From positions 2,418,001 to 2,482,000 of the forward strand of contig NZ_CP095491.1 in the NCBI RefSeq assembly GCF_023028105.1: 64,000 bases of DNA, given 5' to 3'. Of this stretch, positions 1 to 64,000 are shown piece by piece. The translations under genes were made by a program, and so were the position numbers. A model generated the notes under the pieces. That model made no database searches. It was not told where the DNA came from and saw only the letters and a list, made by a program, of their open reading frames with translations. The first letter of the stretch is position 1, and each line of letters starts with the position of its first letter. Source of the stretch: Halosolutus gelatinilyticus. GTDB lineage: Archaea; Halobacteriota; Halobacteria; Halobacteriales; Natrialbaceae.

Positions 1-1131
1 GACAAGCCGTCCGAGACGCACAACGTTGCCCCCGGCTCGCCGGGTCCGAACGTCGCGGCGTTCGCTCACACGACGCACGACGCCGGCGCCGCCACTTTCG
101 TGGACGCGGGGAGCATCCCGATCCGGAACGTCGACAACGTGGCGTTCGCCTCGGGCGCCGGCATGGACGTCATGAACCACCTGCGCGGGGTCGAGGGGCC
201 TTCGGACACCGTCCACGGGAACGACGACTACTACGGCCTGGTGAAGAACTTCACGGCGTACGCCATTGGCGGCCGCGACGGCGAGTCCGACCTTCCGGCG
301 TTCGAGATGCGCCACGGCGACGACGTCAACTTCGAGTTCCCCCGAGGCGTCAACATCGGCATCTCCATGCGGTACGCGAATCACCTCAAAATCGAGAACG
401 CCCGCCTGATCGGCACCGGCGAGGGCGCCGGCATCGTCCACAACATGCGGGCGCGAGGGCTGTGCGTCGAGGACGCGACGATCGAGAACTGGAACGACGG
501 CATCGGCGCACTGACCGACGGAATCGCGGAGATCCGGAACCCGACGTTCGAGGACGTAACGAACGCGGAGATCAACATCCGCGGCGAGCAGATCCTCGCG
601 GGCGAACCGACCACTCACCTGCGGGACGTCGCCCTCGACGACGAGATCTACCTCGACGCCACGGACGACGTCCACACCGACTGGGAGTGGGAGATCACCC
701 TCGACGGCGGCGACGTCTACTACGATGCGGTCGCGCCCGGCCACGCCGAGGACGACCCGCGGCTCGTCGGCGGAAAGATCGTCGGCGGCAGTGATGACGG
801 AGACGACGGCAACGATGGCGACGACGGCAACGACGGCGGTGACTCGACGTACTCGGGCTCGGCGGGCGACGGCTGGTCGGCGACCGCGACCGACGAGGGT
901 GATTCGAGCACGTGGCGGTTCGAACCGAACAACGCGGCCGACTGGGCGGATATCCAGTTCGCCGAGCCAGGAACGAACTCCTGGGTCGGCTACCGCATGG
1001 ATCCCGCGGGCAGCATCCACGAACACGTTCGCGACGCGTCAGGCGATGGCTCGTCGATCGACGTCCGGTTCGTTTGGGACGACGGCGCCGGCGGGCAGTA
1101 CGTCTCGGCGCGGGTGACCCACTCGTACTGA
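1..1131 (+). CDS. Beta-helix surface/secreted protein, C-terminal part (partial)
   Basis: The frame is open from the first base, so the start and any signal peptide lie outside the window. The first 250 residues have short repeating rungs (phrases such as HLKIENARLIGTGEGAG and GLCVEDATIENWNDGIG) typical of right-handed parallel beta-helix proteins of the pectate-lyase/NosD type. A low-complexity Asp/Gly/Asn linker at about 770-850 leads to a compact C-terminal domain of about 95 residues with many Trp and Tyr. No transmembrane C-terminus or PGF motif is visible. It is probably secreted; the substrate is unknown. Confidence 0.7.
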   Translation, partial: DKPSETHNVAPGSPGPNVAAFAHTTHDAGAATFVDAGSIPIRNVDNVAFASGAGMDVMNHLRGVEGPSDTVHGNDDYYGLVKNFTAYAIGGRDGESDLPAFEMRHGDDVNFEFPRGVNIGISMRYANHLKIENARLIGTGEGAGIVHNMRARGLCVEDATIENWNDGIGALTDGIAEIRNPTFEDVTNAEINIRGEQILAGEPTTHLRDVALDDEIYLDATDDVHTDWEWEITLDGGDVYYDAVAPGHAEDDPRLVGGKIVGGSDDGDDGNDGDDGNDGGDSTYSGSAGDGWSATATDEGDSSTWRFEPNNAADWADIQFAEPGTNSWVGYRMDPAGSIHEHVRDASGDGSSIDVRFVWDDGAGGQYVSARVTHSY

Positions 1132-1264
1132 TCGCCGGCGTTCCGGTCCGCGGGTCCGCCCCGAGACAGTCCCGCGGCTCGGCCGATCGTACCGATTCGA
1201 CCGGACGATCCGGATACACGACGGAGACGAAGCCGCTTTACGCGTCCGAGCGCTTGTCCCGCTA

Positions 1265-2365
1265 ATGAGCAAACCCACGCCCGAGGTCTACGAGCAGGGC
1301 AAGGGCATGGACGCCCACAACCAGGTGATGCGGGAGATCCGCTCGCGAAAGGAGGCGAGCTACGATCCCCACGAGCCCACCCGCGTCTGGCTCGACGAGG
1401 ACAACACGCCGACCGGCGTCAAGCGGAGCCTGACGATCATCCTCAACACCGGGGGCTGTCGCTGGGCCCGCGCCGGCGGCTGTACGATGTGCGGTTACGT
1501 CGCCGAGAGCGTCGACGGCGGCAGCGTGAGCCACGAGGCCCTGATGGACCAGATCGACGTCTGTCTCGAGCACGAAGAAGCGAACGTCGACGAATCCGCC
1601 GACCTCATCAAAATCTACACCTCCGGGTCCTTCTTGGACGAGCGCGAGGTCGGCGCCCGTACTCGAAAGGCGATCGCCGACACTTTCGCCGATCGCGAGC
1701 GCATGGTCGTCGAGTCCCTCCCCGACTTCGTCGATCGCGAGAAGATCGCCGACTTCACGCGACACGGCATCGACACGGACGTCGCGATCGGCCTGGAGAC
1801 GGCGACCGATCGGGTCCGCCACGACTGCGTGAACAAGTACTTCGACTTCGCGGACTTCGAGGACGCCTGCGCGGAGGCCGCCGCCGCGAACGAGGACGCC
1901 GGCACGGACGTCGAGGCGGGGATCAAGGCGTACCTCCTGATGAAGCCGCCCTTCCTCACCGAGTCCGAAGCCGTCGCGGATATGATCTCTTCGATCGAGC
2001 GCTGCGCCGACGTCGAGGGCTGTCACACCGTCTCGATGAACCCCTGCAACGTCCAGCGCTACACCATGGTCGACGAACTCTACTTCAACGACGGCTACCG
2101 CCCGCCGTGGCTCTGGTCGGTCGCCCACGTGCTGGAGGAGACCGCGGACGTCGACGCGATCGTCGTCTCCGATCCCGTCGGCCACGGCTCCGATCGCGGT
2201 CCGCACAACTGCACGGAGTGTGACGACCTCGTCCAGAAGGCGATCAAGGACTTCGACCTCCGGCAGGATCCCTCGGTCTTCGAGCAGGTGTCCTGCGAGT
2301 GCGAGCGGACGTGGGAGGTCGTGATGGAACGCGAGCGGAGCTTCAACCAGCCGCTGACGCGGTAG
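1265..2365 (+). CDS. raSEA: Archaeosine biosynthesis radical SAM protein RaSEA
   Basis: 366 aa. A radical-SAM cluster motif of the Elp3-like spacing C-x7-C-x2-C is seen at residues 65, 73 and 76 (GGCRWARAGGCTMCGY). Conserved stretches such as IYTSGSF, GLETATD and SMNPCNVQ match the archaeal RaSEA family. RaSEA works with ArcS: ArcS attaches lysine to preQ0 at G15 of tRNA and RaSEA cleaves the adduct to give archaeosine. The C-terminus has further paired cysteines (HNCTECDD, SCECERTW). The gene appears monocistronic. The ATG lies directly after a short promoter region, suggesting a leaderless or short-leader mRNA. Confidence 0.88.
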   Translation: MSKPTPEVYEQGKGMDAHNQVMREIRSRKEASYDPHEPTRVWLDEDNTPTGVKRSLTIILNTGGCRWARAGGCTMCGYVAESVDGGSVSHEALMDQIDVCLEHEEANVDESADLIKIYTSGSFLDEREVGARTRKAIADTFADRERMVVESLPDFVDREKIADFTRHGIDTDVAIGLETATDRVRHDCVNKYFDFADFEDACAEAAAANEDAGTDVEAGIKAYLLMKPPFLTESEAVADMISSIERCADVEGCHTVSMNPCNVQRYTMVDELYFNDGYRPPWLWSVAHVLEETADVDAIVVSDPVGHGSDRGPHNCTECDDLVQKAIKDFDLRQDPSVFEQVSCECERTWEVVMERERSFNQPLTR

Positions 2366-2492
2366 GGCTGATCGCAGCCCTCCGGCACGAGTGATCGATC
2401 GACCGTTAGTTCCGGTCGACGGATTCGGGTGCCCGCCGACGCTGCTGCCCCGGCCGCGCGAGCGTCGACGAGTCATCCCCGCGATCGGCGAC

Positions 2493-2657
2493 TTACTCTC
2501 GACCGGCGCCGTCGAATATCTCGGGCGAGACGGAACAGCCGCAGGGGCTGGCGATCGCAGCCATCGGGCCGAAGACCGTGACCGCCAGTACCGTCCCGCC
2601 GCACTCCGAACACGGCGGGTACGGGGACGATTTGTCGTCCCCGTGCTCAGCGCTCAT
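2493..2657 (-). CDS. Small zinc-finger-like protein (54 aa)
   Basis: Reading from the internal ATG at 2657 gives a 54-residue acidic protein with one CSECGG pair and a later CGCS pair, the arrangement of a one-domain zinc finger microprotein. An upstream in-frame ATG at 2759 would add 34 residues without clear sense, so the shorter form is preferred. Many such Cys-pair microproteins are known from Haloferax volcanii. The function is not known. Confidence 0.6.
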   Translation of the reverse strand: MSAEHGDDKSSPYPPCSECGGTVLAVTVFGPMAAIASPCGCSVSPEIFDGAGRE

Positions 2658-2733
2658 CGTCGCCTCCAGTAGGTACGCGGGTGATCGAGAGCGATCGTAC
2701 TCGTGTGTAGCGATACGTCGATCGTGCGGGACG

Positions 2734-2740
2734 TTTATAT
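2734..2740 (+). promoter_or_regulatory. TATA box in front of the structured element
   Basis: TTTATAT lies about 25 bases before position 2763, where a run of hairpins begins, so a plus-strand transcript could start right at the first stem. No plus-strand gene follows closely. This supports, but does not prove, a non-coding transcript. Confidence 0.35.
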
Positions 2741-2760
2741 CCCGGTAGAATGAACGCAAT

Positions 2761-2960
2761 CATGGCTTCAAACCCCGGTGAGGGTTTGGAAGCCACGTCT
2801 CGGGTGGTTCCAGCACCCGGGGCATTTCATTCATGCCCGCCGTTGTGGCTTCCGTTCTAATTGCTGATGTGCCGTTACTTATAACTACTGCAAATTTGAC
2901 GGAACGAGCGAAACCTCCTGCTGAACGCGTCGGTGTGGAACCGAGCTCACGGGATGTCAC
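2761..2960. other. Structured element: nested hairpins, possible IS200/IS605-type remnant or ncRNA
   Basis: Three simple hairpins follow each other: 2763-2775 with 2782-2795 (one bulge), 2801-2806 with 2814-2819, and 2820-2825 with 2833-2838. In addition, GGAAGCCAC at 2788-2796 pairs perfectly with GTGGCTTCC at 2845-2853. That encloses the last two hairpins in a Y-shaped fold and competes with the first hairpin. On the minus strand a 66-codon open frame starting at a GTG (2960-2760) reads like the loosely conserved tail of haloarchaeal TnpB proteins (NGTSAIRTEATTAG), whose 3' ends overlap structured guide RNAs. No TnpB catalytic part is present. Either a decayed transposon end or an independent small RNA would fit. 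Confidence 0.35.
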
Positions 2961-3162
2961 TGTTCGGTCCGGGGCGTAGCGATCGGACCGATTCGCCGGG
3001 AAACAGCCCGGTGTCGATCGGACCGACGGCCGCGAACCGATTCAGGAAGGAAAACGAGAAGTCGATTTCGTTTGGTTCTGAACTGAATTGACCGCTCAGT
3101 ACGGGAGACCCATGTGTCATTTAATCCACGTGCTTATCTCCTCATACCCCGAAGGAGATTCC

Positions 3163-3333
3163 ATGTCTGAAGAGGGAAGCGACCAGATGGATTCAACCAA
3201 AATGGGCGCAGGAATCGCGGTCGGGCTTCCATTAGGGGTCGCTTTGGGGGTTACGATGGGCAATATCGCGATGGGGATCGCTATCGGCATATGCATCGGT
3301 GTCGCTTTCGGTGCAGGGTGGGATCGATTGTAA
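3163..3333 (+). CDS. Small glycine-rich membrane protein (56 aa)
   Basis: A good Shine-Dalgarno sequence (AAGGAG at 3152-3157) sits 5 bases before the ATG at 3163, which decides the start over the earlier in-frame ATG at 3088. After an acidic N-terminus (MSEEGSDQ) the rest is one or two hydrophobic helices rich in Gly, Ala, Ile and Met with small-residue zipper spacing (GIAVGLPLGVALGVTMG). Probably a membrane microprotein. The surrounding DNA is lower in GC than average. No function can be assigned. Confidence 0.6.
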   Translation: MSEEGSDQMDSTKMGAGIAVGLPLGVALGVTMGNIAMGIAIGICIGVAFGAGWDRL

Positions 3334-3408
3334 GGAGACACCGAGCCAGCACTATCGTGATGCTACGTTAGGTTCATGTGCGAACTGAACAGCCGGATCC
3401 GTGGGGCG

Positions 3409-3663
3409 TCAACTGCGTACCTCAGCTCTCGTATACAGTATCCAAAGTACGACCGGCCCGATCACCGGGGCGAGAACAGAGAGCAGAAACATACCACCAG
3501 TCCAGGAATACGGATGGTCACTCTGCGTACTCGATTCCCGATAGATGCCGATCGTTGGAACCCCCACTAGCAGTATCCCCACCACAACAACCAGTACCAG
3601 TCCCTCGGTCGCAGGTACACTGTCGCTGAGAAGGACACCCACTTCGGAGAGTATTGGCACCAT
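3409..3663 (-). CDS. Small two-helix membrane protein (84 aa)
   Basis: From the ATG at 3663 the protein has a hydrophobic segment near residues 20-40 (GLVLVVVVGILLVGVPTIGIY), a polar loop (RESSTQSDHPYSWTGG) and a second helix (MFLLSVLAPVIGPVVLWILY) ending in a basic tail. This resembles small phospholipase_D-nuclease N-terminal-like or haloarchaeal two-helix proteins, but no family is certain. The start at 3705 would add 14 unlikely residues. It lies in the same low-GC patch as the preceding microprotein. Confidence 0.55.
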   Translation of the reverse strand: MVPILSEVGVLLSDSVPATEGLVLVVVVGILLVGVPTIGIYRESSTQSDHPYSWTGGMFLLSVLAPVIGPVVLWILYTRAEVRS

Positions 3664-3970
3664 TATGCTAAGTCTAGTATCCTGTCTGTAATAAAGTCCC
3701 AGCATATCTAGTAAGCGGATTCCTCTACTGACCGTTCACTGTCCCTCGCCGATCGCCTCTCATCAGGTTACGTACGCAGACCTACTGATCGGTAGATTCG
3801 CTGGATTCGGCGTGAAGCAAACGAAGTCGCCGTGTTGAACGCATTCCCTGCATTTGGCACATCACCCAGCGGCTCGTCAGTTCTGATCTGGGCTGCTGAA
3901 TAGACCGCGCTTATCGATCGGGCGGATCGTCTTGTGAGTAGCCAGAGCGTCACTCGACTCTCACCGATCG

Positions 3971-4801
3971 CTAATCGGAAACGGTTTCTTCGAGGAATGC
4001 GAGCAGAATCCGATTGAATACGTCTGGATTATCTTGATTGGCGTTGTGTCCTGCATCCGGGATCACCTCGTAGCGACAGTTCGGTTCCCGGTCGGCCCAG
4101 CCCGGGGCCGCCTTTGAGATGATCCCAGTTTCGTCGTACTCACCATGAGTTAAGAGGAACGGCTGTTGAATGCGATAACCCGGCTCTTCGTGGAGACAGG
4201 TGGCAACTGCTTTCCAGACGGTGACGAACTCCTGCTTCGTCATTTGACCGGCTGCGTCGGCAGCGTATTGTTGTACGTCTGGGGTTACCGCTGTATTCTC
4301 CGCGATGAGCGTTCGGAGATGGCCGGCCGGCCAGACTTTGAAGAGGTACGGTGACAGTTTGAGGCCGAGTCGTTCGAGCCGAGACGGGAGTGTCGTGATG
4401 TCCGTTGTGCCGATCACGACCACGGCATCGACACGCGCCGGGTGGCGGAAGACGACCTCTTGGGAGACGTAGCCACCGAACGACTGCCCGATCAGGATGG
4501 CCGTTTCGTGGCCGAGATGGTCGATGAGGGCGAGTAGGTCGTCAGCTACCGTCGAGACGGTAAATTCGTCACCGATGGGTTTCGACTGTCCGTGGCCGCG
4601 GACGTCCCACGTGACTACCCGGTACCCTTCGTCAACCAGCGGTGCGATTTGCGGATCGAACATCCGGTGGTCCATTGCTGCCCCGTGCGTACAGGCGACA
4701 AGCGGTCCATCGTCCGGCCCCGTAACCCAATAGTGAATCTCTGAACCCGAACGCCGCAGTCGCTCGCTCTCGATCGGAGGGGTACCGTGTCGACCACTCA
4801 T
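3971..4801 (-). CDS. Alpha/beta-fold hydrolase
   Basis: 276 aa, full length for the family. An oxyanion-hole region (CTHGAAMDHRMF), the strand-turn WDVRGHGQS, the nucleophile elbow GQSFGG (Ser107), a late acidic loop (HGEYDETG) and the final DAGHNANQDNP histidine complete the canonical triad. The order of motifs fits epoxide hydrolase, esterase or lactonase type enzymes; the substrate cannot be told. A lid-like region lies at about 130-200. The gene stands alone, its ATG facing a short promoter region. Confidence 0.85.
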   Translation of the reverse strand: MSGRHGTPPIESERLRRSGSEIHYWVTGPDDGPLVACTHGAAMDHRMFDPQIAPLVDEGYRVVTWDVRGHGQSKPIGDEFTVSTVADDLLALIDHLGHETAILIGQSFGGYVSQEVVFRHPARVDAVVVIGTTDITTLPSRLERLGLKLSPYLFKVWPAGHLRTLIAENTAVTPDVQQYAADAAGQMTKQEFVTVWKAVATCLHEEPGYRIQQPFLLTHGEYDETGIISKAAPGWADREPNCRYEVIPDAGHNANQDNPDVFNRILLAFLEETVSD

Positions 4802-4887
4802 GGTAGCGTTATGGTTACGCTCTGGTGATAAGTGGTCCCCGGCAGAATCACCGCGCTTGGGATGGTAATCGGACGGCGACTGTGTCC

Positions 4888-4986
4888 TCAGTCACTCACC
4901 GTCGCGCCGTCGATCCTCGATCGGACCGAATCAGCGTCGGCCTGCGGCACTTCGAGTCGGACGACCGTCCCGCGGGGCTCGTTATT
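4888..4986 (-). pseudogene. Possible remnant of a sensor histidine kinase C-terminus
   Basis: A 32-codon open stretch bounded upstream by an in-frame TGA (4987-4989) and ending in TGA (4888-4890) reads NEPRGTVVRLEVPQADADSV. This resembles the last beta strand of HATPase_c domains (G-T-x-V/F-R-L-x-L/V-P). No start codon or upstream kinase sequence is visible. A short match like this could be chance. Confidence 0.3.
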
Positions 4987-5061
4987 TCAGGCGTCGAGTT
5001 GTGGCCCGGTAGGTATCGGAGGGGATCTATAGCGGGAAACGATAATTGCGGCGGGCAGGCA

Positions 5062-5742
5062 TCAGGGCGACTCGAAGCCGCGAAGCACGCCCCGTCCGTC
5101 GGTCGGCCCGACGTCGGGAAGGGTCGCTCGCTCCGGGTGTGGCATCAACACCGCGACCGAGTCGGTCTCTCCGAGGACGCCGGCGACGTTGTGCTTCGAG
5201 CCGTTCGGGTTGACGTCGGCGCCGACGTCGCCGTTCTCGTCGCAGTACCGAAAGAGGATTCGATCGTCGGCCTCGAGCTCCGCGAGTCGATCCTCGTCGA
5301 TCTCGTAGCGCCCCTCGCCGTGGGCGATCGGGATTTCGATGACCTCGCCCTCGTCGTACGCTTCGGTCCAGGGCGTGTCGTCGCGTTCGACGCGGAGGTA
5401 GACGCGTTCGCACTGGAAGCGGGCGCTCTGATTCGTCGTGAACGCGCCCTCGGTCAGGTCCGACTCGCAGCCGACCTGGGCGCCGTTGCAGACGCCGAGC
5501 ACGGGCGTTCCTTCGGCCGCGGCCTCGCGGACCTCGGCCATGATGGGCGATCGCGCCGCCATCGCGCCGGCGCGGAGGTAGTCGCCGTAGGAGAATCCTC
5601 CGGGGAGCACGATCCCCGTCGTCTCCGCCGGAAGCCCGTCCTCGTGCCAGACGATCTCGGCGTCGATGCCGAGGTGCTCGAGCGCGCGCTCGGCGTCGCG
5701 GTCGCAGTTCGAGCCGCCGAATCGGACGATCGAAACCGTCAC
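5062..5742 (-). CDS. purQ: Phosphoribosylformylglycinamidine synthase subunit PurQ
   Basis: 226 aa from a GTG start at 5742. PurQ is the glutaminase that supplies ammonia to PurL for FGAM formation in purine synthesis. The class I amidotransferase nucleophile is in VLGVCNGAQVG (Cys85) and the His/Glu pair is in LMPHPERA near the C-terminus. The N-terminus TVSIVRFGGSNCDRD is typical. The gene lies 59 bases downstream of purS in the same direction, so the two are probably one transcript; purL is not in the window. Confidence 0.92.
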   Translation of the reverse strand: MTVSIVRFGGSNCDRDAERALEHLGIDAEIVWHEDGLPAETTGIVLPGGFSYGDYLRAGAMAARSPIMAEVREAAAEGTPVLGVCNGAQVGCESDLTEGAFTTNQSARFQCERVYLRVERDDTPWTEAYDEGEVIEIPIAHGEGRYEIDEDRLAELEADDRILFRYCDENGDVGADVNPNGSKHNVAGVLGETDSVAVLMPHPERATLPDVGPTDGRGVLRGFESP

Positions 5743-5801
5743 GGTCGCCACCCCCTGGCGTTGTGATCGACGGCTTCGATCGGCGTAATCGAGACGATCA
5801 T

Positions 5802-6053
5802 CTACCGTTCGTCGACCTCCACGTCGTAGTCGTGGATGGTCGGGTTCGCGAGGAGTCGTTCCGCCATCTCGCTCGCGCGGTCGCGGGCGTCCGCGGTCGA
5901 CGCGGCGTCGAGGTCGACCTCGAACCGATCGGCCGATCGAAGGCCCTCGAGTTCGAACCCGAGACGCTTGAGCGCCTGCTTCGTGGTTTCGGCCTCGGGG
6001 TCCAGAACCCCGCGTTTGAGTCGAACCGTCACCGTCGCGGTGTACGCGGTCAT
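5802..6053 (-). CDS. purS: Phosphoribosylformylglycinamidine synthase subunit PurS
   Basis: 83 aa from the ATG at 6053 (MTAYTATVTVRLKRGVLDPE). PurS is the small subunit bridging PurQ and PurL. The family signatures VLDPEAETTKQALKRLGF and a late NPTIHDYDVEV strand are visible. An ATG at 6080 would add nine residues that the family lacks. The promoter carries a 16-bp palindrome shared with the purN-purH promoter (see 6105-6120). Confidence 0.9.
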   Translation of the reverse strand: MTAYTATVTVRLKRGVLDPEAETTKQALKRLGFELEGLRSADRFEVDLDAASTADARDRASEMAERLLANPTIHDYDVEVDER

Positions 6054-6104
6054 TACTGGAACCCCCGTATCCGTGCTCAAAAACGCTTTCGACTTCGATA
6101 CCTA

Positions 6105-6120
6105 ATACACGTTCGTGGAT
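6105..6120. promoter_or_regulatory. Candidate purine operator upstream of purS
   Basis: ATACACGTTCGTGGAT is an imperfect palindrome. It matches the perfect palindrome at 27980-27995 upstream of the purN-purH fusion in 14 of 16 positions. Its near edge is 52 bases from the purS ATG (55 in the other case), and on the minus strand its right half runs into the likely TATA region (GTGTATTAGG). A repressor or activator site is the natural reading. Confidence 0.5.
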
Positions 6121-6322
6121 ACCAGATCGAGGACGCATCCTCGATCGAGGATCGACGCGGGTCGAAAACAAGGTCGGTGGGGTGCCCGACAACGGGGACG
6201 TCTCGAAGCCGTACCTCGGCGGCTGCGGGGCCAATACCTCGGCGGCAAGGGTCGTCAGCTCGGTCGGGTTCCCGTCTCTCTCGTCGCGCCGGGCCGATCC
6301 GTTCGGTCCGGCCGACAGCCGC

Positions 6323-6646
6323 TCAGTCCGACCGGGTGACGACGACGGCGCCCGTCGCGTGCACCGTAATCGAGTACGCGTCTAGCTGGAACGACAACTG
6401 CCCGCCGTTTCGTCGCGAGGTGCCGTTCGTGGGTTCGAAAATCGTCTCGAGGCTGTCCGGGTCGATCCGATCGTAGAGTCGATCGACGTCGGCGGGATCC
6501 GTCTCCGAGAGTCCCGCGATGGTCGAGACGATCGTCGCGGACAGCGACTCATCGCCGTCCCAGTCGTGGGAGACGATCGCCGTCTCCGTCTCGGGGTCGA
6601 TTCCGGTACCGCCGTACTCCGTTTGTGTGGCTGTCATGGTGGTCAC
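6323..6646 (-). CDS. HalOD1 output-domain protein
   Basis: 107 aa. The C-terminal half fits the halobacterial output domain 1 seen alone or at the end of haloarchaeal signalling proteins: a stretch on double domain 'DRLYDRIDPDSLETIF', followed by a strand-rich end 'LSFQLDAYSITVHATGAVVV'. Its biochemical role is unknown; it is presumed to act in regulation. An ATG at 6637 is an alternative start. A TATA-like TTTATGC (minus strand, about 6699-6706) and a palindrome at 6659-6673 lie upstream. Confidence 0.7.
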   Translation of the reverse strand: MTTMTATQTEYGGTGIDPETETAIVSHDWDGDESLSATIVSTIAGLSETDPADVDRLYDRIDPDSLETIFEPTNGTSRRNGGQLSFQLDAYSITVHATGAVVVTRSD

Positions 6647-6658
6647 CGTTCAAGGACC

Positions 6659-6673
6659 GTCACGTAGTGTGAC
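6659..6673. promoter_or_regulatory. Palindrome in the leader of the HalOD1 gene
   Basis: GTCAC-GTAGT-GTGAC is a perfect 5-bp inverted repeat lying 13-27 bases upstream of the ATG at 6646, between the probable TATA box and the start codon. The position suits a repressor site near the transcription start. No regulator is known for it. Confidence 0.3.
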
Positions 6674-6991
6674 AGAAATACGCACCACGGTCGATAGCAT
6701 AAATCCCCGTCAGACAATCTACATGCGATTGTACGACGAAATTTAATACGATGGGGTCCGGCACGGTGGTCGCAGTCACACGTCTGTCGGACATCGAGCG
6801 AGAGCGCACTCGACGCCGAGCGAGAATACGACCGGCGCGGGGAGCCGGCACCCGCCGACGAGGTCGGTTCGATCGGCTCTGCGAGTGGTGTCGGGCATTC
6901 CCATACGCGTCCGCGGAAAGCAGGACTTTTAGCCGCTCGTTGACTGCAACCGTACTGATGGATCGATATTCGCTCGAGCGGAGGTGGCGGG
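6674..6991. other. Intergenic region with promoters only
   Basis: Between the HalOD1 gene and purU there is no open frame with protein-like composition. It holds the minus-strand TATA for the HalOD1 gene. Before purU there is a GGACTTTTAGCC stretch (about 6924-6935) and GGAGGTGG, a plausible ribosome binding site just before the purU ATG. Confidence 0.5.
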
Positions 6992-7948
6992 ATGACGACT
7001 GATCTGACCGAAATCACGGTCATCGGAGAGGACGATACGGGACTGATCGCTCGCGTCACGAGCCTCCTGTTCGAGCGCGGGATCAACATCGAGGATCTCG
7101 ATCAGGCGGTTCGCGACGGCGTCTTCCGGATGTACCTCGCCGTGGACACCTCGAAGATGGTCTGCACCGAGGAGAAGCTGCGCGCGGACCTCCACGACCT
7201 CGGGGACGACCTCGGACTCGACGTCCAGGTTCGGTTCCCGGCCGATCGGGACCACCAGCAGATCGCCGTTCTCGTGACGAAGGAGAGCCACTGCCTCGAG
7301 GTGCTGTTCGAGGCGTGGGCCAACGACGATCTCGGGGCCGACATCGGCGTCGTCATCGGCAACCACGACGACCTCCAGCCCCTCGCCGAGCACTACGGCG
7401 TCCCGTTTCACGACATCGGAAACGAAACCGGCCAGCAGAACGAGGAGCGACTCCTCGAGCTGCTCGCGGAGTACGACGCCGACCTGATCGTGCTCGCCCG
7501 CTACATGCGCATTCTCTCCCCCAAGGTCGTCTTCCGCTACGAGGACCGCATCATCAACGTCCACCCCTCGTTGCTGCCCGCCTTCCCCGGCGCCGAGGCC
7601 TACCGCCAGGCCGTCGAGGAGGGCGTCCGCGTGGCCGGCGTCACCGCCCACTACGTGACGACCGACCTCGACCAGGGACCGATCATCACCCAGCGGGCGT
7701 TCGACGTCCCCGACGACGCCGGCTTAGACGAGATGAAAGCGCGCGGCCAGCCCCTCGAAGCCGACGCGCTGCTCGAAGCGGTTCGGCTCCACCTGAACGG
7801 CGACGTCTCCGTCCACCGCGGCCGGACGACGGTCCGCGAGAACGGCACGCAGTACCAGCTCGGCCTCCCCGACGAGATCGACGAGCTCACGCCGGACCGA
7901 CCGGTCGACGGCATCGGCGCCGCGATCGCCAACGACCGATCGCAGTAG
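6992..7948 (+). CDS. purU: Formyltetrahydrofolate deformylase PurU
   Basis: 318 aa. An N-terminal ACT-type domain (about 1-85, ITVIGEDDTGLIARVTSLLF) precedes a formyltransferase domain. The Asn-His-Asp catalytic set is recognisable: IGNHDDLQPL, NVHPSLLPAFPGAEAY and TTDLDQGPII. The C-terminal EADALLEAVRLHLNGDVSVHRGRTTV block is typical of PurU rather than PurN. The reaction releases formate and THF from 10-formyl-THF and balances the one-carbon pool. A GGAGGTGG ribosome binding site lies just before the ATG. Confidence 0.85.
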   Translation: MTTDLTEITVIGEDDTGLIARVTSLLFERGINIEDLDQAVRDGVFRMYLAVDTSKMVCTEEKLRADLHDLGDDLGLDVQVRFPADRDHQQIAVLVTKESHCLEVLFEAWANDDLGADIGVVIGNHDDLQPLAEHYGVPFHDIGNETGQQNEERLLELLAEYDADLIVLARYMRILSPKVVFRYEDRIINVHPSLLPAFPGAEAYRQAVEEGVRVAGVTAHYVTTDLDQGPIITQRAFDVPDDAGLDEMKARGQPLEADALLEAVRLHLNGDVSVHRGRTTVRENGTQYQLGLPDEIDELTPDRPVDGIGAAIANDRSQ

Positions 7949-7981
7949 CGGTCCGAAACCGATTCGGCGCCCGAACGTTTC

Positions 7982-8140
7982 TCAGGATTCCCAGTCGGAC
8001 AGGCAGTCCTCGCCGCAGAACTGCCGGTAGATCGCCTCGCCGCCCTCGACGACCGTCACGACTCGCCGATCGTCGGCCGCGTCGATCGGTTCGCCGCACG
8101 TCCGACACTCGGGTCCGTTTTCGTCTTCCGAGTCACCCAT
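7982..8140 (-). CDS. Small zinc-finger-like protein (52 aa)
   Basis: From an ATG at 8140 the frame encodes an acidic 52-residue protein with CRTCGEPI in the first third and FCGEDCLSDWES at the end, a two-pair cysteine pattern suited to a single zinc site. Between them lies VVTVVEGGEAIYRQ, a beta-hairpin-like stretch. Similar one-domain proteins are common in haloarchaea. It lies convergent with purU, whose stop codon is only 33 bases away. No function known. Confidence 0.7.
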   Translation of the reverse strand: MGDSEDENGPECRTCGEPIDAADDRRVVTVVEGGEAIYRQFCGEDCLSDWES

Positions 8141-8235
8141 GCCGTGACAAGGTGTGACGCAGGGACTTGAAGGAACCCGTTGCGGCGGAAACCGCCGCGC
8201 GGGAGCGCGGTCCGCTCGATCGAGAATCGTCCGGC

Positions 8236-8643
8236 TCAGACGTTTTTCTGATCGACGGAGACCCCCTCGAACAGCGGCTGAAGATCGCCGTCGAGTTGCG
8301 CCTTCAGGTCCTGGAGCTGGCCCTCCGTGAGCGCGGCCGCGATCGCGTCCGTGACCGCATCGGCGTATCGCTCCGCGTCGTCCGGCTCGACGTCGGTTCC
8401 GCGGAGCTGTTCGCTCACGCGCTGGACGAACTCGTCGTACCCGTAGCCGGCTGCGTCGTGGTCGGCGTCTTCGACGATCCCCGCGAGGTCGTCGGGCAGT
8501 TGCCCGGCAACGTCCTCGGCTTCGCCGCCCGTCAGGGTCTCGCCGAGCGTTCGGAGCACGCCCTCGGTCGCCTCCTGTGCGCGATCGACGGTGTCGAGGT
8601 GACCCGCTTCCTGAACGAGCGTATAGAATTCGCTTTCCTGCAT
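8236..8643 (-). CDS. DUF2267 family protein
   Basis: 135 aa, acidic and mainly helical. The pattern of two repeats with VQEAGHLDTVDRAQEATEGVLRTLGETLTGGEAEDVAGQLP is characteristic of DUF2267 proteins, found in bacteria and haloarchaea, often in stress or envelope contexts. A second, weaker repeat follows (YGYDEFVQRVSEQL ... DAVTDAIAAALTEGQLQDL). Soluble; biochemical role unknown. Confidence 0.7.
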   Translation of the reverse strand: MQESEFYTLVQEAGHLDTVDRAQEATEGVLRTLGETLTGGEAEDVAGQLPDDLAGIVEDADHDAAGYGYDEFVQRVSEQLRGTDVEPDDAERYADAVTDAIAAALTEGQLQDLKAQLDGDLQPLFEGVSVDQKNV

Positions 8644-8871
8644 ACGGGAGCCTTCACGAGTGATAGATTTCGAGGTTGGGAACTCAGGTGCAAGGGTCGA
8701 TCCGTCGCGCCGGTTGGCGGACTATCGGACGTCCGTACCGCCGGTGAACAGCGACTTGACCTCCGAGAGGGCCTTCCCTGTGTCGCCATCGTCCGCGAGT
8801 TTGCGCACTCGGCGACTGACACCCGTGCTACTATACGCTTTATCCGGAGGAACGTCGTACCTTGATATGGT

Positions 8872-10179
8872 ATGGCACAGCAAGAGATCCAGCAGGAGCT
8901 TTCGGTCGACCAGTACACGCTCGGCCTCGTCGGTCCCGACCAGGAGTGGGCCGGCACCGTCGCCGATGGCGGCACGATCGAGACCTACACGCCGCCGGGC
9001 TGTTGGGGGCCGATGATCACGCCCTCGTTCCGCGGCGGCCACGAGGTGACGCGGCCGATCCGGGTCGAGAATGCCGAGATCGGCGACGCGGTGGCGCTCA
9101 AAATCCGGGACGTCGAGGTGACGAGTCTCGCGACGAGCACGGGGTCGATGCGCGAGCGCGACGAGGCGTTCGACGCCGACCCGTTCGTCGACCACCGCTG
9201 TCCCGAGTGCGGCACGGTGTGGCCTGACTCGGTCGTCGAGGGAACCGGCGAGGACGCGATTCGGTGCGCCGAGTGCGGCGCGAACGTCTCCTCCTTCGGG
9301 TTCGAGTACGGCTACACCGTCGCGTTCGACGACGATCGGACCGTCGGCCTCACGATGGACGCGGAGGGCGCCCACGAACTCGCGACGGACGCCGAGGAGG
9401 TGATGGACATTCCCGAACACTCTCGGCAGCACCCGATCCTGCTGTACGAGCCCTCGGAGATGCCCGGCACGCTCGGCCGCCTGCGCCCGTTCATCGGCAA
9501 CGTCGGCACGACGCCGCCGATCGAACTCCCCGACTCGCACAACGCCGGCGACTTCGGCCAGTTCTTGATCGGCGCCGACCACGACTGGGGCCTCGAAAGC
9601 GAGGCGGAACTCGAAGCGCGAACCGACGGCCACATGGATATTCCGGAAGTGCGGGCCGGCGCGACGCTGATCTGTCCCGTCAAGGTCGACGGCGCGGGCG
9701 TCTACGTCGGCGATCTGCACGCCAACCAGGGCGACGGGGAACTCTCCCTGCACACGACCGACGTCAGTGGGAACGTGACGATGGACGTCGAGGTCATCAC
9801 GGGCCTCGATATCGACGGCCCGATCCTGCTGCCCAACGAGGAGGACCTGCCGCACATCAGCAAACCGTACAGCGAAGCGGAACTCGAAATGGGCCGCAAA
9901 CTCGCCGATCAGCGCGGGGTTGACATTCGGGACGACGCGGGGCCGATCCAGGTGATCGGGTCCGGCGGGACGATCAACGCCGCCACCGAGAACGCCTTCG
10001 ATCGCGCCGGGAAACTCCTCGACATGAGCGAGGGCGAGGTCCGATCGCGGTGTACGTTCACCGGCGGCGTCCAGATCGGCCGCCTCCCGGGCGTCGTCCA
10101 ACTCGATATGCTCGCGCCGATGGACGTCCTCGAAGCGCGCGGGATGGCACACCTGGTGCGCGAGCAGTACGGCCTGTAG
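8872..10179 (+). CDS. Acetamidase/formamidase family protein with zinc-ribbon insert
   Basis: 435 aa. The motifs SLATSTGSM, LPDSHNAGDFGQF and CPVKVDGAGVYVGDLHANQGDGE match the acetamidase/formamidase family, which hydrolyses short amides such as formamide to the acid and ammonia. Unusual is an insertion at about residues 108-140 with two CxxC-type pairs (CPEC at 110-113, CAEC at 132-135), a likely structural zinc ribbon. The expected catalytic region is intact. A formamide-to-formate role would fit the nearby formate-type channel and one-carbon genes, but that is inference. TATA-like CTATACGCTTTATCC lies upstream near 8830. Confidence 0.8.
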   Translation: MAQQEIQQELSVDQYTLGLVGPDQEWAGTVADGGTIETYTPPGCWGPMITPSFRGGHEVTRPIRVENAEIGDAVALKIRDVEVTSLATSTGSMRERDEAFDADPFVDHRCPECGTVWPDSVVEGTGEDAIRCAECGANVSSFGFEYGYTVAFDDDRTVGLTMDAEGAHELATDAEEVMDIPEHSRQHPILLYEPSEMPGTLGRLRPFIGNVGTTPPIELPDSHNAGDFGQFLIGADHDWGLESEAELEARTDGHMDIPEVRAGATLICPVKVDGAGVYVGDLHANQGDGELSLHTTDVSGNVTMDVEVITGLDIDGPILLPNEEDLPHISKPYSEAELEMGRKLADQRGVDIRDDAGPIQVIGSGGTINAATENAFDRAGKLLDMSEGEVRSRCTFTGGVQIGRLPGVVQLDMLAPMDVLEARGMAHLVREQYGL

Positions 10180-10641
10180 GTCCGAACCAGCGCTCTTGCC
10201 GATTTTCCCTCGATCCGACACCGACTCTCGAGGTCCGCCCTGAACCGCGGACATCAGCGTCATCGACGCGCCCACCGGAACTCGGTCTTCCAGAGGAGCT
10301 CGCTCGCCGTCGACCGGCACCCTGACGCTCGGGCGCAACCCGTCACCATCGTAGAGTTTTCCGATCGGGTTTCGATCGACGGCGTCGAGCCGACCGCTCA
10401 CCGCGCTGAGCGATTCGACCCGTCTCGTTCGGTGTGGGATCCATACCGTCGCGTCTCCGTACCGGATCGGTCGGTTCCGGTTCGAGACTGACTCCGAAGA
10501 CGCGATCGGAGTACCGATGGTCGAGAAACGGCACCGTTCATCGGTCGGTCCCGACGGGCTGCGTTCGACGCACGCGTTGAACGGCAACGAAACGGCGATG
10601 GTCGCAAAATCGGAATCGGATCGGTCGTCGAGCGGCCGTCG
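10180..10641. other. Intergenic region, nothing recognised
   Basis: About 460 bases between the formamidase and a small membrane protein gene. Open frames here have arginine-rich, out-of-frame composition and no recognisable motif. No long repeat or RNA gene was seen. Possibly decayed coding sequence. Confidence 0.4.
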
Positions 10642-10851
10642 TCAGTCGTCGCCGGGTTCGGCGCCGCTGGCGGCGGACGCCGACGTCGCGGTCGACTGGC
10701 CAGTCCACGACGAGGAGACGATCGATGCGATGGCGAAACCGACCATCACGAGCATGAAGACGGTCAATATAGCGGTCGCGACGGCTGCGATACCACCGGT
10801 CAGTCCGGACGGGACGATGCTTGCGACGATGCCACTGATAGCGAGGGTCAT
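10642..10851 (-). CDS. Small membrane protein (69 aa)
   Basis: Two hydrophobic helices (LAISGIVASIVPSGLTGGIAAVA and AILTVFMLVMVGFAIASIV) are followed by a Ser/Ala-rich polar tail ending in GAEPGDD. The size and topology fit a small inner-membrane protein. No family recognised. Upstream (minus strand) an AT-rich CATATGATG stretch near 10880 may be promoter. Confidence 0.55.
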   Translation of the reverse strand: MTLAISGIVASIVPSGLTGGIAAVATAILTVFMLVMVGFAIASIVSSSWTGQSTATSASAASGAEPGDD

Positions 10852-11014
10852 TGACGCTCGAGCGACTGTTTTCTCGGCCCATCATATGAGGGTTACCTTG
10901 TCGCTCGAGGGCTGTGGGGTGCTACCGAGGGGCACGGATTCGAGCGTCGCTCGCGGCGAGCGGTGACGACCGAAGCGGATAACAATCGCGCTCGAGAGCG
11001 GCGGACGCCGCGGA

Positions 11015-12034
11015 TCAGAGGCGGCGAACAGCGCCGATCGCACTCGAGAGCGGCGGGGCGTCGAAGACCTCGCGGCCGAGGTAGGCGTTGGTCCCGGCGC
11101 AGTACACGTCTCGGGCGGTCTCGATCACCGACTCGTCGAGCGACTCGGGGTCGACGTCGCAGAGCGACTTCCAGTCCGCGACGTCCTCGCGCTTTGCCTC
11201 CGCCTTGGCGGCCGAGACGGCCTCGACCCACTCGGGCTGGGTTCGCTTGTGATACTGGCGGATGACCTCCTTCGAGAGCTGGGTCCCCTCGTAGCTGAAC
11301 CGGTTCTCGTCGAACGTCCCGACGACGTCCGCGACGCGGATCTCGCCCCGGTAGTAGAGGCACTCGATCTTGCCGTCCTCGTGGACCAGGCCGGCGGCGT
11401 CGGCCTGTGCGGTGACGATCCGGTTGACCTCGCGGGCGACCGACTCGAGGTCGTCGATCGCGGCCTCGCCGGCGATGTCGTCGGCCTCCTCGCGATCGAG
11501 GTAGCGATCGCCCTCCTCGTACTTCGTCGAGAACTCGACGATCGGCTCGTCGAGATCGACGGCCTCCGCAGGCCAGCTGTCGAACTCGAGGCCGTGATCG
11601 GCTGGATCGGTCCGTCGGCGGAGGCTCGAGCCGACGGGGACGCGGTTGCGGAAGACGATCTCGAGCGGGACGAGGTAGTTCTCCCCGGCGTCGGCGTGGT
11701 AGGCTTCGTAGTCGTAGTCCCGCCCCTCGTGGGGCAGGTCGGGGACCTGCGTCAGATCGATCGCCATTTCCCACGGCGGGTTCGACGCGTCGTCCAGCGG
11801 CACGACCTCGCCGTTCTCGACGATACCGCGGTAGTGGGTCGGCACGCATTCGGACTCGAGCAGTTCGAAGTTGAACGCGCCCATCGTACAGAGGCTCGCG
11901 CCCTTCTGGGGGATCTGGTCGGGCATCTTCCCCCAGTCGAACACCGAGTAATCGTCGGTGAAGACGAACGAGCCGCGACCGAGTTCGTCGGCGGTCGCCG
12001 CCTCCTCGGTTCGGAACTCTTTGACGCTCGTCAC
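11015..12034 (-). CDS. purC: Phosphoribosylaminoimidazole-succinocarboxamide synthase PurC
   Basis: 339 aa from the GTG at 12034. The ATP-dependent joining of CAIR with aspartate is the eighth step of purine synthesis. Conserved parts include GRGSFVFTDDYSVFDWGKMPDQIPQKG near the start, VPLEIVFRNRVPVGSSLRRR, EFSTKYEEGDRYLDREEA and IECLYYRGEIRVADVVGT. An in-frame ATG at 12073 would add 13 residues unlike the family. The gene is monocistronic; its promoter lacks the palindrome found at purS and purN-purH. Confidence 0.9.
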   Translation of the reverse strand: MTSVKEFRTEEAATADELGRGSFVFTDDYSVFDWGKMPDQIPQKGASLCTMGAFNFELLESECVPTHYRGIVENGEVVPLDDASNPPWEMAIDLTQVPDLPHEGRDYDYEAYHADAGENYLVPLEIVFRNRVPVGSSLRRRTDPADHGLEFDSWPAEAVDLDEPIVEFSTKYEEGDRYLDREEADDIAGEAAIDDLESVAREVNRIVTAQADAAGLVHEDGKIECLYYRGEIRVADVVGTFDENRFSYEGTQLSKEVIRQYHKRTQPEWVEAVSAAKAEAKREDVADWKSLCDVDPESLDESVIETARDVYCAGTNAYLGREVFDAPPLSSAIGAVRRL

Positions 12035-12368
12035 GGGATCCACCTCGCGTGCGGGCCGCCGTAGTCCATACACCAGTTGCGGTGGCCGGTCCGTAAGAAG
12101 GTTTCAGTTTTCGTATCGGGACGCCGTGGGGAGCCGTCGCCCGGTTCAGACTGACGCCGCACACGGACGATTTTCAGCCGCCTCCGGACGCCGTTCGCGC
12201 CGATCGGGGAAACGTATTTACGAGCGAGTGAAGAAACGTTACATACTCGACTGCGGTCTCGTTTCCTTTGCCGTGCGGGCGGCTCTCGATCGGCTCGCAC
12301 CGCGTTCTGATCGACGCGTGCGTTTCGGCGGCCCGTCACCACGAAGGAGAGATCGCAGGAGCCAACGT
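12035..12368. other. Divergent promoter region of purC and a zinc-ribbon gene
   Basis: No gene seen. On the minus strand GTGTATGG at about 12066-12073 may serve as TATA region for purC, compatible with a nearly leaderless transcript. On the plus strand CGTATTTACG near 12212 and a TTACATAC stretch near 12240 are AT-rich promoter candidates for the gene starting at 12369. Confidence 0.35.
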
Positions 12369-12566
12369 ATGACATCGGAATTCGACCTTCCCTGTTCGGC
12401 GTGCGGCGGTGATCTCCGAGAAGTGGCGATCGACCCGTGCGACCTCGGTATCGAGATCGAGACCGACGTCTCCGTTCTCGTCGCCAAGTGTCGAGTCTGC
12501 GGCGAACGTCACTACCCCGAGCAGACGCTCAGCGATCTGGGACGGCACGCCTCGCTGCGCTCGTAA
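12369..12566 (+). CDS. Zinc-ribbon-like protein (65 aa)
   Basis: An ATG at 12369 opens a 65-residue frame with CSACGGDL early and CRVCGERHYPEQ later, two Cys pairs separated by about 32 residues, as in a rubredoxin-like or zinc-ribbon knuckle pair. The segment between them is acidic and beta-rich (DLGIEIETDVSVLVAK). The ending HYPEQTLSDLGRHASL resembles YgiT-type zinc fingers. Function unknown. Confidence 0.65.
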   Translation: MTSEFDLPCSACGGDLREVAIDPCDLGIEIETDVSVLVAKCRVCGERHYPEQTLSDLGRHASLRS

Positions 12567-12642
12567 GCGCCGGCCGACCGACGCGCGACGATCGCGACCG
12601 CATCGATCCGGCCGATCGGCGCGCCCGATGCGGCCGCGTCGA

Positions 12643-13626
12643 TCAGTCGTCTACCGCATTCGTCACCGACGTCCGTTCGTCGAGTGCGCCTTTTCCGAAA
12701 AGCATCTCCCGGGGCGAGAGCCGGTAATTCTGCGACTGGTACTCGCGTTCGACCGTCTGGAAGTAGTTGACGACGGTCACGAGTAACACGCCGCCGATCG
12801 TGTTCCCGAGGAGGACGGGGAGTACGAAGTCGGTCGCTCCGATCAGGGGGTGGAGCTGGCCGTGGAAGACGAGGAACATCGCCTCCGTGGCGGAGACGAC
12901 GACGTGAAAGAGGTTGCCGAGCGGAATCGCGAGGAACGCGACGTAGACGAGCACCAGTCGCGAGGGCGTGTCCTGGGCTGCGTAGTCGAGCCAGACGACG
13001 CCGGCGACGATGAGTCCGGCGAAGGCGGCCTTGAAGAACAGGTCCAGCCGCGGCGTCTCGACCCCCTTCTGGGAGAGATCGATCGCCGTGGCCATCACCT
13101 CCGGCGAGAACACGCCCGTCGACGCCAGGAGGAACGCGCCCATCGCGCCGCCGGTCAGGTTCCCGATCAGCACGATCGTCCAGACGGTCAACAGCGCGGG
13201 AACGCTTGCCAGCCGTTCGAGGACGAGCGCGACCGGCGGCAGCGTGTTCTCGGTGTACAGCTGGTAGTCTCCGAGGATGATGTAGATGAACCCGAGCGGG
13301 TACAACAGCGCGCTCAGGATCGGCGCGCCGCCAGTTTTCGCCGTCAACGAGGCGTAGAGCATGAACGTGATCGTGATCGCGAAGCCCGCGGCCAGCGCGC
13401 TGAAGAACAGTTCGCGCGCGCCGGTTTGCATCTCCTCGTCGGCTGCGGCGACGATCCGGTGGAAGATCTCGTCGGACGAGAACCGATCGCGGACGACGGC
13501 CCCGGCGGCCGGGGCGCCGCTGCGCGATCGTTCGACGGCGTCCCGAATCGCCTCGTCGGGCGCGGTCGCTTCGGTCGGCGGCCCCTCCCGATCGGTCGAC
13601 TCGGAGCGCTGTTGGCCCTTGCTCAT
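12643..13626 (-). CDS. Formate/nitrite transporter family protein
   Basis: 327 aa from the ATG at 13626 (MSKGQQRS), the first plausible start after a short upstream frame. After a polar N-terminus of about 75 residues come six transmembrane segments with FNT hallmarks: GELFFSALAAGF-like first helix, a broken helix with IGNLTGGAMGAFLLAS and a second with LGNTIGGVLLVTVVNY. The family conducts formate, nitrite or hydrosulfide. The substrate here is not decided by the sequence, although purU and a formamidase nearby favour formate. The N-terminal extension is longer than in bacterial FocA. Confidence 0.85.
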   Translation of the reverse strand: MSKGQQRSESTDREGPPTEATAPDEAIRDAVERSRSGAPAAGAVVRDRFSSDEIFHRIVAAADEEMQTGARELFFSALAAGFAITITFMLYASLTAKTGGAPILSALLYPLGFIYIILGDYQLYTENTLPPVALVLERLASVPALLTVWTIVLIGNLTGGAMGAFLLASTGVFSPEVMATAIDLSQKGVETPRLDLFFKAAFAGLIVAGVVWLDYAAQDTPSRLVLVYVAFLAIPLGNLFHVVVSATEAMFLVFHGQLHPLIGATDFVLPVLLGNTIGGVLLVTVVNYFQTVEREYQSQNYRLSPREMLFGKGALDERTSVTNAVDD

Positions 13627-13830
13627 GCAGGGTGGTACGGAGATAATATGATAAAGGTATCGTAATGTCGGCACATCAAATATCTATGATGAACAATACG
13701 TCTTACCTGATTATGATTGGTCAATTATTCGCGTTTTACATGGCTATTTGTCCACTATATCTTCGATCGGCAGTCCCGTCGCGGATCGAGGGTCGGCACG
13801 AACCGGCGTCTCCGTCGATCGTCGCCGCCG
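13627..13830. other. AT-rich promoter spacer
   Basis: About 200 bases containing a block near 13640-13760 that is much richer in AT than the genome, with CTTTATCATATT on the minus strand as likely TATA for the transporter gene. A short hydrophobic plus-strand frame begins at 13665, but its later part is only the shadow of the next gene. Confidence 0.4.
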
Positions 13831-14538
13831 CTACTGCGATCGCAACCGGTCGAGAATCGGGATCTCCTCGATCCGATCGTCGTCGAGTTCGTCCCACGCG
13901 ATGCCGATCGGCCTGGGCTCGCCTGCGTCGGTTCGGATCGTCCGATCGGGGGTGACGATGAGGTCCATCGGCACGTCGTGGTGGGCTGTCGGAAACGCCT
14001 CGTCGACGACCTGGATCTCGTGGACCGTCGTGACGGTCGTCGTCTCGTCGTCGACCAGCCCGAACTCCCGGAGAATCGCGAACTCCAGGTCGCTGTAGCC
14101 CTCTCCCTTCCCGATCCGCTCGCCGCGGTCGTTCGCCGCGACGCTCCCCGAGACGATCAGGCCGATCGGCTCCATTTCGTCCGGGCCGACCCGCGTTCCG
14201 AGGTCGGACGATCCGCCGATCGTCGCCGCGCGATCGGTGTCCTCGATCTCGGCGGGATCGAGTCGCAGGAAGCACTTCTCGTCGCGCAGTCGCGGCACGG
14301 CCATGTACACGGTCTTTCCCTGGCACAGCGCCGCCCGGCGGACCGGGAGCTGCGGCGCGTCCGGATTGGACTTGATCGCGTCCGCCCGCCGCCAGGCGTC
14401 CGTCTCTACGAGTCGATCGGCGGCGTCGTCCGCTCCCGCGAAGTTGGGAATCCGGCCGTGGGGCGGGTACGGAAAGCGGGCTGCGCCCCGCTCTTCCAGT
14501 TCGTCCCAGACGCGTTCTCGGCGGTCCTGTTTACCCAT
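13831..14538 (-). CDS. 5-formyltetrahydrofolate cyclo-ligase family protein
   Basis: 235 aa. The N-terminal R-x-x-V-W-x-x-L-E...ARFPYPPHGRIPNF and the later KGEGYSDLEFAILREFGLV block match the archaeal branch of the 5-FCL/MTHFS family, which converts 5-formyl-THF to methenyl-THF with ATP. The phosphate loop GKGEGYSD is intact. This links it to the one-carbon genes of the window (purU, purN-purH). Some members have other roles, for example in thiamine salvage. Confidence 0.75.
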   Translation of the reverse strand: MGKQDRRERVWDELEERGAARFPYPPHGRIPNFAGADDAADRLVETDAWRRADAIKSNPDAPQLPVRRAALCQGKTVYMAVPRLRDEKCFLRLDPAEIEDTDRAATIGGSSDLGTRVGPDEMEPIGLIVSGSVAANDRGERIGKGEGYSDLEFAILREFGLVDDETTTVTTVHEIQVVDEAFPTAHHDVPMDLIVTPDRTIRTDAGEPRPIGIAWDELDDDRIEEIPILDRLRSQ

Positions 14539-14630
14539 ACCTCACCCGTGTGCGGCCGGCCCCGTATATCCGCACGGTCTCCGGAACGCGGACGTCCGAG
14601 TCCCGACCGACGCAGACGCGGACGCGATCG

Positions 14631-15203
14631 TCAGGCGCCGTCGTCTCCGCCTCGATCTCCGTCGGCCTCTTCCTCGGCGGTCTCGTCTTCGCGCGCGAGG
14701 TCGACGATCGCGGCACCTTCGGGAAGGATGATCTCGTCGATCGCGAGCGCGACCGCGTCGGGGTGGCCGGGGAGACAGAACACCGGCACCGAATCCGAGA
14801 TTCCCGCGAGGGTTCGCGCCGCGACGATGCGCGTGCCGACCTGTTCGTACCCGAGCATCGTGAACACCTCGTCGAACGCCGTCAGTTTTTTCTCGAGCAG
14901 CGGTTCGACCGCCTCGAGCGTGACGTCGTCGGGTTCGACGCTCGTCGCGCCGGCCGTGAGAACGAGATCGACGTCGTTCCGCTCGATCATCCGTTCGACG
15001 ATCGACTGCACCTTGTCGTACCCGCACCCGACGTGGTCGCGGAGAGCGATCTCGTGGCCCGCGCGCTCGAGGCGTTCGACGACGGCTTCGCCGGCCTCGT
15101 CCGACTCGAGATCCCGCTCGTCGGCGATCGTGACGACGCCGGCACAGAGCGCCTCGCTCGCACCGGCCGCCGCATCGGTCCCGTTCGTCTCGTGTTCGGT
15201 CAT
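14631..15203 (-). CDS. MoaB/MogA-like molybdopterin-binding protein, altered motif
   Basis: 190 aa from the ATG at 15203. The fold signature of MoaB/MogA proteins is visible: DVDLVLTAGATSVEPDDVTLEAVEPLL, then FDEVFTMLGYEQVGTRIVAARTLAGI and VFCLPGHPDAVALAIDEIILPE. The usual GGTG of the molybdopterin-adenylating motif is changed to GATS. A C-terminal acidic tail follows. It may be a paralogue that no longer adenylates molybdopterin. It lies 92 bases upstream of the cyclo-ligase gene in the same direction. Confidence 0.7.
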   Translation of the reverse strand: MTEHETNGTDAAAGASEALCAGVVTIADERDLESDEAGEAVVERLERAGHEIALRDHVGCGYDKVQSIVERMIERNDVDLVLTAGATSVEPDDVTLEAVEPLLEKKLTAFDEVFTMLGYEQVGTRIVAARTLAGISDSVPVFCLPGHPDAVALAIDEIILPEGAAIVDLAREDETAEEEADGDRGGDDGA

Positions 15204-15319
15204 ATCCGTCGTTCGACGGCCGGCGAGTAAAACGGTCGGCCTCGAGTCCCGTCCCGCCCCGGCGTCCCCGCGGTTCCGCCTTGCCAATCGTTATGATCGA
15301 CCCTGTCAAATCCCCGTCC

Positions 15320-16360
15320 ATGGACGCGGTCAAGATCACGGAACACGGCGACACGGACGTCATCGAGTACGGCGAGCACCCCGACCCCGATGTCGATCGG
15401 GACGAGGTGCTGGTCGACGTCAAAGCGGCGGCGCTCAACCACCTCGACATCTGGGTCCGCCGCGGACTGCCGACGCTCGACCTCGAGATGCCCCACGTCC
15501 CGGGCAGCGACGCGGCGGGGATCGTCGCGGAAACGGGTCCCGACGTCACTCGGTTCGAGGAGGGCGATCGGGTCGCGCTCGCCGCCGGCGTGAACTGCGG
15601 TCACTGCGAGTTCTGCCGATCGGGCGATCCGACGCTCTGTCGGCGCTTTCATATCATCGGCGAGCACGTCCCGGGCGTCCACGCCGAGTACGCCGCGATC
15701 CCCGAGGAGAACCTGATCCCGGTTCCCGAGGACGTCGACTGGACCACCGCCGGTTCGGCCTGCCTGGTGTTCCAGACCGCCTGGCGGATGCTGATCGATC
15801 GGGCCGACATCGACCCCGGCGAGAAGGTGCTCGTGCTGGGTGCGAGCGGCGGCGTCGGCCACGCCGCGCTCCAGATCGCCGACTACGCGGGCGCGGAGGT
15901 GTACGCGACCGGCAGCAGTCAGGAGAAACTCGACTACGCCCGCGAGCACGGCGCGGACCACGTCGTCGACTACGAGGCGGAGAACTTCGCGAGCTGGGTC
16001 CGCGAGCAGACGGGCGGGCGCGGCGTCGACGTCGTCGTCGACTACATCGGCGCGGCGACCTGGCGCGACTCGATCAAGAGCCTCGCGAAGAACGGCCGGC
16101 TGGTCACCTGCGGCGGAACGACCGGCGGCAACCCCGAGACCGACATCCCGCGGATCTTCTGGAACCAGCTCCACGTCATCGGATCGACGATGGGAACGCC
16201 CGGTCAGGTCGACGAGGTCATGGACCTCGTCTGGGACGGCACGTTCGAGCCCGCGATCCGCGAAGTGTTGCCGATGAGCGAGACGCCCCGGGCCCACGAG
16301 ATCATCGAGAACCGCGAGGGCTTCGGAAAGGTCGTCGTCCGGCCGGATAGCGAGCTGTAG
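15320..16360 (+). CDS. Zinc-dependent alcohol dehydrogenase (MDR family)
   Basis: 346 aa from the ATG at 15320 (MDAVKITEHGD). Medium-chain dehydrogenase layout: catalytic domain with NHLDIWVRRGLP and GSDAAGIVAETG, a structural-zinc loop (NCGHCEFCRSGDPTLC), then the nucleotide-binding LVLGASGGVGHAALQIA. The reductase-type end IPRIFWNQLHVIGSTMG is characteristic. NAD(P)H dependence is expected. The substrate is unknown; quinone reductase or crotonyl-CoA reductase-like members look similar. TATA and start are close, so a short leader is likely. Confidence 0.85.
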   Translation: MDAVKITEHGDTDVIEYGEHPDPDVDRDEVLVDVKAAALNHLDIWVRRGLPTLDLEMPHVPGSDAAGIVAETGPDVTRFEEGDRVALAAGVNCGHCEFCRSGDPTLCRRFHIIGEHVPGVHAEYAAIPEENLIPVPEDVDWTTAGSACLVFQTAWRMLIDRADIDPGEKVLVLGASGGVGHAALQIADYAGAEVYATGSSQEKLDYAREHGADHVVDYEAENFASWVREQTGGRGVDVVVDYIGAATWRDSIKSLAKNGRLVTCGGTTGGNPETDIPRIFWNQLHVIGSTMGTPGQVDEVMDLVWDGTFEPAIREVLPMSETPRAHEIIENREGFGKVVVRPDSEL

Positions 16361-16471
16361 GCGCCACCGATCGCACGCATCGCGCTTCGCGCCGGAGATC
16401 CGCGATCGAATCCGATCGCGGCCAGTTCCGCAATCGTGACTGCTTTGTCTGCGCGCGCGCAACGATCGCTC

Positions 16472-16804
16472 GTGACTTCGAGCGACGACGGCGGCTACGT
16501 CCACGATCCATCCGCGTTCGACGAGAACGACGCGCGACGCGAGTCCGCGGACGATTCGCTGGCGGACTCGTCGAGCGATGACTGGGTCGACGACCCTGCC
16601 CACCCGGACGCTGCCGATCGGGAGTTCGACTGGCGCGGCTGGGTGCTGGTCGGCGTGATCTTCTTCGCCTTCGTCGTCGCGCCCGCGACGATCATCCTGC
16701 TGCCGCCGAGCGCCGAGGGCTACCGCTTCGCGCTGCTGATCGTGCCGCTGGCTCCCGCACTCTTGCTGGCGGTGACGGCCATCTGGGCGACGACGCGTCC
16801 GTAA
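16472..16804 (+). CDS. Acidic two-helix membrane protein (110 aa)
   Basis: Read from a GTG at 16472 (TSSDDGG...); an ATG at 16436 would add 12 residues. An acidic, Ser/Asp-rich N-terminal half of about 55 residues precedes two transmembrane helices (WVLVGVIFFAFVVAPATIILL and FALLIVPLAPALLLAVTAIW). The stop is followed by a short A-rich stretch. A conserved haloarchaeal small membrane protein is likely; no function known. Confidence 0.6.
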   Translation: MTSSDDGGYVHDPSAFDENDARRESADDSLADSSSDDWVDDPAHPDAADREFDWRGWVLVGVIFFAFVVAPATIILLPPSAEGYRFALLIVPLAPALLLAVTAIWATTRP

Positions 16805-16823
16805 AAAGGCGGGGAACTCGTAC

Positions 16824-17135
16824 TCAGCTCGCGGGCTCGAGGAGCTCCTCGAGTCGCGAGAGGACTGACGATCCGTGGACGACGTCCTCCGAGGGAGTTT
16901 CGTCCCGGTTGACGTACGCCGTCAATTCGTCGTAGAGGTGTCGTGCCTGAGCGCCGGTGAGCGTTTTCTCACCGGCTTCGATCGTCTCGAACAGGTCGAG
17001 CGTCCACGTCGGGGGCGCTTCGTCCTCGTCGAGTGCGGCGTCGACGCGCTCGGACAGGACGTGGTGGACGACCCACTGCTCTTCTCTGGAGAGCGTGACT
17101 TCGTGCGTCTCGGTTTCCGGGGGTGTGGAACTCAT
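16824..17135 (-). CDS. Uncharacterised haloarchaeal protein (103 aa)
   Basis: From the ATG at 17135 (MSSTPPETE) the protein is acidic and mostly helical, with the pattern LSREEQWVVHHVLSERVDAAL, then DLFETIEAGEKTLTGAQARHLYDELTAYV. It ends in SRLEELLEPAS. The composition and style match haloarchaeal orphan families. TTTATGAGG on the minus strand at about 17190-17198 is a likely TATA. An ATG at 17168 is a less likely start. Confidence 0.6.
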   Translation of the reverse strand: MSSTPPETETHEVTLSREEQWVVHHVLSERVDAALDEDEAPPTWTLDLFETIEAGEKTLTGAQARHLYDELTAYVNRDETPSEDVVHGSSVLSRLEELLEPAS

Positions 17136-17312
17136 TTCGTCACACGGACCGATTTCGACGGCCCTCATCCGACGCTACGAAGGGGGGCCTCATAAACCTT
17201 GTCACGAGTTATCACAGTGCGGTGCGGGTGACAGTTTTGATGGGCGATGCGTCGATCGACTCGACTCGCCGATCGCGTCTCGATTCGCCCCAAACCGACG
17301 GACGATCGCGTC

Positions 17313-17879
17313 TCAGCCGGATCGGACGTCCCGGCGCATCGCGATCTCGAACCACGGGCACAGGCGGAGCTGGCGGTACCACTCGGGGTTCTCGTGCAGG
17401 CGCTCGTAGGGCACCCACAGCAGCCCGGCGACCTCCTCCTCGTCGGGATCGAGTGACGCGTCCGAGAGCGTCAGTTTGAGGACCGCACAGACCTCGTGTT
17501 CGACGCCCGCGTTCTCGAAGTAGCGCTTGTACTCGAAGCGATCGGTCAGCCGCAGGTCGTCGTACTGGTCGGGGGTGACGCCGAGTTCCTCCTCGAGTCG
17601 CTCGCGGGTCGCGTCCTCCTGGCTCTGTCCTTCGACCGGGTGGGAGGCGACGGTGCCGTCCCAGTAGGAGCCCCAGAGGCGTTTTCCGGGCGCTCGCTGC
17701 GCGAGGAGGATGTTGTCGCTCTCGTCGAAGACGAGCGAGGTGAACGCCCGGTGGCGGATGCCGTCGCCCGTGTGGGCTTCGAGCCGGTTGACGACGTCGA
17801 GTTCGTTGTCGTCCTCGTCGACCGCGATAACGTCCTGTGCTGCGTTCCTGTGCGGCAGTTCGTCGTCCTGGCTGCTCAT
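17313..17879 (-). CDS. Type 1 isopentenyl-diphosphate isomerase-like Nudix protein lacking the usual Cys
   Basis: 188 aa. The IDI-1 order is clear: HTGDGIRHRAFTSLVF, LLAQRAPGKRLWGSYWDGTVASHP, and a Nudix-like REELGV block, ending in RLCPWFEIAM. Metal ligands (about His36, His43, His80 and the EEEV glutamates) are present. The catalytic cysteine of bacterial IDI (V-C-G-H-P) is replaced by Ala78 (V-A-S-H-P). It may be an isomerase with changed chemistry or a Nudix hydrolase. IPP isomerisation feeds archaeal lipids and carotenoids. Confidence 0.75.
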   Translation of the reverse strand: MSSQDDELPHRNAAQDVIAVDEDDNELDVVNRLEAHTGDGIRHRAFTSLVFDESDNILLAQRAPGKRLWGSYWDGTVASHPVEGQSQEDATRERLEEELGVTPDQYDDLRLTDRFEYKRYFENAGVEHEVCAVLKLTLSDASLDPDEEEVAGLLWVPYERLHENPEWYRQLRLCPWFEIAMRRDVRSG

Positions 17880-17969
17880 ACCACCACAATCGGAGAGGCT
17901 CTTGAAACCAGTATCGTCTTGGCCGCCGACGGGTCGAAACCGGTCGGTAGCGGACGTCCGGGGACCGAA

Positions 17970-18917
17970 TCACCGGTCGGCGGCTCGAAACAGCGCCCGA
18001 TCGTCGGGATCCGGCCGATAGTCGGCACCGACCGCGATCTCCAGCGCGTTCGGAACCGTCTCGAGGGTCAGCGTTTCCGCTTCGAGCATCTCCCCGTCGA
18101 GGCTGTACTCGACGGCCTCGCGGAAGCTGTCGACGGTGAGCGCGGGGGTTCGCCGGCGAACGATGGCCTCTCCCTCCTGATCGAACAGCCTGTCGAGAGC
18201 CGCCTCCCGCAACAGGTCGATCGCGGAGGCATCCTCGACGATGGTGACCTCGAAGCGACCGTCCTCGACGTTCGCCTGGGCGGTCCGCGACCCCGAGAAC
18301 CGTCGGCAGTTCCCGACGAGGACGAACAGCGCCTTGCCCTCCCACGCGGAGTTTACCTCCCCGTTCGACTCCACGGTCATCACCCGCAGCCGCGGCGATT
18401 CGAACGAGGTGACCGTCTCGAGCGTGTTCATCACGTACGCGAGGACGCCGTACTCGCGTTTCCTGTCGGAGGCCGTCCGGCCGCTCGCCTCGGCGGTCAC
18501 GCCGCCGATGCAGGAGTTGACGAAGGCGCGATCGTTCGCGATCCCGAGGTCGATCCGTCTCCGTCGGCCGTCTTCGATCACTCGGAACCCGTGTTCGACG
18601 CCCTCGATGCCGACGTTCGCCGCGAAGTTGTTGCCCGTCCCCGCGGGAACGACGGCGACGGTCGTCGTCTCCAGTTCGTCCGCGGCCCGAACGCCGTTGA
18701 CGACCTCGTTTACGGTGCCGTCACCGCCGACCGCACCGACGAGGTCGGCCTCGGGTGCGGCCTCGCGCGCCAGCCGCTTCGCGTCGCCGGCTTCCGCCGT
18801 CGTTCGAACGTCGAAGCCGCGATCGGCCGCCAGTTCGATCACCCCGTCGGCGTGATCTTCGCTCCCGCTTACGGGATTGAGGACGAGGACGCGTTCGTCT
18901 TCGCCGTCGGATGGCAT
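17970..18917 (-). CDS. Diacylglycerol kinase-like lipid/NAD kinase family protein
   Basis: 315 aa from the ATG at 18917 (MPSDGEDER). The DAGK catalytic motifs are in place: LVLNPVSGSE near the N-terminus, the nucleotide loop GAVGGDGTVNEVVNG (GGDGT at 64-68) and VVPAGTGNNFAANVG. The C-terminal half is strand-rich with SLDGEMLEAETLTLE. Such enzymes phosphorylate lipids in membranes; in archaea the substrate is undetermined. Its start overlaps none but is only 55 bases from the divergently read PHP gene. Confidence 0.8.
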   Translation of the reverse strand: MPSDGEDERVLVLNPVSGSEDHADGVIELAADRGFDVRTTAEAGDAKRLAREAAPEADLVGAVGGDGTVNEVVNGVRAADELETTTVAVVPAGTGNNFAANVGIEGVEHGFRVIEDGRRRRIDLGIANDRAFVNSCIGGVTAEASGRTASDRKREYGVLAYVMNTLETVTSFESPRLRVMTVESNGEVNSAWEGKALFVLVGNCRRFSGSRTAQANVEDGRFEVTIVEDASAIDLLREAALDRLFDQEGEAIVRRRTPALTVDSFREAVEYSLDGEMLEAETLTLETVPNALEIAVGADYRPDPDDRALFRAADR

Positions 18918-18971
18918 GCGGCGGGATACGCCGGCCCCACGCAAAAGGACCTGCCCGGCGTATGCTTCGCC

Positions 18972-19697
18972 GTGTACGCGATCGACCTGCACACGCACAC
19001 GCGATTCTTCCACGGTCACCGCGAGCTCGGGGATCGGTTCGACCCGATCGGCGTTCGCGCGCTCGCGTGGGCGGCCGATCGACGGGGCCTCGACGGGTTC
19101 GCGACGACCAACCACGATTACCTCACGCGGTTCGAGCCGGGCGCCGACGTCGCCATCCTGCCGGGGATCGAGATCACGACCGATCGGGGACACGTCCTCG
19201 TCGTCGGGCCCGATCCGCCCGAGGCGACGAAACCGGGCGCGCTCTCGCCGGCGGAGGCGGTCGCGCTCGCTCACGACCGCGACTGCGCCGCGATCGTCGC
19301 CCACCCGTTTCGCAACAGCACGGTTCGGGAACTCGAGGACGTTCCGTTCGACGCGATCGAGGTCAACGGCAAACACCCGCGATCGCGCCCGCTGGTCGAG
19401 AAGTTAGCGCGGAGACGGGATCTGCCGCTGGTCGGCGGGAGCGACGCCCACTACCCGTTCGAGGTGGGACGAGCGTACACCGTCGTCGACGCGGATCGGC
19501 TCGCACCGTCGGCGATCGTCGACGCTATCCGCGACGGTCGGGTCAGCGCCCGCGTCTCGTGGACGTCGTTCGATCGGCTCCTGCGCAAGGGCTATCGAAC
19601 TATCCACCGGCGCAAGAAGGTGATCGACGCGATCGAGACGCCGACACCCGGCGTGGGGGTGCCACCCGGCGAAAACGAAGCGGGTGGAGACGGGTGA
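18972..19697 (+). CDS. PHP-domain phosphoesterase
   Basis: 241 aa from the GTG at 18972 (YAIDLHTHTRFFHG). The N-terminal DLHTHT motif, GLDGFATTNHD, ILPGIEITTDRGHVL, VAHPFRN and GGSDAHYP are the metal-binding signatures of the PHP family (histidinol phosphatase/RNase AM type, trinuclear metal site). The C-terminus is basic then Gly/Pro-rich. Substrate not predictable; histidinol phosphatase or 3',5'-nucleotide phosphatase are possible. Divergent from the lipid kinase gene. Confidence 0.8.
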   Translation: MYAIDLHTHTRFFHGHRELGDRFDPIGVRALAWAADRRGLDGFATTNHDYLTRFEPGADVAILPGIEITTDRGHVLVVGPDPPEATKPGALSPAEAVALAHDRDCAAIVAHPFRNSTVRELEDVPFDAIEVNGKHPRSRPLVEKLARRRDLPLVGGSDAHYPFEVGRAYTVVDADRLAPSAIVDAIRDGRVSARVSWTSFDRLLRKGYRTIHRRKKVIDAIETPTPGVGVPPGENEAGGDG

Positions 19698-19718
19698 AAA
19701 CGAAGATTCTGCGTCGTA

Positions 19719-20132
19719 TTATGGGCGTGGCATCGATTCGATCTCTCGAATCCGCGCCGTCTTCTCGACCGCTTGATACTGGCGCTTCCACGCCTCTTCA
19801 GGAAACAGTCCGTTGCGATCGAACAGCTCGCGCGCGTCTTCGGTGAGTTCGTAGAACTTGTAAGGGTAGTCCCGAAGCCGGTTCCCCGTCTCGAACTCGC
19901 GTTCGCGGACGACGCCGACGCTCTCCAACGTTCGAAGGTGTCGACGGATGGCGTCGTCGCTGAGGGGTGGATTCATGTAGTCCAGTTCCTCGACGCTGGG
20001 CATCCCCTTCGGGTGACCGACGACGTCCGCGAGAATGTCGGCTCGCTTCTTGTCGGTCGCCTTCTGGAGCGCCCGCCACGCGTCGAATCCCGCGGTTCCC
20101 TCCCGGCCCGGATCGGCCGTCTCGGGTATCAT
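19719..20132 (-). CDS. Winged-helix transcriptional regulator
   Basis: 137 aa. A winged-helix DNA-binding domain covers most of the protein: KKRADILADVVGHPKGMPSVEELDYM, then SDDAIRRHLRTLESVGVVREREFE and a wing ending YPYKFYELTEDARELFD. The pattern is that of haloarchaeal ArsR- or PadR-like regulators without a ligand domain. It is transcribed away from the gene at 20260, and a CCATAAACA stretch near 20156-20164 may be the promoter region. Target unknown. Confidence 0.75.
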   Translation of the reverse strand: MIPETADPGREGTAGFDAWRALQKATDKKRADILADVVGHPKGMPSVEELDYMNPPLSDDAIRRHLRTLESVGVVREREFETGNRLRDYPYKFYELTEDARELFDRNGLFPEEAWKRQYQAVEKTARIREIESMPRP

Positions 20133-20166
20133 GTGTCACACTTGGAGAGCCACCACCATAAACACT

Positions 20167-20180
20167 CGCATCTAAATGCG
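20167..20180. promoter_or_regulatory. Palindrome between divergent regulator and orphan gene
   Basis: CGCAT-CTAA-ATGCG, a 5-bp inverted repeat, lies 35-48 bases upstream of the minus-strand regulator ATG, in the position of promoter elements. A second palindrome, CGGTCA-CT-TGACCG at 20242-20255, lies just before the plus-strand gene. Either could be an autoregulatory site. Evidence is sequence symmetry only. Confidence 0.25.
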
Positions 20181-20259
20181 GGTGATTCTGCAACTAATCC
20201 CACAACTAATTTGACTGAGAACGAACGGTTGATAATGCTACCGGTCACTTGACCGAACG

Positions 20260-20880
20260 ATGAACACGGACGGCGGTCCCGGGCCCGAGGGGCGGGACCA
20301 GTTCGAGGACCGCGAGGAGGCCGAGGCGCCGGGAGCAGAGGAGATCTTGACCGAGATCGAGTCCGTCAACCTCTCTCCGAGCGAACACCAGCGGGTCAAG
20401 GATCTCGTCAACGGCGAAGAGATGAACCGAATCAAGGGCTACGATCGGCGGTATCTGGTTGCGGGAGCGGGCGGCGAGACCGGCGCTGCGACGCGTCGGA
20501 AAACGGTCTGTGACCTGCTCGACGAGCGCACCGATCCGCCGTCGGTCGCCTTTCGACTGGAGGACTTCGGCCTCACGCCCGAGGATATCAGGCTCTGGCA
20601 CCGCGTTTTCGACATCTGCTGCGGCCGAGCGACGCACATCGTCGCCGTGCTCGAAGACTTCGACGGCGGCTACGTCTGGGAGCTGGGGCTGTTATTCGCC
20701 CCGTCGTACCGCGACCGCGTGTGGGTGTTGAAACGGCGATACCCGGACGAAGAGACCGAACGCGAGCGGTACGACAACGGAATGGCGGCATCGCACGTCA
20801 AACTCCTCCTGACCGGCGATCGCTGCCACGAGTGGATCGACGCGGACGAGCTGCGAGACGCCGTCAACGAGGTTCCTTGA
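20260..20880 (+). CDS. Uncharacterised haloarchaeal protein (206 aa)
   Basis: An acidic Glu-rich N-terminus of about 30 residues is followed by a globular domain. Features that stand out are RYLVAGAGGETGAATRRKTVCDLL, VAFRLEDFGLTPEDIRLWHRVFDICCGRATHIVAVLEDFDGGYVWELGLLFAP and RVWVLKRRYPDEETERERYDNGMAASHVKLL. The layout (nucleotide-like GAGG, VWELGLL with a buried Glu) recalls nucleoside 2-deoxyribosyltransferase/TIR-like folds, where such a Glu is catalytic, but this is only an impression. Starts right after the palindrome at 20242-20255. Confidence 0.6.
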   Translation: MNTDGGPGPEGRDQFEDREEAEAPGAEEILTEIESVNLSPSEHQRVKDLVNGEEMNRIKGYDRRYLVAGAGGETGAATRRKTVCDLLDERTDPPSVAFRLEDFGLTPEDIRLWHRVFDICCGRATHIVAVLEDFDGGYVWELGLLFAPSYRDRVWVLKRRYPDEETERERYDNGMAASHVKLLLTGDRCHEWIDADELRDAVNEVP

Positions 20881-20908
20881 CGAGACGCGCGATCGTCGGC
20901 TTCTCGAA

Positions 20909-21322
20909 TCACCCTAACTGCTCGTCCAGAATCAGTCGCGTCTTCGTGCTGACGACCTCTTCCTGATCGCGAGCCTGCGTGATGAGATCGTTCACCCCGC
21001 GCGTGTCCGTGGCGTCGACGACGAGGACGACGTCCTGTTCGCCCGAGACCATCCAGACGAAGTCGACTTCTTCCCACTCTGCCATTCGCTCGGAAATGGC
21101 CTTGGTGTCGACGTCGACCGCGACGCTGACCTCGATCATCGCCTTGACATTCCCGGTGCGAGTCGAGATGGTGAAGCGCTCGATGACGTCCTCGTCCATC
21201 ATGCGCTCGACGCGGTTTCGCACGGTGCCTTCGCTCGTCTCGACCTCGTCTGCGATCTCCGTGTACGGCGTTCGGGCGTCGCGCCGGAGGATATCGAGGA
21301 TCTGTCGGTCCAGATCGTCCAT
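20909..21322 (-). CDS. Lrp/AsnC-family transcriptional regulator
   Basis: 137 aa from the ATG at 21322 (MDDLDRQILDILRRDART). Helix-turn-helix at about 15-45 (PYTEIADEVETSEGTVRNRVERMM) and a RAM/AsnC ligand domain (about 60-130) with VDFVWMVSGEQDVVLVVDA. It is divergent from carA with a 102-base intergenic region containing a perfect 15-bp palindrome, which makes control of carA and of itself likely. Amino-acid or nucleotide status may be the signal; this is inferred. Confidence 0.88.
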   Translation of the reverse strand: MDDLDRQILDILRRDARTPYTEIADEVETSEGTVRNRVERMMDEDVIERFTISTRTGNVKAMIEVSVAVDVDTKAISERMAEWEEVDFVWMVSGEQDVVLVVDATDTRGVNDLITQARDQEEVVSTKTRLILDEQLG

Positions 21323-21358
21323 GGAGGTGCGTGGATACACTCGGGGTGCACTTACCGA

Positions 21359-21373
21359 TTACGAATTTCGTAA
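21359..21373. promoter_or_regulatory. Lrp-type operator between lrp and carA
   Basis: TTACGAA-T-TTCGTAA is a perfect palindrome with 7-bp arms, in the length class of archaeal Lrp sites. A further TTCGTAA half-site occurs at 21419-21425, overlapping the carA start codon, with TACGT before it. The main site lies 37-51 bases upstream of the lrp-family ATG and 52-66 bases upstream of carA. Probably shared autoregulatory and carA-regulating sites. Confidence 0.5.
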
Positions 21374-21424
21374 CTCAGCTTCGAAGACAACACTTATGGC
21401 GGTGTGTCCGATACGTAGTTCGTA

Positions 21425-22501
21425 ATGACAGAGGCCTACGTTGCGCTGGAGGGTGGCCGCGTACTCGAGGGACGTGGTCGCGCTCCGGGCACGGCTCGCG
21501 GCGAACTGGTTTTCACAACGGCGTACACCGGCTACGAGGAGAGCCTGACCGATCCCTCCTACGAGGAGCAGGTTCTGACCTTCTCGTACCCGTTGATCGG
21601 GAACTACGGCGTCCGCGAGGAGCGATTCGAGTCCGACCGCGTCCACCCGCGGGCGGTGCTCGCACGCGAACTCACCGAAGACGTCGCCGAGTGGCTCGAA
21701 AGCGAAGACGTGCCGGCGATCGATCACCTCGACACGCGCGAGGTCGTCACCGACATCCGGGACGGCGGCGCTATGAAGTGCGGCATCGCCGTCGGCGAGG
21801 ACGTCACCGAGGAGGACGCGCTCGCCGAACTCGAGCAGTGCAAGGGCATGAGCGAGCACACCGAGATCGGCGCCCAGGTCAGCGTCGACGAACCCGCCGT
21901 CCACGGCGCCGACAACGACGGCGAGACGGTCGCGCTCGTTGACTGCGGCGCGAAGGGCTCGATCGTCGACTCGTTGCTCGCTCGCGACGCGACCGTCCAC
22001 GTCCTACCCCACGACGCGACCGCGGCCGACGTCGAGGCCGTCGACCCCGACATCCTCTTCATCTCCAACGGTCCCGGCGACCCCGCGAACTACGAGGCGG
22101 CGATCGCCCTCGTCGAGGCGTTCGTCGAGGACACGCCCGTCGCCGGCATCTGTCTCGGCCAGCAGATCGTCGCCGAGGCGCTGGGCGGCACCACCGAGAA
22201 GATGACCTTCGGCCACCGCGGCGTCAACCAGCCCGTTCTCGACCTCGAATCGGGCCAGGTCGTCATGACCACGCAGAACCACGGCTACACCGTCGCCGAT
22301 CCCGGCGACCACCTCGAAGTCACCCAGGTCAACGTCAACGACGACACGCCGGAGGGGATCGACGGCATCGAGTACGACGTCATCACCCGCCAGTACCACC
22401 CCGAGGCCAACCCCGGCCCCGAGGACACCCTCGACTTCTTCGACGACGTCCTCGCGATGGCCGACTCCCGAGCGACGACGGCCGTTCCCGCCGACGACTA
22501 A
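21425..22501 (+). CDS. carA: Carbamoyl-phosphate synthase small subunit CarA
   Basis: 358 aa. The small-subunit N-terminal domain (YVALEGGRVLEGRG, VFTTAYTGYEESLTDPSY) is followed by a class I glutamine amidotransferase domain with GICLGQQ (Cys243), the MTFGHRGVNQP loop and QYHPEANPGP carrying the His-Glu pair. It hydrolyses glutamine to feed CarB in carbamoyl-phosphate synthesis for pyrimidines and arginine. carB is not adjacent. Likely controlled by the neighbouring Lrp protein. A T-rich stretch after the stop (22502-22525) may end transcription. Confidence 0.92.
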   Translation: MTEAYVALEGGRVLEGRGRAPGTARGELVFTTAYTGYEESLTDPSYEEQVLTFSYPLIGNYGVREERFESDRVHPRAVLARELTEDVAEWLESEDVPAIDHLDTREVVTDIRDGGAMKCGIAVGEDVTEEDALAELEQCKGMSEHTEIGAQVSVDEPAVHGADNDGETVALVDCGAKGSIVDSLLARDATVHVLPHDATAADVEAVDPDILFISNGPGDPANYEAAIALVEAFVEDTPVAGICLGQQIVAEALGGTTEKMTFGHRGVNQPVLDLESGQVVMTTQNHGYTVADPGDHLEVTQVNVNDDTPEGIDGIEYDVITRQYHPEANPGPEDTLDFFDDVLAMADSRATTAVPADD

Positions 22502-22594
22502 TCTTCTCTGCCTTCTTCTCGTTTCTCACGTTCGAGTAGCGATCGCGACGTTCTCGCGTTGTGATCGGGGGGCGCGATCGGTGCCTGTATGGGC

Positions 22595-23770
22595 TCAGAT
22601 CGAACCGCCGACGATCTCTCCGATCCGTCGGTGGTCGAACAACTGCTCGTCGTCCTCCGCGAGCGCCTCGACGCCGTTCCACTCGCCGAAGACGTCCGGA
22701 TAGAACTGCTTCGCGGCGATTTCGGTCTGGATCAGGTTGATGATCGGTCCCTGGTACGCCGTCCCGCCGCGGTACAGTCGGTCGTTCCGGACTGCCGCGA
22801 GTTTGCTGCCGACGGGGTGGTCCCGTAACGCCGCCATCCGATCGTCGAATTCCGCGGCGGTCGCGTGGGAGAACCCGAACGAGAACACGAGGACGTCGGG
22901 GTCGACTTCGAGCAGTTGCTCGTAGTCCCACTCCGTGTGCGTGCCGTCGATGTGCTGATCGAACGCGTCCCGGATCCCCAGATCGCGGAGGTGTTTGTGT
23001 TCGTTGCCGCCGACGATCGGGTAGGCGTAGAACGAGCCCCCGTCGAAGTCCGAGTTGATCGAGAACAGCCCGATTTCGGGTCGCTCGTTCTCGGGCGGAA
23101 GGCCGGTTTCGATCGTCCCGACGAACTCGTCGTGAATCGCCTTGATCGCCCCGTAGCGCGCTCGCTCCTGAAACACGTCGGCGATCTTCTCGAACGCCTC
23201 GTACAGCGAGTAGTACGTGTAGTCGTGCCACTCCTCGCCCCGTCGGCGGATCAGATTGCCGAAGATCGGACCGACCGCCGAGTCGATCTCGTCGAAATCG
23301 TCGTCGTCCCAGCTATCGTCGAGTCGAGCGATGAAGTTCCGATCGAACAGGTGGACGTCGCAATCCAGTTCGTAGAACGTCTCCTTGTCGATGCCCGAAT
23401 CGCCCATCAACTGGTCGACGTCGCCGAGATCGACGCCGAGACCCGGGACGGTCTCGTAGAACTGATCGGGCCAGTTCTCCGCGAAGATGAGCGCCTCGAG
23501 TCCATCGAGTTGTCCGAGCGCGATGCCCATGTCTCCGTACGTGCTGAAGTACGCCATCCACCGTTCGGGAACGGACTCGAACGTGACCTCCCCCATCGGC
23601 TCCATGCTGACGGTGTAGCTCTCGTCCCCCGCGTCCGTGTTCGACTCGTCGCGATCAGATTCGCCCGCTTGTTCTGTTCCGCTCACACACCCCGCCACGA
23701 GCGCGCCGCCGACGGCTGCACCGCCGGCGACGATCTCGCGTCGCGTCCGCGCGTCGATCTCGTTTCGCAT
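22595..23770 (-). CDS. Tat-exported lipoprotein, ABC iron-siderophore-type binding protein
   Basis: 391 aa from the ATG at 23770. The N-terminus has a twin-arginine motif (ARTRREIVAGG), hydrophobic core and lipobox ending LVAGC, typical of haloarchaeal Tat lipoproteins. The mature part follows the periplasmic-binding PF01497-type pattern (DGLEALIFAENWPDQ, LEVDPDVLVFSFGF, KLAAVRNDRLYRGG). Two palindromes resembling iron-dependent repressor boxes lie just upstream. No permease or ATPase gene is adjacent, so this is an orphan receptor or part of a scattered system. A start at 23788 is less likely. Confidence 0.85.
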   Translation of the reverse strand: MRNEIDARTRREIVAGGAAVGGALVAGCVSGTEQAGESDRDESNTDAGDESYTVSMEPMGEVTFESVPERWMAYFSTYGDMGIALGQLDGLEALIFAENWPDQFYETVPGLGVDLGDVDQLMGDSGIDKETFYELDCDVHLFDRNFIARLDDSWDDDDFDEIDSAVGPIFGNLIRRRGEEWHDYTYYSLYEAFEKIADVFQERARYGAIKAIHDEFVGTIETGLPPENERPEIGLFSINSDFDGGSFYAYPIVGGNEHKHLRDLGIRDAFDQHIDGTHTEWDYEQLLEVDPDVLVFSFGFSHATAAEFDDRMAALRDHPVGSKLAAVRNDRLYRGGTAYQGPIINLIQTEIAAKQFYPDVFGEWNGVEALAEDDEQLFDHRRIGEIVGGSI

Positions 23771-23777
23771 ACCATAT

Positions 23778-23793
23778 TTTAGGCTCACCTAAA
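23778..23793. promoter_or_regulatory. Iron-box-like operator, proximal
   Basis: TTTAGG-CTCA-CCTAAA is a perfect palindrome with 6-bp arms, resembling the TTAGG..CCTAA sites of DtxR/SirR/Idr-type iron regulators of haloarchaea. It begins 8 bases upstream of the lipoprotein ATG (23770), so it overlaps or directly follows the transcription start. A TATA-like CTTATAGCC (minus strand, about 23796-23804) lies behind it. Confidence 0.5.
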
Positions 23794-23813
23794 GGGCTAT
23801 AAGCAGATCGATT

Positions 23814-23829
23814 TTTAGGCGATCCAAAA
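23814..23829. promoter_or_regulatory. Iron-box-like operator, distal and imperfect
   Basis: TTTAGG-CGAT-CCAAAA repeats the pattern of the proximal site 36 bases further upstream with one mismatch in the arms. The pair flanks the TATA-like region, an arrangement that would let a dimeric repressor cover the whole promoter. Confidence 0.4.
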
Positions 23830-24146
23830 TATCCGGGCGGCATCCAGTCCACGCGGGTTGGTTCGCCACGCGGTCACGATCGATTGGCCTCGTTGAAATC
23901 CTCAGCCGGTGATCGGTTTCGGTGGCCGCGCTGAATACATAGTGAGAATGTGGCACAAACTGAGAGGCGATTTACGAAGGAGAGTGACCGGTCAGTACTG
24001 GTGAATTAGTCATTGGAACCGCTGTTAGGAACTACACTGAATTGGCCGACATTCATCAAGTATTCGCCATTGTCTGTTCACCGACTCAGAAGCATCTTTT
24101 CCGCGGATATATTGCTGTAAGGACGTTTCGTTTACTTTTACCAGTC
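23830..24146. other. Intergenic low-GC region, nothing recognised
   Basis: About 315 bases between the iron-box promoter and a SnoaL-like remnant. The base composition is much lower in GC than the genome average. No open frame longer than about 30 codons with protein-like composition was seen, and no repeat. Confidence 0.35.
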
Positions 24147-24407
24147 CTATTCGGGAGTAACGCGTTGCCAAAACCCGTTGAACTCGATACTATCGAAGAA
24201 GGCTGATACCGTTACCACCTTGTCGTCGCGTCGCTCAAGAAACCATGCATAGGTGTTGGCATAAGACCTGCCGTCGCGCGCTGTCCCGCTTGCATCGAAG
24301 ACAACGACTGTCTCATCAGTATAGATGTCACAAATTATCGGCTTCAAGCCGACGCTCATACGGGTGTTGAAGGGGCGGATGACCTCGAGGACAGACGGCC
24401 CGTTACG
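24147..24407 (-). pseudogene. Remnant of a SnoaL/NTF2-like protein, N-terminus lost
   Basis: The minus-strand frame is open from an in-frame TGA at 24408-24410 down to the stop at 24147, with an internal ATG only at 24359. The deduced sequence (NGPSVLEVIRPFNTR..., DIYTDETVVVFDASGTARDG, YANTYAWFLERRDDKVVTVSAFFDSIEF) is the C-terminal two-thirds of a SnoaL-like cone fold. The first helix is missing and no start codon precedes the homologous part. A shortened protein from 24359 could in principle be made. Confidence 0.5.
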
Positions 24408-24581
24408 TCAACTACATGGCAAGGAATCGTGATTCGACAGCATTCAAACACGTTTCGATCGGATCCTGCTAACTGGATCGTTCACGAGCATACTGCTTCA
24501 TCCTCGGAAGTTCAGTTCGTCTGTCGGTGATCACTATTGCCGGAAGCATCCGTTCACTGTGAAATATACCGGTTCTAACGC

Positions 24582-25781
24582 CTACTCAAAATGGCCGTTC
24601 GACGCTTGAATGCTTGTAAGACGAAAAATTTCGAGTGTGAGTAAAACAACGAATACGCCTGCTAGTAATACCATCGTCGTCAGTAGTCCGAGGTGGGTAC
24701 TGGTTACTGCGAGAATTAGTACGATACCAACACCAACGAACCTTGTTGCAATCGTTGACCGGGGAAGGGCATGGAGGCCCGCCCACTGAATAATCGTTAC
24801 TGTGGCGAGAAATCCAGCGATACTCCCGAAGAGAATAAGTCGGCTAGCACCCTCAAATTCGTGACCCTCTGCACCTGCAATGATAGTGGTCTCGATACCG
24901 ATTCCGAACGCAGTGATACAGGCAAATACGGGAAGGTGCCCGTAGCCATAGAGGCTCCATCGTATGACCCCGAACCAATCGCTTCGAACGAATCGATTGA
25001 CGATATCGTTATCGGAATATGCGAAGTAGAGCCACCAAAAACTAACTGCGATCAAAAATCCCGCGATACCGATTATTGCGGGTACGGTCTGCCAATTCGT
25101 ATCGGCCGTCCCTGACGCTACGCCAAGGATTGCTTCGCCTAAGACGACGATGGTAAACAGACCGAATCGCTCGTCCATATGAGAACGTTGAGCAGGCACA
25201 TCCTCGAGTATCATGTAGACGATCGACGTCCAGGAAATTTCGATGACGAGTCCGGCCGCCCAAAGTCCGTACGTTAGTGGAGGTGGAATCGCCAAGGATA
25301 CGGCCCAAAACATAATCCCGATCATGTAACCGATCGACAGTATCGTCGCGAGCTCACGCGCTTCGGGTACTATTCGACTGACGATCAAATAGAGCCCTGT
25401 ATTCAGTAGCCGGAGTAGGATATAGAAGATAGCGAACGCTGTTGCGCCGCCATGAAGGGCATCAGAGAACGTGAACGACCAGACAATCACACCGAGCATT
25501 ACAGTGATCGAGGCAAGCGGATAAATCACGTCGTTCTGGTCAAAAACATCGCCATAGTAACTGTGTGCTCCCCATACCCACCAAACAGGGATGAACAGTA
25601 CTACGAATTCGACGATCCCATTGGCCGTCAAGGAGTCTGCAAGAATACGACCAAGTTCGGCAACGGCAACGACGAACACCAGATCGAAGAACAGCTCCAA
25701 CCACGTCGCGTGGCGGTCCGGAATTGGGGTCCGATCGTGAAGTGCGGGAGCAGATACCAGTTGGAGCCAGTTTTTACTCAT
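24582..25781 (-). CDS. LtrA family membrane protein
   Basis: 399 aa with the LtrA (low temperature requirement protein A) pattern: WLELFFDLVFVVAVAEL near the N-terminus, WWVWGAHSYYGDVFD, DERFGLFTIVVLGEAILGV and about 10-11 hydrophobic helices throughout. Full length for the family. The gene is clearly lower in GC than its neighbours, with relaxed codon choice, which suggests recent transfer. Function of LtrA proteins is unclear; transport or stress roles are proposed. Confidence 0.85.
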   Translation of the reverse strand: MSKNWLQLVSAPALHDRTPIPDRHATWLELFFDLVFVVAVAELGRILADSLTANGIVEFVVLFIPVWWVWGAHSYYGDVFDQNDVIYPLASITVMLGVIVWSFTFSDALHGGATAFAIFYILLRLLNTGLYLIVSRIVPEARELATILSIGYMIGIMFWAVSLAIPPPLTYGLWAAGLVIEISWTSIVYMILEDVPAQRSHMDERFGLFTIVVLGEAILGVASGTADTNWQTVPAIIGIAGFLIAVSFWWLYFAYSDNDIVNRFVRSDWFGVIRWSLYGYGHLPVFACITAFGIGIETTIIAGAEGHEFEGASRLILFGSIAGFLATVTIIQWAGLHALPRSTIATRFVGVGIVLILAVTSTHLGLLTTMVLLAGVFVVLLTLEIFRLTSIQASNGHFE

Positions 25782-26236
25782 TCTGTATTCTAGCCCGTCA
25801 TTCGTAATGTGCCTCTCTCTAGAATCAATAGAGATTTTTGTTCCGGTTTGCGTTCATTCAGTGAGTGCCTTGGCAAGATATCCGTCGATGGATTACACAT
25901 TGTGGACCACCAATCAGCACTCTGGGGGAACTTATTATTCTCTGAGGATTTCAACAAGGCCGATCGATTCAACGGAACGGGGAGCGGTCATCCGACGATT
26001 CTGGTCCCGCAACGCGTTCAGATCCCCGCGTTGTGCAGTCGTGTCTGAAAGACCGCTGCCCCGTAAACGCCATCGCGGCATCCACCTTTTTCCGTTCGGG
26101 TTCACTCACTACCCGCGGGTCGCTCCGTTCCCCGCTCATTTTCCGCGGCGCGTGGCGCCGCGCGCCGTTCGCTCACCACTCACGAAAAAATCTGGACCAA
26201 AAAAGACCGTTCGCTCGTTTCACTCGCTCACGGTCG
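25782..26236. other. Intergenic region with a duplicated purH end
   Basis: The part to about 26030 is low in GC and has no convincing gene. From 26047 it contains a copy of the last 31 bases of the purN-purH coding end, followed by GC-rich inverted repeats (CGGCGCGTGGCGCCGCGCG region, about 26142-26164), a poly-A stretch (26183-26204) and CTCGTTTCACTCGCTC-type low-complexity sequence. The same kind of tail follows the gene ending at 49683. Confidence 0.45.
26047..26077. repeat. Direct repeat copy 1 (duplicated purH 3' end)
   Basis: 31 bases beginning GAAAGACCGCTGCCCCGTAA are identical to 26249-26279, which is the coding end of the purN-purH fusion (encoding AMAFTGQRSF on the minus strand). 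The copies lie 202 bases apart. Copy 1 is not in a gene. Confidence 0.85.
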
Positions 26237-27925
26237 TTAGTCGTGACGGAAAGACCGCTGCCCCGTAAACGCCATCGCGATGCCGTGTTCGTTCGCGGCC
26301 GCGATCACGTCGTCGTCGTTGACCGAGCCACCGGGCTGGACGACCGCCTCGATACCCGCCTTCGCGGCCTCCTCGATGCCGTCGGGGAACGGGAAGAAGG
26401 CGTCGGAGGCCATGACGGCGCCGTCGGCGTCCTTGCCCTCGGCGTGCTCGTCGGCTTTCATCGCCGCGAGTCGGACCGCGTCCACGCGGGACACCTGTCC
26501 CATGCCGATGCCGACCGTTTCGGTGCCCGTCGCGAAGAGAATGCCGTTCGACTTGACGTGCTTGAGCGTCCGCCACGCGAACACCATCGACTCGAGTTCT
26601 TCGCCGGTGGGTTCGCGCTCCGTGACGACCTCGAGGTCGTCGACGTCGATCGACTGCAGGTCGCGCTCCTGGACGAGTCGGCCGCCGACGATCGGCTTCT
26701 CGGTGAAGCGATCGGTTCGCTCTCCCAGTTCGCCCACGTCGAGCACGCGCAGATTCTTCTTCTCGCGGAGGACGTCGAGGGCGTCGTCGGTGTAACCGGG
26801 GGCGACGACGACCTCTTTGAACGAGTCGACGATCAGTTCCGCGGTCGCGGCGTCGCACTCCCGGTTGACGGCGACGATCCCGCCGAACGCGCTCATCGGA
26901 TCGGTCGAAAGCGCCTTCTCGTAGGCCTCGGCGATCGAGTCCGCCGTCGCACAGCCCGCGGGGTTGGTGTGCTTGATGACCGCCGCGGCGGGCTCGTCGA
27001 ACTCCGTGATCAGGTTCAGCGCGCCGTCGGCGTCGTTGTAGTTGTTGTACGACAGCGCCTTCGCGCCCTCGTTCAACTGGTCGGCGTGGACGACGCTGGC
27101 CTCGTCGCAGGTGTAGTCGGCGTAGACCGCGGCGTCCTGGTGGGGGTTCTCCCCGTAGCGGAGGGTGTCGATCCGATCGCTCGAGACGAGTCGGCGGGCC
27201 GGAAGGCCGCCTCGCGGCTTCGCCGCTCGACCATCCGAGGCGCGTGGCGCCTCGCTGTCGTCGTGGTCGTCATCCTCGGTACTCGCGACGTCCGCGTCGA
27301 CGGTCACCTCGCCCGCCTCGCGATCGACGCCGACGGCGCCCTCGGCGAACCACTTTACCGCTCGTGGATACGCGCGGAACTCGCCCTCGTAGAGGACGCG
27401 CTCTTTGAGCGCCTCCGCGTCGTCACCCTCGTAGACCGGGATCGGTTCCTGGGTGACGATCGGGCCGACGTCGACTTCCGACTCGACGACCTCGCCCTCC
27501 TCGTCGGTCGCGTCGGTGACGACGTGGACCGTACAGCCCGTGACCGAGACGCCCGCCGCGAGGGCGTCGCCCCAGGCGTCCATGCCGGGGAACGACGGCA
27601 GCAGCGACGGGTGGACGTTCAGCGTCGTCGGCTGGACGTCGAGGAACGCGTCCGAGAGGATGCGCATGTAGCCGTCCAGACAGACCAGGTCGTACGCGTA
27701 GTCATCGAGCGCCGCGTTGACGGCCTCCTCGTGCTCGCGGCGGCTCATGTCCTCCCCCAGCGGGACGACCTCGGTGGGAATACCTCGCTCGGCGGCGGCC
27801 TCCAGCACCGGCGCGTCCCCGCTGTTCGTCAGCACGACGGCGAGTTCCGCCCCGCCCGGCGCTCGATCGGCGATGTTCAACAGGTTGCGCCCTCGGTTGC
27901 CGGCCATCCCGGCGATTCGCGTCAT
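26237..27925 (-). CDS. purH: PurN-PurH fusion: GAR formyltransferase plus AICAR formyltransferase
   Basis: 562 aa from the ATG at 27925 (MTRIAGMAGNRGRN). Residues 1 to about 207 are a PurN-type GAR transformylase with NVHPSLLPSFPGMDAW and the final VKWFAEGAV. A Asp/Ala/Arg-rich linker (about 208-246) leads to an AICAR transformylase domain (RIDTLRYGENPHQDAAVY, VIKHTNPAGCA, DPMSAFGGIVAVNRE, QPGGSVNDDDVIAAANEHG). The PurH N-terminal IMP cyclohydrolase domain is absent; archaea often use PurO for that step. The two steps are steps 3 and 9 of purine synthesis, both using 10-formyl-THF. Divergent from purB. Confidence 0.9.
   Translation of the reverse strand: MTRIAGMAGNRGRNLLNIADRAPGGAELAVVLTNSGDAPVLEAAAERGIPTEVVPLGEDMSRREHEEAVNAALDDYAYDLVCLDGYMRILSDAFLDVQPTTLNVHPSLLPSFPGMDAWGDALAAGVSVTGCTVHVVTDATDEEGEVVESEVDVGPIVTQEPIPVYEGDDAEALKERVLYEGEFRAYPRAVKWFAEGAVGVDREAGEVTVDADVASTEDDDHDDSEAPRASDGRAAKPRGGLPARRLVSSDRIDTLRYGENPHQDAAVYADYTCDEASVVHADQLNEGAKALSYNNYNDADGALNLITEFDEPAAAVIKHTNPAGCATADSIAEAYEKALSTDPMSAFGGIVAVNRECDAATAELIVDSFKEVVVAPGYTDDALDVLREKKNLRVLDVGELGERTDRFTEKPIVGGRLVQERDLQSIDVDDLEVVTEREPTGEELESMVFAWRTLKHVKSNGILFATGTETVGIGMGQVSRVDAVRLAAMKADEHAEGKDADGAVMASDAFFPFPDGIEEAAKAGIEAVVQPGGSVNDDDVIAAANEHGIAMAFTGQRSFRHD
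26249..26279. repeat. Direct repeat copy 2 (inside the purN-purH gene)
   Basis: Partner of 26047-26077, lying in the last codons of the purN-purH fusion. The non-coding copy is probably the derived one, left by a local duplication or an insertion event. Confidence 0.8.
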
Positions 27926-27979
27926 GCGCGGATAGCCGCCCGCAAAGGGGAAAGTGGTTGCGGTCTCGACCGCCGATAT

Positions 27980-27995
27980 ATACACGTACGTGTAT
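27980..27995. promoter_or_regulatory. Candidate purine operator at purN-purH
   Basis: ATACACGTACGTGTAT is a perfect 16-bp palindrome. It lies 55-70 bases upstream of the purN-purH ATG, and on the minus strand it runs directly into TATATAT, so it overlaps the probable BRE/TATA region. It matches the purS site (6105-6120) at 14 of 16 positions. It sits about 100 bases upstream of purB (28094), so it could serve both divergent genes. Confidence 0.55.
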
Positions 27996-28093
27996 CAATT
28001 TGGCGATATTCTCGACCACGACCGTAGAAATATGCACGCTCGTGGCTCGGTCTTTCGATAACCCTTTTGCGCCCCGCTGGAAAGAGTCGCACA

Positions 28094-29479
28094 ATGACCG
28101 AAACTGACGCCCTGTACGCCGTCTCGCCGCTAGACGGCCGCTACGCCGGCCGGACCGCGCCGCTGTCGCCGTACGCGAGCGAGGCTGCACTCATGCGCGC
28201 CCGCGTCCGCGTCGAAGTCGAGTACCTGATCGCCCTCGCGGATCTCGACGCGACGCCGCTTGCGATCGATATCGACGAACGCGAAGCCTTGCGCGGGTTG
28301 TACAAGCACTTCGCCGAGGAGGATGCCCGGCTGATAAAGAAACTGGAGACGGAGGGTCACGCCGGCTTCGACGCGACGAACCACGATGTCAAGGCCGTCG
28401 AGTACTTCGTCCGCCACCGGCTTTCCGAGGACAGTGACGCCTCGGCGTGGATCCACTTCGGACTGACCAGCGAGGACGTGAACAACCTCGCCCACCGGCT
28501 GCTCGTCCGCGACGCCGTAGACGAGGTACTCCTCCCGAAACTGTACGAGGTGCGGAAGTCCCTCGCCGACATGGCCCGCGACCACCGCGATCTCCCGATG
28601 CTCGCGCGAACGCACGGCCAACCCGCCACGCCGACGACGTTCGGCAAGGAGATGGCCGTCTACGCCGCGCGCCTCGGTCGCGCGACCGGACGCATTCGGC
28701 GGGCGACGGACGGTCTCCGCGGCAAACTCGGCGGTGCCTCCGGGACCTACGCCGCCCACGTCGCGGCCTACCCGGACGTCGACTGGCGGGCCTTCGCCGA
28801 GGACTTCGTCACCGGATTGGGCCTCGCGTTCGAGCCGCTCACGACGCAGGTCAACCCCTGCGACGACCTCGCGGCCCTGTTCGACGCGTTCCGCGGAGCC
28901 AACGACGTCCTGCTCGACCTCGACCTCGACGTGTGGCTCTACGTCTCCGATCGCTACCTCGGCCAGGAGGCCGTCGAGGGCGAAACGGGCTCGTCGACGA
29001 TGCCCCACAAGGTCAACCCGATCGACTTCGAGAACAGCGAGGGGAACCTCTCGAAGGCCAACTCCGATCTGACCTTCCTCGCCGACTACGTCACGACCTC
29101 GCGGCTCCAGCGCGACCTCTCGGATTCGACCGTCAAGCGCAACATCGGCGCGGCGTTCGCCCACTGCTTGATCGGCTACGGGAAGACCGCCACCGGCCTC
29201 GAGAAGGTCGTCCCGACCGAGGCGGTCATGCGCGAGGAACTCGAAAACACGCCCGAGATCATCGGCGAAGCCGTCCAGACTATCCTCCGACGCGAGGGCC
29301 AAGAAGACGCCTACGAGCGCGTCAAGGCCGTCACCCGCGGCCGGGAGGTTACGATCGAGGACTTTCGATCGATGTTCGACGAACTCGACGTCGACGAGGA
29401 CGTCCGCGAGGAACTGCACGCGCTCACGCCGACCGGATATACCGGCGTCGCGAGCGAGCTGGTCGACGATCTCACGTAA
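28094..29479 (+). CDS. purB: Adenylosuccinate lyase PurB
   Basis: 461 aa from the ATG at 28094. It cleaves SAICAR to AICAR and adenylosuccinate to AMP with release of fumarate. Fumarase/aspartase superfamily signatures are visible: ARTHGQPATPTTFGKEM, the flexible catalytic loop GSSTMPHKVNPIDFENSEGN, and DLSDSTVKRNIG. Length is typical. An in-frame ATG at 28067 lies further upstream. Divergent from the purN-purH fusion, sharing a 168-base promoter region. Confidence 0.93.
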   Translation: MTETDALYAVSPLDGRYAGRTAPLSPYASEAALMRARVRVEVEYLIALADLDATPLAIDIDEREALRGLYKHFAEEDARLIKKLETEGHAGFDATNHDVKAVEYFVRHRLSEDSDASAWIHFGLTSEDVNNLAHRLLVRDAVDEVLLPKLYEVRKSLADMARDHRDLPMLARTHGQPATPTTFGKEMAVYAARLGRATGRIRRATDGLRGKLGGASGTYAAHVAAYPDVDWRAFAEDFVTGLGLAFEPLTTQVNPCDDLAALFDAFRGANDVLLDLDLDVWLYVSDRYLGQEAVEGETGSSTMPHKVNPIDFENSEGNLSKANSDLTFLADYVTTSRLQRDLSDSTVKRNIGAAFAHCLIGYGKTATGLEKVVPTEAVMREELENTPEIIGEAVQTILRREGQEDAYERVKAVTRGREVTIEDFRSMFDELDVDEDVREELHALTPTGYTGVASELVDDLT

Positions 29480-29631
29480 GCGCGATCCGTCTTCCTCCGG
29501 TATTCGTGGACAGTCCGGTCTCCGCGTCGTCCGCTTCCGGTCCCCTCGTGTACTTCGATCGAAAAAACGAAGCTGCTGTTATCCGGATAACACCAATATT
29601 ATTATATTATCATCTCGCTTTACTCGAATCG

Positions 29632-29790
29632 ATGGCCGCAAAAACGAGGGCGGCGGCTCGCTGCGAGACGTGCGGTCGCGCGTTCGCCGTTTGGCAAACG
29701 TCTGATGGGCGGATCATCCCGATCGGGAACGTGGCGGGATGTCCCTGCGGCGAAGGGAATTTTCAGTTGCTGGCGTCGAACGCCGCATAA
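29632..29790 (+). CDS. Small zinc-finger-like protein (52 aa)
   Basis: The ATG at 29632 opens a 52-residue frame with CETCGRAFAVWQTSDG, then GCPCGEGNFQLL. Two Cys pairs 21 residues apart would hold one zinc. The N-terminus is basic (MAAKTRAAAR), unlike most haloarchaeal proteins. An AT-rich TATTATTATATTATC block (about 29598-29612) supplies a strong TATA 20-30 bases upstream. No function known; similar in plan to the small genes at 2493 and 7982. Confidence 0.6.
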   Translation: MAAKTRAAARCETCGRAFAVWQTSDGRIIPIGNVAGCPCGEGNFQLLASNAA

Positions 29791-29831
29791 CTCGCCGCCC
29801 CACTTTTCCGCGTTCACGCCGTACCCCGGAT

Positions 29832-30617
29832 ATGTCCGCGACGCAGGAAGCGGTCCTCGCGATGGAAGCGCTGGGATTGACGGAGTACGAGGCGCGGTGC
29901 TTCGTCGCGCTGACTCGGATATCGAACGGGACGGCGAAGGAAGTCGGCCAGGTTGCGGATATTCCTCGATCGCGGGTGTACGACACGATCGAAGGGCTCG
30001 AACGAAGGGGGCTCGTCGAGATCCAGCAATCCGATCCGCGGGAGTTCAAAGCCGTACCGATCGAGATGGCAGTACGCCGGATCCGCGAGGACTACGATTC
30101 TCGGATAAACGCCGCGGAAAACGCGTTACAACAGGTGGAAGAGCCGGAAACCGATGACGACGAGGGGATGTGGGCGATCACCCAGCCGGACCACGTAACC
30201 GAGCGCATCGAACTCTTTCTGGACGCCGCCGAAGACGAGATTCATTACGTCATCGTGACCGAGGAGGTGGTCGAACGATCGATCCTTACACACCTCGACC
30301 AGGCTGCTAATCGAGGCGTCGAGGTCGTCGTCGAAGTTTCGACCGACGATCTCGGAGAGCGCCTTCGCGAAGCGGTACCCGACGCGGACGTCGTCGTGGC
30401 GAGCGACCTGGAAACGACGAATCCGGTGTACGGGGAGTGGCCCGGCCAACTGCTCATGGTCGACAATCGATCGGTCGTCGCAGCGGGCATCGAAGAGACG
30501 GATCTGCCCGACGTAACCCAGGAACTCGCGGTCTGGACGTACGGACGCGACCACGGATTTGCCGTCTGGATACGCGAGCTATTGAACGATCGTCACGAGA
30601 AACTGTCAGCGCAATAA
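29832..30617 (+). CDS. TrmB-family transcriptional regulator
   Basis: 261 aa from the ATG at 29832 (MSATQEAVLAME). The N-terminal TrmB winged helix (GLTEYEARCFVALTRI, TAKEVGQVADIPRSRVYDTIEGLERRGLV) is standard. The C-terminal part carries the phospholipase-D-like sensor fold used by many TrmB members (LDAAEDEIHYVIVTEEVVE, VVAAGIEETDLPDVTQELAVWTYG). TrmB proteins control sugar or other metabolic genes in archaea. The gene lies 41 bases behind the microprotein gene. The ligand is unknown. Confidence 0.85.
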   Translation: MSATQEAVLAMEALGLTEYEARCFVALTRISNGTAKEVGQVADIPRSRVYDTIEGLERRGLVEIQQSDPREFKAVPIEMAVRRIREDYDSRINAAENALQQVEEPETDDDEGMWAITQPDHVTERIELFLDAAEDEIHYVIVTEEVVERSILTHLDQAANRGVEVVVEVSTDDLGERLREAVPDADVVVASDLETTNPVYGEWPGQLLMVDNRSVVAAGIEETDLPDVTQELAVWTYGRDHGFAVWIRELLNDRHEKLSAQ

Positions 30618-30745
30618 AACCCTCGTACGCGCCGCTTCGATCGGCGTCCGAACGGGGAATCGCTCGTCCGCATCGAGCGACGAGTCCCGTCCGCAACCCC
30701 CGTCCAGAACCGCACAGCAACCCAGGTCGTCGCGACTCGGACCGG

Positions 30746-31147
30746 CTACGCCTCGAAAGCTCGCACGTTCTCCGGTTCGATCGAGATGATGACCCGCTCC
30801 GTCTGGATCGGGTTCGGGTACTCGTCTTCGCCCATGTACCGCTTGGCCAGTTCGTCGATGTGTTCGCGGGCGTTCTCTGTCGTGATCTCGTCGACCTCGC
30901 CCGTCACGGAGAGCATTCGATACGGATTGTCGGGATCGACCATGCTCACTGCGACCCGCGAATCGTTGCGAGCGTTCTTCTCCTTGCGCCGATCGCGTTC
31001 GGTGTTGACGAGCAGCCGATCGGCGTCGGCGTCGTAGTCGATCCACACCGGCGTCACGTGGGGCGCACCGTTCGGCAACAGGGTGGAGATGTGCGCGAAC
31101 GTCTGCTTTTCGAACAGGTTCTGGAAGTCGTCCGGGATCGATGCCAT
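30746..31147 (-). CDS. PPOX-class flavin/F420-binding protein
   Basis: 133 aa. The split-barrel pattern FAHISTLLPNGAPHVTPVWIDYDADADRLLVNTERDRRK belongs to the pyridoxamine 5'-phosphate oxidase-like family, of which small archaeal and actinobacterial members bind F420 or FMN. The 'KEKNARNDSRVAVSMVDPDNPYRMLSVTG' stretch is typical. The reaction and substrate are unknown. The gene ends near the TrmB gene end (convergent). Confidence 0.8.
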   Translation of the reverse strand: MASIPDDFQNLFEKQTFAHISTLLPNGAPHVTPVWIDYDADADRLLVNTERDRRKEKNARNDSRVAVSMVDPDNPYRMLSVTGEVDEITTENAREHIDELAKRYMGEDEYPNPIQTERVIISIEPENVRAFEA

Positions 31148-31336
31148 ACCTGAACTGAACCATCGCGGTACTAATTCGCGTGCCCTTACGTTGCAACTTG
31201 CGAGAACGGCGGGTTCCGGCCCGATCGGAACCGCGGACCGGCGTCGTCCCGGGAAGCGCGGTGATCGGCGGTGCAGCGGGCGCCAACCGAATCCGGAGAC
31301 CTATCACTTATCACTTATCCTGACTGAGAGGCGAGC

Positions 31337-32614
31337 ATGACGGTCCCGCGACTCGTCCACGTCGCCGACCTCGAGACGATCTACGACGACCCGGAACGGG
31401 TTGGCCGATTGGCCGGCGCGGTGCGCGCGCGGCGCGACGATCGGACGCTCGTCGTCGGCGCCGGCGACACGACGGCGCTGGGTGCGCTCGCGTTCGTCAG
31501 CGAGGAGGGCCGCGAACTCGCCCGGCCGCTGTACGAGACGATCGATCCCGACGCCGACGTCCTCGGGAACCACGAGTTCGACTACGGCGCGGATCGGGCC
31601 GCCGCGTGGGTGCGGACGACGCCGGGACGCCACCTCCTCGCGAACGTCGAGGGACTTCCGGACGGCGCGACGACGCCGAGTGCGGTTGTCGAGGTCGCTG
31701 ACGCGCGAATCGGCCTCGTCGGCGTCACCGATCCCAGAACCGCCGAGATATCCGGGATCGACCTCGACGTCGAATTCACCGATCCGGTGACGGCCGTTCG
31801 CGCGGCGAGCGATCGGCTTCGGTCCCGCGGCTGCGAGCGGGTCGTCGTCCTTTCGCACTGCGGGCCGCTCGATTCGACGATCGCTGCGGAGACCAATGCG
31901 GACATCGTCCTCGGCGGCCACGACCACGAGCGCGTCCGTGAACGGGTCGACGGCACGCTCGTCGCGCGCACCGAGGGCGGACAGGCGGGTGCGTTCCAGG
32001 TCGTCCGCCTGACCGATCCGCCCGCGGTCGAGGTGTGTGCGATCGACGACGAACCCCGCCACGAACGGATCGAATCGGCCTACCGCGAGCGCTACGACGC
32101 CACCGGACTCGCCGACGTCGTGACGACGCTGCCGGAGCCGATCGATCGCGCGACGACGGCGCGGACGGTCGCTCGCGCGTACCGGGAGCGTGGAACTGCC
32201 GCCGTCGGTCTCGTGGCTCGAGGGTCCGTCCGCGACGGGCTCCCCGGGGACGTCACGCGCGGAGACGTCATCGGCGTCGTTCCGTTCGGTTCCATGCTAC
32301 ACGTCCACCGCGTCGACGGTCGGACGATGGCGGCGATCGTCGATCGCGGCACGGGGCTGGACCACGAGACGGCGGGGGAGATCGTGGCCGACGGCCCGTC
32401 GCGATCGACCGACGGCGGCGCGCTCGTCGAGGGCGAGCCGATCGATCCGGACGGCTCCTACCGCGTCGGCTGTATGAGCTACCTGACGGCGGTCGACGCG
32501 ATCCCCGAACTCGATTCCGACACGCTCGTCGAGGATCGCGGGCCGCAACACGAGCACGTGCTGGCGTATCTGGAGGGTGAGGGATCGATCGCGGAGCGCT
32601 CAACCCGGCGGTAG
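31337..32614 (+). CDS. 5'-nucleotidase/metallophosphatase family protein
   Basis: 425 aa. An N-terminal metallophosphoesterase domain shows HVADLET, VVGAGDTT, the GNHEFDYG motif, VVLSHCG and GGHDHE. A C-terminal 5_nucleotid_C-type domain carries VARGSVRDGLPGDVTRGDVIGVVPFG and PDGSYRVGCMSYL. The combination is the UshA/NadN arrangement. No signal peptide is seen, so it may be cytoplasmic, in contrast to bacterial UshA. It likely hydrolyses nucleotides or sugar-nucleotides. Confidence 0.85.
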   Translation: MTVPRLVHVADLETIYDDPERVGRLAGAVRARRDDRTLVVGAGDTTALGALAFVSEEGRELARPLYETIDPDADVLGNHEFDYGADRAAAWVRTTPGRHLLANVEGLPDGATTPSAVVEVADARIGLVGVTDPRTAEISGIDLDVEFTDPVTAVRAASDRLRSRGCERVVVLSHCGPLDSTIAAETNADIVLGGHDHERVRERVDGTLVARTEGGQAGAFQVVRLTDPPAVEVCAIDDEPRHERIESAYRERYDATGLADVVTTLPEPIDRATTARTVARAYRERGTAAVGLVARGSVRDGLPGDVTRGDVIGVVPFGSMLHVHRVDGRTMAAIVDRGTGLDHETAGEIVADGPSRSTDGGALVEGEPIDPDGSYRVGCMSYLTAVDAIPELDSDTLVEDRGPQHEHVLAYLEGEGSIAERSTRR

Positions 32615-32619
32615 CTCCG

Positions 32620-33057
32620 TTACCGATCGAGGTTCCGCGTGAAGACGTGGCTCGCGCGATCCATGGCGACGCGCTCCTCGTAGAACCGGTGGGCCTCTTC
32701 GCGCTGTACCCCCGACGACAGGGCGATTTTCTCACATCCCATCCCCTCGGCCCACTCCACGAGGTGCTCGAAGAGGCGCCTTCCGTACCCCTCCGATCGG
32801 TGGTCGGCGTCGGTGATCAACTCGCATACCCACAGGTGCCGCCCGTAGTACATGTTGACCGAGACGTCGACGCCCGCGAGCGCGACGAGTTCGTCGTCCG
32901 AAAACAGGCCGAACAGCCGGTACCCGTTCTCGGTCATCCGATCGAGGTAGTCGAGGTACGCCGCCTCGTCGAGGTGCGTTCGCAACTGTCGCATCACGGG
33001 AAAGGCGCCGATCCACTCGGCTCTGGACGTCAACTCTCGAACCGTCGGCTCAGTCAT
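32620..33057 (-). CDS. GNAT-family N-acetyltransferase
   Basis: 145 aa. The acetyl-CoA binding pattern LITDADHRSEGYGRRLFEHLVEWAEGMGC (R-x-x-G-x-G) is clear and the second half ends in EAHRFYEERV. The N-terminus (MRQLRTHLDEAAYLDYLDRM) is acidic and helical as in YjbC/RimI-like members. It follows the dap operon in the same direction with a 73-base gap, so cotranscription is possible. Substrate unknown. Confidence 0.82.
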   Translation of the reverse strand: MTEPTVRELTSRAEWIGAFPVMRQLRTHLDEAAYLDYLDRMTENGYRLFGLFSDDELVALAGVDVSVNMYYGRHLWVCELITDADHRSEGYGRRLFEHLVEWAEGMGCEKIALSSGVQREEAHRFYEERVAMDRASHVFTRNLDR

Positions 33058-33130
33058 ACCTCCTCCCCCGCCGGGACGGACGATAGTGTTCTCGATCGAG
33101 GCGATCGAAACGGCGGTCGCCGGGAACGCG

Positions 33131-34357
33131 CTACTCGACGATCGCCGCGAGCGTCTCTTCGAGCGCCGCGGCCGCGGCCTCGACGTCCGCGACGCGGACG
33201 TACTCCCGGGGGGCGTGGGCGACGGCGCCCTCGTCGTCGGCCAGCACGCCGGGGCCGAAGACGACCGTCGGCGCGTCCGCCGCGAAGTAGGAGGCCTCCG
33301 TCGCCGCGGTGAACGGACGGACGTCGCTCTCCGCGGCCTCGGCGAGCAGACTCACGACCGGCGCGTCGGGATCGGTGTCCCAGGCCTCGAGAAACGGCGT
33401 CGGCCGATCGGTAAAGCTGAACTCGACGCCGACGTCCTCGGGAACGGTCGTCCGCAGGTGCTCTGTCAGCGCCTCGCGGAACGCCTCGCCCGTCTCCGGA
33501 GGGACGCTACGCCGATCGATCGTCAGCCTGCAGTCGGCCGGCACCTGGTTGGTCGACTCCCCGCCTTCGACGACGGTCGGCGTGAGCGTCGCAGCGCCGA
33601 GTTGCGGGTGTGTCGGCGGCGCATCGGCGCGCTCGTCGAAGGTTCGGGTCGCCTTCAGCGCGGGCTCGAGCGCCGCGATCACGTTCGTTCCCGACTGCGG
33701 CTCGGCGGCGTGGGCGTTCGCGCCGGTGAGGCGAACCGTCCCCTGAAATCGCCCCTTCGCCGCCGTGCAGACGTCGAGACCGGTCGGTTCGCCGACGATC
33801 ACAGCGTCCGCGCCCGCGGCGATCGATTCGTCGCCGGAGACGAGCGCGTACGCGCCGGTCGAGAGCACTTCCTCGTCGGGAGTGATGGCGAGCGTCACTC
33901 GTCCCCGGGACGGATCGATCGCGAAGAAGGCCGCGAGCATCGCCGCGAGCGGCCCCTTCGCGTCGCAGGAGCCGCGTCCGCGGATGACGTCCGCGGCGAT
34001 TTCGTCGCCGTCACCCGTCTCGCCGTCAGGCCCGCCGCCGTCGCGCTCGAACGGGACGTGCGGCGAGACAGTGTCGATGTGGGTATTCAAAACGACGTGC
34101 GCGTCGGCGTTCGCCGGTCCGCGGCGCGCGATCACGTTCCCGTCGTCGTCGACCCGCGGCGCGACGCCCTGCGCTTCGAGCGTCTGGCAGAGGAACTCGC
34201 GCATCGGCCCCACGCCATCGTTCGAGGGGTGCCGGACGGCCGTCTCGAGGAAGGCGATCGGATCGAACGGCCGATCGGCCGCGCGCTCGCTCGCGTACTC
34301 GTCCGTCTCGGCGTCAGAACCAGTACCGGCGTCGGCGGTGGAATCGCGTCCCGTCAC
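33131..34357 (-). CDS. dapE: M20 family peptidase, likely N-succinyl-diaminopimelate desuccinylase DapE
   Basis: 408 aa. M20 motifs: VVLNTHIDTVSP, GRGSCDAKGPLAAML, EEVLSTGAYALVSGDE, VGEPTGLDVCTAAKGRF and, at the end, YFAADAPTVVFGPGVLADDEGAVAHAPREYV. In sequence alone it could be an ArgE/DapE/LysK type. Its place as the last gene of dapABD-lysA-dapF, 10 bases behind dapF, makes DapE the best reading. The N-terminus has an acidic extension of about 30 residues. It would hydrolyse N-succinyl-LL-DAP. Confidence 0.8.
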   Translation of the reverse strand: MTGRDSTADAGTGSDAETDEYASERAADRPFDPIAFLETAVRHPSNDGVGPMREFLCQTLEAQGVAPRVDDDGNVIARRGPANADAHVVLNTHIDTVSPHVPFERDGGGPDGETGDGDEIAADVIRGRGSCDAKGPLAAMLAAFFAIDPSRGRVTLAITPDEEVLSTGAYALVSGDESIAAGADAVIVGEPTGLDVCTAAKGRFQGTVRLTGANAHAAEPQSGTNVIAALEPALKATRTFDERADAPPTHPQLGAATLTPTVVEGGESTNQVPADCRLTIDRRSVPPETGEAFREALTEHLRTTVPEDVGVEFSFTDRPTPFLEAWDTDPDAPVVSLLAEAAESDVRPFTAATEASYFAADAPTVVFGPGVLADDEGAVAHAPREYVRVADVEAAAAALEETLAAIVE

Positions 34358-34367
34358 TGTTCTCGAG

Positions 34368-35201
34368 TCACGTTCTGGTCGGCGATTCGATCGTCATCTC
34401 GCCGTCGAACTCGTGTTCGACGGGGCCGGCGAGCGTCGCGTGGCCGCGTTCGTTGAAGCTCACCCGCAGGGTGCCGCCCGGCGGCCGGACGCGGACGGGG
34501 TCCGCGTCGGTGAGCCCGAGTCGCCGCGCGACGACGGCGATCGCGACCGCGCCGGTGCCACAGGAGTCCGTCTCGCCCTCCACGCCGCGCTCGTAGGTGC
34601 GCTGGAAGAAGCCGCCGTCGCCGTCCGGGCTGGCCACCGTGACGTTCGTCCCGCGGGGAAAGACGTCCGCGTGGCGCACCGGCGGTGCGGCCGCCCCGAG
34701 GTCGACCTCGTCGACGTCGTCGACGAACGCGACGGCGTGGGGGACGCCGGTGTTGACCATCGTTACCTCGAGGCCCTCGATCTCGGTCTCGAAGACCTGC
34801 TCGTCGGCCTCGACGGGGACCTTCTCGGGGTCGAACGTCGGCGACCCCATCTCGATGACGATGTCGTCCGCGTCCGACCGATCGGCCCGCAGGGTCCCCG
34901 CCTGAGTGTCGATCATCACGCTGTCGGAGCCCGTCCGCTCCATCGCCCACTCGGCGGCACACCGGGCGCCGTTGCCGCACATCGGCGCCGTGGCGCCGTC
35001 CGGCTGGACCAGCGTCATCACGACGCGCGGCGGGGTGAACCCCTCCTCGAGCGCGAGAAAGAGGACGCCGTCGGCACCGACGCCGTCGTCTCGATCGCAC
35101 TCGCGTTCCGCGAGCGCGCCCCTGTCGGGGACGGCTTCGTCCGCGTGGATGATTACGAAGTCGTTGCCGGTGCCGTGGTACTTCTGGAATGGGACGGTCA
35201 T
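34368..35201 (-). CDS. dapF: Diaminopimelate epimerase DapF
   Basis: 277 aa. The two catalytic cysteines lie in MCGNGARC and SCGTGAVAIA, the paired active-site motifs of this PLP-independent epimerase (LL-DAP to meso-DAP). The N-terminal VPFQKYHGTGNDFVIIHAD is characteristic. Only 4 bases separate it from lysA upstream, so translation is likely coupled. Confidence 0.93.
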   Translation of the reverse strand: MTVPFQKYHGTGNDFVIIHADEAVPDRGALAERECDRDDGVGADGVLFLALEEGFTPPRVVMTLVQPDGATAPMCGNGARCAAEWAMERTGSDSVMIDTQAGTLRADRSDADDIVIEMGSPTFDPEKVPVEADEQVFETEIEGLEVTMVNTGVPHAVAFVDDVDEVDLGAAAPPVRHADVFPRGTNVTVASPDGDGGFFQRTYERGVEGETDSCGTGAVAIAVVARRLGLTDADPVRVRPPGGTLRVSFNERGHATLAGPVEHEFDGEMTIESPTRT

Positions 35202-35205
35202 CGTG

Positions 35206-36609
35206 CTATCGTTCCTCGTGGTCGTTATCGCTCTCTCGGTTCGTTCGCGCGGTCGCGTCTCCCGCGCCGTGCGCGTCGGGCTCCAGGCGGGTCACGTCGT
35301 CGAACGTCTCCCGACGCCGGGAGAGTCGCGCCGCGTCGCCGTCGAGGACGATCGAGGCGGGCCGGGGACGCGAGTTGTACTGGGTGGCCATCTCGTAGCC
35401 GTACGCGCCGGCGTTGCCGATCGCGAGGACGTCCCCGCGCTCGCTCTTGGGCAGTTCGCGGTCCGCACAGAAGACGTCGCTGCTCTCGCAGATCGGGCCG
35501 CTGATCGTCTGCGGGGTCGTTCCGCGTGCCGGCGCCGCCGCGGACTCGGCCGGTGCGGTGTCCGCCGTCAGATTTCGGATCGGGTGGTAGGAGCCGTACA
35601 TCGCGGGTCGAATCAGCGTCGTCATCCCTGCGTCGACGCCGACGGCGGTCGTCTCCCGGGCGTCCTTGACGGTGTTGACTTCGGTCAGCAGGACGCCGGC
35701 GTCGGCGACGAGATACCGGCCCGGCTCGATCGTCAGCGCCGCGTCGATCCCGCCGATCGCCTCGCGTGTCGCCTCGGCGACGGCCTCCAGATCGAGCGGC
35801 TCCTCGTCCTCGTGGTAGGGGACGCCGAAGCCGCCGCCGACGTCGACGAACTCGAGGCCGTCGCCGTCGAGTTCCCGGTTCACGTCTCTCGCCAGGTCAC
35901 CCATCCGCGAGACGAACTTCCGGTGGGCCTCCAACTGGTCGCTCGAGACGCCGGAGCCGACGTGGGCGTGGATTCCGACCACGTCGATACCACGACCGGC
36001 GGCGTCCGAGAGGACCTCGACGGCGCGCTCGATCGGCACGCCGAACTTCGGTTCGGCGCCCGTCTCTACTTTCTCGTGGTGGCCGGCGCCGATGCCGGTG
36101 TTGACCCGAAGACAGAGCCGGCCGTCGTAGCCGCGATCGGCGAGGCGATCGATCGTGTCCTCGGCCCCGGCGGTGATCGTCAGGTCGGGGTGGTCCGCCC
36201 AGGCGTCGACGATCCAGTCGAGGTCGCGAGCGGGCGGGTTGACCGCGGTGTAGTGGACGTCGGCGCCCGGCGCGCCGGCCTCGAGCGATCGCTTGACCTC
36301 GCCGGCAGAGGCGCACTCCAGCCCGGCGCCGGCCTCGTGGACCGCCGCGAGGACGCCCCGAACCGCGTTCGCCTTCACCGCGTACATGATCTCGGCGTCG
36401 GGAAACGCCACCTCGACGCGCCGGTGGTTCTCCCGGACGCGATCGAGGTCGAGGACGTACAGCGGCGAGCCGTAGTCGTCGACGAGCGCCTGCAGCCGAT
36501 CGGCGTCCCAATCGTCGAGCCGCCGGACTGCGGGATTCTCGCCGCCACCGTCGCTGCCGTCACCGTCGGAACGTACGTTCGATCTCTCGCCGTCCGCGGA
36601 CTCACTCAC
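35206..36609 (-). CDS. lysA: Diaminopimelate decarboxylase LysA
   Basis: 467 aa. PLP-dependent decarboxylation of meso-DAP gives lysine. The PLP lysine is in IMYAVKANAVRGVLAAV, the phosphate/ornithine-decarboxylase-type motif follows as LRVNTGIGAGHHEKVETGAEPKFGV, and VDVGGGFGVPY and CESSDVF occur later. An acidic N-terminal extension of about 25 residues is haloarchaeal. The ATG overlaps the dapD stop by 4 bases (ATGA). Confidence 0.93.
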   Translation of the reverse strand: MSESADGERSNVRSDGDGSDGGGENPAVRRLDDWDADRLQALVDDYGSPLYVLDLDRVRENHRRVEVAFPDAEIMYAVKANAVRGVLAAVHEAGAGLECASAGEVKRSLEAGAPGADVHYTAVNPPARDLDWIVDAWADHPDLTITAGAEDTIDRLADRGYDGRLCLRVNTGIGAGHHEKVETGAEPKFGVPIERAVEVLSDAAGRGIDVVGIHAHVGSGVSSDQLEAHRKFVSRMGDLARDVNRELDGDGLEFVDVGGGFGVPYHEDEEPLDLEAVAEATREAIGGIDAALTIEPGRYLVADAGVLLTEVNTVKDARETTAVGVDAGMTTLIRPAMYGSYHPIRNLTADTAPAESAAAPARGTTPQTISGPICESSDVFCADRELPKSERGDVLAIGNAGAYGYEMATQYNSRPRPASIVLDGDAARLSRRRETFDDVTRLEPDAHGAGDATARTNRESDNDHEER

Positions 36610-37442
36610 TCTCTCAGCACCTCCTCGCGTTCCGTCGCTTCGAGCGTCTCCGTTTCGAGGTCGGTCGCGACGACGGCAGGCTTGTACGCGCCACCGTCGA
36701 AGAGGTCGTGGCCGCTGATCGAGGACTCGACGAAGCGGGTAAACGCGCGCCGATCGGCCGGAAGCTCACCGTACAGTACTTCATCCTCGACGAGGTCGTA
36801 AACGGGGATTCGCGGCGTCAGCAGGGTGTTCTCGCCGACGACGCTGTTCTCCCCGACGACGAAGCCGCTGGTGACGCGGCAGCCGGCGCCGAGCGAGACG
36901 TCGTCTTCGACGATGACCGGCGCGTTTTCGACGGGTTCGAGGACGCCGCCGATCAGCGTGTTCGCCCCCAGCTTGACGTTTTCGCCGATCTGGGCGCAGG
37001 AGCCGACCGTGTCACAGGAGTCGACGAGCGTGCCGTCGCCGACGTAGGCGCCGATGTTGACGAACGCTGGGCTCATCAGGATGCAGTTCGAGCCGACGTG
37101 CGCGCCCTGGCGGACGACCGTACCGTCCGGCGTGTTGCGGCTGCTCCGATCGCCGTAGCCGCTCGTATCCGCCAGCGGGAGGACGTCGTTGTAGGTGACG
37201 CCACCGTGTTCGTACTGACCGATCGATCGGAGGCCGAAGTTGAGCAGGATGCCCTGCTTGACCCACTCGTTGGCCTCCCACGCGTCAGTGCGCTTCTCGG
37301 CGGCGCGGATCTCGCCGGCCTCGAGCGCGTCGAGGAACGCCTCGAGCGTCGCGTACTCGTCCTCGCCGGCCGAGTCAGCGCCGACTTCGCCGTCGTTATA
37401 CTGTGTCCACAGTTGTTCGATTTCGTCCTGTAGTGCACTCAT
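36606..37442 (-). CDS. dapD: Tetrahydrodipicolinate N-succinyltransferase DapD
   Basis: 278 aa. A left-handed beta-helix built from hexapeptide repeats (about 110-230, for example SAFVNIGAYVGDGTLVDSCDTVGSCAQIGENVKLGANTL) is flanked by helical ends. It transfers succinyl from succinyl-CoA to tetrahydrodipicolinate, the branch that defines the succinylase DAP route. Overlaps dapB (37439) by 4 bases. Confidence 0.9.
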   Translation of the reverse strand: MSALQDEIEQLWTQYNDGEVGADSAGEDEYATLEAFLDALEAGEIRAAEKRTDAWEANEWVKQGILLNFGLRSIGQYEHGGVTYNDVLPLADTSGYGDRSSRNTPDGTVVRQGAHVGSNCILMSPAFVNIGAYVGDGTLVDSCDTVGSCAQIGENVKLGANTLIGGVLEPVENAPVIVEDDVSLGAGCRVTSGFVVGENSVVGENTLLTPRIPVYDLVEDEVLYGELPADRRAFTRFVESSISGHDLFDGGAYKPAVVATDLETETLEATEREEVLRE

Positions 37443-38206
37443 TCGCTGATCACGTCCGAAAACTCGTAACGCCTCGCCTTCCGTCCTGCGATCCAGACCG
37501 CCGCGTCGACCGCGCCGGCGGCGAAGACGCCCCGGTCCTCGGCGCGGTGGGTGAGCCGGACCTCCTCGTGATTGCCCGCGAGGACGATCTCGTGTTCGCC
37601 CGTAACGTTCCCGGCGCGGAGCGCGTGGACGCCGATCTCGGCACCGTCGCGCGGATCGTCACCCTCGCGGCCGTGGGTTCGGCCGCTGAAGTCGCCGTTG
37701 GCTTCGATCTCCTCAAGCAGCCGATTCGCGGTGCCGCTCGGCGCGTCGCGCTTCGCATTGTGGTGCGTTTCGACGAGTTCCACGTCGTAGCCCGGTAGGC
37801 TCCGCACCGCTTCGCCGACGACGTTCAACAGGGCCTGCACCCCGCGGGCGAAGTTCGGCGCGCGGAGGACGGGGATCTCGTCGCCCGCGGCGTCGATCGC
37901 CCCGCGTTGGTCCTCGTCGAACCCGGTCGTCCCCGTGACGAACGCGACGCCCGCGTCGGCGCACGATAGAGCGTAGTCGACGGCGGAGTCGGGGCCGGTG
38001 AAGTCGACGACGACCGTCGGTTCCCGATCGACCAGCAGCGAGTCGAACTCGGATGCCGGCTCGACGGCTACGCCGTCGACGGTCTCGTCGCCCGGATCGC
38101 GGTTGACGGCGAAGACGACCTCGCAGTCCTCGTGATCGGCCGCCGCGGCGATCACTTCCCGTCCCATCCGGCCCGTCGCGCCGGTGACGCCGAGCCGGAC
38201 CGTCAT
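37439..38206 (-). CDS. dapB: Dihydrodipicolinate reductase DapB
   Basis: 255 aa from the ATG at 38206 (MTVRLGVTGATGRMG). The Rossmann GATGRMG loop, the VVVDFTGPDSAVDYAL strand and the substrate motif ETHHNAKRDAPSGTA are all present. It reduces dihydrodipicolinate with NAD(P)H. Overlaps dapA by 4 bases. Confidence 0.93.
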   Translation of the reverse strand: MTVRLGVTGATGRMGREVIAAAADHEDCEVVFAVNRDPGDETVDGVAVEPASEFDSLLVDREPTVVVDFTGPDSAVDYALSCADAGVAFVTGTTGFDEDQRGAIDAAGDEIPVLRAPNFARGVQALLNVVGEAVRSLPGYDVELVETHHNAKRDAPSGTANRLLEEIEANGDFSGRTHGREGDDPRDGAEIGVHALRAGNVTGEHEIVLAGNHEEVRLTHRAEDRGVFAAGAVDAAVWIAGRKARRYEFSDVISE

Positions 38207-39132
38207 CGATCGCCTCCCGCGTCGGCGCTCGCGACGGTCACGGACTCGTCTTCGAGGTCCGCGAGGACGCGTTCGAGGCCCTCCCGGTACTCGTCGGCGA
38301 GGCGGGTGAGCGGCGGGCGCAGGCGGGCGGGGCCGTAGCCGCGTATCTGCATGGCTTCCTTGACCGGGATGGGGTTGGTCTCGACGAACAGTTCCCTGAA
38401 CAGGGGGCCGAGTTCGTGGTGGAGTTCGCGGGCCTGCTCGTAGTGGCCGTCGAGCGCCGCGCCGACCATCGCGCACGTGCGCTCGGGTTCGACGTTCGCG
38501 GCGACGCTGATCGTCCCCGTGCCGCCGACCGAGACGATCGGCAGGGTGAGCGCGTCGTCGCCCGACAGGACCGCAAAGTCCTTGTCGAGCGTTCGCTCGG
38601 TGATCTCGCCGATCTGACCGAGGTCGCCGCTCGCGGCCTTGAAACCGACGATGTTCTCGTGACTCGCGAGTTCGATCGCGGTGTCGGGTTCGATGTTGCG
38701 GCCCGTCCGGGAGGGGACGTTGTAAACGATCTGGGGCAGGTGGACGGCGTCGGCGATCGTCCGGTAGTGCTCGATCAGGCCGCGCTGTTCGGGCTTGTTG
38801 TAGTACGGCGAGATCAACAGGAGACCGTCGGCGCCGGCGTCGGCGGCGCGCTCGGACAGCTCCAGCGCCTCGCGGGTGTTGTTCGAACCGGTGCCCGCGA
38901 TGACGGGCACGTCGTCGACGGCCTCGATGACGGCCTCGACGACCTGGACGTGTTCGTCGTGGGTCAGCGTGGCCGATTCCCCGGTGGAGCCGACGGGAAC
39001 GAGTCCGTCGACGCCCGCGGTTTCGAGCCGTTGGGCGTCGGTTTGCAGCGTTTCGAAGTCGATCCGTTCGTCCTCGTCGAAGGGCGTGCACATCGCCGGA
39101 AAGACGCCCGAAAGGTCGATATCTGAACTCAT
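38203..39132 (-). CDS. dapA: Dihydrodipicolinate synthase DapA
   Basis: 309 aa from the ATG at 39132 (MSSDIDLSG). It condenses pyruvate with aspartate semialdehyde. The Schiff-base Lys lies in NIVGFKAASGDL, with PVGSTGESATLTHDEH and VYNVPSRTGRNI around the active site. First gene of a six-gene operon (dapA-dapB-dapD-lysA-dapF-dapE). A longer frame upstream (to 39255) is out of family. Confidence 0.93.
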   Translation of the reverse strand: MSSDIDLSGVFPAMCTPFDEDERIDFETLQTDAQRLETAGVDGLVPVGSTGESATLTHDEHVQVVEAVIEAVDDVPVIAGTGSNNTREALELSERAADAGADGLLLISPYYNKPEQRGLIEHYRTIADAVHLPQIVYNVPSRTGRNIEPDTAIELASHENIVGFKAASGDLGQIGEITERTLDKDFAVLSGDDALTLPIVSVGGTGTISVAANVEPERTCAMVGAALDGHYEQARELHHELGPLFRELFVETNPIPVKEAMQIRGYGPARLRPPLTRLADEYREGLERVLADLEDESVTVASADAGGDR

Positions 39133-39453
39133 GCGTGTCGAATCCTCGTGATCGGTTGGATGTGTATGGGTCAGCGGTCGGGTAGTAGTTATTGATCGAT
39201 CGCGCGTATCCGGGCCGCGCCCGGGACGGGGGTGCCACTCCCGCCGCGAGCGCATTCACGCGCGTTTGCGTTTCGAAAAGCGAAGGGCGGCGCCGCTCAC
39301 GGCGGGGTCGATCGTCGGGTGAGCGACGCGGCGCATACTCGACAGACGGAAACGAACCGACTTAGTGGTTGTGTCTTCGGTCAACGACCGGCGTGATGCC
39401 ATCCGACATACAGTTTCGCGTAATTTATCCCATTTCGTTACTTACCGTCTCGT
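39133..39453. other. Divergent promoter region of the dap operon and htpX
   Basis: No gene seen in this region of about 320 bases. On the minus strand a CAATAACTACTACCC stretch (about 39183-39196) may hold the dapA promoter. On the plus strand TAATTTATCCC (about 39421-39431) is a good TATA, about 25 bases upstream of the htpX start at 39454, which suits a leaderless or near-leaderless mRNA. Confidence 0.4.
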
Positions 39454-40278
39454 ATGACTGACTTCGGACTGAAAGTGCGGATGGCGATCGTCGGATCGAT
39501 CCTGTTCGCGTTCTACATGCTCGTCGGCGCGTTCGGGCTGGCGGTGTTGGGTCCCGGAGCGTGGCCGCTGGTTCTGCTCGGCCTGCTCGTCCTCCCCGTG
39601 ATCCAGTACAAGATCGGGGTCTGGTCCGCGACCAGGCGGGCCGAACCGATGCCCGAGGAGGGTCAGTACGCCGCCATCCACCGGATGACCGAGTCCCTGA
39701 GCCGGGACATGGGCATCGAGAAGCCGAAGCTCCTGGTCATGGACATGGGCGTTCCGAACGCCTTCGCGACCGGCCGGAAGGGCAACGGCGTCGTCGTGGT
39801 GTCGACGGAACTCATCCGCCACCTCCAGCGGGACGAACTGGAAGGGGTCGTCGCGCACGAACTCGCCCACATCAAGAACCGCGACGTCCTCGCGATGGTC
39901 GTCGGCAGTTCGATTGCGATGATGGTCGGCTGGGTCGCGTACATGGTGTACATCATGAGCAACGAGCGCGGCTTCGGCAGCATCATCGTCGGCATGGTCC
40001 TCTCGAACCTCGCGCAGATGCTCGTGATGGTGTTCGTGCTCGCCATCTCGCGGTACCGCGAGTACGTCGCCGACGACGACGCACGCCAGGCCATCGGCAG
40101 CGGCGACCCGCTCGCGCGCGCCCTCGAAAAGATCTCCAGGGGCGCCGAAGGGCGCGAGTCCGTCGTCGACGATAGCGTGAGCGCCCTTTGCATCTTCAAC
40201 TCGAACAAGAGTGTCCTGGCGCAGTTGTTCGCGACTCACCCGCCGACCGAAAAGCGAATCCAGAAGCTCCGGGGCTGA
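39454..40278 (+). CDS. htpX: M48 family membrane metalloprotease HtpX
   Basis: 274 aa. Two N-terminal transmembrane helices (about 10-33 and 36-53) precede the zinc motif HELAH at 135-139 (GVVAHELAHIKNRD) and a further ligand Glu203 (SRYREYVADDDA). Two more helices (about 144-170 and 176-199) follow the zinc motif. HtpX degrades misfolded membrane proteins. The C-terminal HPPTEKRIQKL ending is typical of the family. TATA box close to the start. Confidence 0.9.
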   Translation: MTDFGLKVRMAIVGSILFAFYMLVGAFGLAVLGPGAWPLVLLGLLVLPVIQYKIGVWSATRRAEPMPEEGQYAAIHRMTESLSRDMGIEKPKLLVMDMGVPNAFATGRKGNGVVVVSTELIRHLQRDELEGVVAHELAHIKNRDVLAMVVGSSIAMMVGWVAYMVYIMSNERGFGSIIVGMVLSNLAQMLVMVFVLAISRYREYVADDDARQAIGSGDPLARALEKISRGAEGRESVVDDSVSALCIFNSNKSVLAQLFATHPPTEKRIQKLRG

Positions 40279-40369
40279 CCGGCGACGGCCGCCCGGGCGA
40301 CGATCGGTTCCGCGACTCGACTGTCGACGAGGATCCCCGCGGTCACGGTCGATCGGCGGACCGGCGCGA

Positions 40370-40376
40370 TTTTTTA
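40370..40376 (+). promoter_or_regulatory. TATA box of the NYN-domain gene
   Basis: TTTTTTA lies 25 bases upstream of the GTG start codon at 40401, so transcription would begin at or next to the start codon. The mRNA is probably leaderless. Confidence 0.5.
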
Positions 40377-40400
40377 CGGTCGACTCCAACACCCTAGCAC

Positions 40401-40898
40401 GTGACCGAGATTCACCCAGGCCAGCGCGTCGCCGTGCTCGTCGACGCCCAAAACCTCTACCATACGGCACAGAGCCTTCACAGCCGCAACATCGACTACT
40501 CCGCGCTGCTCGAGAAGGCCGTCCAGGACCGCCAGCTCACGCGTGCGATCGCCTACGTCATCCGGGCGGACGCGCCGGAAGAGGAGAGCTTCTTCGACGC
40601 GCTCGTCGACATCGGCTTCGAGACGAAGATCAAGGACATCAAGACGTTCGCCGACGGCTCGAAGAAGGCCGACTGGGACGTCGGCATGAGCCTCGACGCG
40701 GTGACGCTCGCCAACCACGTCGATACGATCGTCCTCTGTACCGGCGACGGCGACTTCTCGCGGCTCTGCTCGCACCTTCGCCACGAGGGCGTCCGCATCG
40801 AAGTGATGGCGTTCAAATCCTCCACCGCGGAGGAACTGATCGCGGAGGCCGAGTCGTTCCTCGATCTCGGCGAGCGTCCCGAAACGTTCCTGCTCTGA
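40401..40898 (+). CDS. NYN-domain (LabA-like) RNase-type protein
   Basis: 165 aa from the GTG at 40401. The N-terminal VAVLVDAQNLYHTA, the middle DWDVGMSLDAVTLANHVDTIVLCTGDGDFSRL and SLCSHLRHEGVRIEVMAFKSSTAEELI form the PIN-like NYN fold with acidic residues at the metal site. Such proteins are thought to act on RNA or to take part in RNA quality control. No neighbours clarify the target. TATA box TTTTTTA precedes. Confidence 0.85.
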   Translation: MTEIHPGQRVAVLVDAQNLYHTAQSLHSRNIDYSALLEKAVQDRQLTRAIAYVIRADAPEEESFFDALVDIGFETKIKDIKTFADGSKKADWDVGMSLDAVTLANHVDTIVLCTGDGDFSRLCSHLRHEGVRIEVMAFKSSTAEELIAEAESFLDLGERPETFLL

Positions 40899-40930
40899 GC
40901 GCGCCGCCCGCAGGCCGGCGCTCGATCCGC

Positions 40931-41104
40931 CTACTCGCGTTGATCGGTCGCGAAACAAACGACCAGCGCACCCGCGCCGATCAGCAACGTCGCCCCCGTC
41001 AGCGCGTAGACGAGCGCGTGCGACTCGAGGACGGACGGCCCGACGAACGTGAGCGTGCTTACGACCAGCAGGGCCACGCCGAGGGCGATCTGCGTGAGGT
41101 CCAT
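40931..41104 (-). CDS. Small two-helix membrane protein (57 aa)
   Basis: The minus-strand frame from the ATG at 41104 encodes two hydrophobic segments, TQIALGVALLVVSTLTFVGP and LVYALTGATLLIGAGALVVCF, joined by a short loop, with a polar end ATDQRE. AT-rich TATATATATCG (about 41130-41140) on the upstream side is a promoter candidate. A membrane microprotein of unknown function; conserved style, no family. Confidence 0.6.
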   Translation of the reverse strand: MDLTQIALGVALLVVSTLTFVGPSVLESHALVYALTGATLLIGAGALVVCFATDQRE

Positions 41105-41258
41105 CTCAGGGGCCGAATACTGCCTCGTGCTATATATATCGTTCGTGACGACAGTCAGTCTATATCGTACGTCGACACGTTCGATCGAACGCGGATCGAC
41201 CGATCGCGGTCGCGGCGAGGTCGAAGGGCTTTCGAGCGCCCGCGTCGAACGACGATCG

Positions 41259-41753
41259 ATGACGGATCCTGCCGACGGGAGCGCGGGGGTAGACCAGCTT
41301 CGGACGATCGCGGACTACCAGTTCGGCGCGGGTGCGGGCGAGGCACTGTTTCCGCGCGAGGAGTCGCTGACGGTCAAGCGGACGACTTCGGGGCGGCCCC
41401 AACAGGTCCACTGCGAGGACGGGCGACTCGTCTCCTTCGGCGTCGACGGCCGGTTTACCCTCGGGCTCGAGGGCGGTTTTCGACTGGACGCGGCCCTCGA
41501 CCTCCCGGCGTACCGCGTCGTCGTCGACGACGAGAGCGACCCCTTCGTCCGCGACGGCAAGAACGTCTTCGCGAAGTTCGTCGTCGACGCCGGCCCCGAG
41601 ATCCGCCCGGGCGACGAGGTACTCGTCACTCACGAGCGCGGTGAGTTGCTCGCCGTCGGCCGCGCGGAACTCGACGCTGACTCGATCGCGGACTTCAACA
41701 CCGGGATGGCGGTGAACGTGCGCGAGGGCGCGCCCGCGAAGGGCGATCGCTAA
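41259..41753 (+). CDS. PUA-domain protein
   Basis: 164 aa from the ATG at 41259 (MTDPADGSAG). The C-terminal part (about 75-150) carries the PUA pattern VVVDDESDPFVRDGKNVFAKFVVDAGPEIRPGDEVLVTHERGELLAVGRAEL. An N-terminal domain includes ADYQFGAGAGEALFP and TTSGRPQQVH. PUA domains bind RNA, so a role in tRNA or rRNA modification or in ribosome biogenesis is expected; archaeal relatives are mostly uncharacterised. Confidence 0.8.
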   Translation: MTDPADGSAGVDQLRTIADYQFGAGAGEALFPREESLTVKRTTSGRPQQVHCEDGRLVSFGVDGRFTLGLEGGFRLDAALDLPAYRVVVDDESDPFVRDGKNVFAKFVVDAGPEIRPGDEVLVTHERGELLAVGRAELDADSIADFNTGMAVNVREGAPAKGDR

Positions 41754-41929
41754 TCGCTGAAAGACCGTTTCAGTTACGGGAACCGATATACGGGCGTTGC
41801 GGGACCTTTTCGTGTGAACCGCTAATTAGTGCTCGCGTCCGTCGCGACCGGCACGTTTTCGTCGGCGCTGGCGCGAACTCGTTCGAAGGAACGACAAGGT
41901 AAAAGGTTGCGGGTGCCGACGTGTCGGGT

Positions 41930-42325
41930 ATGTTTGGAGGAGGCGGCGGACTCAATCCGCGCAAGATGGAACAGATGATGAAGCAGATGGGGATCGACGT
42001 CGACGAGATCGACGCCGAGGAGGTCATCATCCGGACCGAGGAGTACGACCTCGTCTTCAGCGACGCCGACGTCACGAAGATGGACGCCCGCGGCCAGGAG
42101 ACCTACCAGGTCATCGGCTCGCCCGAGAAGGTCGAATCCGGCGCGGCCGGTGCCGGCGGTGATGCCGGTGCGGACGCCGGCGCTGGCGCCGACGCGGGAT
42201 CGGAGATTCCGGACGACGACGTCGAACTCGTCGCCGCGCGGACCGGCGTCAGCGAGGACGAGGCCCGCGAGGCGCTCGAGGCGAACGACGGCGACCTCGC
42301 CGCCGCGGTCGAATCGCTCGAGTGA
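41930..42325 (+). CDS. nac: Nascent polypeptide-associated complex protein NAC
   Basis: 131 aa from the ATG at 41930 ([20 protein letters not shown]); a GTG at 41921 would add three residues. NAC domain (about 25-70, [33 protein letters not shown]), then a Gly/Ala/Asp-rich linker and a C-terminal UBA domain ([34 protein letters not shown]). It is a ribosome-associated chaperone. Its stop overlaps the downstream trmI start. Confidence 0.92.
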
Positions 42326-43071
42326 CGGACGTGAGCGACCCCGTGCTCCTCGTTCGCGGCGATCGCGAGTTTCTCGTCGAACCGGGCGAGGAGATGGGGA
42401 CCGACCTCGGCGTTCTGGAGGTGCCGGTGGACGTCGAACCCGGCGACACGATCGAGACCCACCTCGGCGACGAGTTTCGCGTGCGCCGGCTGCGCGGACC
42501 CGACCTGTTTCACCACTTCGAGCGGACGGGCGCGCCGATGGTCCCCCGCGACGTCGGCCTGGTGATCGGCGAGACCGGCGTCTCGCGCGGCGATCGAGTG
42601 CTCGACGCCGGCACCGGAACGGGCGTCCTCGCGGCGTCGATGGCCCGCGCCGGCGCGTCGGTCGTGACCTACGAGCAAAACCCCGACTTCGCCGCGGTCG
42701 CCCGCGAGAACATGGCCCTCGGCGGCGTTTCTGACGACATCGAGGTGCGAACGGGCGACGTCACGGACGAACTCGAGGACCTCGCGTCGTCCCCGGACTC
42801 GTTCGACGTGCTCACCCTGGACACCGCGGACGCGCCGTCGATCGTCGCCCGCGCGTCAGACCTGCTCGTCGACGGGGGCTTCGTCGCGGTCTACAGTCCG
42901 TTCGTCGAGTCGACTCGAGAGGTCGTCGAGACCGCCCGCGAGGTCGGACTGGCGAACGTTCGGACCCGGGAGACGATCCAGCGGGAGCTGGACGTCGACG
43001 ATCGGGGCACCCGTCCGTCGACGGCACCCGTCGGACACACTGGATACTTGACGCTCGCTCGAAACGAATAA
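42322..43071 (+). CDS. trmI: tRNA (adenine-58-N1)-methyltransferase TrmI family
   Basis: 249 aa from a GTG at 42322 that overlaps the nac stop (GTGA); a GTG at 42331 is an alternative. Class I methyltransferase motifs: [20 protein letters not shown] (SAM loop), [17 protein letters not shown] and [13 protein letters not shown]. The N-terminal beta-rich domain ([19 protein letters not shown]) and the family-specific [18 protein letters not shown] agree with archaeal TrmI, which methylates A57/A58 of tRNA. Coupled to NAC translation. Confidence 0.87.
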
Positions 43072-43491
43072 CGGGGGCCGGCGCGCCGATACCAAATAAT
43101 CTAGGCGATGCCGCTTTACTGGCAGCAATGCAACGAACGGATGCCGTTCGAGAACGGCTCACTTCGAGACAGTGACCTACCAGCGTACCCCCCGGACGTT
43201 GGTTGCGCCGAGTCTCACCAGCCACCTATCCCCGCGCGCCGGAACGCGGCACTGGCACCCCGCCGCGGCCGGCACGCCACCTACCACCGATCGTGTCACC
43301 GGAACTGCGCAGGCACCCGCCGTTCCGACGCGACACGTTCTCCCCGCTTTTCCGCGCGTTCGCACCTGCGAGGCGTCCGGTCGGTTCGTCGCCGATCGTC
43401 GCGACGAGTCGCCGGACGCGGCGGCTCCCCACCGGCCCCGTCGGACCACCGGCTCTCGGATCGAGGTGCTGGCCGAGAATCGCAGAGACGT
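43072..43491. other. Intergenic region, nothing recognised
   Basis: About 420 bases between trmI and the tfs stop. All frames contain arginine/proline-rich or broken sequences and no motif. GCTTTACTGG near 43110 resembles a TATA, so a short transcript cannot be excluded. Confidence 0.35.
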
Positions 43492-43800
43492 TCAGTTATC
43501 GTCTTCGCGCCACTTGTACTCGCAGTTGGTGCAGATGAAAAAGCGCGTCTCGGACTCGTCGGCCGATCGGATCTGTTGCATGTACCAGTAGGCGCGATCG
43601 TTGCCACACTCGGGGCAGTGGGCGTCGGTTTCCGGCAGCGACGTCTCCTCCGACGATTCGATTATCTCGCTTGCCTCCTGGCCTTCGGTGACCGTGTACT
43701 GGGCGGCGTCGCCTTTCGGCTTGCTGAACCCGCAACTCCCGCACTGCCAGCGGCCGTCCTCCGCTTTCATCATCGAGCCGCATTCGTCGCAGAATTCCAT
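43492..43800 (-). CDS. tfs: Transcription factor S (TFS)
   Basis: 102 aa. N-terminal zinc ribbon with CDECGSMM and CGSCGFSKP, and a C-terminal TFIIS-type ribbon with CPECGNDRAYW...CTNCEYKW. The cleavage-loop pair Asp-Glu is in RSADESETRFF, so it should stimulate RNA cleavage by backtracked archaeal RNA polymerase. Length and layout are typical. Confidence 0.93.
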   Translation of the reverse strand: MEFCDECGSMMKAEDGRWQCGSCGFSKPKGDAAQYTVTEGQEASEIIESSEETSLPETDAHCPECGNDRAYWYMQQIRSADESETRFFICTNCEYKWREDDN

Positions 43801-43856
43801 CGTTGTCCGGGCTACGGCGGTCGAGCGACTTAAGCAACCCGTTTGATCGAGGGCAC

Positions 43857-44114
43857 CTAGCCCTCGCCTTCCGACTGATACGGTTCGCCGACCGCCTCGC
43901 GGGGTAACACGTTGTGCAGTTCGGACTCGAGGTCGTCGGCCGACTCGAACCGGGAACTGTTGCTGCGGGCGATCAGCGCTCCCAGGTTTCGCTCTCCGTC
44001 GGCGAGGAGGAGCGTAACGTCCTCGAATTCCGTCGCAGCCGCGTCCGCGGTGATCGGGTACTCGAGTTCGCCGAATTGCTCGCTGATCTCGTTGAGTTTG
44101 ACTGTGCTCGCCAT
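43857..44114 (-). CDS. DUF5789-like haloarchaeal protein (85 aa)
   Basis: From the ATG at 44114 (MASTVKLNEISEQFGELEYP). The pattern ELEYPITADAAATEF followed by LADGERNLGALIARSNSSRFESADDLESELHNVLPREAVG fits DUF5789-type proteins in which a HTH-like acidic domain of about 80 residues occurs alone. Function unknown. A longer frame upstream is not sensible. Confidence 0.65.
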   Translation of the reverse strand: MASTVKLNEISEQFGELEYPITADAAATEFEDVTLLLADGERNLGALIARSNSSRFESADDLESELHNVLPREAVGEPYQSEGEG

Positions 44115-44237
44115 ACCCTTCGTTCGCCCTCCGCAGGCTTGTAACGCGCAGTCACCGGCGGCGACTGTCCGGCCGAAGGACATTTCGATTCGAAACGCAA
44201 ATCCGGCGGCTAACCGAGCGACCGATCGCGGGGTCAC

Positions 44238-44384
44238 GCCCGACTGCTTCGGTTCGACGCCGCGAGCGGCGATCGGATCGACGCCTACGACCTGGAGGGG
44301 CACGCCGGGTCCACGTTCGCGATCGCCGAAGGCGTCGTGATCGTGGCTACCGGTAACGGATTGTTCGTCTTCGAATCGGCGTGA
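44238..44384 (+). pseudogene. Remnant of a PQQ-repeat (BamB-like) protein C-terminus
   Basis: The open stretch between an upstream stop (44211-44213) and a TGA at 44382 translates as RLLRFDAASGDRIDAYDLEG followed by an IAEGVVIVATGNGLFVFES ending. That is two strands of a PQQ/WD40-like beta-propeller blade and the last strand of the protein. There is no start codon before it and no upstream blades. It is a decayed tail of a gene, or what is left of one. Confidence 0.45.
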
Positions 44385-44447
44385 CTCCTCGAGGCCGACG
44401 GTGGCGGGACGCAACGCAAAAGTAGCGCATCCGCATACGATTCGACG

Positions 44448-44951
44448 ATGACCCTCTCGGAGGAGGCCAAAGATCGGCTGGCGGACGTCGTCGAGCTCCA
44501 ACCGACGAAGAACGCCGAACTGCAGGAACGGTGGGAGATGGACAGCGGTAGCGAGGTCCACCAGTACCTCGAGAACGAACTCGGCGATTACTACTTCCGA
44601 GACGACAACAGCCTGATCCGCGCGACGGCCGAGGCGGCCGACCTCGTCGACGTCGAACCCGGCATCGAGAGCGATCCCGACGCCGAGGGCGTCCCCTCAC
44701 GCATCCGCGTCCCCGAACTCCACGCGCAGATCGTCGCCGTACTAGCCGGTCACGACGAGGAATCCGAGAGCGTCGTCTCGGTCCTGCACAAACTCCGGGA
44801 CGAGTACGACGTCGACCCCGACGCCGAGGACGTCCGATCGGGCCTCCAGAGTCTGCGGCGCAAGGGCGTCGTCGAGGTCGAGTACCGGACCGTCCCGACG
44901 TTCCGGCTGGCGGTGGCGCGCGAGGAACTCGACGTCGACGTTTCCACCTGA
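44448..44951 (+). CDS. DUF5797 family protein
   Basis: 167 aa. The opening MTLSEEAKDRLADVVELQPTKNAELQERW, the SEVHQYLENELGDYYFRDDNSLIRAT block, and the later SVVSVLHKLRDEYDVDPDAEDVRSGLQSLRRKGVVEVEYRTVPTFRLAV are typical of this haloarchaeal family. The two halves look like winged-helix domains, so DNA binding is possible. Function unknown. Confidence 0.78.
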   Translation: MTLSEEAKDRLADVVELQPTKNAELQERWEMDSGSEVHQYLENELGDYYFRDDNSLIRATAEAADLVDVEPGIESDPDAEGVPSRIRVPELHAQIVAVLAGHDEESESVVSVLHKLRDEYDVDPDAEDVRSGLQSLRRKGVVEVEYRTVPTFRLAVAREELDVDVST

Positions 44952-44979
44952 CGGGCGCGGGTCGTCCACGGCTGCCCTC

Positions 44980-46032
44980 CTACAACCCGGGCCGCCGTCG
45001 GCGACGACGGTTCTCGAGCAGCCGTCGGCACCGTTTTCCCGGCCCGCCCTCGATCGGCCAGCCGCGCGTGCGCCACGCGGGCGGTTCGGGTTCGAACTCG
45101 GGGCAGGAACCGGAACACTCCGCGGCCGTCTGCGATCGATCCTTGACCGAACAGCGGGGGACGAGCTGCTCCCCGGCGCGGGCACGCAACTCGAAGTGAC
45201 GACAGTCCGGGCGCATCGTCTCGACGAACGATCGCCAGCCGCGTTCGTAGGTCCGTTCGGCGATTTCGAGCCTCGTCTCTGCCTTTTCGTCCGGATCGAC
45301 GTACTCGAATCGGGCCGCGGAGCCGTCTCGATCACCCCCGGCCGGGCGTTCGAGGATCCGAGTTCCGGGATCGTCGACGGCGAGCGATCGGGGGTGCCAG
45401 ACCACCTCGGCGTCGAGGTCCCGAGGATCGAGTGCGAGCACGCCGGCTTCGACCGGCAGGTCTTCGAACAGGATCGGCTCGACGCGCTCGTCCGTTCGCC
45501 GGGTGGCGACCCAGACCTCGTCGGCCAGCGCCATCGCGACGTCGTGCTCGAGTTGGCTCCCCAGCGCCCGCGCGGCGCTCCTATCCAGGTCGGGCTTGTT
45601 CTCGATCGCGACGATCCGATCGACCCAGTCGGGGTAGGACCACTTGCGACGGATCTCGATCCGGTTACCGTTCCGGCGGGTCTCGACGACGCCGCGGTCG
45701 TCAGCCTGATGGATCGCCTCGCGGACGTACCGCCACGGGTAGCCGGGGTGCGGCAGCGCGTCGCGGTAGAACGCCCACTCTGCGGGGGCGTTGCGAACGA
45801 CGTGGAGGAGGTCGCCGTCGAGTCGTTCCGGTCCGAATCGGGCGCGGCGTTCGAGCGCCTCGCGATCGCACTCGACGACGATCGTGTCCCAGCGCCGCCG
45901 CTTCGTCCCGAGTTGGCGGGCGACGACGATCGCCGTCGAATCCGAATCATCCTCGGCGGCCGTCGGCCACTCTCGCTCGACCCACCGGCAGGTACGAAGT
46001 TCGAAGCCGAACTCGGACGAGTCCCCCATCAC
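44980..46032 (-). CDS. DUF5787 family protein
   Basis: 350 aa. The parts IVVARQLGTKRRRWDTIVVECD, VVRNAPAEWAFYRDALPHPGYPWRYVREAIHQADDRG and the nuclease-like VAIENKPDLDRSAARALGSQL define this haloarchaeal family. A restriction-endonuclease-like core (E-N-K after a strand) is suggestive but not proven. The end is Cys-rich (CSVKDRSQTAAECSGSCPEF). Start at 46032 or one codon later. Convergent with the DUF5797 gene. Confidence 0.72.
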   Translation of the reverse strand: MMGDSSEFGFELRTCRWVEREWPTAAEDDSDSTAIVVARQLGTKRRRWDTIVVECDREALERRARFGPERLDGDLLHVVRNAPAEWAFYRDALPHPGYPWRYVREAIHQADDRGVVETRRNGNRIEIRRKWSYPDWVDRIVAIENKPDLDRSAARALGSQLEHDVAMALADEVWVATRRTDERVEPILFEDLPVEAGVLALDPRDLDAEVVWHPRSLAVDDPGTRILERPAGGDRDGSAARFEYVDPDEKAETRLEIAERTYERGWRSFVETMRPDCRHFELRARAGEQLVPRCSVKDRSQTAAECSGSCPEFEPEPPAWRTRGWPIEGGPGKRCRRLLENRRRRRRPGL

Positions 46033-46082
46033 GTCCGCTCTTGGTTCGGGCCGGTAAAAACGCTACGCGATCGACGATCGGC

Positions 46083-46775
46083 TTACTGTACGGCGGGCGC
46101 CGACGGGACGGACTCGGACGACGGATGGTCCAGCGACTTTGCGAACCCGGCGGCGTACAGCCGGGACGAAACCATGGCGCCGTAGAACAAGAGGAACGGA
46201 ACGAGGACCAGACCGACGATCGTGATGCTAAGGATCGTCGTCACGACGTTGAGCGCGATCGATACGCCCACCGCGACCACCACCGCGATCACGTAGTCGC
46301 CCCCGAGGTACACCGGTTTGAGGGTCCCGAAGTCGAACGCCGCGCCGATGGAGTCCTCCTTCGCGAAGTTCGCCATCGCCGCCGGGATGAGGTAGCCGAT
46401 CAGGAGCATGAGCGGGATCATCAGCAATACCATGAGGAGGACGCCGATCACGGACACCGCGGCCGCTCCGTCGCCGCCGAGGCTGCCGAGTCTGACGAGG
46501 CCTGATACCGCCACCAGCCAGACGACCGTCGGAACGATCGCGTAGGCAATCCCGATGACAGCCGCCTTGAGCCCGTCGACGAACATGTCTCCCAGCCGAT
46601 CGAACTTCGGCGGAGTGTCGCTCCCCGCGATCGATTCTCTCATCACGCGAACGTTGTAGCCGGCCAGGAGGAACGCCGGCAGGAGAAAGATCGAGAGGAC
46701 GGCTAGTACGCCGCCGATCCCGATCCGCTTCGCCCAGCTCCCCTGCACCGGATACCGAATACTGTCTTCGATCAT
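46083..46775 (-). CDS. DUF4013-type membrane protein
   Basis: 230 aa from the ATG at 46775 (MIEDSIRYPVQGSWAKRI). Six or so hydrophobic segments (for example GGVLAVLSIFLLPAFLLAGY and VIGVLLMVLLMIPLMLLIGYLIP) with the short motif RYPVQGSWAKRIGIGGVL near the start match the DUF4013 family, which occurs widely in archaea. The first transmembrane helix is preceded by a conserved basic pair. A longer start at 46838 is possible. Function unknown. Confidence 0.75.
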   Translation of the reverse strand: MIEDSIRYPVQGSWAKRIGIGGVLAVLSIFLLPAFLLAGYNVRVMRESIAGSDTPPKFDRLGDMFVDGLKAAVIGIAYAIVPTVVWLVAVSGLVRLGSLGGDGAAAVSVIGVLLMVLLMIPLMLLIGYLIPAAMANFAKEDSIGAAFDFGTLKPVYLGGDYVIAVVVAVGVSIALNVVTTILSITIVGLVLVPFLLFYGAMVSSRLYAAGFAKSLDHPSSESVPSAPAVQ

Positions 46776-46954
46776 TGCGGTTCGTACATCACGGATGTAC
46801 CCGGCATCTATAAAATTGCCTTTGCGTTCAGTGAGCACTATACGCGCGGATCGACCGCGGTGGGGACGGGACGCCAGCGTGGCGCCCCGATCGCGGACAG
46901 CCCGCGCGTCGAGCGCCGCGTTACTCGCCCCGTCGATCGCCGCCGGTGATCGAC

Positions 46955-47392
46955 TTAGATCTCCTCTTCTTCCGCGAGGTCATCGAGGAACACGTGGGCC
47001 TCCTCTAAGATCTCCCGCGGCCCGTCCTGGGTGACGGTGTTGACCGCCTGCTTGTAGTCGCGCCACTGGAGGTCGCGGTGTTCGTTCGAGAGTTCCGCGC
47101 TCGCCTCGTAGGATTTCGCGATGAAGAGGTGAACGGTCTTGTGGATCGTCTTGCCGTTCGCCTCGAAGACGTAGTCGTAGTCCTCGCGGAAGCCGTCGAT
47201 GAGTCGGAACTGGTCGATACCTGCCTCTTCCTTTACTTCGCGGATCGCCGTCTGTTGTAGCTCTTCATCTCCTTCGACACCGCCCTTGGGGAATTCCCAG
47301 TCTCCAGGGCGGCTCTTGAGTAGAAGATACTCGCGCCGGCCCCGCGTGTCGCGGAAGAGGATTGCGCCTGCGCTCGTAGCTTCGACTGCCAT
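46955..47392 (-). CDS. Nudix hydrolase, diadenosine-polyphosphate type
   Basis: 145 aa. The Nudix box is intact (GGVEGDEELQQTAIREVKEEAGI, G-x5-E-x7-R-E-x2-E-E-x-G). The stretch LLLKSRPGDWEFPKGG before it fits Ap4A hydrolases. The C-terminal half carries FEANGKTIHKTVHLFIAKS. It would cleave dinucleoside polyphosphates or mutagenic nucleotides. The gene ends in an acidic tail. Confidence 0.85.
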   Translation of the reverse strand: MAVEATSAGAILFRDTRGRREYLLLKSRPGDWEFPKGGVEGDEELQQTAIREVKEEAGIDQFRLIDGFREDYDYVFEANGKTIHKTVHLFIAKSYEASAELSNEHRDLQWRDYKQAVNTVTQDGPREILEEAHVFLDDLAEEEEI

Positions 47393-47502
47393 TACCCGAA
47401 ATAACGGGTGCGACGTTAAGAGAATATCGGACTGTTCGTCCTGCGTAGACGTATCTCAGCAGGTTTTTACGCGCTGACCGTGGACGATTGCACAACACAG
47501 CC

Positions 47503-47838
47503 ATGACCTTCGTCACCCGCCTTACGCTCCAGAGCGGCGACAGAGCCGCGCTCGACGCGATCGTCGACGACATCAAGTCCACCGCCGAGCGAAAGGGGGC
47601 CGCGCTGAAAGGACCGCACTCCCATCCGCCGGAAAAACTGTCGGTACCGCAATACGCCCGGCTCCACGGCGACGACGAACGACAGTTCTCCTCGTGGCAG
47701 TACACCGTCTTCACGCGGGTGCTCGAGATTCACGGCCACGACAACCTCGCCCGGAATATCGCGGAGCAGAACTTTCCCGACTCGGTTCACATCGAGGCCG
47801 AAGTCGAACAGATCCACGGCGCCGGTCGCGGGAACTAG
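47503..47838 (+). CDS. uS10-like ribosomal-fold protein
   Basis: 111 aa from the ATG at 47503 (MTFVTRLTLQSGDRAALDAIVDDIKSTAERKGAALKGPHSHPPEKLSVPQ in outline). The uS10 pattern GPHSHPPEKLSVPQYAR and TVFTRVLEIHGHD is clear, but this gene is not in the ribosomal operon region (no EF-1alpha or ribosomal neighbours) and its end IEAEVEQIHG differs from the classical RpsJ. It is a haloarchaeal uS10-like paralogue with an unproven role. Confidence 0.75.
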   Translation: MTFVTRLTLQSGDRAALDAIVDDIKSTAERKGAALKGPHSHPPEKLSVPQYARLHGDDERQFSSWQYTVFTRVLEIHGHDNLARNIAEQNFPDSVHIEAEVEQIHGAGRGN

Positions 47839-47958
47839 ACGCGGCTTTCTCGGCACTCGTCGGCGCTATCGGCATCGCGATCGCCGAACCGATCGCGGCG
47901 CCGTCCACCGGCGAGAGAGACGTGAGTACTTATTGGTGCGCCGATCCACGTTTCGGGT

Positions 47959-49233
47959 ATGACCGCAGCCGACCTCGTTTCGTTGCGCCGAGATCTGCAC
48001 CGGAAACCGGAACCCGCGTGGCGGGAGTTCTACACCACCGCCCGGATCGTCGAGGAACTCGAAACCCGCCTCGACCTCGACGCCCTCTACGTCGGGCCGG
48101 ACGCGATCGCCACCGACGAGCGGATGGGCGTTCCGGACGACGCCGAACTGGCGGCGTGGTACGACCGGGCCCGTGAAGCGGGCGTCGACGAGGACGTCCT
48201 GGCCGACCTCGAGGGCGGACGGACGGGCGCCGTCGCGGTCCTCGAGCGCGGTGAGGGGCCGACCGTGGGCCTCCGGGTCGACATCGATGGCCTCCCGCGT
48301 CCGGAGAGCGACGACCGCGAGCACGTCCCCGCGGCGGAAGGGTTCCGATCCGAACACGAGGGGGCGATGCATGCCTGCGGCCACGACGCCCACGCGACGA
48401 TCGGGATCGGCGTCCTGGAGCGAATCGCGAGGGGCGACTTTTCGGGGACGCTGAAGGTGTTCTTCCAGCCCGCCGAGGAGGTCATCGGCGGCGGGAAGTC
48501 GATGGCGAAAAGCGAGCACATCGCGGACGTGGACTACCTCCTGGCCCTCCACGTCGGCCTCGACCACCCGACCGGCGAGATCGTCGCTGGAATCGACGGC
48601 TTCCTCGCCGTTCGCCACCTCGACGCGACGATCGCGGGCGAGTCGGCCCACGCGGGCGGCCACCCCGAACAGGGCCGCAACGCGGCTCAGGCCATGGCGA
48701 CGGCAGTCCAGAACCTCTACGGCATCCCCCGTCACAACGACGGCGCGACGCGGGTCAACGCGGGCGTCATCGAAGCCGGGAGCGCGTCGAACGTCATCCC
48801 GGAGGACGCGTACATGCAGATCGAGGTCCGCGGCGAGACGACCGACCTGATGGAGTACATGACCGAGAAGGCCGAGCGCGTCCTCCGTAGCGCCGCCGAG
48901 ATGCATGACTGCGAGGTCGAGATCGAAGTCGGCGCGGAGGCCCCGAGCGCGAGAAGCGACGACGACCTCGTCTCGATCGTCGCCGATGCGGCGGGCGAGA
49001 CGCCGGGGGTCGAAACCGTCATCGAACGCGACGCCCTCGGCGGCAGCGAGGACGCAACCTACCTGATGCAGGAGGTGCAGCGAAACGGCGGGCTGGCGTG
49101 CTACGTCGGCGTCGGCACCGATCACCCCGGCGGCCACCACACCGCGACGTTCGACGTCGACGAGGCGAGCATCGGCCACGGCATCGAGACGCTCACCGGC
49201 GCGATCGAACGGATCGGTCGCGATCGGCCCTGA
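47959..49233 (+). CDS. M20D amidohydrolase (IAA-amino-acid hydrolase type)
   Basis: 424 aa. The family signatures LRRDLHRKPEPAWREFYT, DIDGLP, the zinc motifs MHACGHDAHATIGI and VFFQPAEEVIGGGKSM, and the oligomerisation region EIVAGIDGFLAVRHLDATIAGESAHAG are all visible. An insertion at about 34-70 lengthens the N-terminal region. The enzyme cleaves N-acylated amino acids or aminobenzoyl-glutamate type amides; the substrate is unknown. No signal peptide. Confidence 0.87.
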   Translation: MTAADLVSLRRDLHRKPEPAWREFYTTARIVEELETRLDLDALYVGPDAIATDERMGVPDDAELAAWYDRAREAGVDEDVLADLEGGRTGAVAVLERGEGPTVGLRVDIDGLPRPESDDREHVPAAEGFRSEHEGAMHACGHDAHATIGIGVLERIARGDFSGTLKVFFQPAEEVIGGGKSMAKSEHIADVDYLLALHVGLDHPTGEIVAGIDGFLAVRHLDATIAGESAHAGGHPEQGRNAAQAMATAVQNLYGIPRHNDGATRVNAGVIEAGSASNVIPEDAYMQIEVRGETTDLMEYMTEKAERVLRSAAEMHDCEVEIEVGAEAPSARSDDDLVSIVADAAGETPGVETVIERDALGGSEDATYLMQEVQRNGGLACYVGVGTDHPGGHHTATFDVDEASIGHGIETLTGAIERIGRDRP

Positions 49234-49682
49234 AACCGAGGTCGAGAATCGGCGCCAGATCACTGTTCAGTCAGTCGGTCACCGATCAACAATCGGTCGA
49301 GCGGTTCTGAAACCGCTTTGAATCGCGAGATACCGATCGCGGCACCTTGCGAAACATCCCTTCGTACGTTCCGGCCTCGAGTGACTGGGATGTGGGATAT
49401 CTAACAGAGAAAGGTATCTTTGATCTCGATCGGTGGTCTGAGCGCCCGTAGAGAGACGAGAGTTATCCGGCCGAAAGCGTGGCCCGAACGCTGTGAGGGG
49501 CGCGCGATCCGGGGAAGGGCAGGCGTCCACATGAGCGCCGTACCGCGAGCGAGTGGAACGAGCGAGCGGGCCGACGACTGATGTGGAGAGCGCTTCGCGC
49601 TCGGAACAGAAGGAGGAGTGCTTTTAATCGAATTTTTGCCGAGGGTGCGCCTTCGGCGCACCCGCAGAGCAAAACTTCGTTT
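49234..49682. other. Intergenic region with low-complexity and hairpin sequences
   Basis: No gene is seen. It contains AGCGAGTGGAACGAGCGAGCG-like sequence (about 49547-49568), the short hairpin GAGCGC-TTC-GCGCTC (49588-49602) and a strong hairpin at 49643-49663 just downstream of the geranylgeranyl reductase stop (minus strand). Similar material lies downstream of purN-purH. Confidence 0.45.
49643..49663. terminator. Hairpin after the geranylgeranyl reductase gene
   Basis: GGGTGCGCC-TTC-GGCGCACCC is a perfect 9-bp stem with a 3-base loop, about 20 bases beyond the stop codon at 49683 on the minus strand. A run of A on the plus strand before it (AATTTTTGCC at 49631-49640) gives T-rich or A-rich context. 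It could stabilise the 3' end or help termination. Confidence 0.4.
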
Positions 49683-51086
49683 CTAATACTTCGGATCGGC
49701 CCCGGTCGTCTCGTAGACGGCTTCCATCAGGTCGTCGCGGCGCCGCTGCCAGTTCTCGAGGGCGCCCGGGTGGGAGGGGTAGTTCTCGTAGAGGTCGAGG
49801 AGCTCGTCGGCGCGGCGCTTCGTCTTGAACAGCGTCCAGATCGTCCCCCAGTAGCCGCGACTCTGCATGAGCGATTCGACGGCGAGCTTCGGACCGATGC
49901 TCGCACTCCCCGAATACAGGGCCTCGGCGAGTTTCTCGCCGGGCATCGCGGCGAGCAGTCCCATCAGATCGTCGACGTCGACCGCGGTGGAGAGGATGTT
50001 GTAGATGTCGAGCGCGGCGTAGCGAGCGCCGAAGTGGTCCATCACGCGCTCGTTGTATCGCCAGAGGGTGGCCTCGCTGACGTCGCCCGATTCGAGGGCT
50101 TCGATCGCCTGCTCGGCGGCGTACTTGCCGGCGTAGGCGGCACCGGCGATTCCCCCGCCGGTGGTCGGGTTGACGTGGCCGGCGGCGTCCCCGACGGCCA
50201 TGTAACCGGGGTGGACCGCGGAGTCGTAGGGCCGGCGGGTCGGAAGGGCCGCGCCGAGTTTGTCCTCGACTTCGGCACCGTCGAACTCGGCGCGGCTCTC
50301 GAGGTCGCGCTTTAAGTCCTCGACGAGCTTCATCGGTTCTTCGGTCATTTGGAAGCCGAGTCCGGCGTTGATCTCGGTCTCCGTCCGCGGGAAGTACCAG
50401 AGGTAGCCCGCGGCCCGCTCGGTCGGCTTGAACACCAGCGCGTCGGACCACTCGACCGGTTCTTCCACGTGAACGATCTCGCGGTAGGCCGAACAGAAGT
50501 GGGTGTAGTTGACGTTCGTGTCGAACGTCGAGCCGGCGAAATCGACCTTGTCCTGGAGCACCGACAGCGAGCCGGCCGCGTCGACGACGATATCAGCCTC
50601 GTAGGTCCGGGGCGTCCCCTTGTGGATCGCCTCGACGCCGGTTACTCGTCCACCGTCGTCCTGGGTGACGTTCTGGACGACGGTGTCGTAGTGCAGCTCG
50701 GCGCCGGCGTCCTTCGCGCCCTCGATGATGCGCCGGCCGTACTCCCACCGATCGATGACCGCCAGTTCGCCGGGGACCGGGATCTCGAGGACGGTGTCCT
50801 CCTGGGGAATCTCGAACCGGCCGTGGTCGACGTCGGTGTTGGTGAACGCGGGTTCGATCTGCGATTTGGGAATCGACTCGGGGAAGGCGTCGGCGCCCTT
50901 GAGCGCGTCCCCGCAGGCGATGTGGCCCGCCTCCTCCTCTGACTTGCGCTCGACGATGACGACGTCGTACCCCTCTCGTGCGACGGTCGCTGCGGCGTAA
51001 CATCCCGCAGTCCCGGCCCCGACCACGACGACGTCTGGCGAGTGCCGGTCGGGCGTGGCGGCGGCGGACTGCTCCTGCGTACTCAT
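49683..51086 (-). CDS. Geranylgeranyl reductase family flavoprotein
   Basis: 467 aa from the ATG at 51086 (MSTQEQSAAA). FAD-binding VVVGAGTAGCYAAATVAREG, a Cys-containing GHIACGDALKG, the reductase signature YLWYFPRTETEINAGLG and YMAVGDAAGHVNPTTGGGI match archaeal digeranylgeranylglycerophospholipid reductases, which saturate isoprenoid chains of archaeal lipids. Related enzymes reduce menaquinone side chains or geranylgeranyl diphosphate. Long C-terminal helical part as usual. Confidence 0.88.
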   Translation of the reverse strand: MSTQEQSAAATPDRHSPDVVVVGAGTAGCYAAATVAREGYDVVIVERKSEEEAGHIACGDALKGADAFPESIPKSQIEPAFTNTDVDHGRFEIPQEDTVLEIPVPGELAVIDRWEYGRRIIEGAKDAGAELHYDTVVQNVTQDDGGRVTGVEAIHKGTPRTYEADIVVDAAGSLSVLQDKVDFAGSTFDTNVNYTHFCSAYREIVHVEEPVEWSDALVFKPTERAAGYLWYFPRTETEINAGLGFQMTEEPMKLVEDLKRDLESRAEFDGAEVEDKLGAALPTRRPYDSAVHPGYMAVGDAAGHVNPTTGGGIAGAAYAGKYAAEQAIEALESGDVSEATLWRYNERVMDHFGARYAALDIYNILSTAVDVDDLMGLLAAMPGEKLAEALYSGSASIGPKLAVESLMQSRGYWGTIWTLFKTKRRADELLDLYENYPSHPGALENWQRRRDDLMEAVYETTGADPKY

Positions 51087-51323
51087 ACCAGCAGTGTGCA
51101 CACCGCGGTAAGAAAACGTTTTATGGTCGTTGTGTCGCGACGCTGAAAACACGATCCGCCGCTCCGGTCGATCGACTGACCGCGCTCTCGACTCGCAGCC
51201 ATCGCCGATTCGTGCATCGCCCGATCGGCGGCGACGATCGTCCAGGCTGTCCTGCTATCTGTCGTGACTGTATCGACAAAATTGTAATAAAGAGTTTTGG
51301 TGGGGTCTTTCGTAGCGAGCGGT

Positions 51324-51659
51324 ATGACAGAGTACACCGTCGAATTCGTCGGGACGGGGGAGACCATCACCTGCTCGGACAAGGAGACGATTCTCAGCCG
51401 GTGTCTCGAGGAGGGGATCGCCCAGGAGTACTCCTGCCGGGTCGGGATGTGTCTGGCGTGTTCCGCCGAAATCGTCGAGGGCGAGGTCACCCAGCCCGCG
51501 GCCCGCGGACTCACGGAGGCGGAAGCCGAGGCGTACGCACTCACCTGCATGGCGCGACCCCAATCCGACCTGAAACTCGATCGCGGGAAGTACCCGCCGA
51601 GCATCGAGGGCGACGTCGACGCCTGTCGTTCGAACGACGCGGCCGCTGCGGACGACTGA
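51324..51659 (+). CDS. Plant-type [2Fe-2S] ferredoxin
   Basis: 111 aa from the ATG at 51324 (MTEYTVEFVGTGETITCSD). Cluster ligands are EYSCRVGMCLAC (C-x4-C-x2-C) and a later LTCMARP. This spacing defines plant-type [2Fe-2S] ferredoxins. The C-terminal extension is acidic (RGKYPPSIEGDVDACRSND). Divergent from the geranylgeranyl reductase gene; the pair could share electrons, which is inference. An ATG at 51297 lies upstream. Confidence 0.88.
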   Translation: MTEYTVEFVGTGETITCSDKETILSRCLEEGIAQEYSCRVGMCLACSAEIVEGEVTQPAARGLTEAEAEAYALTCMARPQSDLKLDRGKYPPSIEGDVDACRSNDAAAADD

Positions 51660-51704
51660 TTCTCGGTTCGCGCGCTCGGTCGCCCGTCGCCGATCGCTCC
51701 GCCG

Positions 51705-52883
51705 TCAGTCGGCGATCGCGCAGTTGTTCGGCCCCAGTTCGAGTTCGAACGCCGTCTCGTCGTCGACGGTTTCGCGCCCGAGGTTCGCCGCGACGATGCG
51801 CTCGTGGTTGGCCGGCCGCGGCGGCAGGTCGTTCGTCGTTCGCTCGACGAACGCCGCTTCGGACGCCGAGAGCGCGCCGAGCCGATCGTGTAGCTCTCCC
51901 AATCGGGCGGCGTACGTCCCGTCCGATCGCGGATCGGCGGCGTCGCCGTAGTGTCCGGGCGCGATCGTCGTCCCGTCGGGGAGTTCCAGAACCCGTCCGT
52001 GAAGGCTCTCGTACAATCGTCGGGCGGCAGCGTCCGCCCCCTCGTCGCCGCGTTCGAGGTCCGGACGGCCGACGCCCTCCAGAAAGAGCGTGTCGCCGGT
52101 GAACAGGACGCCGTCTAGACGGATCGAGATAGATTCCGTCGTGTGACCGGGTGTCGCCACCGCGGTCAGCGTCGCATCGCCGACGCGGAGTTCGTCGCCG
52201 TCTTCGAGAGCGGTCGTCGCCACTCCGTCGTCGAACGCGAGGCCGCGATCGCGCGTGCCTGCGGGAACGACCGCCTCCGCACCGGTTCGCGATTCGAGGG
52301 CTCGCACGCCGCTGACGTGATCCGCGTGGACGTGCGTGTCGATCGCGTAGCGGAGTTTTACGTCCCGCTCCTCAAGGTCGTCGACGTAGCGATCGGCGAA
52401 CGCCCGCAGCGGATCGATCACCGCCGCCTCGCCCTCGCTTTCGATCGCGTAGGCGAGACACCCGCTCGAGGGGCGATCGTACTGGCGCACCGTCGCGGGC
52501 GCGTCGACGGCGAGCTCGCGAGCGACGTACAGGCCGGCCCAGGCGTCCATTCCGCCGGCGAGGTTCTTCGCGTCGATCCCCGCATCCCGGAGGAGTCCGA
52601 CGGCGTGTGCGCTCGCCTCCCCGCGGCCGCAGACCGCGACGATCGGGTCCTCGAGATCGGCGACGAGATCGGTCACGCCGCCGGTCGCCTGCGCCTGGAT
52701 AAATTTCGTGTGCGGAACCTGGACCGCCTCGATCCCGTCGCCCGTGATGTGCCACCGCTCGAACTCGTCGCGGTTGCGAACGTCGAGCAGCGTCAGCGGG
52801 TCGCCCGATCGAATCCGTTCCGCCAGCGCGTCGGGAGCGATCGAGTGCGGTTCGTCGGCCGATCGTCCGGCGGGGTCGGTCAT
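51705..52883 (-). CDS. Rhodanese plus metallo-beta-lactamase (ETHE1-like) fusion
   Basis: 392 aa from the ATG at 52883. N-terminal rhodanese (about 1-125) with LLDVRNRDEF and the catalytic Cys85 in VCGRGEASAHAV. A metallo-beta-lactamase domain follows (about 130-380) with TCVHADH-type THVHADHVSG, VATPGHTTE, FTGDTLFLEGVGRPDL and PGHYG, the persulfide dioxygenase (ETHE1) signature. The domain order is rhodanese first. It would process glutathione-like or protein persulfides. The start is overlapped by a small membrane protein gene. Confidence 0.87.
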   Translation of the reverse strand: MTDPAGRSADEPHSIAPDALAERIRSGDPLTLLDVRNRDEFERWHITGDGIEAVQVPHTKFIQAQATGGVTDLVADLEDPIVAVCGRGEASAHAVGLLRDAGIDAKNLAGGMDAWAGLYVARELAVDAPATVRQYDRPSSGCLAYAIESEGEAAVIDPLRAFADRYVDDLEERDVKLRYAIDTHVHADHVSGVRALESRTGAEAVVPAGTRDRGLAFDDGVATTALEDGDELRVGDATLTAVATPGHTTESISIRLDGVLFTGDTLFLEGVGRPDLERGDEGADAAARRLYESLHGRVLELPDGTTIAPGHYGDAADPRSDGTYAARLGELHDRLGALSASEAAFVERTTNDLPPRPANHERIVAANLGRETVDDETAFELELGPNNCAIAD

Positions 52884-53050
52884 GTCGATCGGTACGCCTT
52901 CGGCGCAGTTAACGTCGCGGCTCGTCCTCGATACTCGTCGGAGCGTTCCCGGTGGAGTGTCTGTACTACCACCGCCGCGAACGCCACGAACAGCGCGTTC
53001 GACCCGACGAATACCCCGCAGTCGCGACCGGACGCGGCCGTCGTTCGCAC
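52880..53050 (-). CDS. Small membrane protein overlapping the rhodanese fusion (56 aa)
   Basis: From a GTG at 53050 the frame gives RTTAASGRDCGVF, a transmembrane helix (VGSNALFVAFAAVVVQTLH) and a basic tail (RERSDEYRG ... YRST). Its stop codon overlaps the ATG of the rhodanese-beta-lactamase gene (ATGA), the classical sign of translational coupling. No other start is visible. The codon use is GC-rich in third positions. It could anchor or couple the fusion protein. Known families: none. Confidence 0.5.
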   Translation of the reverse strand: MRTTAASGRDCGVFVGSNALFVAFAAVVVQTLHRERSDEYRGRAATLTAPKAYRST

Positions 53051-53100
53051 GATCGGTACCCGTCGCCAACGTTCAACACCGATCGGCCCGTCGTACCGGT

Positions 53101-53733
53101 ATGGACGGCGCCGAACTCCAGCGGACGATCGAGGACTCGATGACCGTCGAACTCGAGCGACTCGGATCCTCGAAACGCCTCGTCGCGCTCACGAGCGCGG
53201 ACCTGACCGCCGATCGGGTCCTGCGGATCGCCGCGGACAGCGAGCGCGCGGCGGTGGAGACCTTCGAGGCCTGGGCCGCGGACGAGGAACACCCGGACGC
53301 GCGGGATGCATTCGCCGAGTTTCGCGATCAGGAGCGCGAGCACTACGATCGGGTGGTCGACCTGCTCGACAGCGAGCACGACGGTGACGGCGCGGACGGC
53401 GGCGAGATGCACGATCGGCTTCGATCGTTCGAACCGACCGAGGCGCGACTCGGCGGCGTCGTCGGTCGAGCGCTCGTCGCCGAGCGGACCCACCTGCAGG
53501 TGGTGAACTTCTTCGTCAACGAGGGGAACGAGCGACGCGCCGACTGTTTCCGCGAGCTGCGAAGCGAGACGACGGCCCAGGGCGATCGGGCGGCCGCGAT
53601 TCTCGAAGGCGTCTGCGACGACGAGAACTGGGACGATGCGGTATCCGCCGCGGAGGACGTGATCGCCGCCGCGTACGCGGCGTACGCGGACTCGCTCGAC
53701 GACCTCGGCCTCGACCCGAAGCCGATCTGCTGA
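53101..53733 (+). CDS. Ferritin-like (rubrerythrin-type) haloarchaeal protein
   Basis: 210 aa, almost all helical and acidic. The outline (LVALTSADLTADRVLRIAADSERAAVETFEAWAADEEHPD, FRDQEREHYDRVVDLL, HLQVVNFFVNEGNERRADCFRELRSET) has E/D/H residues spaced as in four-helix ferritin-like proteins. Divergent from the small membrane protein and rhodanese genes by about 50 bases. A di-iron role in oxygen or peroxide handling is plausible but not established. Confidence 0.65.
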   Translation: MDGAELQRTIEDSMTVELERLGSSKRLVALTSADLTADRVLRIAADSERAAVETFEAWAADEEHPDARDAFAEFRDQEREHYDRVVDLLDSEHDGDGADGGEMHDRLRSFEPTEARLGGVVGRALVAERTHLQVVNFFVNEGNERRADCFRELRSETTAQGDRAAAILEGVCDDENWDDAVSAAEDVIAAAYAAYADSLDDLGLDPKPIC

Positions 53734-53790
53734 GCCTTCGCGCGGTGCGATCGATCGGCCCGGCTCGACCGAAACCGATCGCGGCTGACG

Positions 53791-54752
53791 TTATCGAACT
53801 CGGACGGCGAGCGCGAGCAGCAGGGCCGCGATTCCGATCAGCAGGCCGAACCCGGGGATCTCGTCGCCGTTGGCGTCGTCCGCATTGCTCCCGGAGTCGT
53901 CACCGGATTCGTCCGAACCGTCGTCGATCGTCTCTTCGTTGGTTCCGTCGCCGGTTTCGGTCCCATCGCCGGTGCCATCATCCGAATCCGCGTTCGATTC
54001 GTCGTCGGTGTCCGGATCGTTGCCCGTCCCGTCTTCGGTATCGTGATCGTCCGGTTCATCGCCGTCTCCGTCGGATGCGTTCCCGTCGTCTCCGCCATCA
54101 TCGTCGTCATCGTCGTTTACGGGCGGACGCGGCGTTCCGCCGCCCGATCCGTCGTCCTTGTCGTCTCCGTCGTCACCACTGTCGTCCGTCACCTCGATCG
54201 AGACGGATGCGCTCTCGTCGGCCGAGGAGACCGTCGCCGTGTGCGAGCCCGCATCCGCGTCTCCGGGGACGTATCCGAGGGTGATCGTTGTCGCGTTTCC
54301 GCCCCGGAGCGTCACGCTTCGGTTGTCGACCTCGGTTCCGTTCAGGTCGAGGGCGATCGTCTGGGTCGCGTTCTCGTCACCTGCGTTCTGAACGGTTGCG
54401 GTAACCTCGAGCGGCTGTCCGACCACCACGGGACTGTTGGCTCCGTCGATTCCGATCGCGAAGTGGGCGGGTGCGTCTCCGGTGGCGGGGGCTGCGAGCG
54501 GCAGATGATCGACGTGGCTGCCGTCGAGCGCGTACGCCGAATCGCAGATGCCGTCCCCGCGATCGGTGCACGCCTCGCCGAATCCGTTCCCGTCCGGGCC
54601 GGCCCAGAAGTTGCCGCCGATCGTCGCCCCGCCGATCACGTTGGGTCCGGCCGTCGTGGCGACGTGGAACGTCGCGTTCGTCAGCCCGCTGGCGATCCGA
54701 CGAGTACGACGAGCAGTACGACTCCAATCCCCACACCGAACCCACGTTGCAT
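53791..54752 (-). pseudogene. NosD-type surface protein broken by frameshift or deletion
   Basis: A signal-peptide start is found at the ATG 54752 (MQRGFGVGIGVVLLVVLVGS) but hits TGA at 54681-54683. In another frame the text continues as SGLTNATFHV, GGNFWAGPDGNGFGEACTDRG, a CARDB-like domain (PLEVTATVQNAGDENATQTIAL), a long Asp/Gly-rich stalk and a C-terminal PGFGLLIGIAALLLALAVRV of the PGF-CTERM type for archaeosortase anchoring. The beta-helix that normally lies between is gone. Decayed by internal deletion plus frameshift. Confidence 0.6.
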
Positions 54753-54808
54753 AACTCGACGATCGAAGCAAGATTACCTATACTCACTCGCTGAACCGCG
54801 TTCAGCCT

Positions 54809-55633
54809 ATGAAAAGATTCTTGGATGATACTTCCAATGAGAGGCCAATGAACCCGGAGCCGATCGGAACCGACCTCGAGGACGATCTCCTGGAACTGGT
54901 CCGCCGTCACGAGGTTTTCACGGTCTTAGCGAACGATCCCCTCGAGAAGCCCGAACTCGCGTCGGCGCTCGACGTGTCTCCGGCGACGACGCATCGCATC
55001 CTCACGTCCTTTCGCGAAAACGACTGGATCGCGCGGACCGACGGCGGGTACGCGTTGACGCCGCTCGGTGAACGAATGGGACGAGCAGTGCGAAGCTATC
55101 GCTCCGCCGTCGTCGAAGCGCGCCGGTTGACGCCGCTTTACGACCTCCTCTTTGCGGCGACGCTTCCCGTCGAGGTCGAACCCGACGTCTTCGCCGACGC
55201 CACCGTCACCACGATCGACTCCCACGATCCGTACCGTCCTCTGAACCGGTTTATCGACCTGCTCGGAAACACCGACTCGCTGCGCGGCATCGACACGACC
55301 TCGGTTGCGCCCACCTACGTCGAGGACGTTCACGAGCGAATCGTCGACGGGATGCCGGTCGAAATCGTGTTCGAGACGCCGGTGATCGATCGGCTCGCGA
55401 CGGAGTACGCCGATCTGGCCGAGGACGCGTTCGATCGCGAGAACCTCACGCTCTGGGCGATCGACGACCTCCCGTTCGGGCTGGCGCTGTTCGACGATCG
55501 GGTCGGCATCGGCCGCTACGACGACGAGGTCGGATTCCTGTCGGTCTTCGTCGATACGGACGACGATGAGGCCTACGCCTGGGGGGAGCGAGTGTTCGAG
55601 CACTACCGATCGGCCGCCACCCGCGTCGTCTGA
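54809..55633 (+). CDS. Winged-helix transcriptional regulator with C-terminal sensor domain
   Basis: 274 aa; the ATG at 54848 (MNPEPIGTD) is an alternative start. N-terminal helix-turn-helix (VLANDPLEKPELASALDVSPATTHRILTSFREND) and wing, then a sensor domain (about 100-274) of the DUF1724/TrmB-like phospholipase-D-fold kind with VIVFETP-type strands (EIVFETPVIDRLATEYADL) and DDRVGIGRYDDEVGFLSVFVDTDD. Divergent from the broken surface protein. Target unknown. Confidence 0.75.
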   Translation: MKRFLDDTSNERPMNPEPIGTDLEDDLLELVRRHEVFTVLANDPLEKPELASALDVSPATTHRILTSFRENDWIARTDGGYALTPLGERMGRAVRSYRSAVVEARRLTPLYDLLFAATLPVEVEPDVFADATVTTIDSHDPYRPLNRFIDLLGNTDSLRGIDTTSVAPTYVEDVHERIVDGMPVEIVFETPVIDRLATEYADLAEDAFDRENLTLWAIDDLPFGLALFDDRVGIGRYDDEVGFLSVFVDTDDDEAYAWGERVFEHYRSAATRVV

Positions 55634-55674
55634 AGGCGCCGTCGTTCCGAGCGGGCTTCGCCGCGACCGACGCG

Positions 55675-56394
55675 TCAGTCCTCGAGGGACACCAGCGTCA
55701 TCTCGAACGCTCGATCGCCGTTCTCGTCGTAGTAGACGGTGTACGGCGCTAACTCGAGGGCCGGCGAGAAGCAACCCTCGTGGACGAGCGCCTCGTCGAC
55801 TTCCGTCACGGAAGCGTAACAGTCGACACCCGCGTACGCGCGCCGCTCGGTGAGTTCGAATCGCATCGACCCGTCCGGCGACGAGTACGACCACTCCTCG
55901 CCGACCGAGAGGTGCCGTCCCTCGTAGTAGCCCATCGTCGGCGAGAACAGCGTCGAGAGCACGAAGGGACCGGCGGGCGTCAGGAGCAACTGACTCTGGA
56001 GGTCGTCTTTCGTCCCGGTGACGGTCGTCTCGAACTGCGTCTCCGCCGTCTCGTAGCTCAGGGTGACCGTCGCGCCGTCGTCGGTGACGCCGGTCACGTC
56101 CCAGACGAGCGTTCCCGGTCCGTCGTCGGCCGAATAGGTGTCGAAGGTGTAGGCGACCGGGCGATCGAATTCGAACGGTTCCCAGGTCGCCTCGATCGGA
56201 TCGTCGGTTCCGTCGCCGTCGCCGGATCTGCTGTCGCTATCGTTCCCGTCTTCGTCGGTTCCGTCTCCGCTATCGGCGTCGCCGTCATCGGCCGTCTCCC
56301 CGTCGAGACAGCCGGCGAGAATTCCCGCCGACGCAACTCCGGCGACTCGGAGCAGCCGCCGTCTGGACGGTCGACGGATCACACGTGAATGCAT
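55675..56394 (-). CDS. Tat-exported lipoprotein of unknown function
   Basis: 239 aa from the ATG at 56394. The N-terminus is RRPSRRRLLRVAGVASAG ... GILAGC, a twin-arginine signal with lipobox, followed by a Asp/Gly-rich linker and a globular domain with VTGVTDDGATVTLSYETAETQFETTVTG. The domain is beta-rich and matches no well known family. It should sit on the outer face of the membrane. Alternative longer start excluded because the twin-arginine motif begins here. Confidence 0.72.
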   Translation of the reverse strand: MHSRVIRRPSRRRLLRVAGVASAGILAGCLDGETADDGDADSGDGTDEDGNDSDSRSGDGDGTDDPIEATWEPFEFDRPVAYTFDTYSADDGPGTLVWDVTGVTDDGATVTLSYETAETQFETTVTGTKDDLQSQLLLTPAGPFVLSTLFSPTMGYYEGRHLSVGEEWSYSSPDGSMRFELTERRAYAGVDCYASVTEVDEALVHEGCFSPALELAPYTVYYDENGDRAFEMTLVSLED

Positions 56395-56623
56395 CGGACT
56401 GATAGTAGCGGTACGTCGGCATGTACTCACTCGATGAGCGGAGTTCACGGCGTGAACGGCAATCAGAACGAGCCGAGAACGGCCGGTCGCGATCGCTCGC
56501 CGCTGATCGATCGTGCGAGTCGCGGACCGACGCGACCGACGACCGGTCGAACGCATCCGACGATAGCCACGGCCGGAGGCGAATGGACTGTCGACTGTCG
56601 CGGGACGGCGGCCGGTCGGCGGA
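56395..56623. other. Intergenic region, nothing recognised
   Basis: About 230 bases with only arginine-rich shadow frames of ftsZ1. No TATA-like element is obvious for the lipoprotein gene except GATAGTAGC near 56402. Confidence 0.3.
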
Positions 56624-57781
56624 TCAGTCGACGAAGTCGATGTCGTCGCCCTGGGCCGGGGGCTCGGGCTGGACGGCCTCGCCGTCCGGACGGCCGTAGA
56701 TCTGCGGCGATTCGACGCCGGTGACGACGATCATCGTCCGCATGCTGCCCTCGAGGGTCTCGTCGATCGAGGTCCCCCAGATGATGCGCGCGTCCGGATC
56801 GATCCGGTCGTAGATCTCCTCGACGACGCCTTCGGCCTCCTCGATCGCCATGTCGTTGCCGCCGGTGACGTTGACCAGGGCGGAACTCGCGCCGGAGATG
56901 TCGACGTCGAGCAGCGGCGATCGGAGCGCGGTCTTGACCGAGTCCTCGGCCTTGGCCTCGGAGTCTGACTCGCCGAGGCCGATCATCGCGACGCCGCCAC
57001 GCTCCATGACGGTGCGAACGTCGGCGAAGTCCAGGTTGACGAGGCCGGGTTTCGTGATGAGTTCCGTGATGCCCTTGACCGACCGCATCAGCACCTCGTC
57101 CGAGACCTTGAACGCCTGGCGGACGGGCAGTTTGCCGACGGAATCGAGCAGTCGGTCGTTCGGGACGACGATCACCGTATCCGAGACGTCGCGCAGGCGC
57201 TCGAGGCCGGCTTCGGCGTTCGTCCGGCGCACCTCGCCCTCCGCGGTGAAGGGAGTGGTGACGATCGAAATCGTCAGCGCGCCGGCCTCGCGGGCGGCCT
57301 TCGCGACCACGGGGGCCGAACCCGTTCCGGTACCGCCGCCCAGACCCGCGGTGACGAACACCATGTCGGAGCCCTCGATCGCGTCGTAGATGTCCTGCTG
57401 GCTTTCGAGGGCGGCTTCCTCGCCGACCTGGGGGAGCGATCCGGCGCCCCGACCGCCGGTCTTCTGCTCGCCCATCAAGATCTTGGTGTCGGCCTCGATC
57501 TCGACTAAGTGCTGGACGTCGGTGTTCGCGGCGACCAGTTTCGCCCCGTGAATGCCCTCCTCGTGCATCCGGTTGATCGTGTTGCCGCCGGCGCCGCCGC
57601 AGCCGACGACCGTGATGTCGGTCTGGAGGTCCTGCAGGACGTCTTTCAGTTCGTCGTCTGTCATCGTGCCCGACTCTCGGCCGCCGGCGGACGTCGCGTC
57701 GGCCGGGTGGCCGTCCTGGGGAGCGTCGGCCGGCTCCCCGTTCTCGGCCTCGTCGATAGCGTCGTCGATGATGGAGTCCAT
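56624..57781 (-). CDS. ftsZ1: Cell division GTPase FtsZ1
   Basis: 385 aa. GTP-binding tubulin signature GGGTGTGS at 148-155, [17 protein letters not shown] at about 56-72, and T7 loop [11 protein letters not shown] later, all of FtsZ. The acidic N-terminal extension ([24 protein letters not shown]) and C-terminal GDDIDFVD correspond to haloarchaeal FtsZ1 rather than FtsZ2. FtsZ1 organises the division ring, with FtsZ2 and SepF. A palindrome lies upstream (57828-57847). Confidence 0.92.
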
Positions 57782-57827
57782 TCTTGGCCCAGTCTAAAAG
57801 ATGGAGCATAATTACCTTTCCCCCACA

Positions 57828-57847
57828 CGTCAGACGTCTGTCTGACG
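57828..57847. promoter_or_regulatory. Palindrome upstream of ftsZ1
   Basis: CGTCAGAC-GTCT-GTCTGACG is a perfect 8-bp inverted repeat around a 4-base centre. It lies 47-66 bases upstream of the ftsZ1 ATG, just beyond an AT-rich GGTAATTATGC stretch on the minus strand that could be the TATA box (about 57808-57817). It is a candidate site for a dimeric regulator of division genes. Confidence 0.45.
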
Positions 57848-57958
57848 CGGTAACGGTGAATTACGCCTCTCGATTCGAATACGTTTCGTCCTCGGCGACC
57901 GGCCCCGGTACGCTCGAGTTAGTGTCTCAGTCGGAACCAGTCGCGGGACGGGAACGTC

Positions 57959-59317
57959 TCACCGCGGAAACCGGTCCGTCCGTTCTCGGTGAACGTCGTC
58001 CGGATCGATCCGTTTCCCGTCGACGGTGACCGACTCGCCCGCGGCCAGCACGCCGAACTTCGGCCCCTCGGGGACGCCGGCGTCCGCCGCGAGGGCCGGA
58101 TCGAACCCGATCGCTTCGGCGACGACGGCGTCGTCCTCGACGCGGACGGTCTCGTACTTCGCTTCGAGGACGGCCGCAAGCGCCTCGACGATCGCGTTCC
58201 GATCGCGCTCGTTAGGGATCGCCGCCCGCGACCCGACGCGGCTGCCGCCGTTTTCGGTCTCGAACGCCACCGCACGGTCTTCGACGATCGATCGAACCCG
58301 ATCGGGATCGATCCCCTCCGCGGCGTCGACCAGTTCGGTCGGGAGGTCGACGACGGCGAACGACCGCTCGCGGCCGCCTTCTCCGGCGTCGACCGCGTCC
58401 TCGGAATCGATCGATCGATCGCCGAACCGGACCCCGTCGGCGACGGTCCCGAGGTCGGCTTCGATCGCGTCCACGAGGCCGAGCGAGCGGCCGCCGACCT
58501 CGCGCAGCCAGGTTTCGCTCACGACGCGGTAGCCCAAGTCCTCGATCGTTTCGACGAGGGCGGGTCGATCGCCCTCGATGACCGTGAGGTCGGCGTCGCT
58601 GGCAGTGAACGTCGCGTCGAGAACGTCGCGGTGGCTCTCCGGGTGCCCCATCGCGTCGAGGCTCCAGTCGGCGGCGACGTGGCCCACCGCCCACGGCGTC
58701 TCGCGCACGATCCGTTCGAACCGGGGCGCGTAGTGGCTCCCGCCGAAGCCGACAACCTGTCTGGATCGGTGAGGGTCGACCCCGCGGAGGTCGAGGACGG
58801 CGCGGGCGACGGCCTCGGCGCCCGCGGGGTCGTCCCACTGCGCGTCGTCGCTCCCGAGTTCGGCGAACAGCGAGGGGCACCCGACCTCGGTCGGGCCGTG
58901 GTGGGTGCACTCCACGCCGACGTCGTACCCCTCGGGCGCGTACTCGTCGAAGGCCTCGAGCAACGCGACCAGCGCGTTCGGCGCCGCTTTCGCGAGGGCG
59001 TTGTCGTCGCCGCCGAACTCCGCGGGACCGACGTTCCCGGTGAAGTGGCCAGTCAGCAGCGGCCCCGTATCCCCCGAGTGGCGCGAGGCGAACACCAGCA
59101 GGTCGGGATCGCAGTCGAACGCGTCGGCGGGCGATTCCAGGTCGAGGTGGAGGTCGTCGAACGATCGGAGTTCGGCTCCCTCGGTCCGGTAGTAGGCGCC
59201 GCCGCCGTCGGGTCGGGTCTCGTCCCGCCGTTCCTCCCACTCCGCGAGTTCACGGAGGCGATCGCAGATGTGGACCGACGCGCGATCGGCCCGGCTTTCG
59301 ACGATGGCGAGGGTCAT
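57959..59317 (-). CDS. dtdA: D-aminoacyl-tRNA deacylase DtdA
   Basis: 452 aa. The archaeal/plant GEK1-type deacylase: FASRHSGDTGPLLTGHFTGN, VECTHHGPTEVGCPSLFAELGS, and GFGGSHYAPRFERIVRETPWAVGH, with conserved histidines for zinc. The C-terminal extension (about 280-452) is typical for haloarchaea. It removes D-amino acids mischarged onto tRNA, protecting translation. Runs in the same direction as ftsZ1 but with a 177-base gap. Confidence 0.9.
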   Translation of the reverse strand: MTLAIVESRADRASVHICDRLRELAEWEERRDETRPDGGGAYYRTEGAELRSFDDLHLDLESPADAFDCDPDLLVFASRHSGDTGPLLTGHFTGNVGPAEFGGDDNALAKAAPNALVALLEAFDEYAPEGYDVGVECTHHGPTEVGCPSLFAELGSDDAQWDDPAGAEAVARAVLDLRGVDPHRSRQVVGFGGSHYAPRFERIVRETPWAVGHVAADWSLDAMGHPESHRDVLDATFTASDADLTVIEGDRPALVETIEDLGYRVVSETWLREVGGRSLGLVDAIEADLGTVADGVRFGDRSIDSEDAVDAGEGGRERSFAVVDLPTELVDAAEGIDPDRVRSIVEDRAVAFETENGGSRVGSRAAIPNERDRNAIVEALAAVLEAKYETVRVEDDAVVAEAIGFDPALAADAGVPEGPKFGVLAAGESVTVDGKRIDPDDVHRERTDRFPR

Positions 59318-59531
59318 ACCGGAGACGCGCCCGGGAGGGCGTTAACGGAACCGGTTTCCGGCCGGCAGATCGATCGCCGCCGCCGATCGGCGCGCGATCG
59401 AGACCGTCTCCGATCGTCGCGCGTAGCGGACTATCGTGTTCCACGATAGCACAACACATAAAGGGGCTGCTGCTACGTCGGTCGGACTTTTACCTGTGGA
59501 CGAGTTACTGACGGATCCTTCGATACCGAAG

Positions 59532-61508
59532 ATGACCGACGACGATACGAGCGACGGGGCGTCCTCGAGCGGAACGGCGTTCCCCCTCGATACCGGCCGA
59601 CTGGTCGAGTTGGTTCCCCACTGTGCGGTTTACGTCCTCGATCGCGCCGGGCGGGTCGCGGTCTGGAGCGAGGCGGCGAGCCGACTCACGGGGTACGCGG
59701 AATCGGACGTCGTCGGCTCCCACTACGAGCGGTTCTTCCCGGAACCGGCGCGCGAAGCCGACCGTCCCGATCAGCTGCTGGCGGAGGCGGCGTCGACCGG
59801 ACGGATCGAGATGGAGGAGTGGCGGCGTCGGCGCGACGGAACGCAGTTTCGGTCGTGGGAGGTCCTCGCGAGGATTCGGGACGAGGAGGGGACGCTGACC
59901 GGGTACGCGGTCGTCGCACACGACGTGACGGACGAGTACACCCGGGAGGCGGATCTCCGGACCGAGAACGCCTTCGTCGAAAGCGTCCTGGACGCCCAAC
60001 CGGACATCATCTACGCGTTCGACGTCGACCGGGAGCTGCTCCAGTGGAACGATCGGTTCGTCACCGTAACCGGCTACGATCCCGACGAACTCGCCGAGAT
60101 GGGGCCGCTCGCGTTCATCGCGCCGGAAGACCGCGACCGGATCGAGGCGGCGGCCGATCGGATCCTGGCCGACGGCGGGCGCTGCTCCCTCGAGGCCGAC
60201 CTGCTGACGAACGACGGCACCCGGATCCCCTACGAGTTCAACAGCGCACCCATCAGCGCCCCGGACGGAACCGTTCTCGGGTTCACCGGGGTCGGTCGCG
60301 ACGTCAGCGAGCGGCGGGCGCGCGAGCGAGAGCGCGAGCGACTCGATCGGCTCAACGGTGTCATAAGATCGATCGACGACGCGCTCATCGGCGCCGAGAC
60401 CCGACGGGACCTCGAAACGGGGATCGTCGACACCTTCGCCGCCGACGACGCGTTCGTTTCGGCCGTCATCGGAACGTACGATCCGACCGACGGGTTCGGA
60501 CCCCGCGTCGGGGCCGGCGCCGACGCGACGCCGCCGTCCGGCGTGCTCCCGCCGCAGTCGTCGGCCGAGAGACCCGCGGTGCGGGCCGTCGAACGGGAAA
60601 CCGTTGCGGTTCGGCGACACCTCGACGAGGATCCGATCGAGGAGTGGCGGGCCGTCGCGCGCGAGCACGGTTTCGGATCGATCGCCGCCGTTCCGATCGT
60701 CGCCGAGACCCGGACGCTCGGCGTGCTGGGGTTGTACGCGACGGATCCGGACGCGTTCGCCGAACGGGAGCAAGAGATCCTCCTCGAGTTCGGCGCGACG
60801 ATCGGCCACGCGATCGCCGCGATGGAAGTTCGACGACTCCTCTACGCCGATGCCGTCGTCGAACTCGAACTCGAATCGAGCGATCCGCGCGACGTCTGCG
60901 TCGCGCTCTCCCGGGAGGGCGATTGCCGGCTCTCGATCGACCACGTACTCCCGCTGACGGACGACGTATTCGTCTACTATCTCACCGCCTCGGACGTCGA
61001 CGCCGACCGGTTCCGCGAGGTCGCGGCGAGCCACTCGAACGTCGGCGAACTGCGCCCGCTCGACGCGGCGCACAGCCGGTGGGAGATCGAAGTTCACGGC
61101 TCGACGATCGCCGCCTTTCTCACGGAGTACGGCGCGCGGATTCGAACGAAAGTCGTCTCCGACGGCGTCGCGAACATAGTGATCGAGGCCAGCCCGGAGA
61201 CGGAGATTCGCGAACTGGTCGACGCGATCCGGTCGGTCTATCCCGAGACGAAACTCGTCTCGAAGCGCACCGTCGAACGGCCGCTCGAGGTGGGCGACGA
61301 CACCGGAGCCGCCGACCCGGACCTGACCGAAAAACAGCGGCTCGCGCTCGAAGCGGCCTACTACGGGGGGTACTTCGAGTGGCCGACCCGGGTCAGCGAC
61401 GCCGGCGAGATCGCCGACCGACTCGGAATCGCCCGCCAGACGTTCCACCAGCACCTCCGCGTCGCCGTCGGAAAACTGGTCGGCACCCACCTCGAGAATT
61501 CGCCGTAG
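59532..61508 (+). CDS. PAS-PAS-GAF-HTH10 transcriptional regulator (Bat-like)
   Basis: 658 aa from the ATG at 59532 (MTDDDTSD). Two PAS domains (about 18-130, CAVYVLDRAGRVAVWSEAASRLTGY; about 145-260, DAQPDIIYAFDVDRELLQWNDRFV) are followed by a GAF domain (about 290-440, AVPIVAETRTLGVLGLYA) and a bat-type half (VELELESSDPRDVCVALSREG). The C-terminal HTH-10 (about 600-658) has LTEKQRLALEAAYYGGYFEWP and EIADRLGIARQTFHQHLRVAVGKL. No kinase domain. It probably senses redox or light-like signals and acts directly on DNA, as in haloarchaeal Bat proteins. Confidence 0.88.
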   Translation: MTDDDTSDGASSSGTAFPLDTGRLVELVPHCAVYVLDRAGRVAVWSEAASRLTGYAESDVVGSHYERFFPEPAREADRPDQLLAEAASTGRIEMEEWRRRRDGTQFRSWEVLARIRDEEGTLTGYAVVAHDVTDEYTREADLRTENAFVESVLDAQPDIIYAFDVDRELLQWNDRFVTVTGYDPDELAEMGPLAFIAPEDRDRIEAAADRILADGGRCSLEADLLTNDGTRIPYEFNSAPISAPDGTVLGFTGVGRDVSERRARERERERLDRLNGVIRSIDDALIGAETRRDLETGIVDTFAADDAFVSAVIGTYDPTDGFGPRVGAGADATPPSGVLPPQSSAERPAVRAVERETVAVRRHLDEDPIEEWRAVAREHGFGSIAAVPIVAETRTLGVLGLYATDPDAFAEREQEILLEFGATIGHAIAAMEVRRLLYADAVVELELESSDPRDVCVALSREGDCRLSIDHVLPLTDDVFVYYLTASDVDADRFREVAASHSNVGELRPLDAAHSRWEIEVHGSTIAAFLTEYGARIRTKVVSDGVANIVIEASPETEIRELVDAIRSVYPETKLVSKRTVERPLEVGDDTGAADPDLTEKQRLALEAAYYGGYFEWPTRVSDAGEIADRLGIARQTFHQHLRVAVGKLVGTHLENSP

Positions 61509-61758
61509 CGGCCGCGACGAGGGTGAAAGCCGGCTTCGATCGGATCCTCAGAGTCCGGTCGTACTCGGCCCCTCAGAGATTGATTCCGCCCGAACCCCAG
61601 CGATCGATCCCGCTCCGGTCTTCGTCGGTCTGCTCCGACCGCCTCGCAGCCTGCCGATTTCGATCGGAAGCGACCGGATCCTCGCCGTCGGCACCACCGG
61701 CTACTACCAGAGCACGCTGGTATACTCCTTTCCTGCGGCGGTCGTCTCCGTCAGTGTA

Positions 61759-63054
61759 ATGACCGCTCGTTTGACCGCCGCAGAATCGACGACCGTCGCG
61801 TTCGACGTTCTCTCCTCAGCCAGCCGTCGGTATCTCCTCTCGGCCCTTCTCGATCGGGACGAGTCGACGCCGGCGTCGCTGTCGACGCTCGCAACCGAGG
61901 TCGCGGCGCGAGAACGCGGCCGCCCGATCGTCTCGGACGAGCGGTGCAGGCGATCGCACCTGCAACTCGTTCACGTCGACGTGCCGAAACTCGTCGAGGT
62001 AGGGGTTCTGGAACGAGCAAGCGGCGAGAACGCTGCCGCCGATTCGCCTCGGGCGGACCGCGGCGTCGCCGATGCCGTCGCCCTCGCGGCGCACCCGATA
62101 CTCGAACAGGAGTGGGTCCGAACGCTGCTGGAACGGCCGGCCGGATCGGTCTGCGACGAGCCACTGCTCGATCGGACGCTCGAGGCGCTCCGTCCGGCGC
62201 GTCGTCGTCGGATCATCGCCGTTCTCGCCGGACGGCGAGGACCGGTTCACGTCCACGATCTCGCAACGATGGCCGTCGCTCGCGCCCGGGGTGTCCGTCT
62301 CGTCGAAGTCGCCGAATCCGATTCGGCCGGCCTGGCGGCCGCGCTCGTCCATCGGGACCTGCCGGCGCTCGCGAACGTCGGTGTCGTCGACTTCGACGGA
62401 GAGACAGCGGCGATCGCGCCCGACGCGGTGCAGTTCGACGCGGAGTGGCTGCTCGAGAGTCCCATCGGGTCGGCGATCGAGCCGCTGTGGAGCGTCGAAA
62501 CTCGCGATACCGACGGCAGTCAGGTGAATTCCGGCGTCGATCCCGCCGCCCCCGAGGCGGACGCCTGTTGGACGCTCGAGGGGCCGGCTCCCATCCTCCA
62601 GAGAGGGTACCAACTCGCCGACGAGGCCGAGTCAGAACTGTTCGTGACCGTTCCCGACGCCGGGTCGATCCAACGCAGGTGCCTCAATCGCTGGGCCGCC
62701 GCGGTCGAGCGCGGCGTCGACGTGTACGTCGGATCGCGATCGTCCCGGGTCCGAGAACTCGCCGGAACCGCACATTCCGGAATCACCGTCTGCGAACCCA
62801 GGTTCGACTGGGTCAACCTCCCGATCGAGCGCGTCGATCCCGGTCGTGTGGTCTTCGCCGACCGCGACGGCGTCATGCTGGTGACGATCGATCGATCGGG
62901 CGGCGAGCTCCGGCCGACCGCGATCACCGGGAGCGGAAGTGAGAACGCCTTGGTCCGGCTCGTCCGGGACCACCTCGGGCCCCGACTCGATCGCCTCGCG
63001 ACCGAGAGTGAGGACGCCGAACGCGAGGGTTCGGCGATTCCCCTTCCGATGTGA
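61759..63054 (+). CDS. Tandem winged-helix regulator with TrmB/PLD-like C-terminal domain
   Basis: 431 aa. Two helix-turn-helix modules of the haloarchaeal DUF7344 style are repeated: AFDVLSSASRRYLLSALLDRDESTPASLSTLATEVA followed by HLQLVHVDVPKLVEVGVLE, then LEALRPARRRRIIAVLAGRRGPVHVHDLATM followed by AALVHRDLPALANVGVVDF. The C-terminal part (about 265-431) resembles the phospholipase-D-like sensor domain of TrmB proteins (SELFVTVPDAGSIQRRCLNRW, RVVFADRDGVMLVTIDRSG). An unusual architecture for a DNA-binding regulator. Confidence 0.7.
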   Translation: MTARLTAAESTTVAFDVLSSASRRYLLSALLDRDESTPASLSTLATEVAARERGRPIVSDERCRRSHLQLVHVDVPKLVEVGVLERASGENAAADSPRADRGVADAVALAAHPILEQEWVRTLLERPAGSVCDEPLLDRTLEALRPARRRRIIAVLAGRRGPVHVHDLATMAVARARGVRLVEVAESDSAGLAAALVHRDLPALANVGVVDFDGETAAIAPDAVQFDAEWLLESPIGSAIEPLWSVETRDTDGSQVNSGVDPAAPEADACWTLEGPAPILQRGYQLADEAESELFVTVPDAGSIQRRCLNRWAAAVERGVDVYVGSRSSRVRELAGTAHSGITVCEPRFDWVNLPIERVDPGRVVFADRDGVMLVTIDRSGGELRPTAITGSGSENALVRLVRDHLGPRLDRLATESEDAEREGSAIPLPM

Positions 63055-63124
63055 CGTCCCGGACGATCGCGCGAAGGCCAACGCTTATCTGGTTGTGCCG
63101 TGATACCATACGTCGTGATGTCGA

Positions 63125-63244
63125 ATGCGTAGCCACCGGGGAGCGTACGAGTGTCGGGAGTGTTCGACGACCGTTAATCCGTACACCTACCGAGCCAACT
63201 GCCCGGAATGCGGCGGGCCGCTGCGCGAATCTCGGATCCCCTAG
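63125..63244 (+). CDS. Rubrerythrin-like zinc microprotein (39 aa)
   Basis: The ATG at 63125 opens a 39-residue frame, YECRECSTTVNPYTYRANCPECGGPL, with two Cys pairs arranged as in the rubredoxin-like tail of rubrerythrins. Too small for the usual gene finders but complete. The preceding CGCTTATCTGG (about 63081) gives a TATA about 40 bases upstream. Function unknown. Confidence 0.6.
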   Translation: MRSHRGAYECRECSTTVNPYTYRANCPECGGPLRESRIP

Positions 63245-63394
63245 CGGCTCGACCACCCGGCCGCGACTTTTCGCCGTCGAAAGCGACTCCGTGATCGACG
63301 CGGCGCCGCCGGCGTTGACGGACGCAGGAAGCCGTGTTCGGCGACGGGAGGCCGACGCGTTCGACAGGGGTCGATCGGGGACGCGAGGAGACGA

Positions 63395-64000
63395 TCAAGG
63401 TAGCAGCAGGTAGACGAACGCCGCGTAGCCGACGACCAGTCCGACTCCGTCGAGGCGCGTCAGCCGCCGTCCGTACCCCATCAGCCCCACCAGCAGGACG
63501 GTGAAGACGATCATGATCGGCAGTTCGAACCGGAGCGTGCTCGCGGTGATTTCGATCGGGGTGATCAGCGCGACGACGCCGAGCACGGCGAGGACGTTGT
63601 AGATGTTCGAGCCGACGACGTTCCCGACGGCGAAGGCGGTTTCGCCGCGGAGGGCGCCGACGACGGAGGCCGCGAGTTCGGGGAGCGAGGTGCCGAGCGC
63701 GAGCACGGTGAGCCCGATGAACAGCTGGGAGACGCCGAGCGACGACAGCAGGTCCGTCGCGCCGGTGATGAGCCACCGCGAGCCGAGGACGAGCACGAGG
63801 AGACCGCCGATCACGAGCGCGACGTCGCGACCGGCGATCCCGTCGTCCGCGTCGGGCGCGTCGACCATCGGCGCCGGATCAGCGTTGACGTAGTAGAGCA
63901 GGTAGCCGGTGAATCCGGCGAGCACCAGGAGGAACACGGCGCCTTCGAGGCGGCCGATCGTCCCGTTCGCGCCCATCGCGATCAGCAGGATCGCCGCCAG
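63395..64000 (-). CDS. Sodium/calcium exchanger family protein (partial)
   Basis: The frame runs off the window end, so only the C-terminal 202 codons are seen. The alpha-2 motif GTSLPELAASVVGALRGETAFAVGNVVGSNIYNVLAV is the hallmark of the Na+/Ca2+ (YrbG-type) exchanger family. Several hydrophobic helices, a cytoplasmic acidic loop (PMVDAPDADDGIAGR) and a C-terminal helix are visible. Coupled to Na+ or H+ movement in the membrane. Confidence 0.88.
   Translation of the reverse strand: MAAILLIAMGANGTIGRLEGAVFLLVLAGFTGYLLYYVNADPAPMVDAPDADDGIAGRDVALVIGGLLVLVLGSRWLITGATDLLSSLGVSQLFIGLTVLALGTSLPELAASVVGALRGETAFAVGNVVGSNIYNVLAVLGVVALITPIEITASTLRFELPIMIVFTVLLVGLMGYGRRLTRLDGVGLVVGYAAFVYLLLP

Follow-up and report, generated by a model that had tools for sequence, protein, structure and literature searches.

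The 64-kb stretch of DNA analysed here (the window, G000:C1:2418001-2482000 of a 4.76-Mb haloarchaeal genome) carries two similar palindromes in front of purine genes, and this raises the question whether these promoters answer to a common regulator and, if so, which protein reads the sites. Both sequences, described in a first-pass annotation of the window, are indeed present before purS and the purN-purH fusion gene (purNH), and they are identical at 14 of 16 positions. Their distances to the genes, given there as 52 and 55, agree with the 51 (purS) and 54 (purNH) bases that we count between site and ATG, the start codons of purS, purNH and purB being located at 6053, 27925 and 28094, respectively. 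The palindrome at 27980 lies within the divergent region between purNH on the minus and purB on the plus strand. Here we identified an additional, weaker site, missed by the annotation, that is 46 bases away from the ATG of purB and 52 bp from the purNH operator. The features are as follows:

5802..6053, minus strand: purS, FGAM synthase subunit (Pfam PF02700, E 7e-25)
6078..6091 (-38 to -25), minus strand: BRE/TATA-like element of purS, CGAAAGCGTTTTTG, conserved with and without the operator
6105..6120, minus strand: putative operator of purS, ATACACGTTCGTGGAT on the plus strand, ATCCACGAACGTGTAT on the minus strand (towards purS)
26237..27925, minus strand: purN-purH fusion, GAR formyltransferase and AICAR formyltransferase (Pfam PF00551, PF01808)
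27951..27968 (about -43 to -26), minus strand: BRE/TATA-like element of purNH, GAGACCGCAACCACTTT, conserved
27980..27995, no strand assigned: putative operator of purN-purH, perfect palindrome ATACACGTACGTGTAT
28032..28047, plus strand: second putative operator, before purB, ATGCACGCTCGTGGCT
28056..28069, plus strand: putative BRE/TATA-like element of purB, CGATAACCCTTTTG, read from the sequence
28094..29479, plus strand: purB, adenylosuccinate lyase, divergent from purNH (Pfam PF00206, PF08328)

As only two sites were known initially, it had to be considered that, in a GC-rich genome such as this, AT-containing palindromes of two promoters may resemble each other by chance, the more so as the motif overlaps in sequence with common haloarchaeal coding words. 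Within the window, however, the sites at 6105 and 27980 are the only two matches with up to three mismatches, against an expectation of 0.07 from shuffling, and two or more matches arose in 1 of 100 dinucleotide shuffles. A scoring matrix trained solely on sites of other families gave the three highest scores of the window to 27980 (28.4 bits), 6105 (26.0) and 28032 (13.5). The fourth rank (13.2) is taken by a palindrome, ATCCTCGATCGAGGAT, at 6137-6152, which precedes the purS operator by about 32 bp. Also near purS is a purU-like gene (6992-7948, plus strand) with a formyltransferase domain and an ACT-like start, and in other families a formyltransferase gene is likewise found close to purS. 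PurNH shares 88% identity with its counterparts from Natronorubrum and Natrialba species, which makes it probable that the genome belongs to the Natrialbaceae.

The site consists of two half-sites ATNCACG in the consensus ATNCACG-N2-CGTGNAT. A scan of the full genome with ATACACGTACGTGTAT at up to three mismatches, the check proposed along with the annotation, yielded 10 places versus 2 for the reversed control, and five of the 10 belong to purine or one-carbon genes, namely purNH/purB, purS, folD, purL and a permease. The folD gene in question is near glyA, and the permease, of the xanthine/uracil type, adjoins hpt. With the refined motif RTRCACGTWCGTGKAT, the sole zero-mismatch places genome-wide are purS, purNH and purL, so that all three perfect matches are pur genes. 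Weaker sites precede folD, the purine permease and purF, the last (GCGCACGAACGTGCAC) at the distance seen in other families, and matrix scoring gave no site for purA, hpt or glyA of this genome. Note that the outer-base pattern ATNCANNNNNNTGNAT alone was found at 9 places versus 10 in the control, and the outer bases by themselves are thus without signal. One strong operator-like sequence, GTACACGATCGTGTAT (L008, G000:C1:3798058-3798073), has no gene start at the proper distance and remains unexplained. Between glyA and folD this genome encodes a 313-residue protein without a Pfam match (L150:7951-8892), and at two loci read elsewhere (L118, L121) glyA and folD are directly adjacent.

The comparison was then extended to 146 genomes of the order, where, of the 30 best matches that were fetched automatically, 19 precede purine or one-carbon genes (purA 5, purF, purS and folD 4 each, purD and purO 1 each), a class that makes up well below 1% of a genome; these 30 matches are not independent, as several stem from one family. 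Sixty hand-picked further matches added purNH/purB, purL, purC, AzgA-type permeases, gcvPA and 5'-nucleotidases. The names purO, purC, azgA, gcvPA and 5'-nucleotidase were assigned by reading the protein sequences by eye, without a family search. Outside the family of this genome the targets comprise purF, purA, purD, purC, purO, purS, purNH, folD, gcvPA and AzgA-type permeases, and the distance of the site is often conserved to the exact base across families, as is the case for purS and purNH. In the Natrialbaceae, both sites of the purNH/purB intergenic region are fixed, at -70 to -55 and -121 to -106 from the purNH ATG, and a degenerate purNH site is retained in Haloferax, Haladaptatus, Halorussus, Halogeometricum and Halobium; in the promoter comparison, no purNH site was seen in Haloarcula, Halosimplex, Halovenus and most relatives of Natronomonas. 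Upstream of one purF gene (L219:1324-1359), the operator ATGCACGTCCGTGGAT is present in two identical copies 20 bp apart. Some sites with at most one mismatch fall into coding or unrelated regions (a LanM-like gene, Hsp20, a small RHH-type protein, a TRAP-like binding protein), and such sites inside or before unrelated genes were treated as chance occurrences. Background frequency of the motif, or its lack of conservation, would have refuted the proposal of a purine regulon under a common regulator, and neither is observed: the perfect matches are all pur genes, the positions at purS and purNH are conserved, and the genome-wide matches and the targets in other families lend it further support. 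The comparative data thus already refute chance likeness, which we regard as virtually ruled out, and it is close to certain, even in the absence of binding data, that the sites mark a conserved haloarchaeal purine regulon. Judged from sequence, this regulon appears to front most genes of purine synthesis and import across haloarchaea.

The architecture of the promoters bears on how such a regulator might act. The annotation had placed the right half of either palindrome on the TATA region, which our alignments do not support: in both promoters the conserved BRE/TATA-like element sits downstream of the site, and a simple argument that the regulator protein blocks the TATA box is likewise unsupported. 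In 30 Natrialbaceae promoters, the information content of the purNH element reaches up to 2 bits, and the putative element of purB keeps a distance of about 25 bases to the ATG, in line with purS and purNH. At purS, 50-51 bases separate site and ATG in every genome that has the site. The mean information in the site columns is 0.60 bits with the site versus 0.23 where it was lost; for the core element the values are 0.98 and 0.78, and this element outlives the site. It fits the BRE/TATA of a leaderless transcript, the 5' ends of which have not been mapped. Upstream of BRE/TATA is the usual position of archaeal activators and downstream of TATA that of repressors. The operators at purS, purNH, purB, purL, purF, purA and purD are all located upstream of BRE/TATA. 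At purO, the site reaches the start codon (-14 to +1), and in several AzgA permease genes it is immediately 5' of the start codon and downstream of a TATA-like element, in what we infer from location to be repressor-like positions. As the placement varies among genes, activation is not certain, and the direction of control is an inference that may be gene-dependent; for the biosynthetic genes, without expression data, we consider the case for activation to be evenly balanced.

The annotation had noted that the regulator is not encoded in the window, and our best candidate, P0003, is indeed found outside, at G000:C1:576176-576883. It came up among the genome's proteins with a PRT domain and consists of 236 residues, with an N-terminal XRE/Cro-like HTH and a C-terminal purine-type phosphoribosyltransferase (PRT) domain (PF00156); we refer to the family as HTH-PRT. 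The N-terminus matches HTH_3/XRE at 18.3 bits, under the cut-off of 23. In NCBIfam, the protein is an adenine phosphoribosyltransferase (PRK08558/NF006328, 350 bits versus a cut-off of 184), and its nearest solved structure by sequence is PurR of Bacillus subtilis (E 1.6e-8; profile 4.6e-14). A fold search with the AlphaFold2 model (pLDDT 87.9) retrieved structures of APRT, XPRT and PurR over the PRT part, with PurR among the best matches. Most residues of the HTH (AxDLNRYVNGHVLP) show no variation among 29 homologues. When VLVVDDLIRSGET of P0003 is aligned to VLIIDDFMKAGGT of PurR, the DD pair and the T are kept and one G is replaced by E in most homologues, and the PRPP loop reads DDLIRSGET rather than having the usual TGGT-type end. 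The family is found in 102 of the 146 genomes and, in the control genomes, also in Haloferax volcanii.

The distribution of HTH-PRT follows that of the sites. In 122 genomes with a completeness of at least 90%, the mean number of motif matches is 2.6 with the gene and 0.85 without (Mann-Whitney U test, p 1e-6). The same trend appears within families: in one (f1), genera with HTH-PRT have 1-8 matches and a genus without the gene (g6) has 0 and 0, and in another (f6), the genus with HTH-PRT (g31) has 4, 5 and 4 versus 0-3 in the remaining genera. We also followed the purS site through a fixed set of 30 genomes, half of them with HTH-PRT: 13 of the 15 with the gene have the site, versus none of the 15 without, and the same figures (13/15 versus 0/15) hold for the purF site. 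The exceptions, G109 and G119, possess a divergent HTH-PRT (63-65% identical) and lack both sites; G119 and its congener G143 have kept a site before azgA, beside the HTH-PRT gene. Gene order provides a further link, as clusters of the order pyrE - HTH-PRT - azgA occur in two families (f12, f17), HTH-PRT adjoins azgA in a third (f4), and in many of these neighbourhoods the motif precedes the AzgA-type permease gene. Palindromes resembling CCACGNNCGTGG are found in the promoters of HTH-PRT itself in 21 of 30 genomes versus 1.9 expected, clustered at -70 to -72, and suggest autoregulation. Note that the CCACGNNCGTGG core, a variant of the operator, was selected after the promoters had been viewed, and that the site at the HTH-PRT gene of this genome is weak. 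A second conserved element, CCATACTTGNGGAATCGTGCATA, was observed before HTH-PRT (L257-L286) next to the start codon, at about -31 to -7, and is perhaps a second auto-operator.

On a tree of PurF, the presence pattern of HTH-PRT requires about four changes, two of them on well-supported branches. These are too few for a tree-based sign test of co-occurrence, of low power here, to reach significance. Once shared ancestry is taken into account, no significance can thus be claimed for the association, and a different factor that disappeared on these branches would explain the data just as well. The joint loss of gene and sites thus leaves room for a real regulon whose sites are bound by another protein, either one not yet examined or, for example, sHTH, a winged-helix protein of about 100 residues encoded divergently from purA. 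Highly conserved and a neighbour of purA in almost all of the loci read, sHTH was the candidate favoured at first. None of the 122 near-complete genomes lacks it, however, not even those without sites, where it still stands beside a site-less purA, and for this presence with or without sites it was set aside. It also has no recognised ligand domain and leaves the sites adjoining HTH-PRT unexplained. We consider binding by such another factor unlikely, without its being negligible. In this genome sHTH is located at G000:C1:3001725-3002024 on the minus strand (L245; others at L155-L184). The protein is mostly 80-100% identical across the order, and its Pfam match to CggR_N is under the cut-off.

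Known haloarchaeal regulators are still weaker contenders. GfcR shares the domain plan of HTH and PRT and was run as a negative control; it is present in site-less genomes (G087, G134, G020, G005 and others) and absent from the site-bearing G027, G043 and G049, and was rejected for this mismatch in distribution. For TrmB, weak effects on purine genes of Halobacterium were reported, but the same studies have these genes answer to a TrmB-independent factor (PMC3794607, PMC4540570), and the TrmB motif, TACT-N7/8-GAGTA, is unlike the ATNCACG-N2-CGTGNAT sites, for which TrmB was rejected in turn. Control of the promoters by either protein is highly improbable. HTH-PRT hence remains the probable regulator of the purine regulon, an assignment that rests on co-occurrence and gene order and in which binding is inferred. 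Its HTH, its gene neighbourhood and its joint occurrence with the sites argue, ahead of any enzyme assay, for a regulator rather than a salvage enzyme.

In the mechanism that we propose, a dimer of HTH-PRT would bind the palindrome via its HTH, and the pocket of the PRT domain would sense PRPP and/or purine nucleotides. In front of biosynthetic genes, the protein would occupy its site upstream of BRE/TATA in an activator-like placement, and at the genes for the AzgA permease and purO it would sit downstream of TATA, placed like a repressor. The regulon and the placement of its sites are computed results, as are the phylogenetic association with HTH-PRT and the variant sites at the HTH-PRT gene; physical binding, the ligand and the direction of control are inferred in the absence of binding or expression data. 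Sensing of PRPP or purines by HTH-PRT we judge to be somewhat favoured, the ligand being an inference. The complete proposal, that a misfiled HTH-PRT is the missing haloarchaeal purine regulator, combines a PurR-like sensor with a different DNA-binding domain, activates biosynthesis and represses permease and purO genes, is tentative and falls a little short of an even chance.

Purine genes in Halobacterium were reported to track purine levels via an unidentified factor other than TrmB, and one of the two studies could not find a PurR homologue by sequence (PMC3794607, PMC4540570). In the open-access literature searched, from which all preprints and most subscription papers were excluded, we found neither a published haloarchaeal purine regulator nor P0003 described as one, and the claim that the site was undescribed held in the same literature, where no description of the motif appeared. 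The present analysis supplies an operator, the list of its targets and one candidate gene for the purine factor reported missing in Halobacterium; with the candidate family represented in Haloferax volcanii, the gene is open to deletion there in a laboratory strain. P0003 is a member of PRK08558/NF006328, the name of which implies a salvage enzyme, and our data suggest that the whole family carrying this label may be regulators.

Among haloarchaeal systems, GfcR of Haloferax volcanii (NF045507) likewise is a transcription factor of HTH and PRT domains, known for sugar catabolism. Its PRT domain, however, is of the orotate type, its distribution is unlike that of the sites, and P0003 has no meaningful similarity to it (BLASTP E 0.96) and no listed match to NF045507. 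The TrmB regulon of Halobacterium is also metabolic and features a partly palindromic operator near BRE/TATA, but differs in operator sequence and serves gluconeogenesis. A bacterial parallel is found in PurR of B. subtilis and Lactococcus lactis (1P4A, 1O57, 7RMW), which has an N-terminal DNA-binding domain, a PRT domain and, as far as can be inferred, a purine regulon in common with HTH-PRT. HTH-PRT is about 50 residues shorter, its HTH is XRE/Cro-like where that of PurR is winged, and the homology of P0003 to PurR extends mainly over the PRT part, with a score against the PurR family TIGR01743 of 40.8 bits, far under the cut-off of 258.7. PurR recognises a pair of PurBoxes, whereas the operator here is the palindrome ATNCACG-N2-CGTGNAT in the context of archaeal promoters. 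PurR represses in Bacillus and activates in L. lactis, in both cases tuned by PRPP (PMC10912719). The scope of a TIGR01743-type regulon, with genes of purine biosynthesis, transport and one-carbon metabolism, is matched by that of the motif. Our analysis also suggests that PRT sensor domains have been joined to differing HTH types for purine control in bacteria and archaea.

Follow-up and report, generated by a model that had tools for sequence, protein, structure and literature searches.

The closest described systems to the gene pair analysed here are the nucleoside 2-deoxyribosyltransferases (NDTs) of PF05014 with the hydrolases DNPH1/Rcl and MilB, the effector of Retron-Eco1 (Ec86), TIR and TIR-like NADases, and ArsR/HTH_20 regulators. 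For human DNPH1, a passage of PMC10603095 gives E104 as the nucleophile and D80 as the residue that protonates the leaving base. The legend of a retron survey names NDT and winged-helix parts (PMC12548924), a passage of PMC12405507 describes the Retron-Eco1 effector as defending by NAD+ hydrolysis, and part of PMC13174449 offers DUF4062 as a TIR-like comparison for the broad fold and the conserved Glu. In this report, we focused on a stretch of 64,000 nucleotides from a haloarchaeal chromosome (the window; G000 contig C1, 2418001-2482000), in which a 206-residue protein with a predicted NDT/DNPH1/TIR fold is encoded beside a divergent winged-helix regulator. The best reading of this pair, to which we give a probability of roughly 0.6, is that a dedicated ArsR-like regulator controls a nucleotide N-glycosidase; its catalysis, its substrate, the direction of control and any role in defence are what we infer.

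With the PF05014 NDTs, DNPH1/Rcl and MilB, the protein shares the predicted fold, a Y-L-x-x-G on strand 1 and a D-x-G-x-x-x-E-x-G in which the Glu is the nucleophile. Unlike them, it belongs to a family that lies below Pfam detection, has extra N-terminal helices, carries E132 and a K158-R159-x-Y161, and is tied to a regulator gene. At what we take to be the position of the phosphate-binding serine of DNPH1, the serine is replaced in the NDT-fold family. The likeness to the Retron-Eco1 effector lies in its NDT-like domain (by VIA, in the second model discussed below), but here a separate, divergent gene encodes the winged helix, and no reverse transcriptase recurs beside the family at 41 loci, as would be expected of a type II retron. 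Similarly, the broad fold and conserved Glu are those of TIR-SPARTA, TIR-STING and DUF4062, whereas no sensor domain is fused to the NDT-fold protein. The regulator resembles ArsR/HTH_20 proteins by its HTH_20 match (below cut-off in the window copy, above it in the relative L112) and by the ArsR family name given by NCBI, and differs from them by direct-repeat-like operators and a conserved C-terminal tail ending in PRP, with no evidence of metal binding here. Finally, two adjacent and conserved partner genes are reminiscent of type II toxin-antitoxin systems, but these share a co-directional operon and the present pairs are nearly all divergent. Judged by the Pfam cut-off, the protein falls outside PF05014, and the unit is neither a retron nor a classical toxin-antitoxin operon. 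Its fold and chemistry belong to a known kind; none of the libraries searched covers the family, the rule by which it pairs or where it occurs, and our literature search found nothing on a two-gene module of an NDT-fold protein and a winged helix.

Features of the two-gene module (positions in the window unless stated otherwise)
Feature	Position	Strand	Basis
NDT-fold protein (predicted), 206 aa	20260..20880	+	ORF, family matches, AlphaFold2 model, VIA match to DNPH1
Helical N-terminal part, ~26-59; NDT/DNPH1/TIR-like domain, ~60-206	in 206-aa protein		AlphaFold2 model
Signature E132-x4-G137-x3-E141-x-G143 (EDFDGGYVWELG)	20653..20688	+	73-row alignment; PF05014 register
E132 codon, second invariant acid	20653-20655	+	Glu in 72/73 rows, one gap
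E141 codon, predicted catalytic nucleophile	20680-20682	+	aligned with Glu of PF05014 WEMG
Divergent winged-helix regulator, 137 aa, ArsR/HTH_20-like	19719..20132	-	pairing, HTH_20, NCBI names
Predicted operator: 12-bp direct repeat, present twice (CTGCAACTAATC CCACAACTAAT)	20188..20210	+	spacing, self-match
Conserved CATAAACACT block, possible TATA box	20157..20166	-	enriched words; promoter role from position
TTGATAAT, possible TATA box	20229..20236	+	position only
Inserted two-gene module	19698..20904	.	between ends of PHP-type and lrp-type genes; comparison with G016/G088

The NDT-fold gene belongs to a widespread haloarchaeal family. Its open reading frame starts with ATG, and relatives occur in 86 of 125 genomes of the same taxonomic family, nearly all of them as open frames and most full-length matches at ~30-82% identity, which argues for a genuine gene rather than a chance frame. 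A profile built from 31 members extends the NDT-fold family to 250 of 391 Halobacteria genomes (about two thirds), where it forms several diverged subfamilies, and the window's own genome holds three copies, the other two at ~30% identity. The initial annotation had called the gene an orphan, which these relatives contradict; the order of motifs it had described—GAGG (residues 69-72), then VAVLEDFDGGYVWELGLLFAP, then NGMAASHV—is found in the ORF product at its exact coordinates. In a sample of 392 genomes from the phylum, 49 match the family profile, 47 of them from the order to which the window belongs. The family is also present on 11 plasmid records, every one haloarchaeal, with zero matches among 50,697 phage records and no relative confirmed when IMG/VR viral contigs were scanned with two short conserved patterns. 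Scans of the protein and its relatives with Pfam, NCBIfam, PHROGs and PADLOC gave no convincing model: among the 31 members, none matched the Pfam TIR or DUF4062 models and none reached the curated cut-off of PF05014, which no protein of a long clade reached either. A FomD match (E 0.011) was taken as chance or generic similarity, and the best hit of the family profile in the PDB by sequence was an unrelated protein (E 0.2). Two annotated relatives bear the NCBI names 'aminopeptidase' and 'hypothetical protein'; the former, given to the family member L157 5944-6543, looks like a misannotation.

The possible deoxyribosyltransferase-like fold put forward in the initial annotation is what structure comparison now predicts in two clades. 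The AlphaFold2 model of the window protein built with alignment A1 (mean pLDDT 81.6, pTM 0.75) is confident over much of the chain from about residue 40 and low over the first 30 residues. VIA-align (VIA), which re-ranks candidates proposed by Foldseek alone, placed human DNPH1 first among solved structures (8rps_C; Z 13.2, rmsd 2.7, 125 aligned, 15% identity); MilB (4jel, Z 12.1) came next, and NDTs and TIR domains (8p2m_A, Z 11.9) after it. For a 266-residue relative that belongs to a remote clade, shares 23% identity with the window protein and was modelled from a 21-row alignment (pLDDT 83.2, pTM 0.76), DNPH1 again came top (8rpt_A; Z 11.4, rmsd 2.6, 126 aligned), followed by TIR-STING, NDTs, SPARTA TIRs and the Retron-Eco1 effector (8qbl_E, Z 9.3; 7xjg_J, Z 8.2). 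The two models are not wholly independent because their alignments share some rows. Foldseek itself returned nothing below E 0.001 against the PDB for the window model (best 1.3e-3, a flavodiiron protein) and a best E of 1.1e-2 for the second model, with flavodoxin-like folds mixed in among its matches. We predict an NDT/DNPH1/TIR fold for the 206-residue protein, its NDT core being present in the predicted models.

A sequence link to PF05014 points the same way. Outside the haloarchaea, the family profile has two matches only, both marginal (G422, E 0.0026; G440, E 0.0035), at a level where about one chance match is expected in the 392 genomes searched. Both proteins are PF05014 NDTs (66.5 and 62.9 bits vs a cut-off of 28.8), solved NDTs are found by sequence from one of them (6evs, E 4.5e-13), and the family alignment with them extends from strand 1 as far as the catalytic motif and sets Glu141 on the Glu of GTIWEMG. 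Profile comparison by hhalign with haloarchaeal PF05014 proteins was not significant (probability 0.6% vs six proteins, 0.15% vs four), and the short stretch aligned with the six proteins also sets Glu141 on the Glu of E-x-G. No PF05014 protein was found in the window's own genome (G000). DNPH1-like PF05014 genes separate from the NDT-fold family were seen in other haloarchaea (L142 1489-1914, L143 1399-1815, L145 1396-1815 and L146 1390-1809), and frames of ~200-276 residues in L149-L156, which by position are not NDT-fold family loci, have sub-threshold PF05014 matches over model positions ~58-104 only.

Conservation was counted in 73 of 125 domain rows, covering all clades once duplicates and pieces shorter than 100 residues were set aside. 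The initial annotation had named two outcomes that would refute it, a predicted structure unlike NDT/TIR and the absence of a conserved Glu among homologues, and neither was obtained. It had pointed to a buried Glu in VWELG, and this residue, Glu141, is invariant: both Glu141 and Glu132 are Glu in 72 of 73 distinct rows, with a gap in the other, i.e., in 72/72 rows with a residue. Gly69 and Gly137 are kept in 72 of 73 rows each, Arg79 and Arg159 in 71 each, and Trp192 in all 73. D80 of DNPH1 has no invariant counterpart in these rows; the nearest candidate is position 118, which is Asp in 40/73 and Glu in 7/73 rows and whose register with D80 is not established.

Pairing with the regulator is near-obligate, a link far stronger than the adjacency first noted. 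In an even sample of 61 genomes of the same taxonomic family, 89 of 93 NDT-fold matches have a regulator within 1 kb, 86 of them divergent and 3 in the same direction; the remaining four—two fragments (267 and 252 bp) and two matches less than 200 bases from a contig end—do not count as exceptions. Across 41 distinct loci (the comparison has 42 rows, one locus having been entered twice), a regulator relative adjoins the NDT-fold gene in 40, and the next commonest neighbour is found in 5. An intact effector without regulator was seen once, at the exceptional locus L050, and in 0 of the 89 testable cases of the 61-genome sample, and 24 of 113 regulators have no NDT-fold neighbour. Fourteen of the latter loci were inspected; L118 lies beside an effector remnant, and another of the 24 (G097:C8) is at a contig end. 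The distances between regulators parallel those between NDT-fold proteins (r 0.928 for 39 pairs, matched in 0/2000 permutations; r 0.786 in the closest clade, again 0/2000), 39 of the 41 pairs having been compared because L040 repeats L004 and the regulator start in L060 is unclear. Such co-variation is expected if the unit is inherited together, which shared ancestry alone would also give. Of the two partners, it is the effector that has diverged more in 652 of 741 pair comparisons. As for the regulator itself, HTH_20 scores 19.7 bits in the window protein and 34.6 in L112 (cut-off 27), relatives carry the NCBI product name 'ArsR family transcriptional regulator', and the domain scan of the window protein revealed no obvious ligand-binding or sensor domain. 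A match to Csa3 (E 0.00017) was taken as chance or generic winged-helix similarity.

In the control region, the palindromes that the initial annotation had regarded as shared are present in the window (CGCATCTAAATGCG, 20167-20180; CGGTCACTTGACCG, 20242-20255), but both are missing from the 13 further intergenic regions of their clade that were compared, and the idea was therefore dropped. What recurs instead is a spacing. Repeated words peak at 12 bp (10 pairs, vs at most 4 at any other spacing from 6 to 30), and self-match at lag 12 reaches z 4.6 in clade A and z 6.0 in clade B, the latter also showing lag 24 (z 5.5). In a third group, self-similarity peaks at lag 15 (z 5.0), and the long clade has no clear peak. 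Since |z| values of 4-5 also turn up at other lags when the sets are this small (in clade A, 4.1 at lag 29 and -5.1 at lag 8), the repeats were judged on words and spacing together. The sets used for enriched words and for self-match leave out L046, nearly the same as L045. On this sequence evidence the operator seems to consist of clade-specific tandem direct repeats, because lag 12 is found in two clades and lag 15 in the third group. The window's repeat pattern occurs once in the 4.76-Mb genome, with no further site within 3 mismatches, vs 4 and 3 sites for the reversed-pattern control in the same genome. Enriched intergenic words are CCACAA/CACAACT and AAACACT/CATAAAC, the CATAAACACT block; this block reads TTTATG on the regulator strand, ~25 bp before the regulator ATG. 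On the other side, TTGATAAT lies ~25-30 bp before the ATG of the NDT-fold gene, a position from which a leaderless transcript is possible. A subfamily (L069, L070, L071, L073 and L074) that occupies a stable chromosomal neighbourhood across five genomes has AGTAAATTACCC-type repeats ~15 bp apart in its promoter region.

The two genes come and go as a module. In G016, from the same genus, 28 bp separate the aligned PHP-type and lrp-type flanks vs ~1.25 kb in the window; the module is also absent from this site in G088, from another genus, and present in G015. With respect to G016 and G088 it is a clean insertion, no DNA having been gained beyond both genes. Loss can be confined to one partner: G008 has both genes at one locus, whereas in its congener G007 the regulator persists (89% DNA identity) and the NDT-fold gene has been lost with no detectable remnant at the locus. 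Lrp, carA, kinase and Nudix neighbours were considered as partners and set aside, carA and the close lrp being found at this place in congeneric genomes only. The surroundings of the window copy include genes that look by eye carA-like (21425-22501), purine-biosynthesis-like (26237-29479) and 5'-nucleotidase-like (31337-32614), none of which is a conserved neighbour of the family.

How might such a pair work? In the reading that we favour, the regulator (19719-20132) would bind the direct-repeat operator specific to its clade, within the promoter region that the two genes share, and would thereby control both its own gene and the NDT-fold gene. By analogy with DNPH1, Glu141 would attack the anomeric carbon of a nucleotide sugar with the help of another acid (Glu132 or, in proteins that have it, Asp118), and the base would be released. 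Arg159, which follows strand 5 and is nearly invariant, may bind a phosphate, in which case a nucleotide (dNMP/NMP or NAD+) would fit better than a nucleoside. An NDT/TIR-type active site tied to a seemingly single-target regulator makes substrate, trigger and purpose testable with two small genes. As to purpose, a growth-stopping effector and nucleotide-pool housekeeping are about equally likely, and each is put forward tentatively. If NAD+ or nucleotides are depleted, a transcription-guarded branch would be added to archaeal NDT/TIR immunity; if the nucleotide pool is cleaned, the pair would extend the DNPH1-like enzymes by a new, regulated branch. A broader proposal seems to us rather doubtful, namely that these are haloarchaea-wide switches for immunity or stress, each with a nucleotide-cleaving effector of NDT/TIR fold (in that case probably an NADase or a nucleotide N-glycosidase) that is transcription-guarded by a regulator with its own tandem-repeat operator. 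If true, it would describe an archaeal counterpart of retron and TIR effectors that works without RNA, Argonaute or second messenger.

For a defence or toxin module, NAD+ or another essential nucleotide would be depleted once the regulator lets go, on virus infection or stress, and growth would stop, with a transcription factor as guard instead of a retron. A patchy, multi-copy and partly plasmid-borne distribution speaks for this, as do the gain and loss of the module as a unit, the contrast between solitary regulators and the single intact effector without one, the loss of the effector only in G007, the faster divergence of the effector, and the presence among the fold matches of a retron effector that cleaves NAD+. 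However, stand-alone regulators are expected in any regulator family, no PADLOC model matches the NDT-fold family, phage records and viral contigs gave no confirmed member, and the chromosomal neighbourhood of one subfamily is stable. Nor is there a recurrent defence neighbour, only the regulator exceeding 5 of 41 loci; one clear restriction-modification gene was found among 10 neighbours scanned with PADLOC, which is not a rate because these were hand-picked. The stable subfamily suits housekeeping, in which a DNPH1/MilB-like hydrolase would clear damaged or modified nucleotides, with its substrate or product acting on the regulator to induce it. The top fold matches, DNPH1 and MilB, are hydrolases of modified NMPs, and the window's genome has no PF05014 protein. 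Yet canonical DNPH1-like genes, distinct from this family, are present in other haloarchaea, the regulator has no obvious domain with which to bind an inducer, and several diverse copies per genome together with patchiness are not readily explained in this way.

That very lack of a sensor domain would make sense if the NDT fold itself did the sensing of a nucleotide, associating with the regulator once its ligand is bound, the pair being a two-protein transcription switch with no enzyme. SLOG/TIR relatives that merely bind nucleotides are known, and near-obligate pairing, a single genomic operator and co-divergence of the two proteins would all fit. We consider this unlikely: two strictly conserved acids, one at the NDT nucleophile position, exceed what ligand binding needs, and with no other target such a pair would regulate itself alone. 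Least probable is a coincidental fold match of a generic Rossmann-like kind, in a protein that has no relation to NDT/TIR. Foldseek E values above 0.001, flavodoxins among the matches and the non-significant hhalign comparison would fit a coincidence, but VIA puts NDT, DNPH1, MilB and TIR structures first for two clades ~23% identical, and the separate sequence match to PF05014 proteins has the motif Glu in register.

Several variants of the two partners were also observed. The proteins of the long clade (L123, L124, L125, L127, L131 and L133) have 248-279 residues and keep E-x4-G-x3-E-x-G; compared with the window protein, PR replaces KR and an insert of ~60 residues precedes the last part. 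Two close regulators that have no NDT-fold partner, in L108 and L109, lie beside an aldehyde-dehydrogenase-like gene, and the one in L109 also lies near a methylglyoxal-synthase-like gene (both named by eye). The regulator relative in L112 (2752-3861, minus strand) has 370 residues, with a second, sub-threshold winged-helix-like stretch at 193-245, and similarly long regulator frames are found beside NDT-fold genes in G040:C16 and G009:C12.
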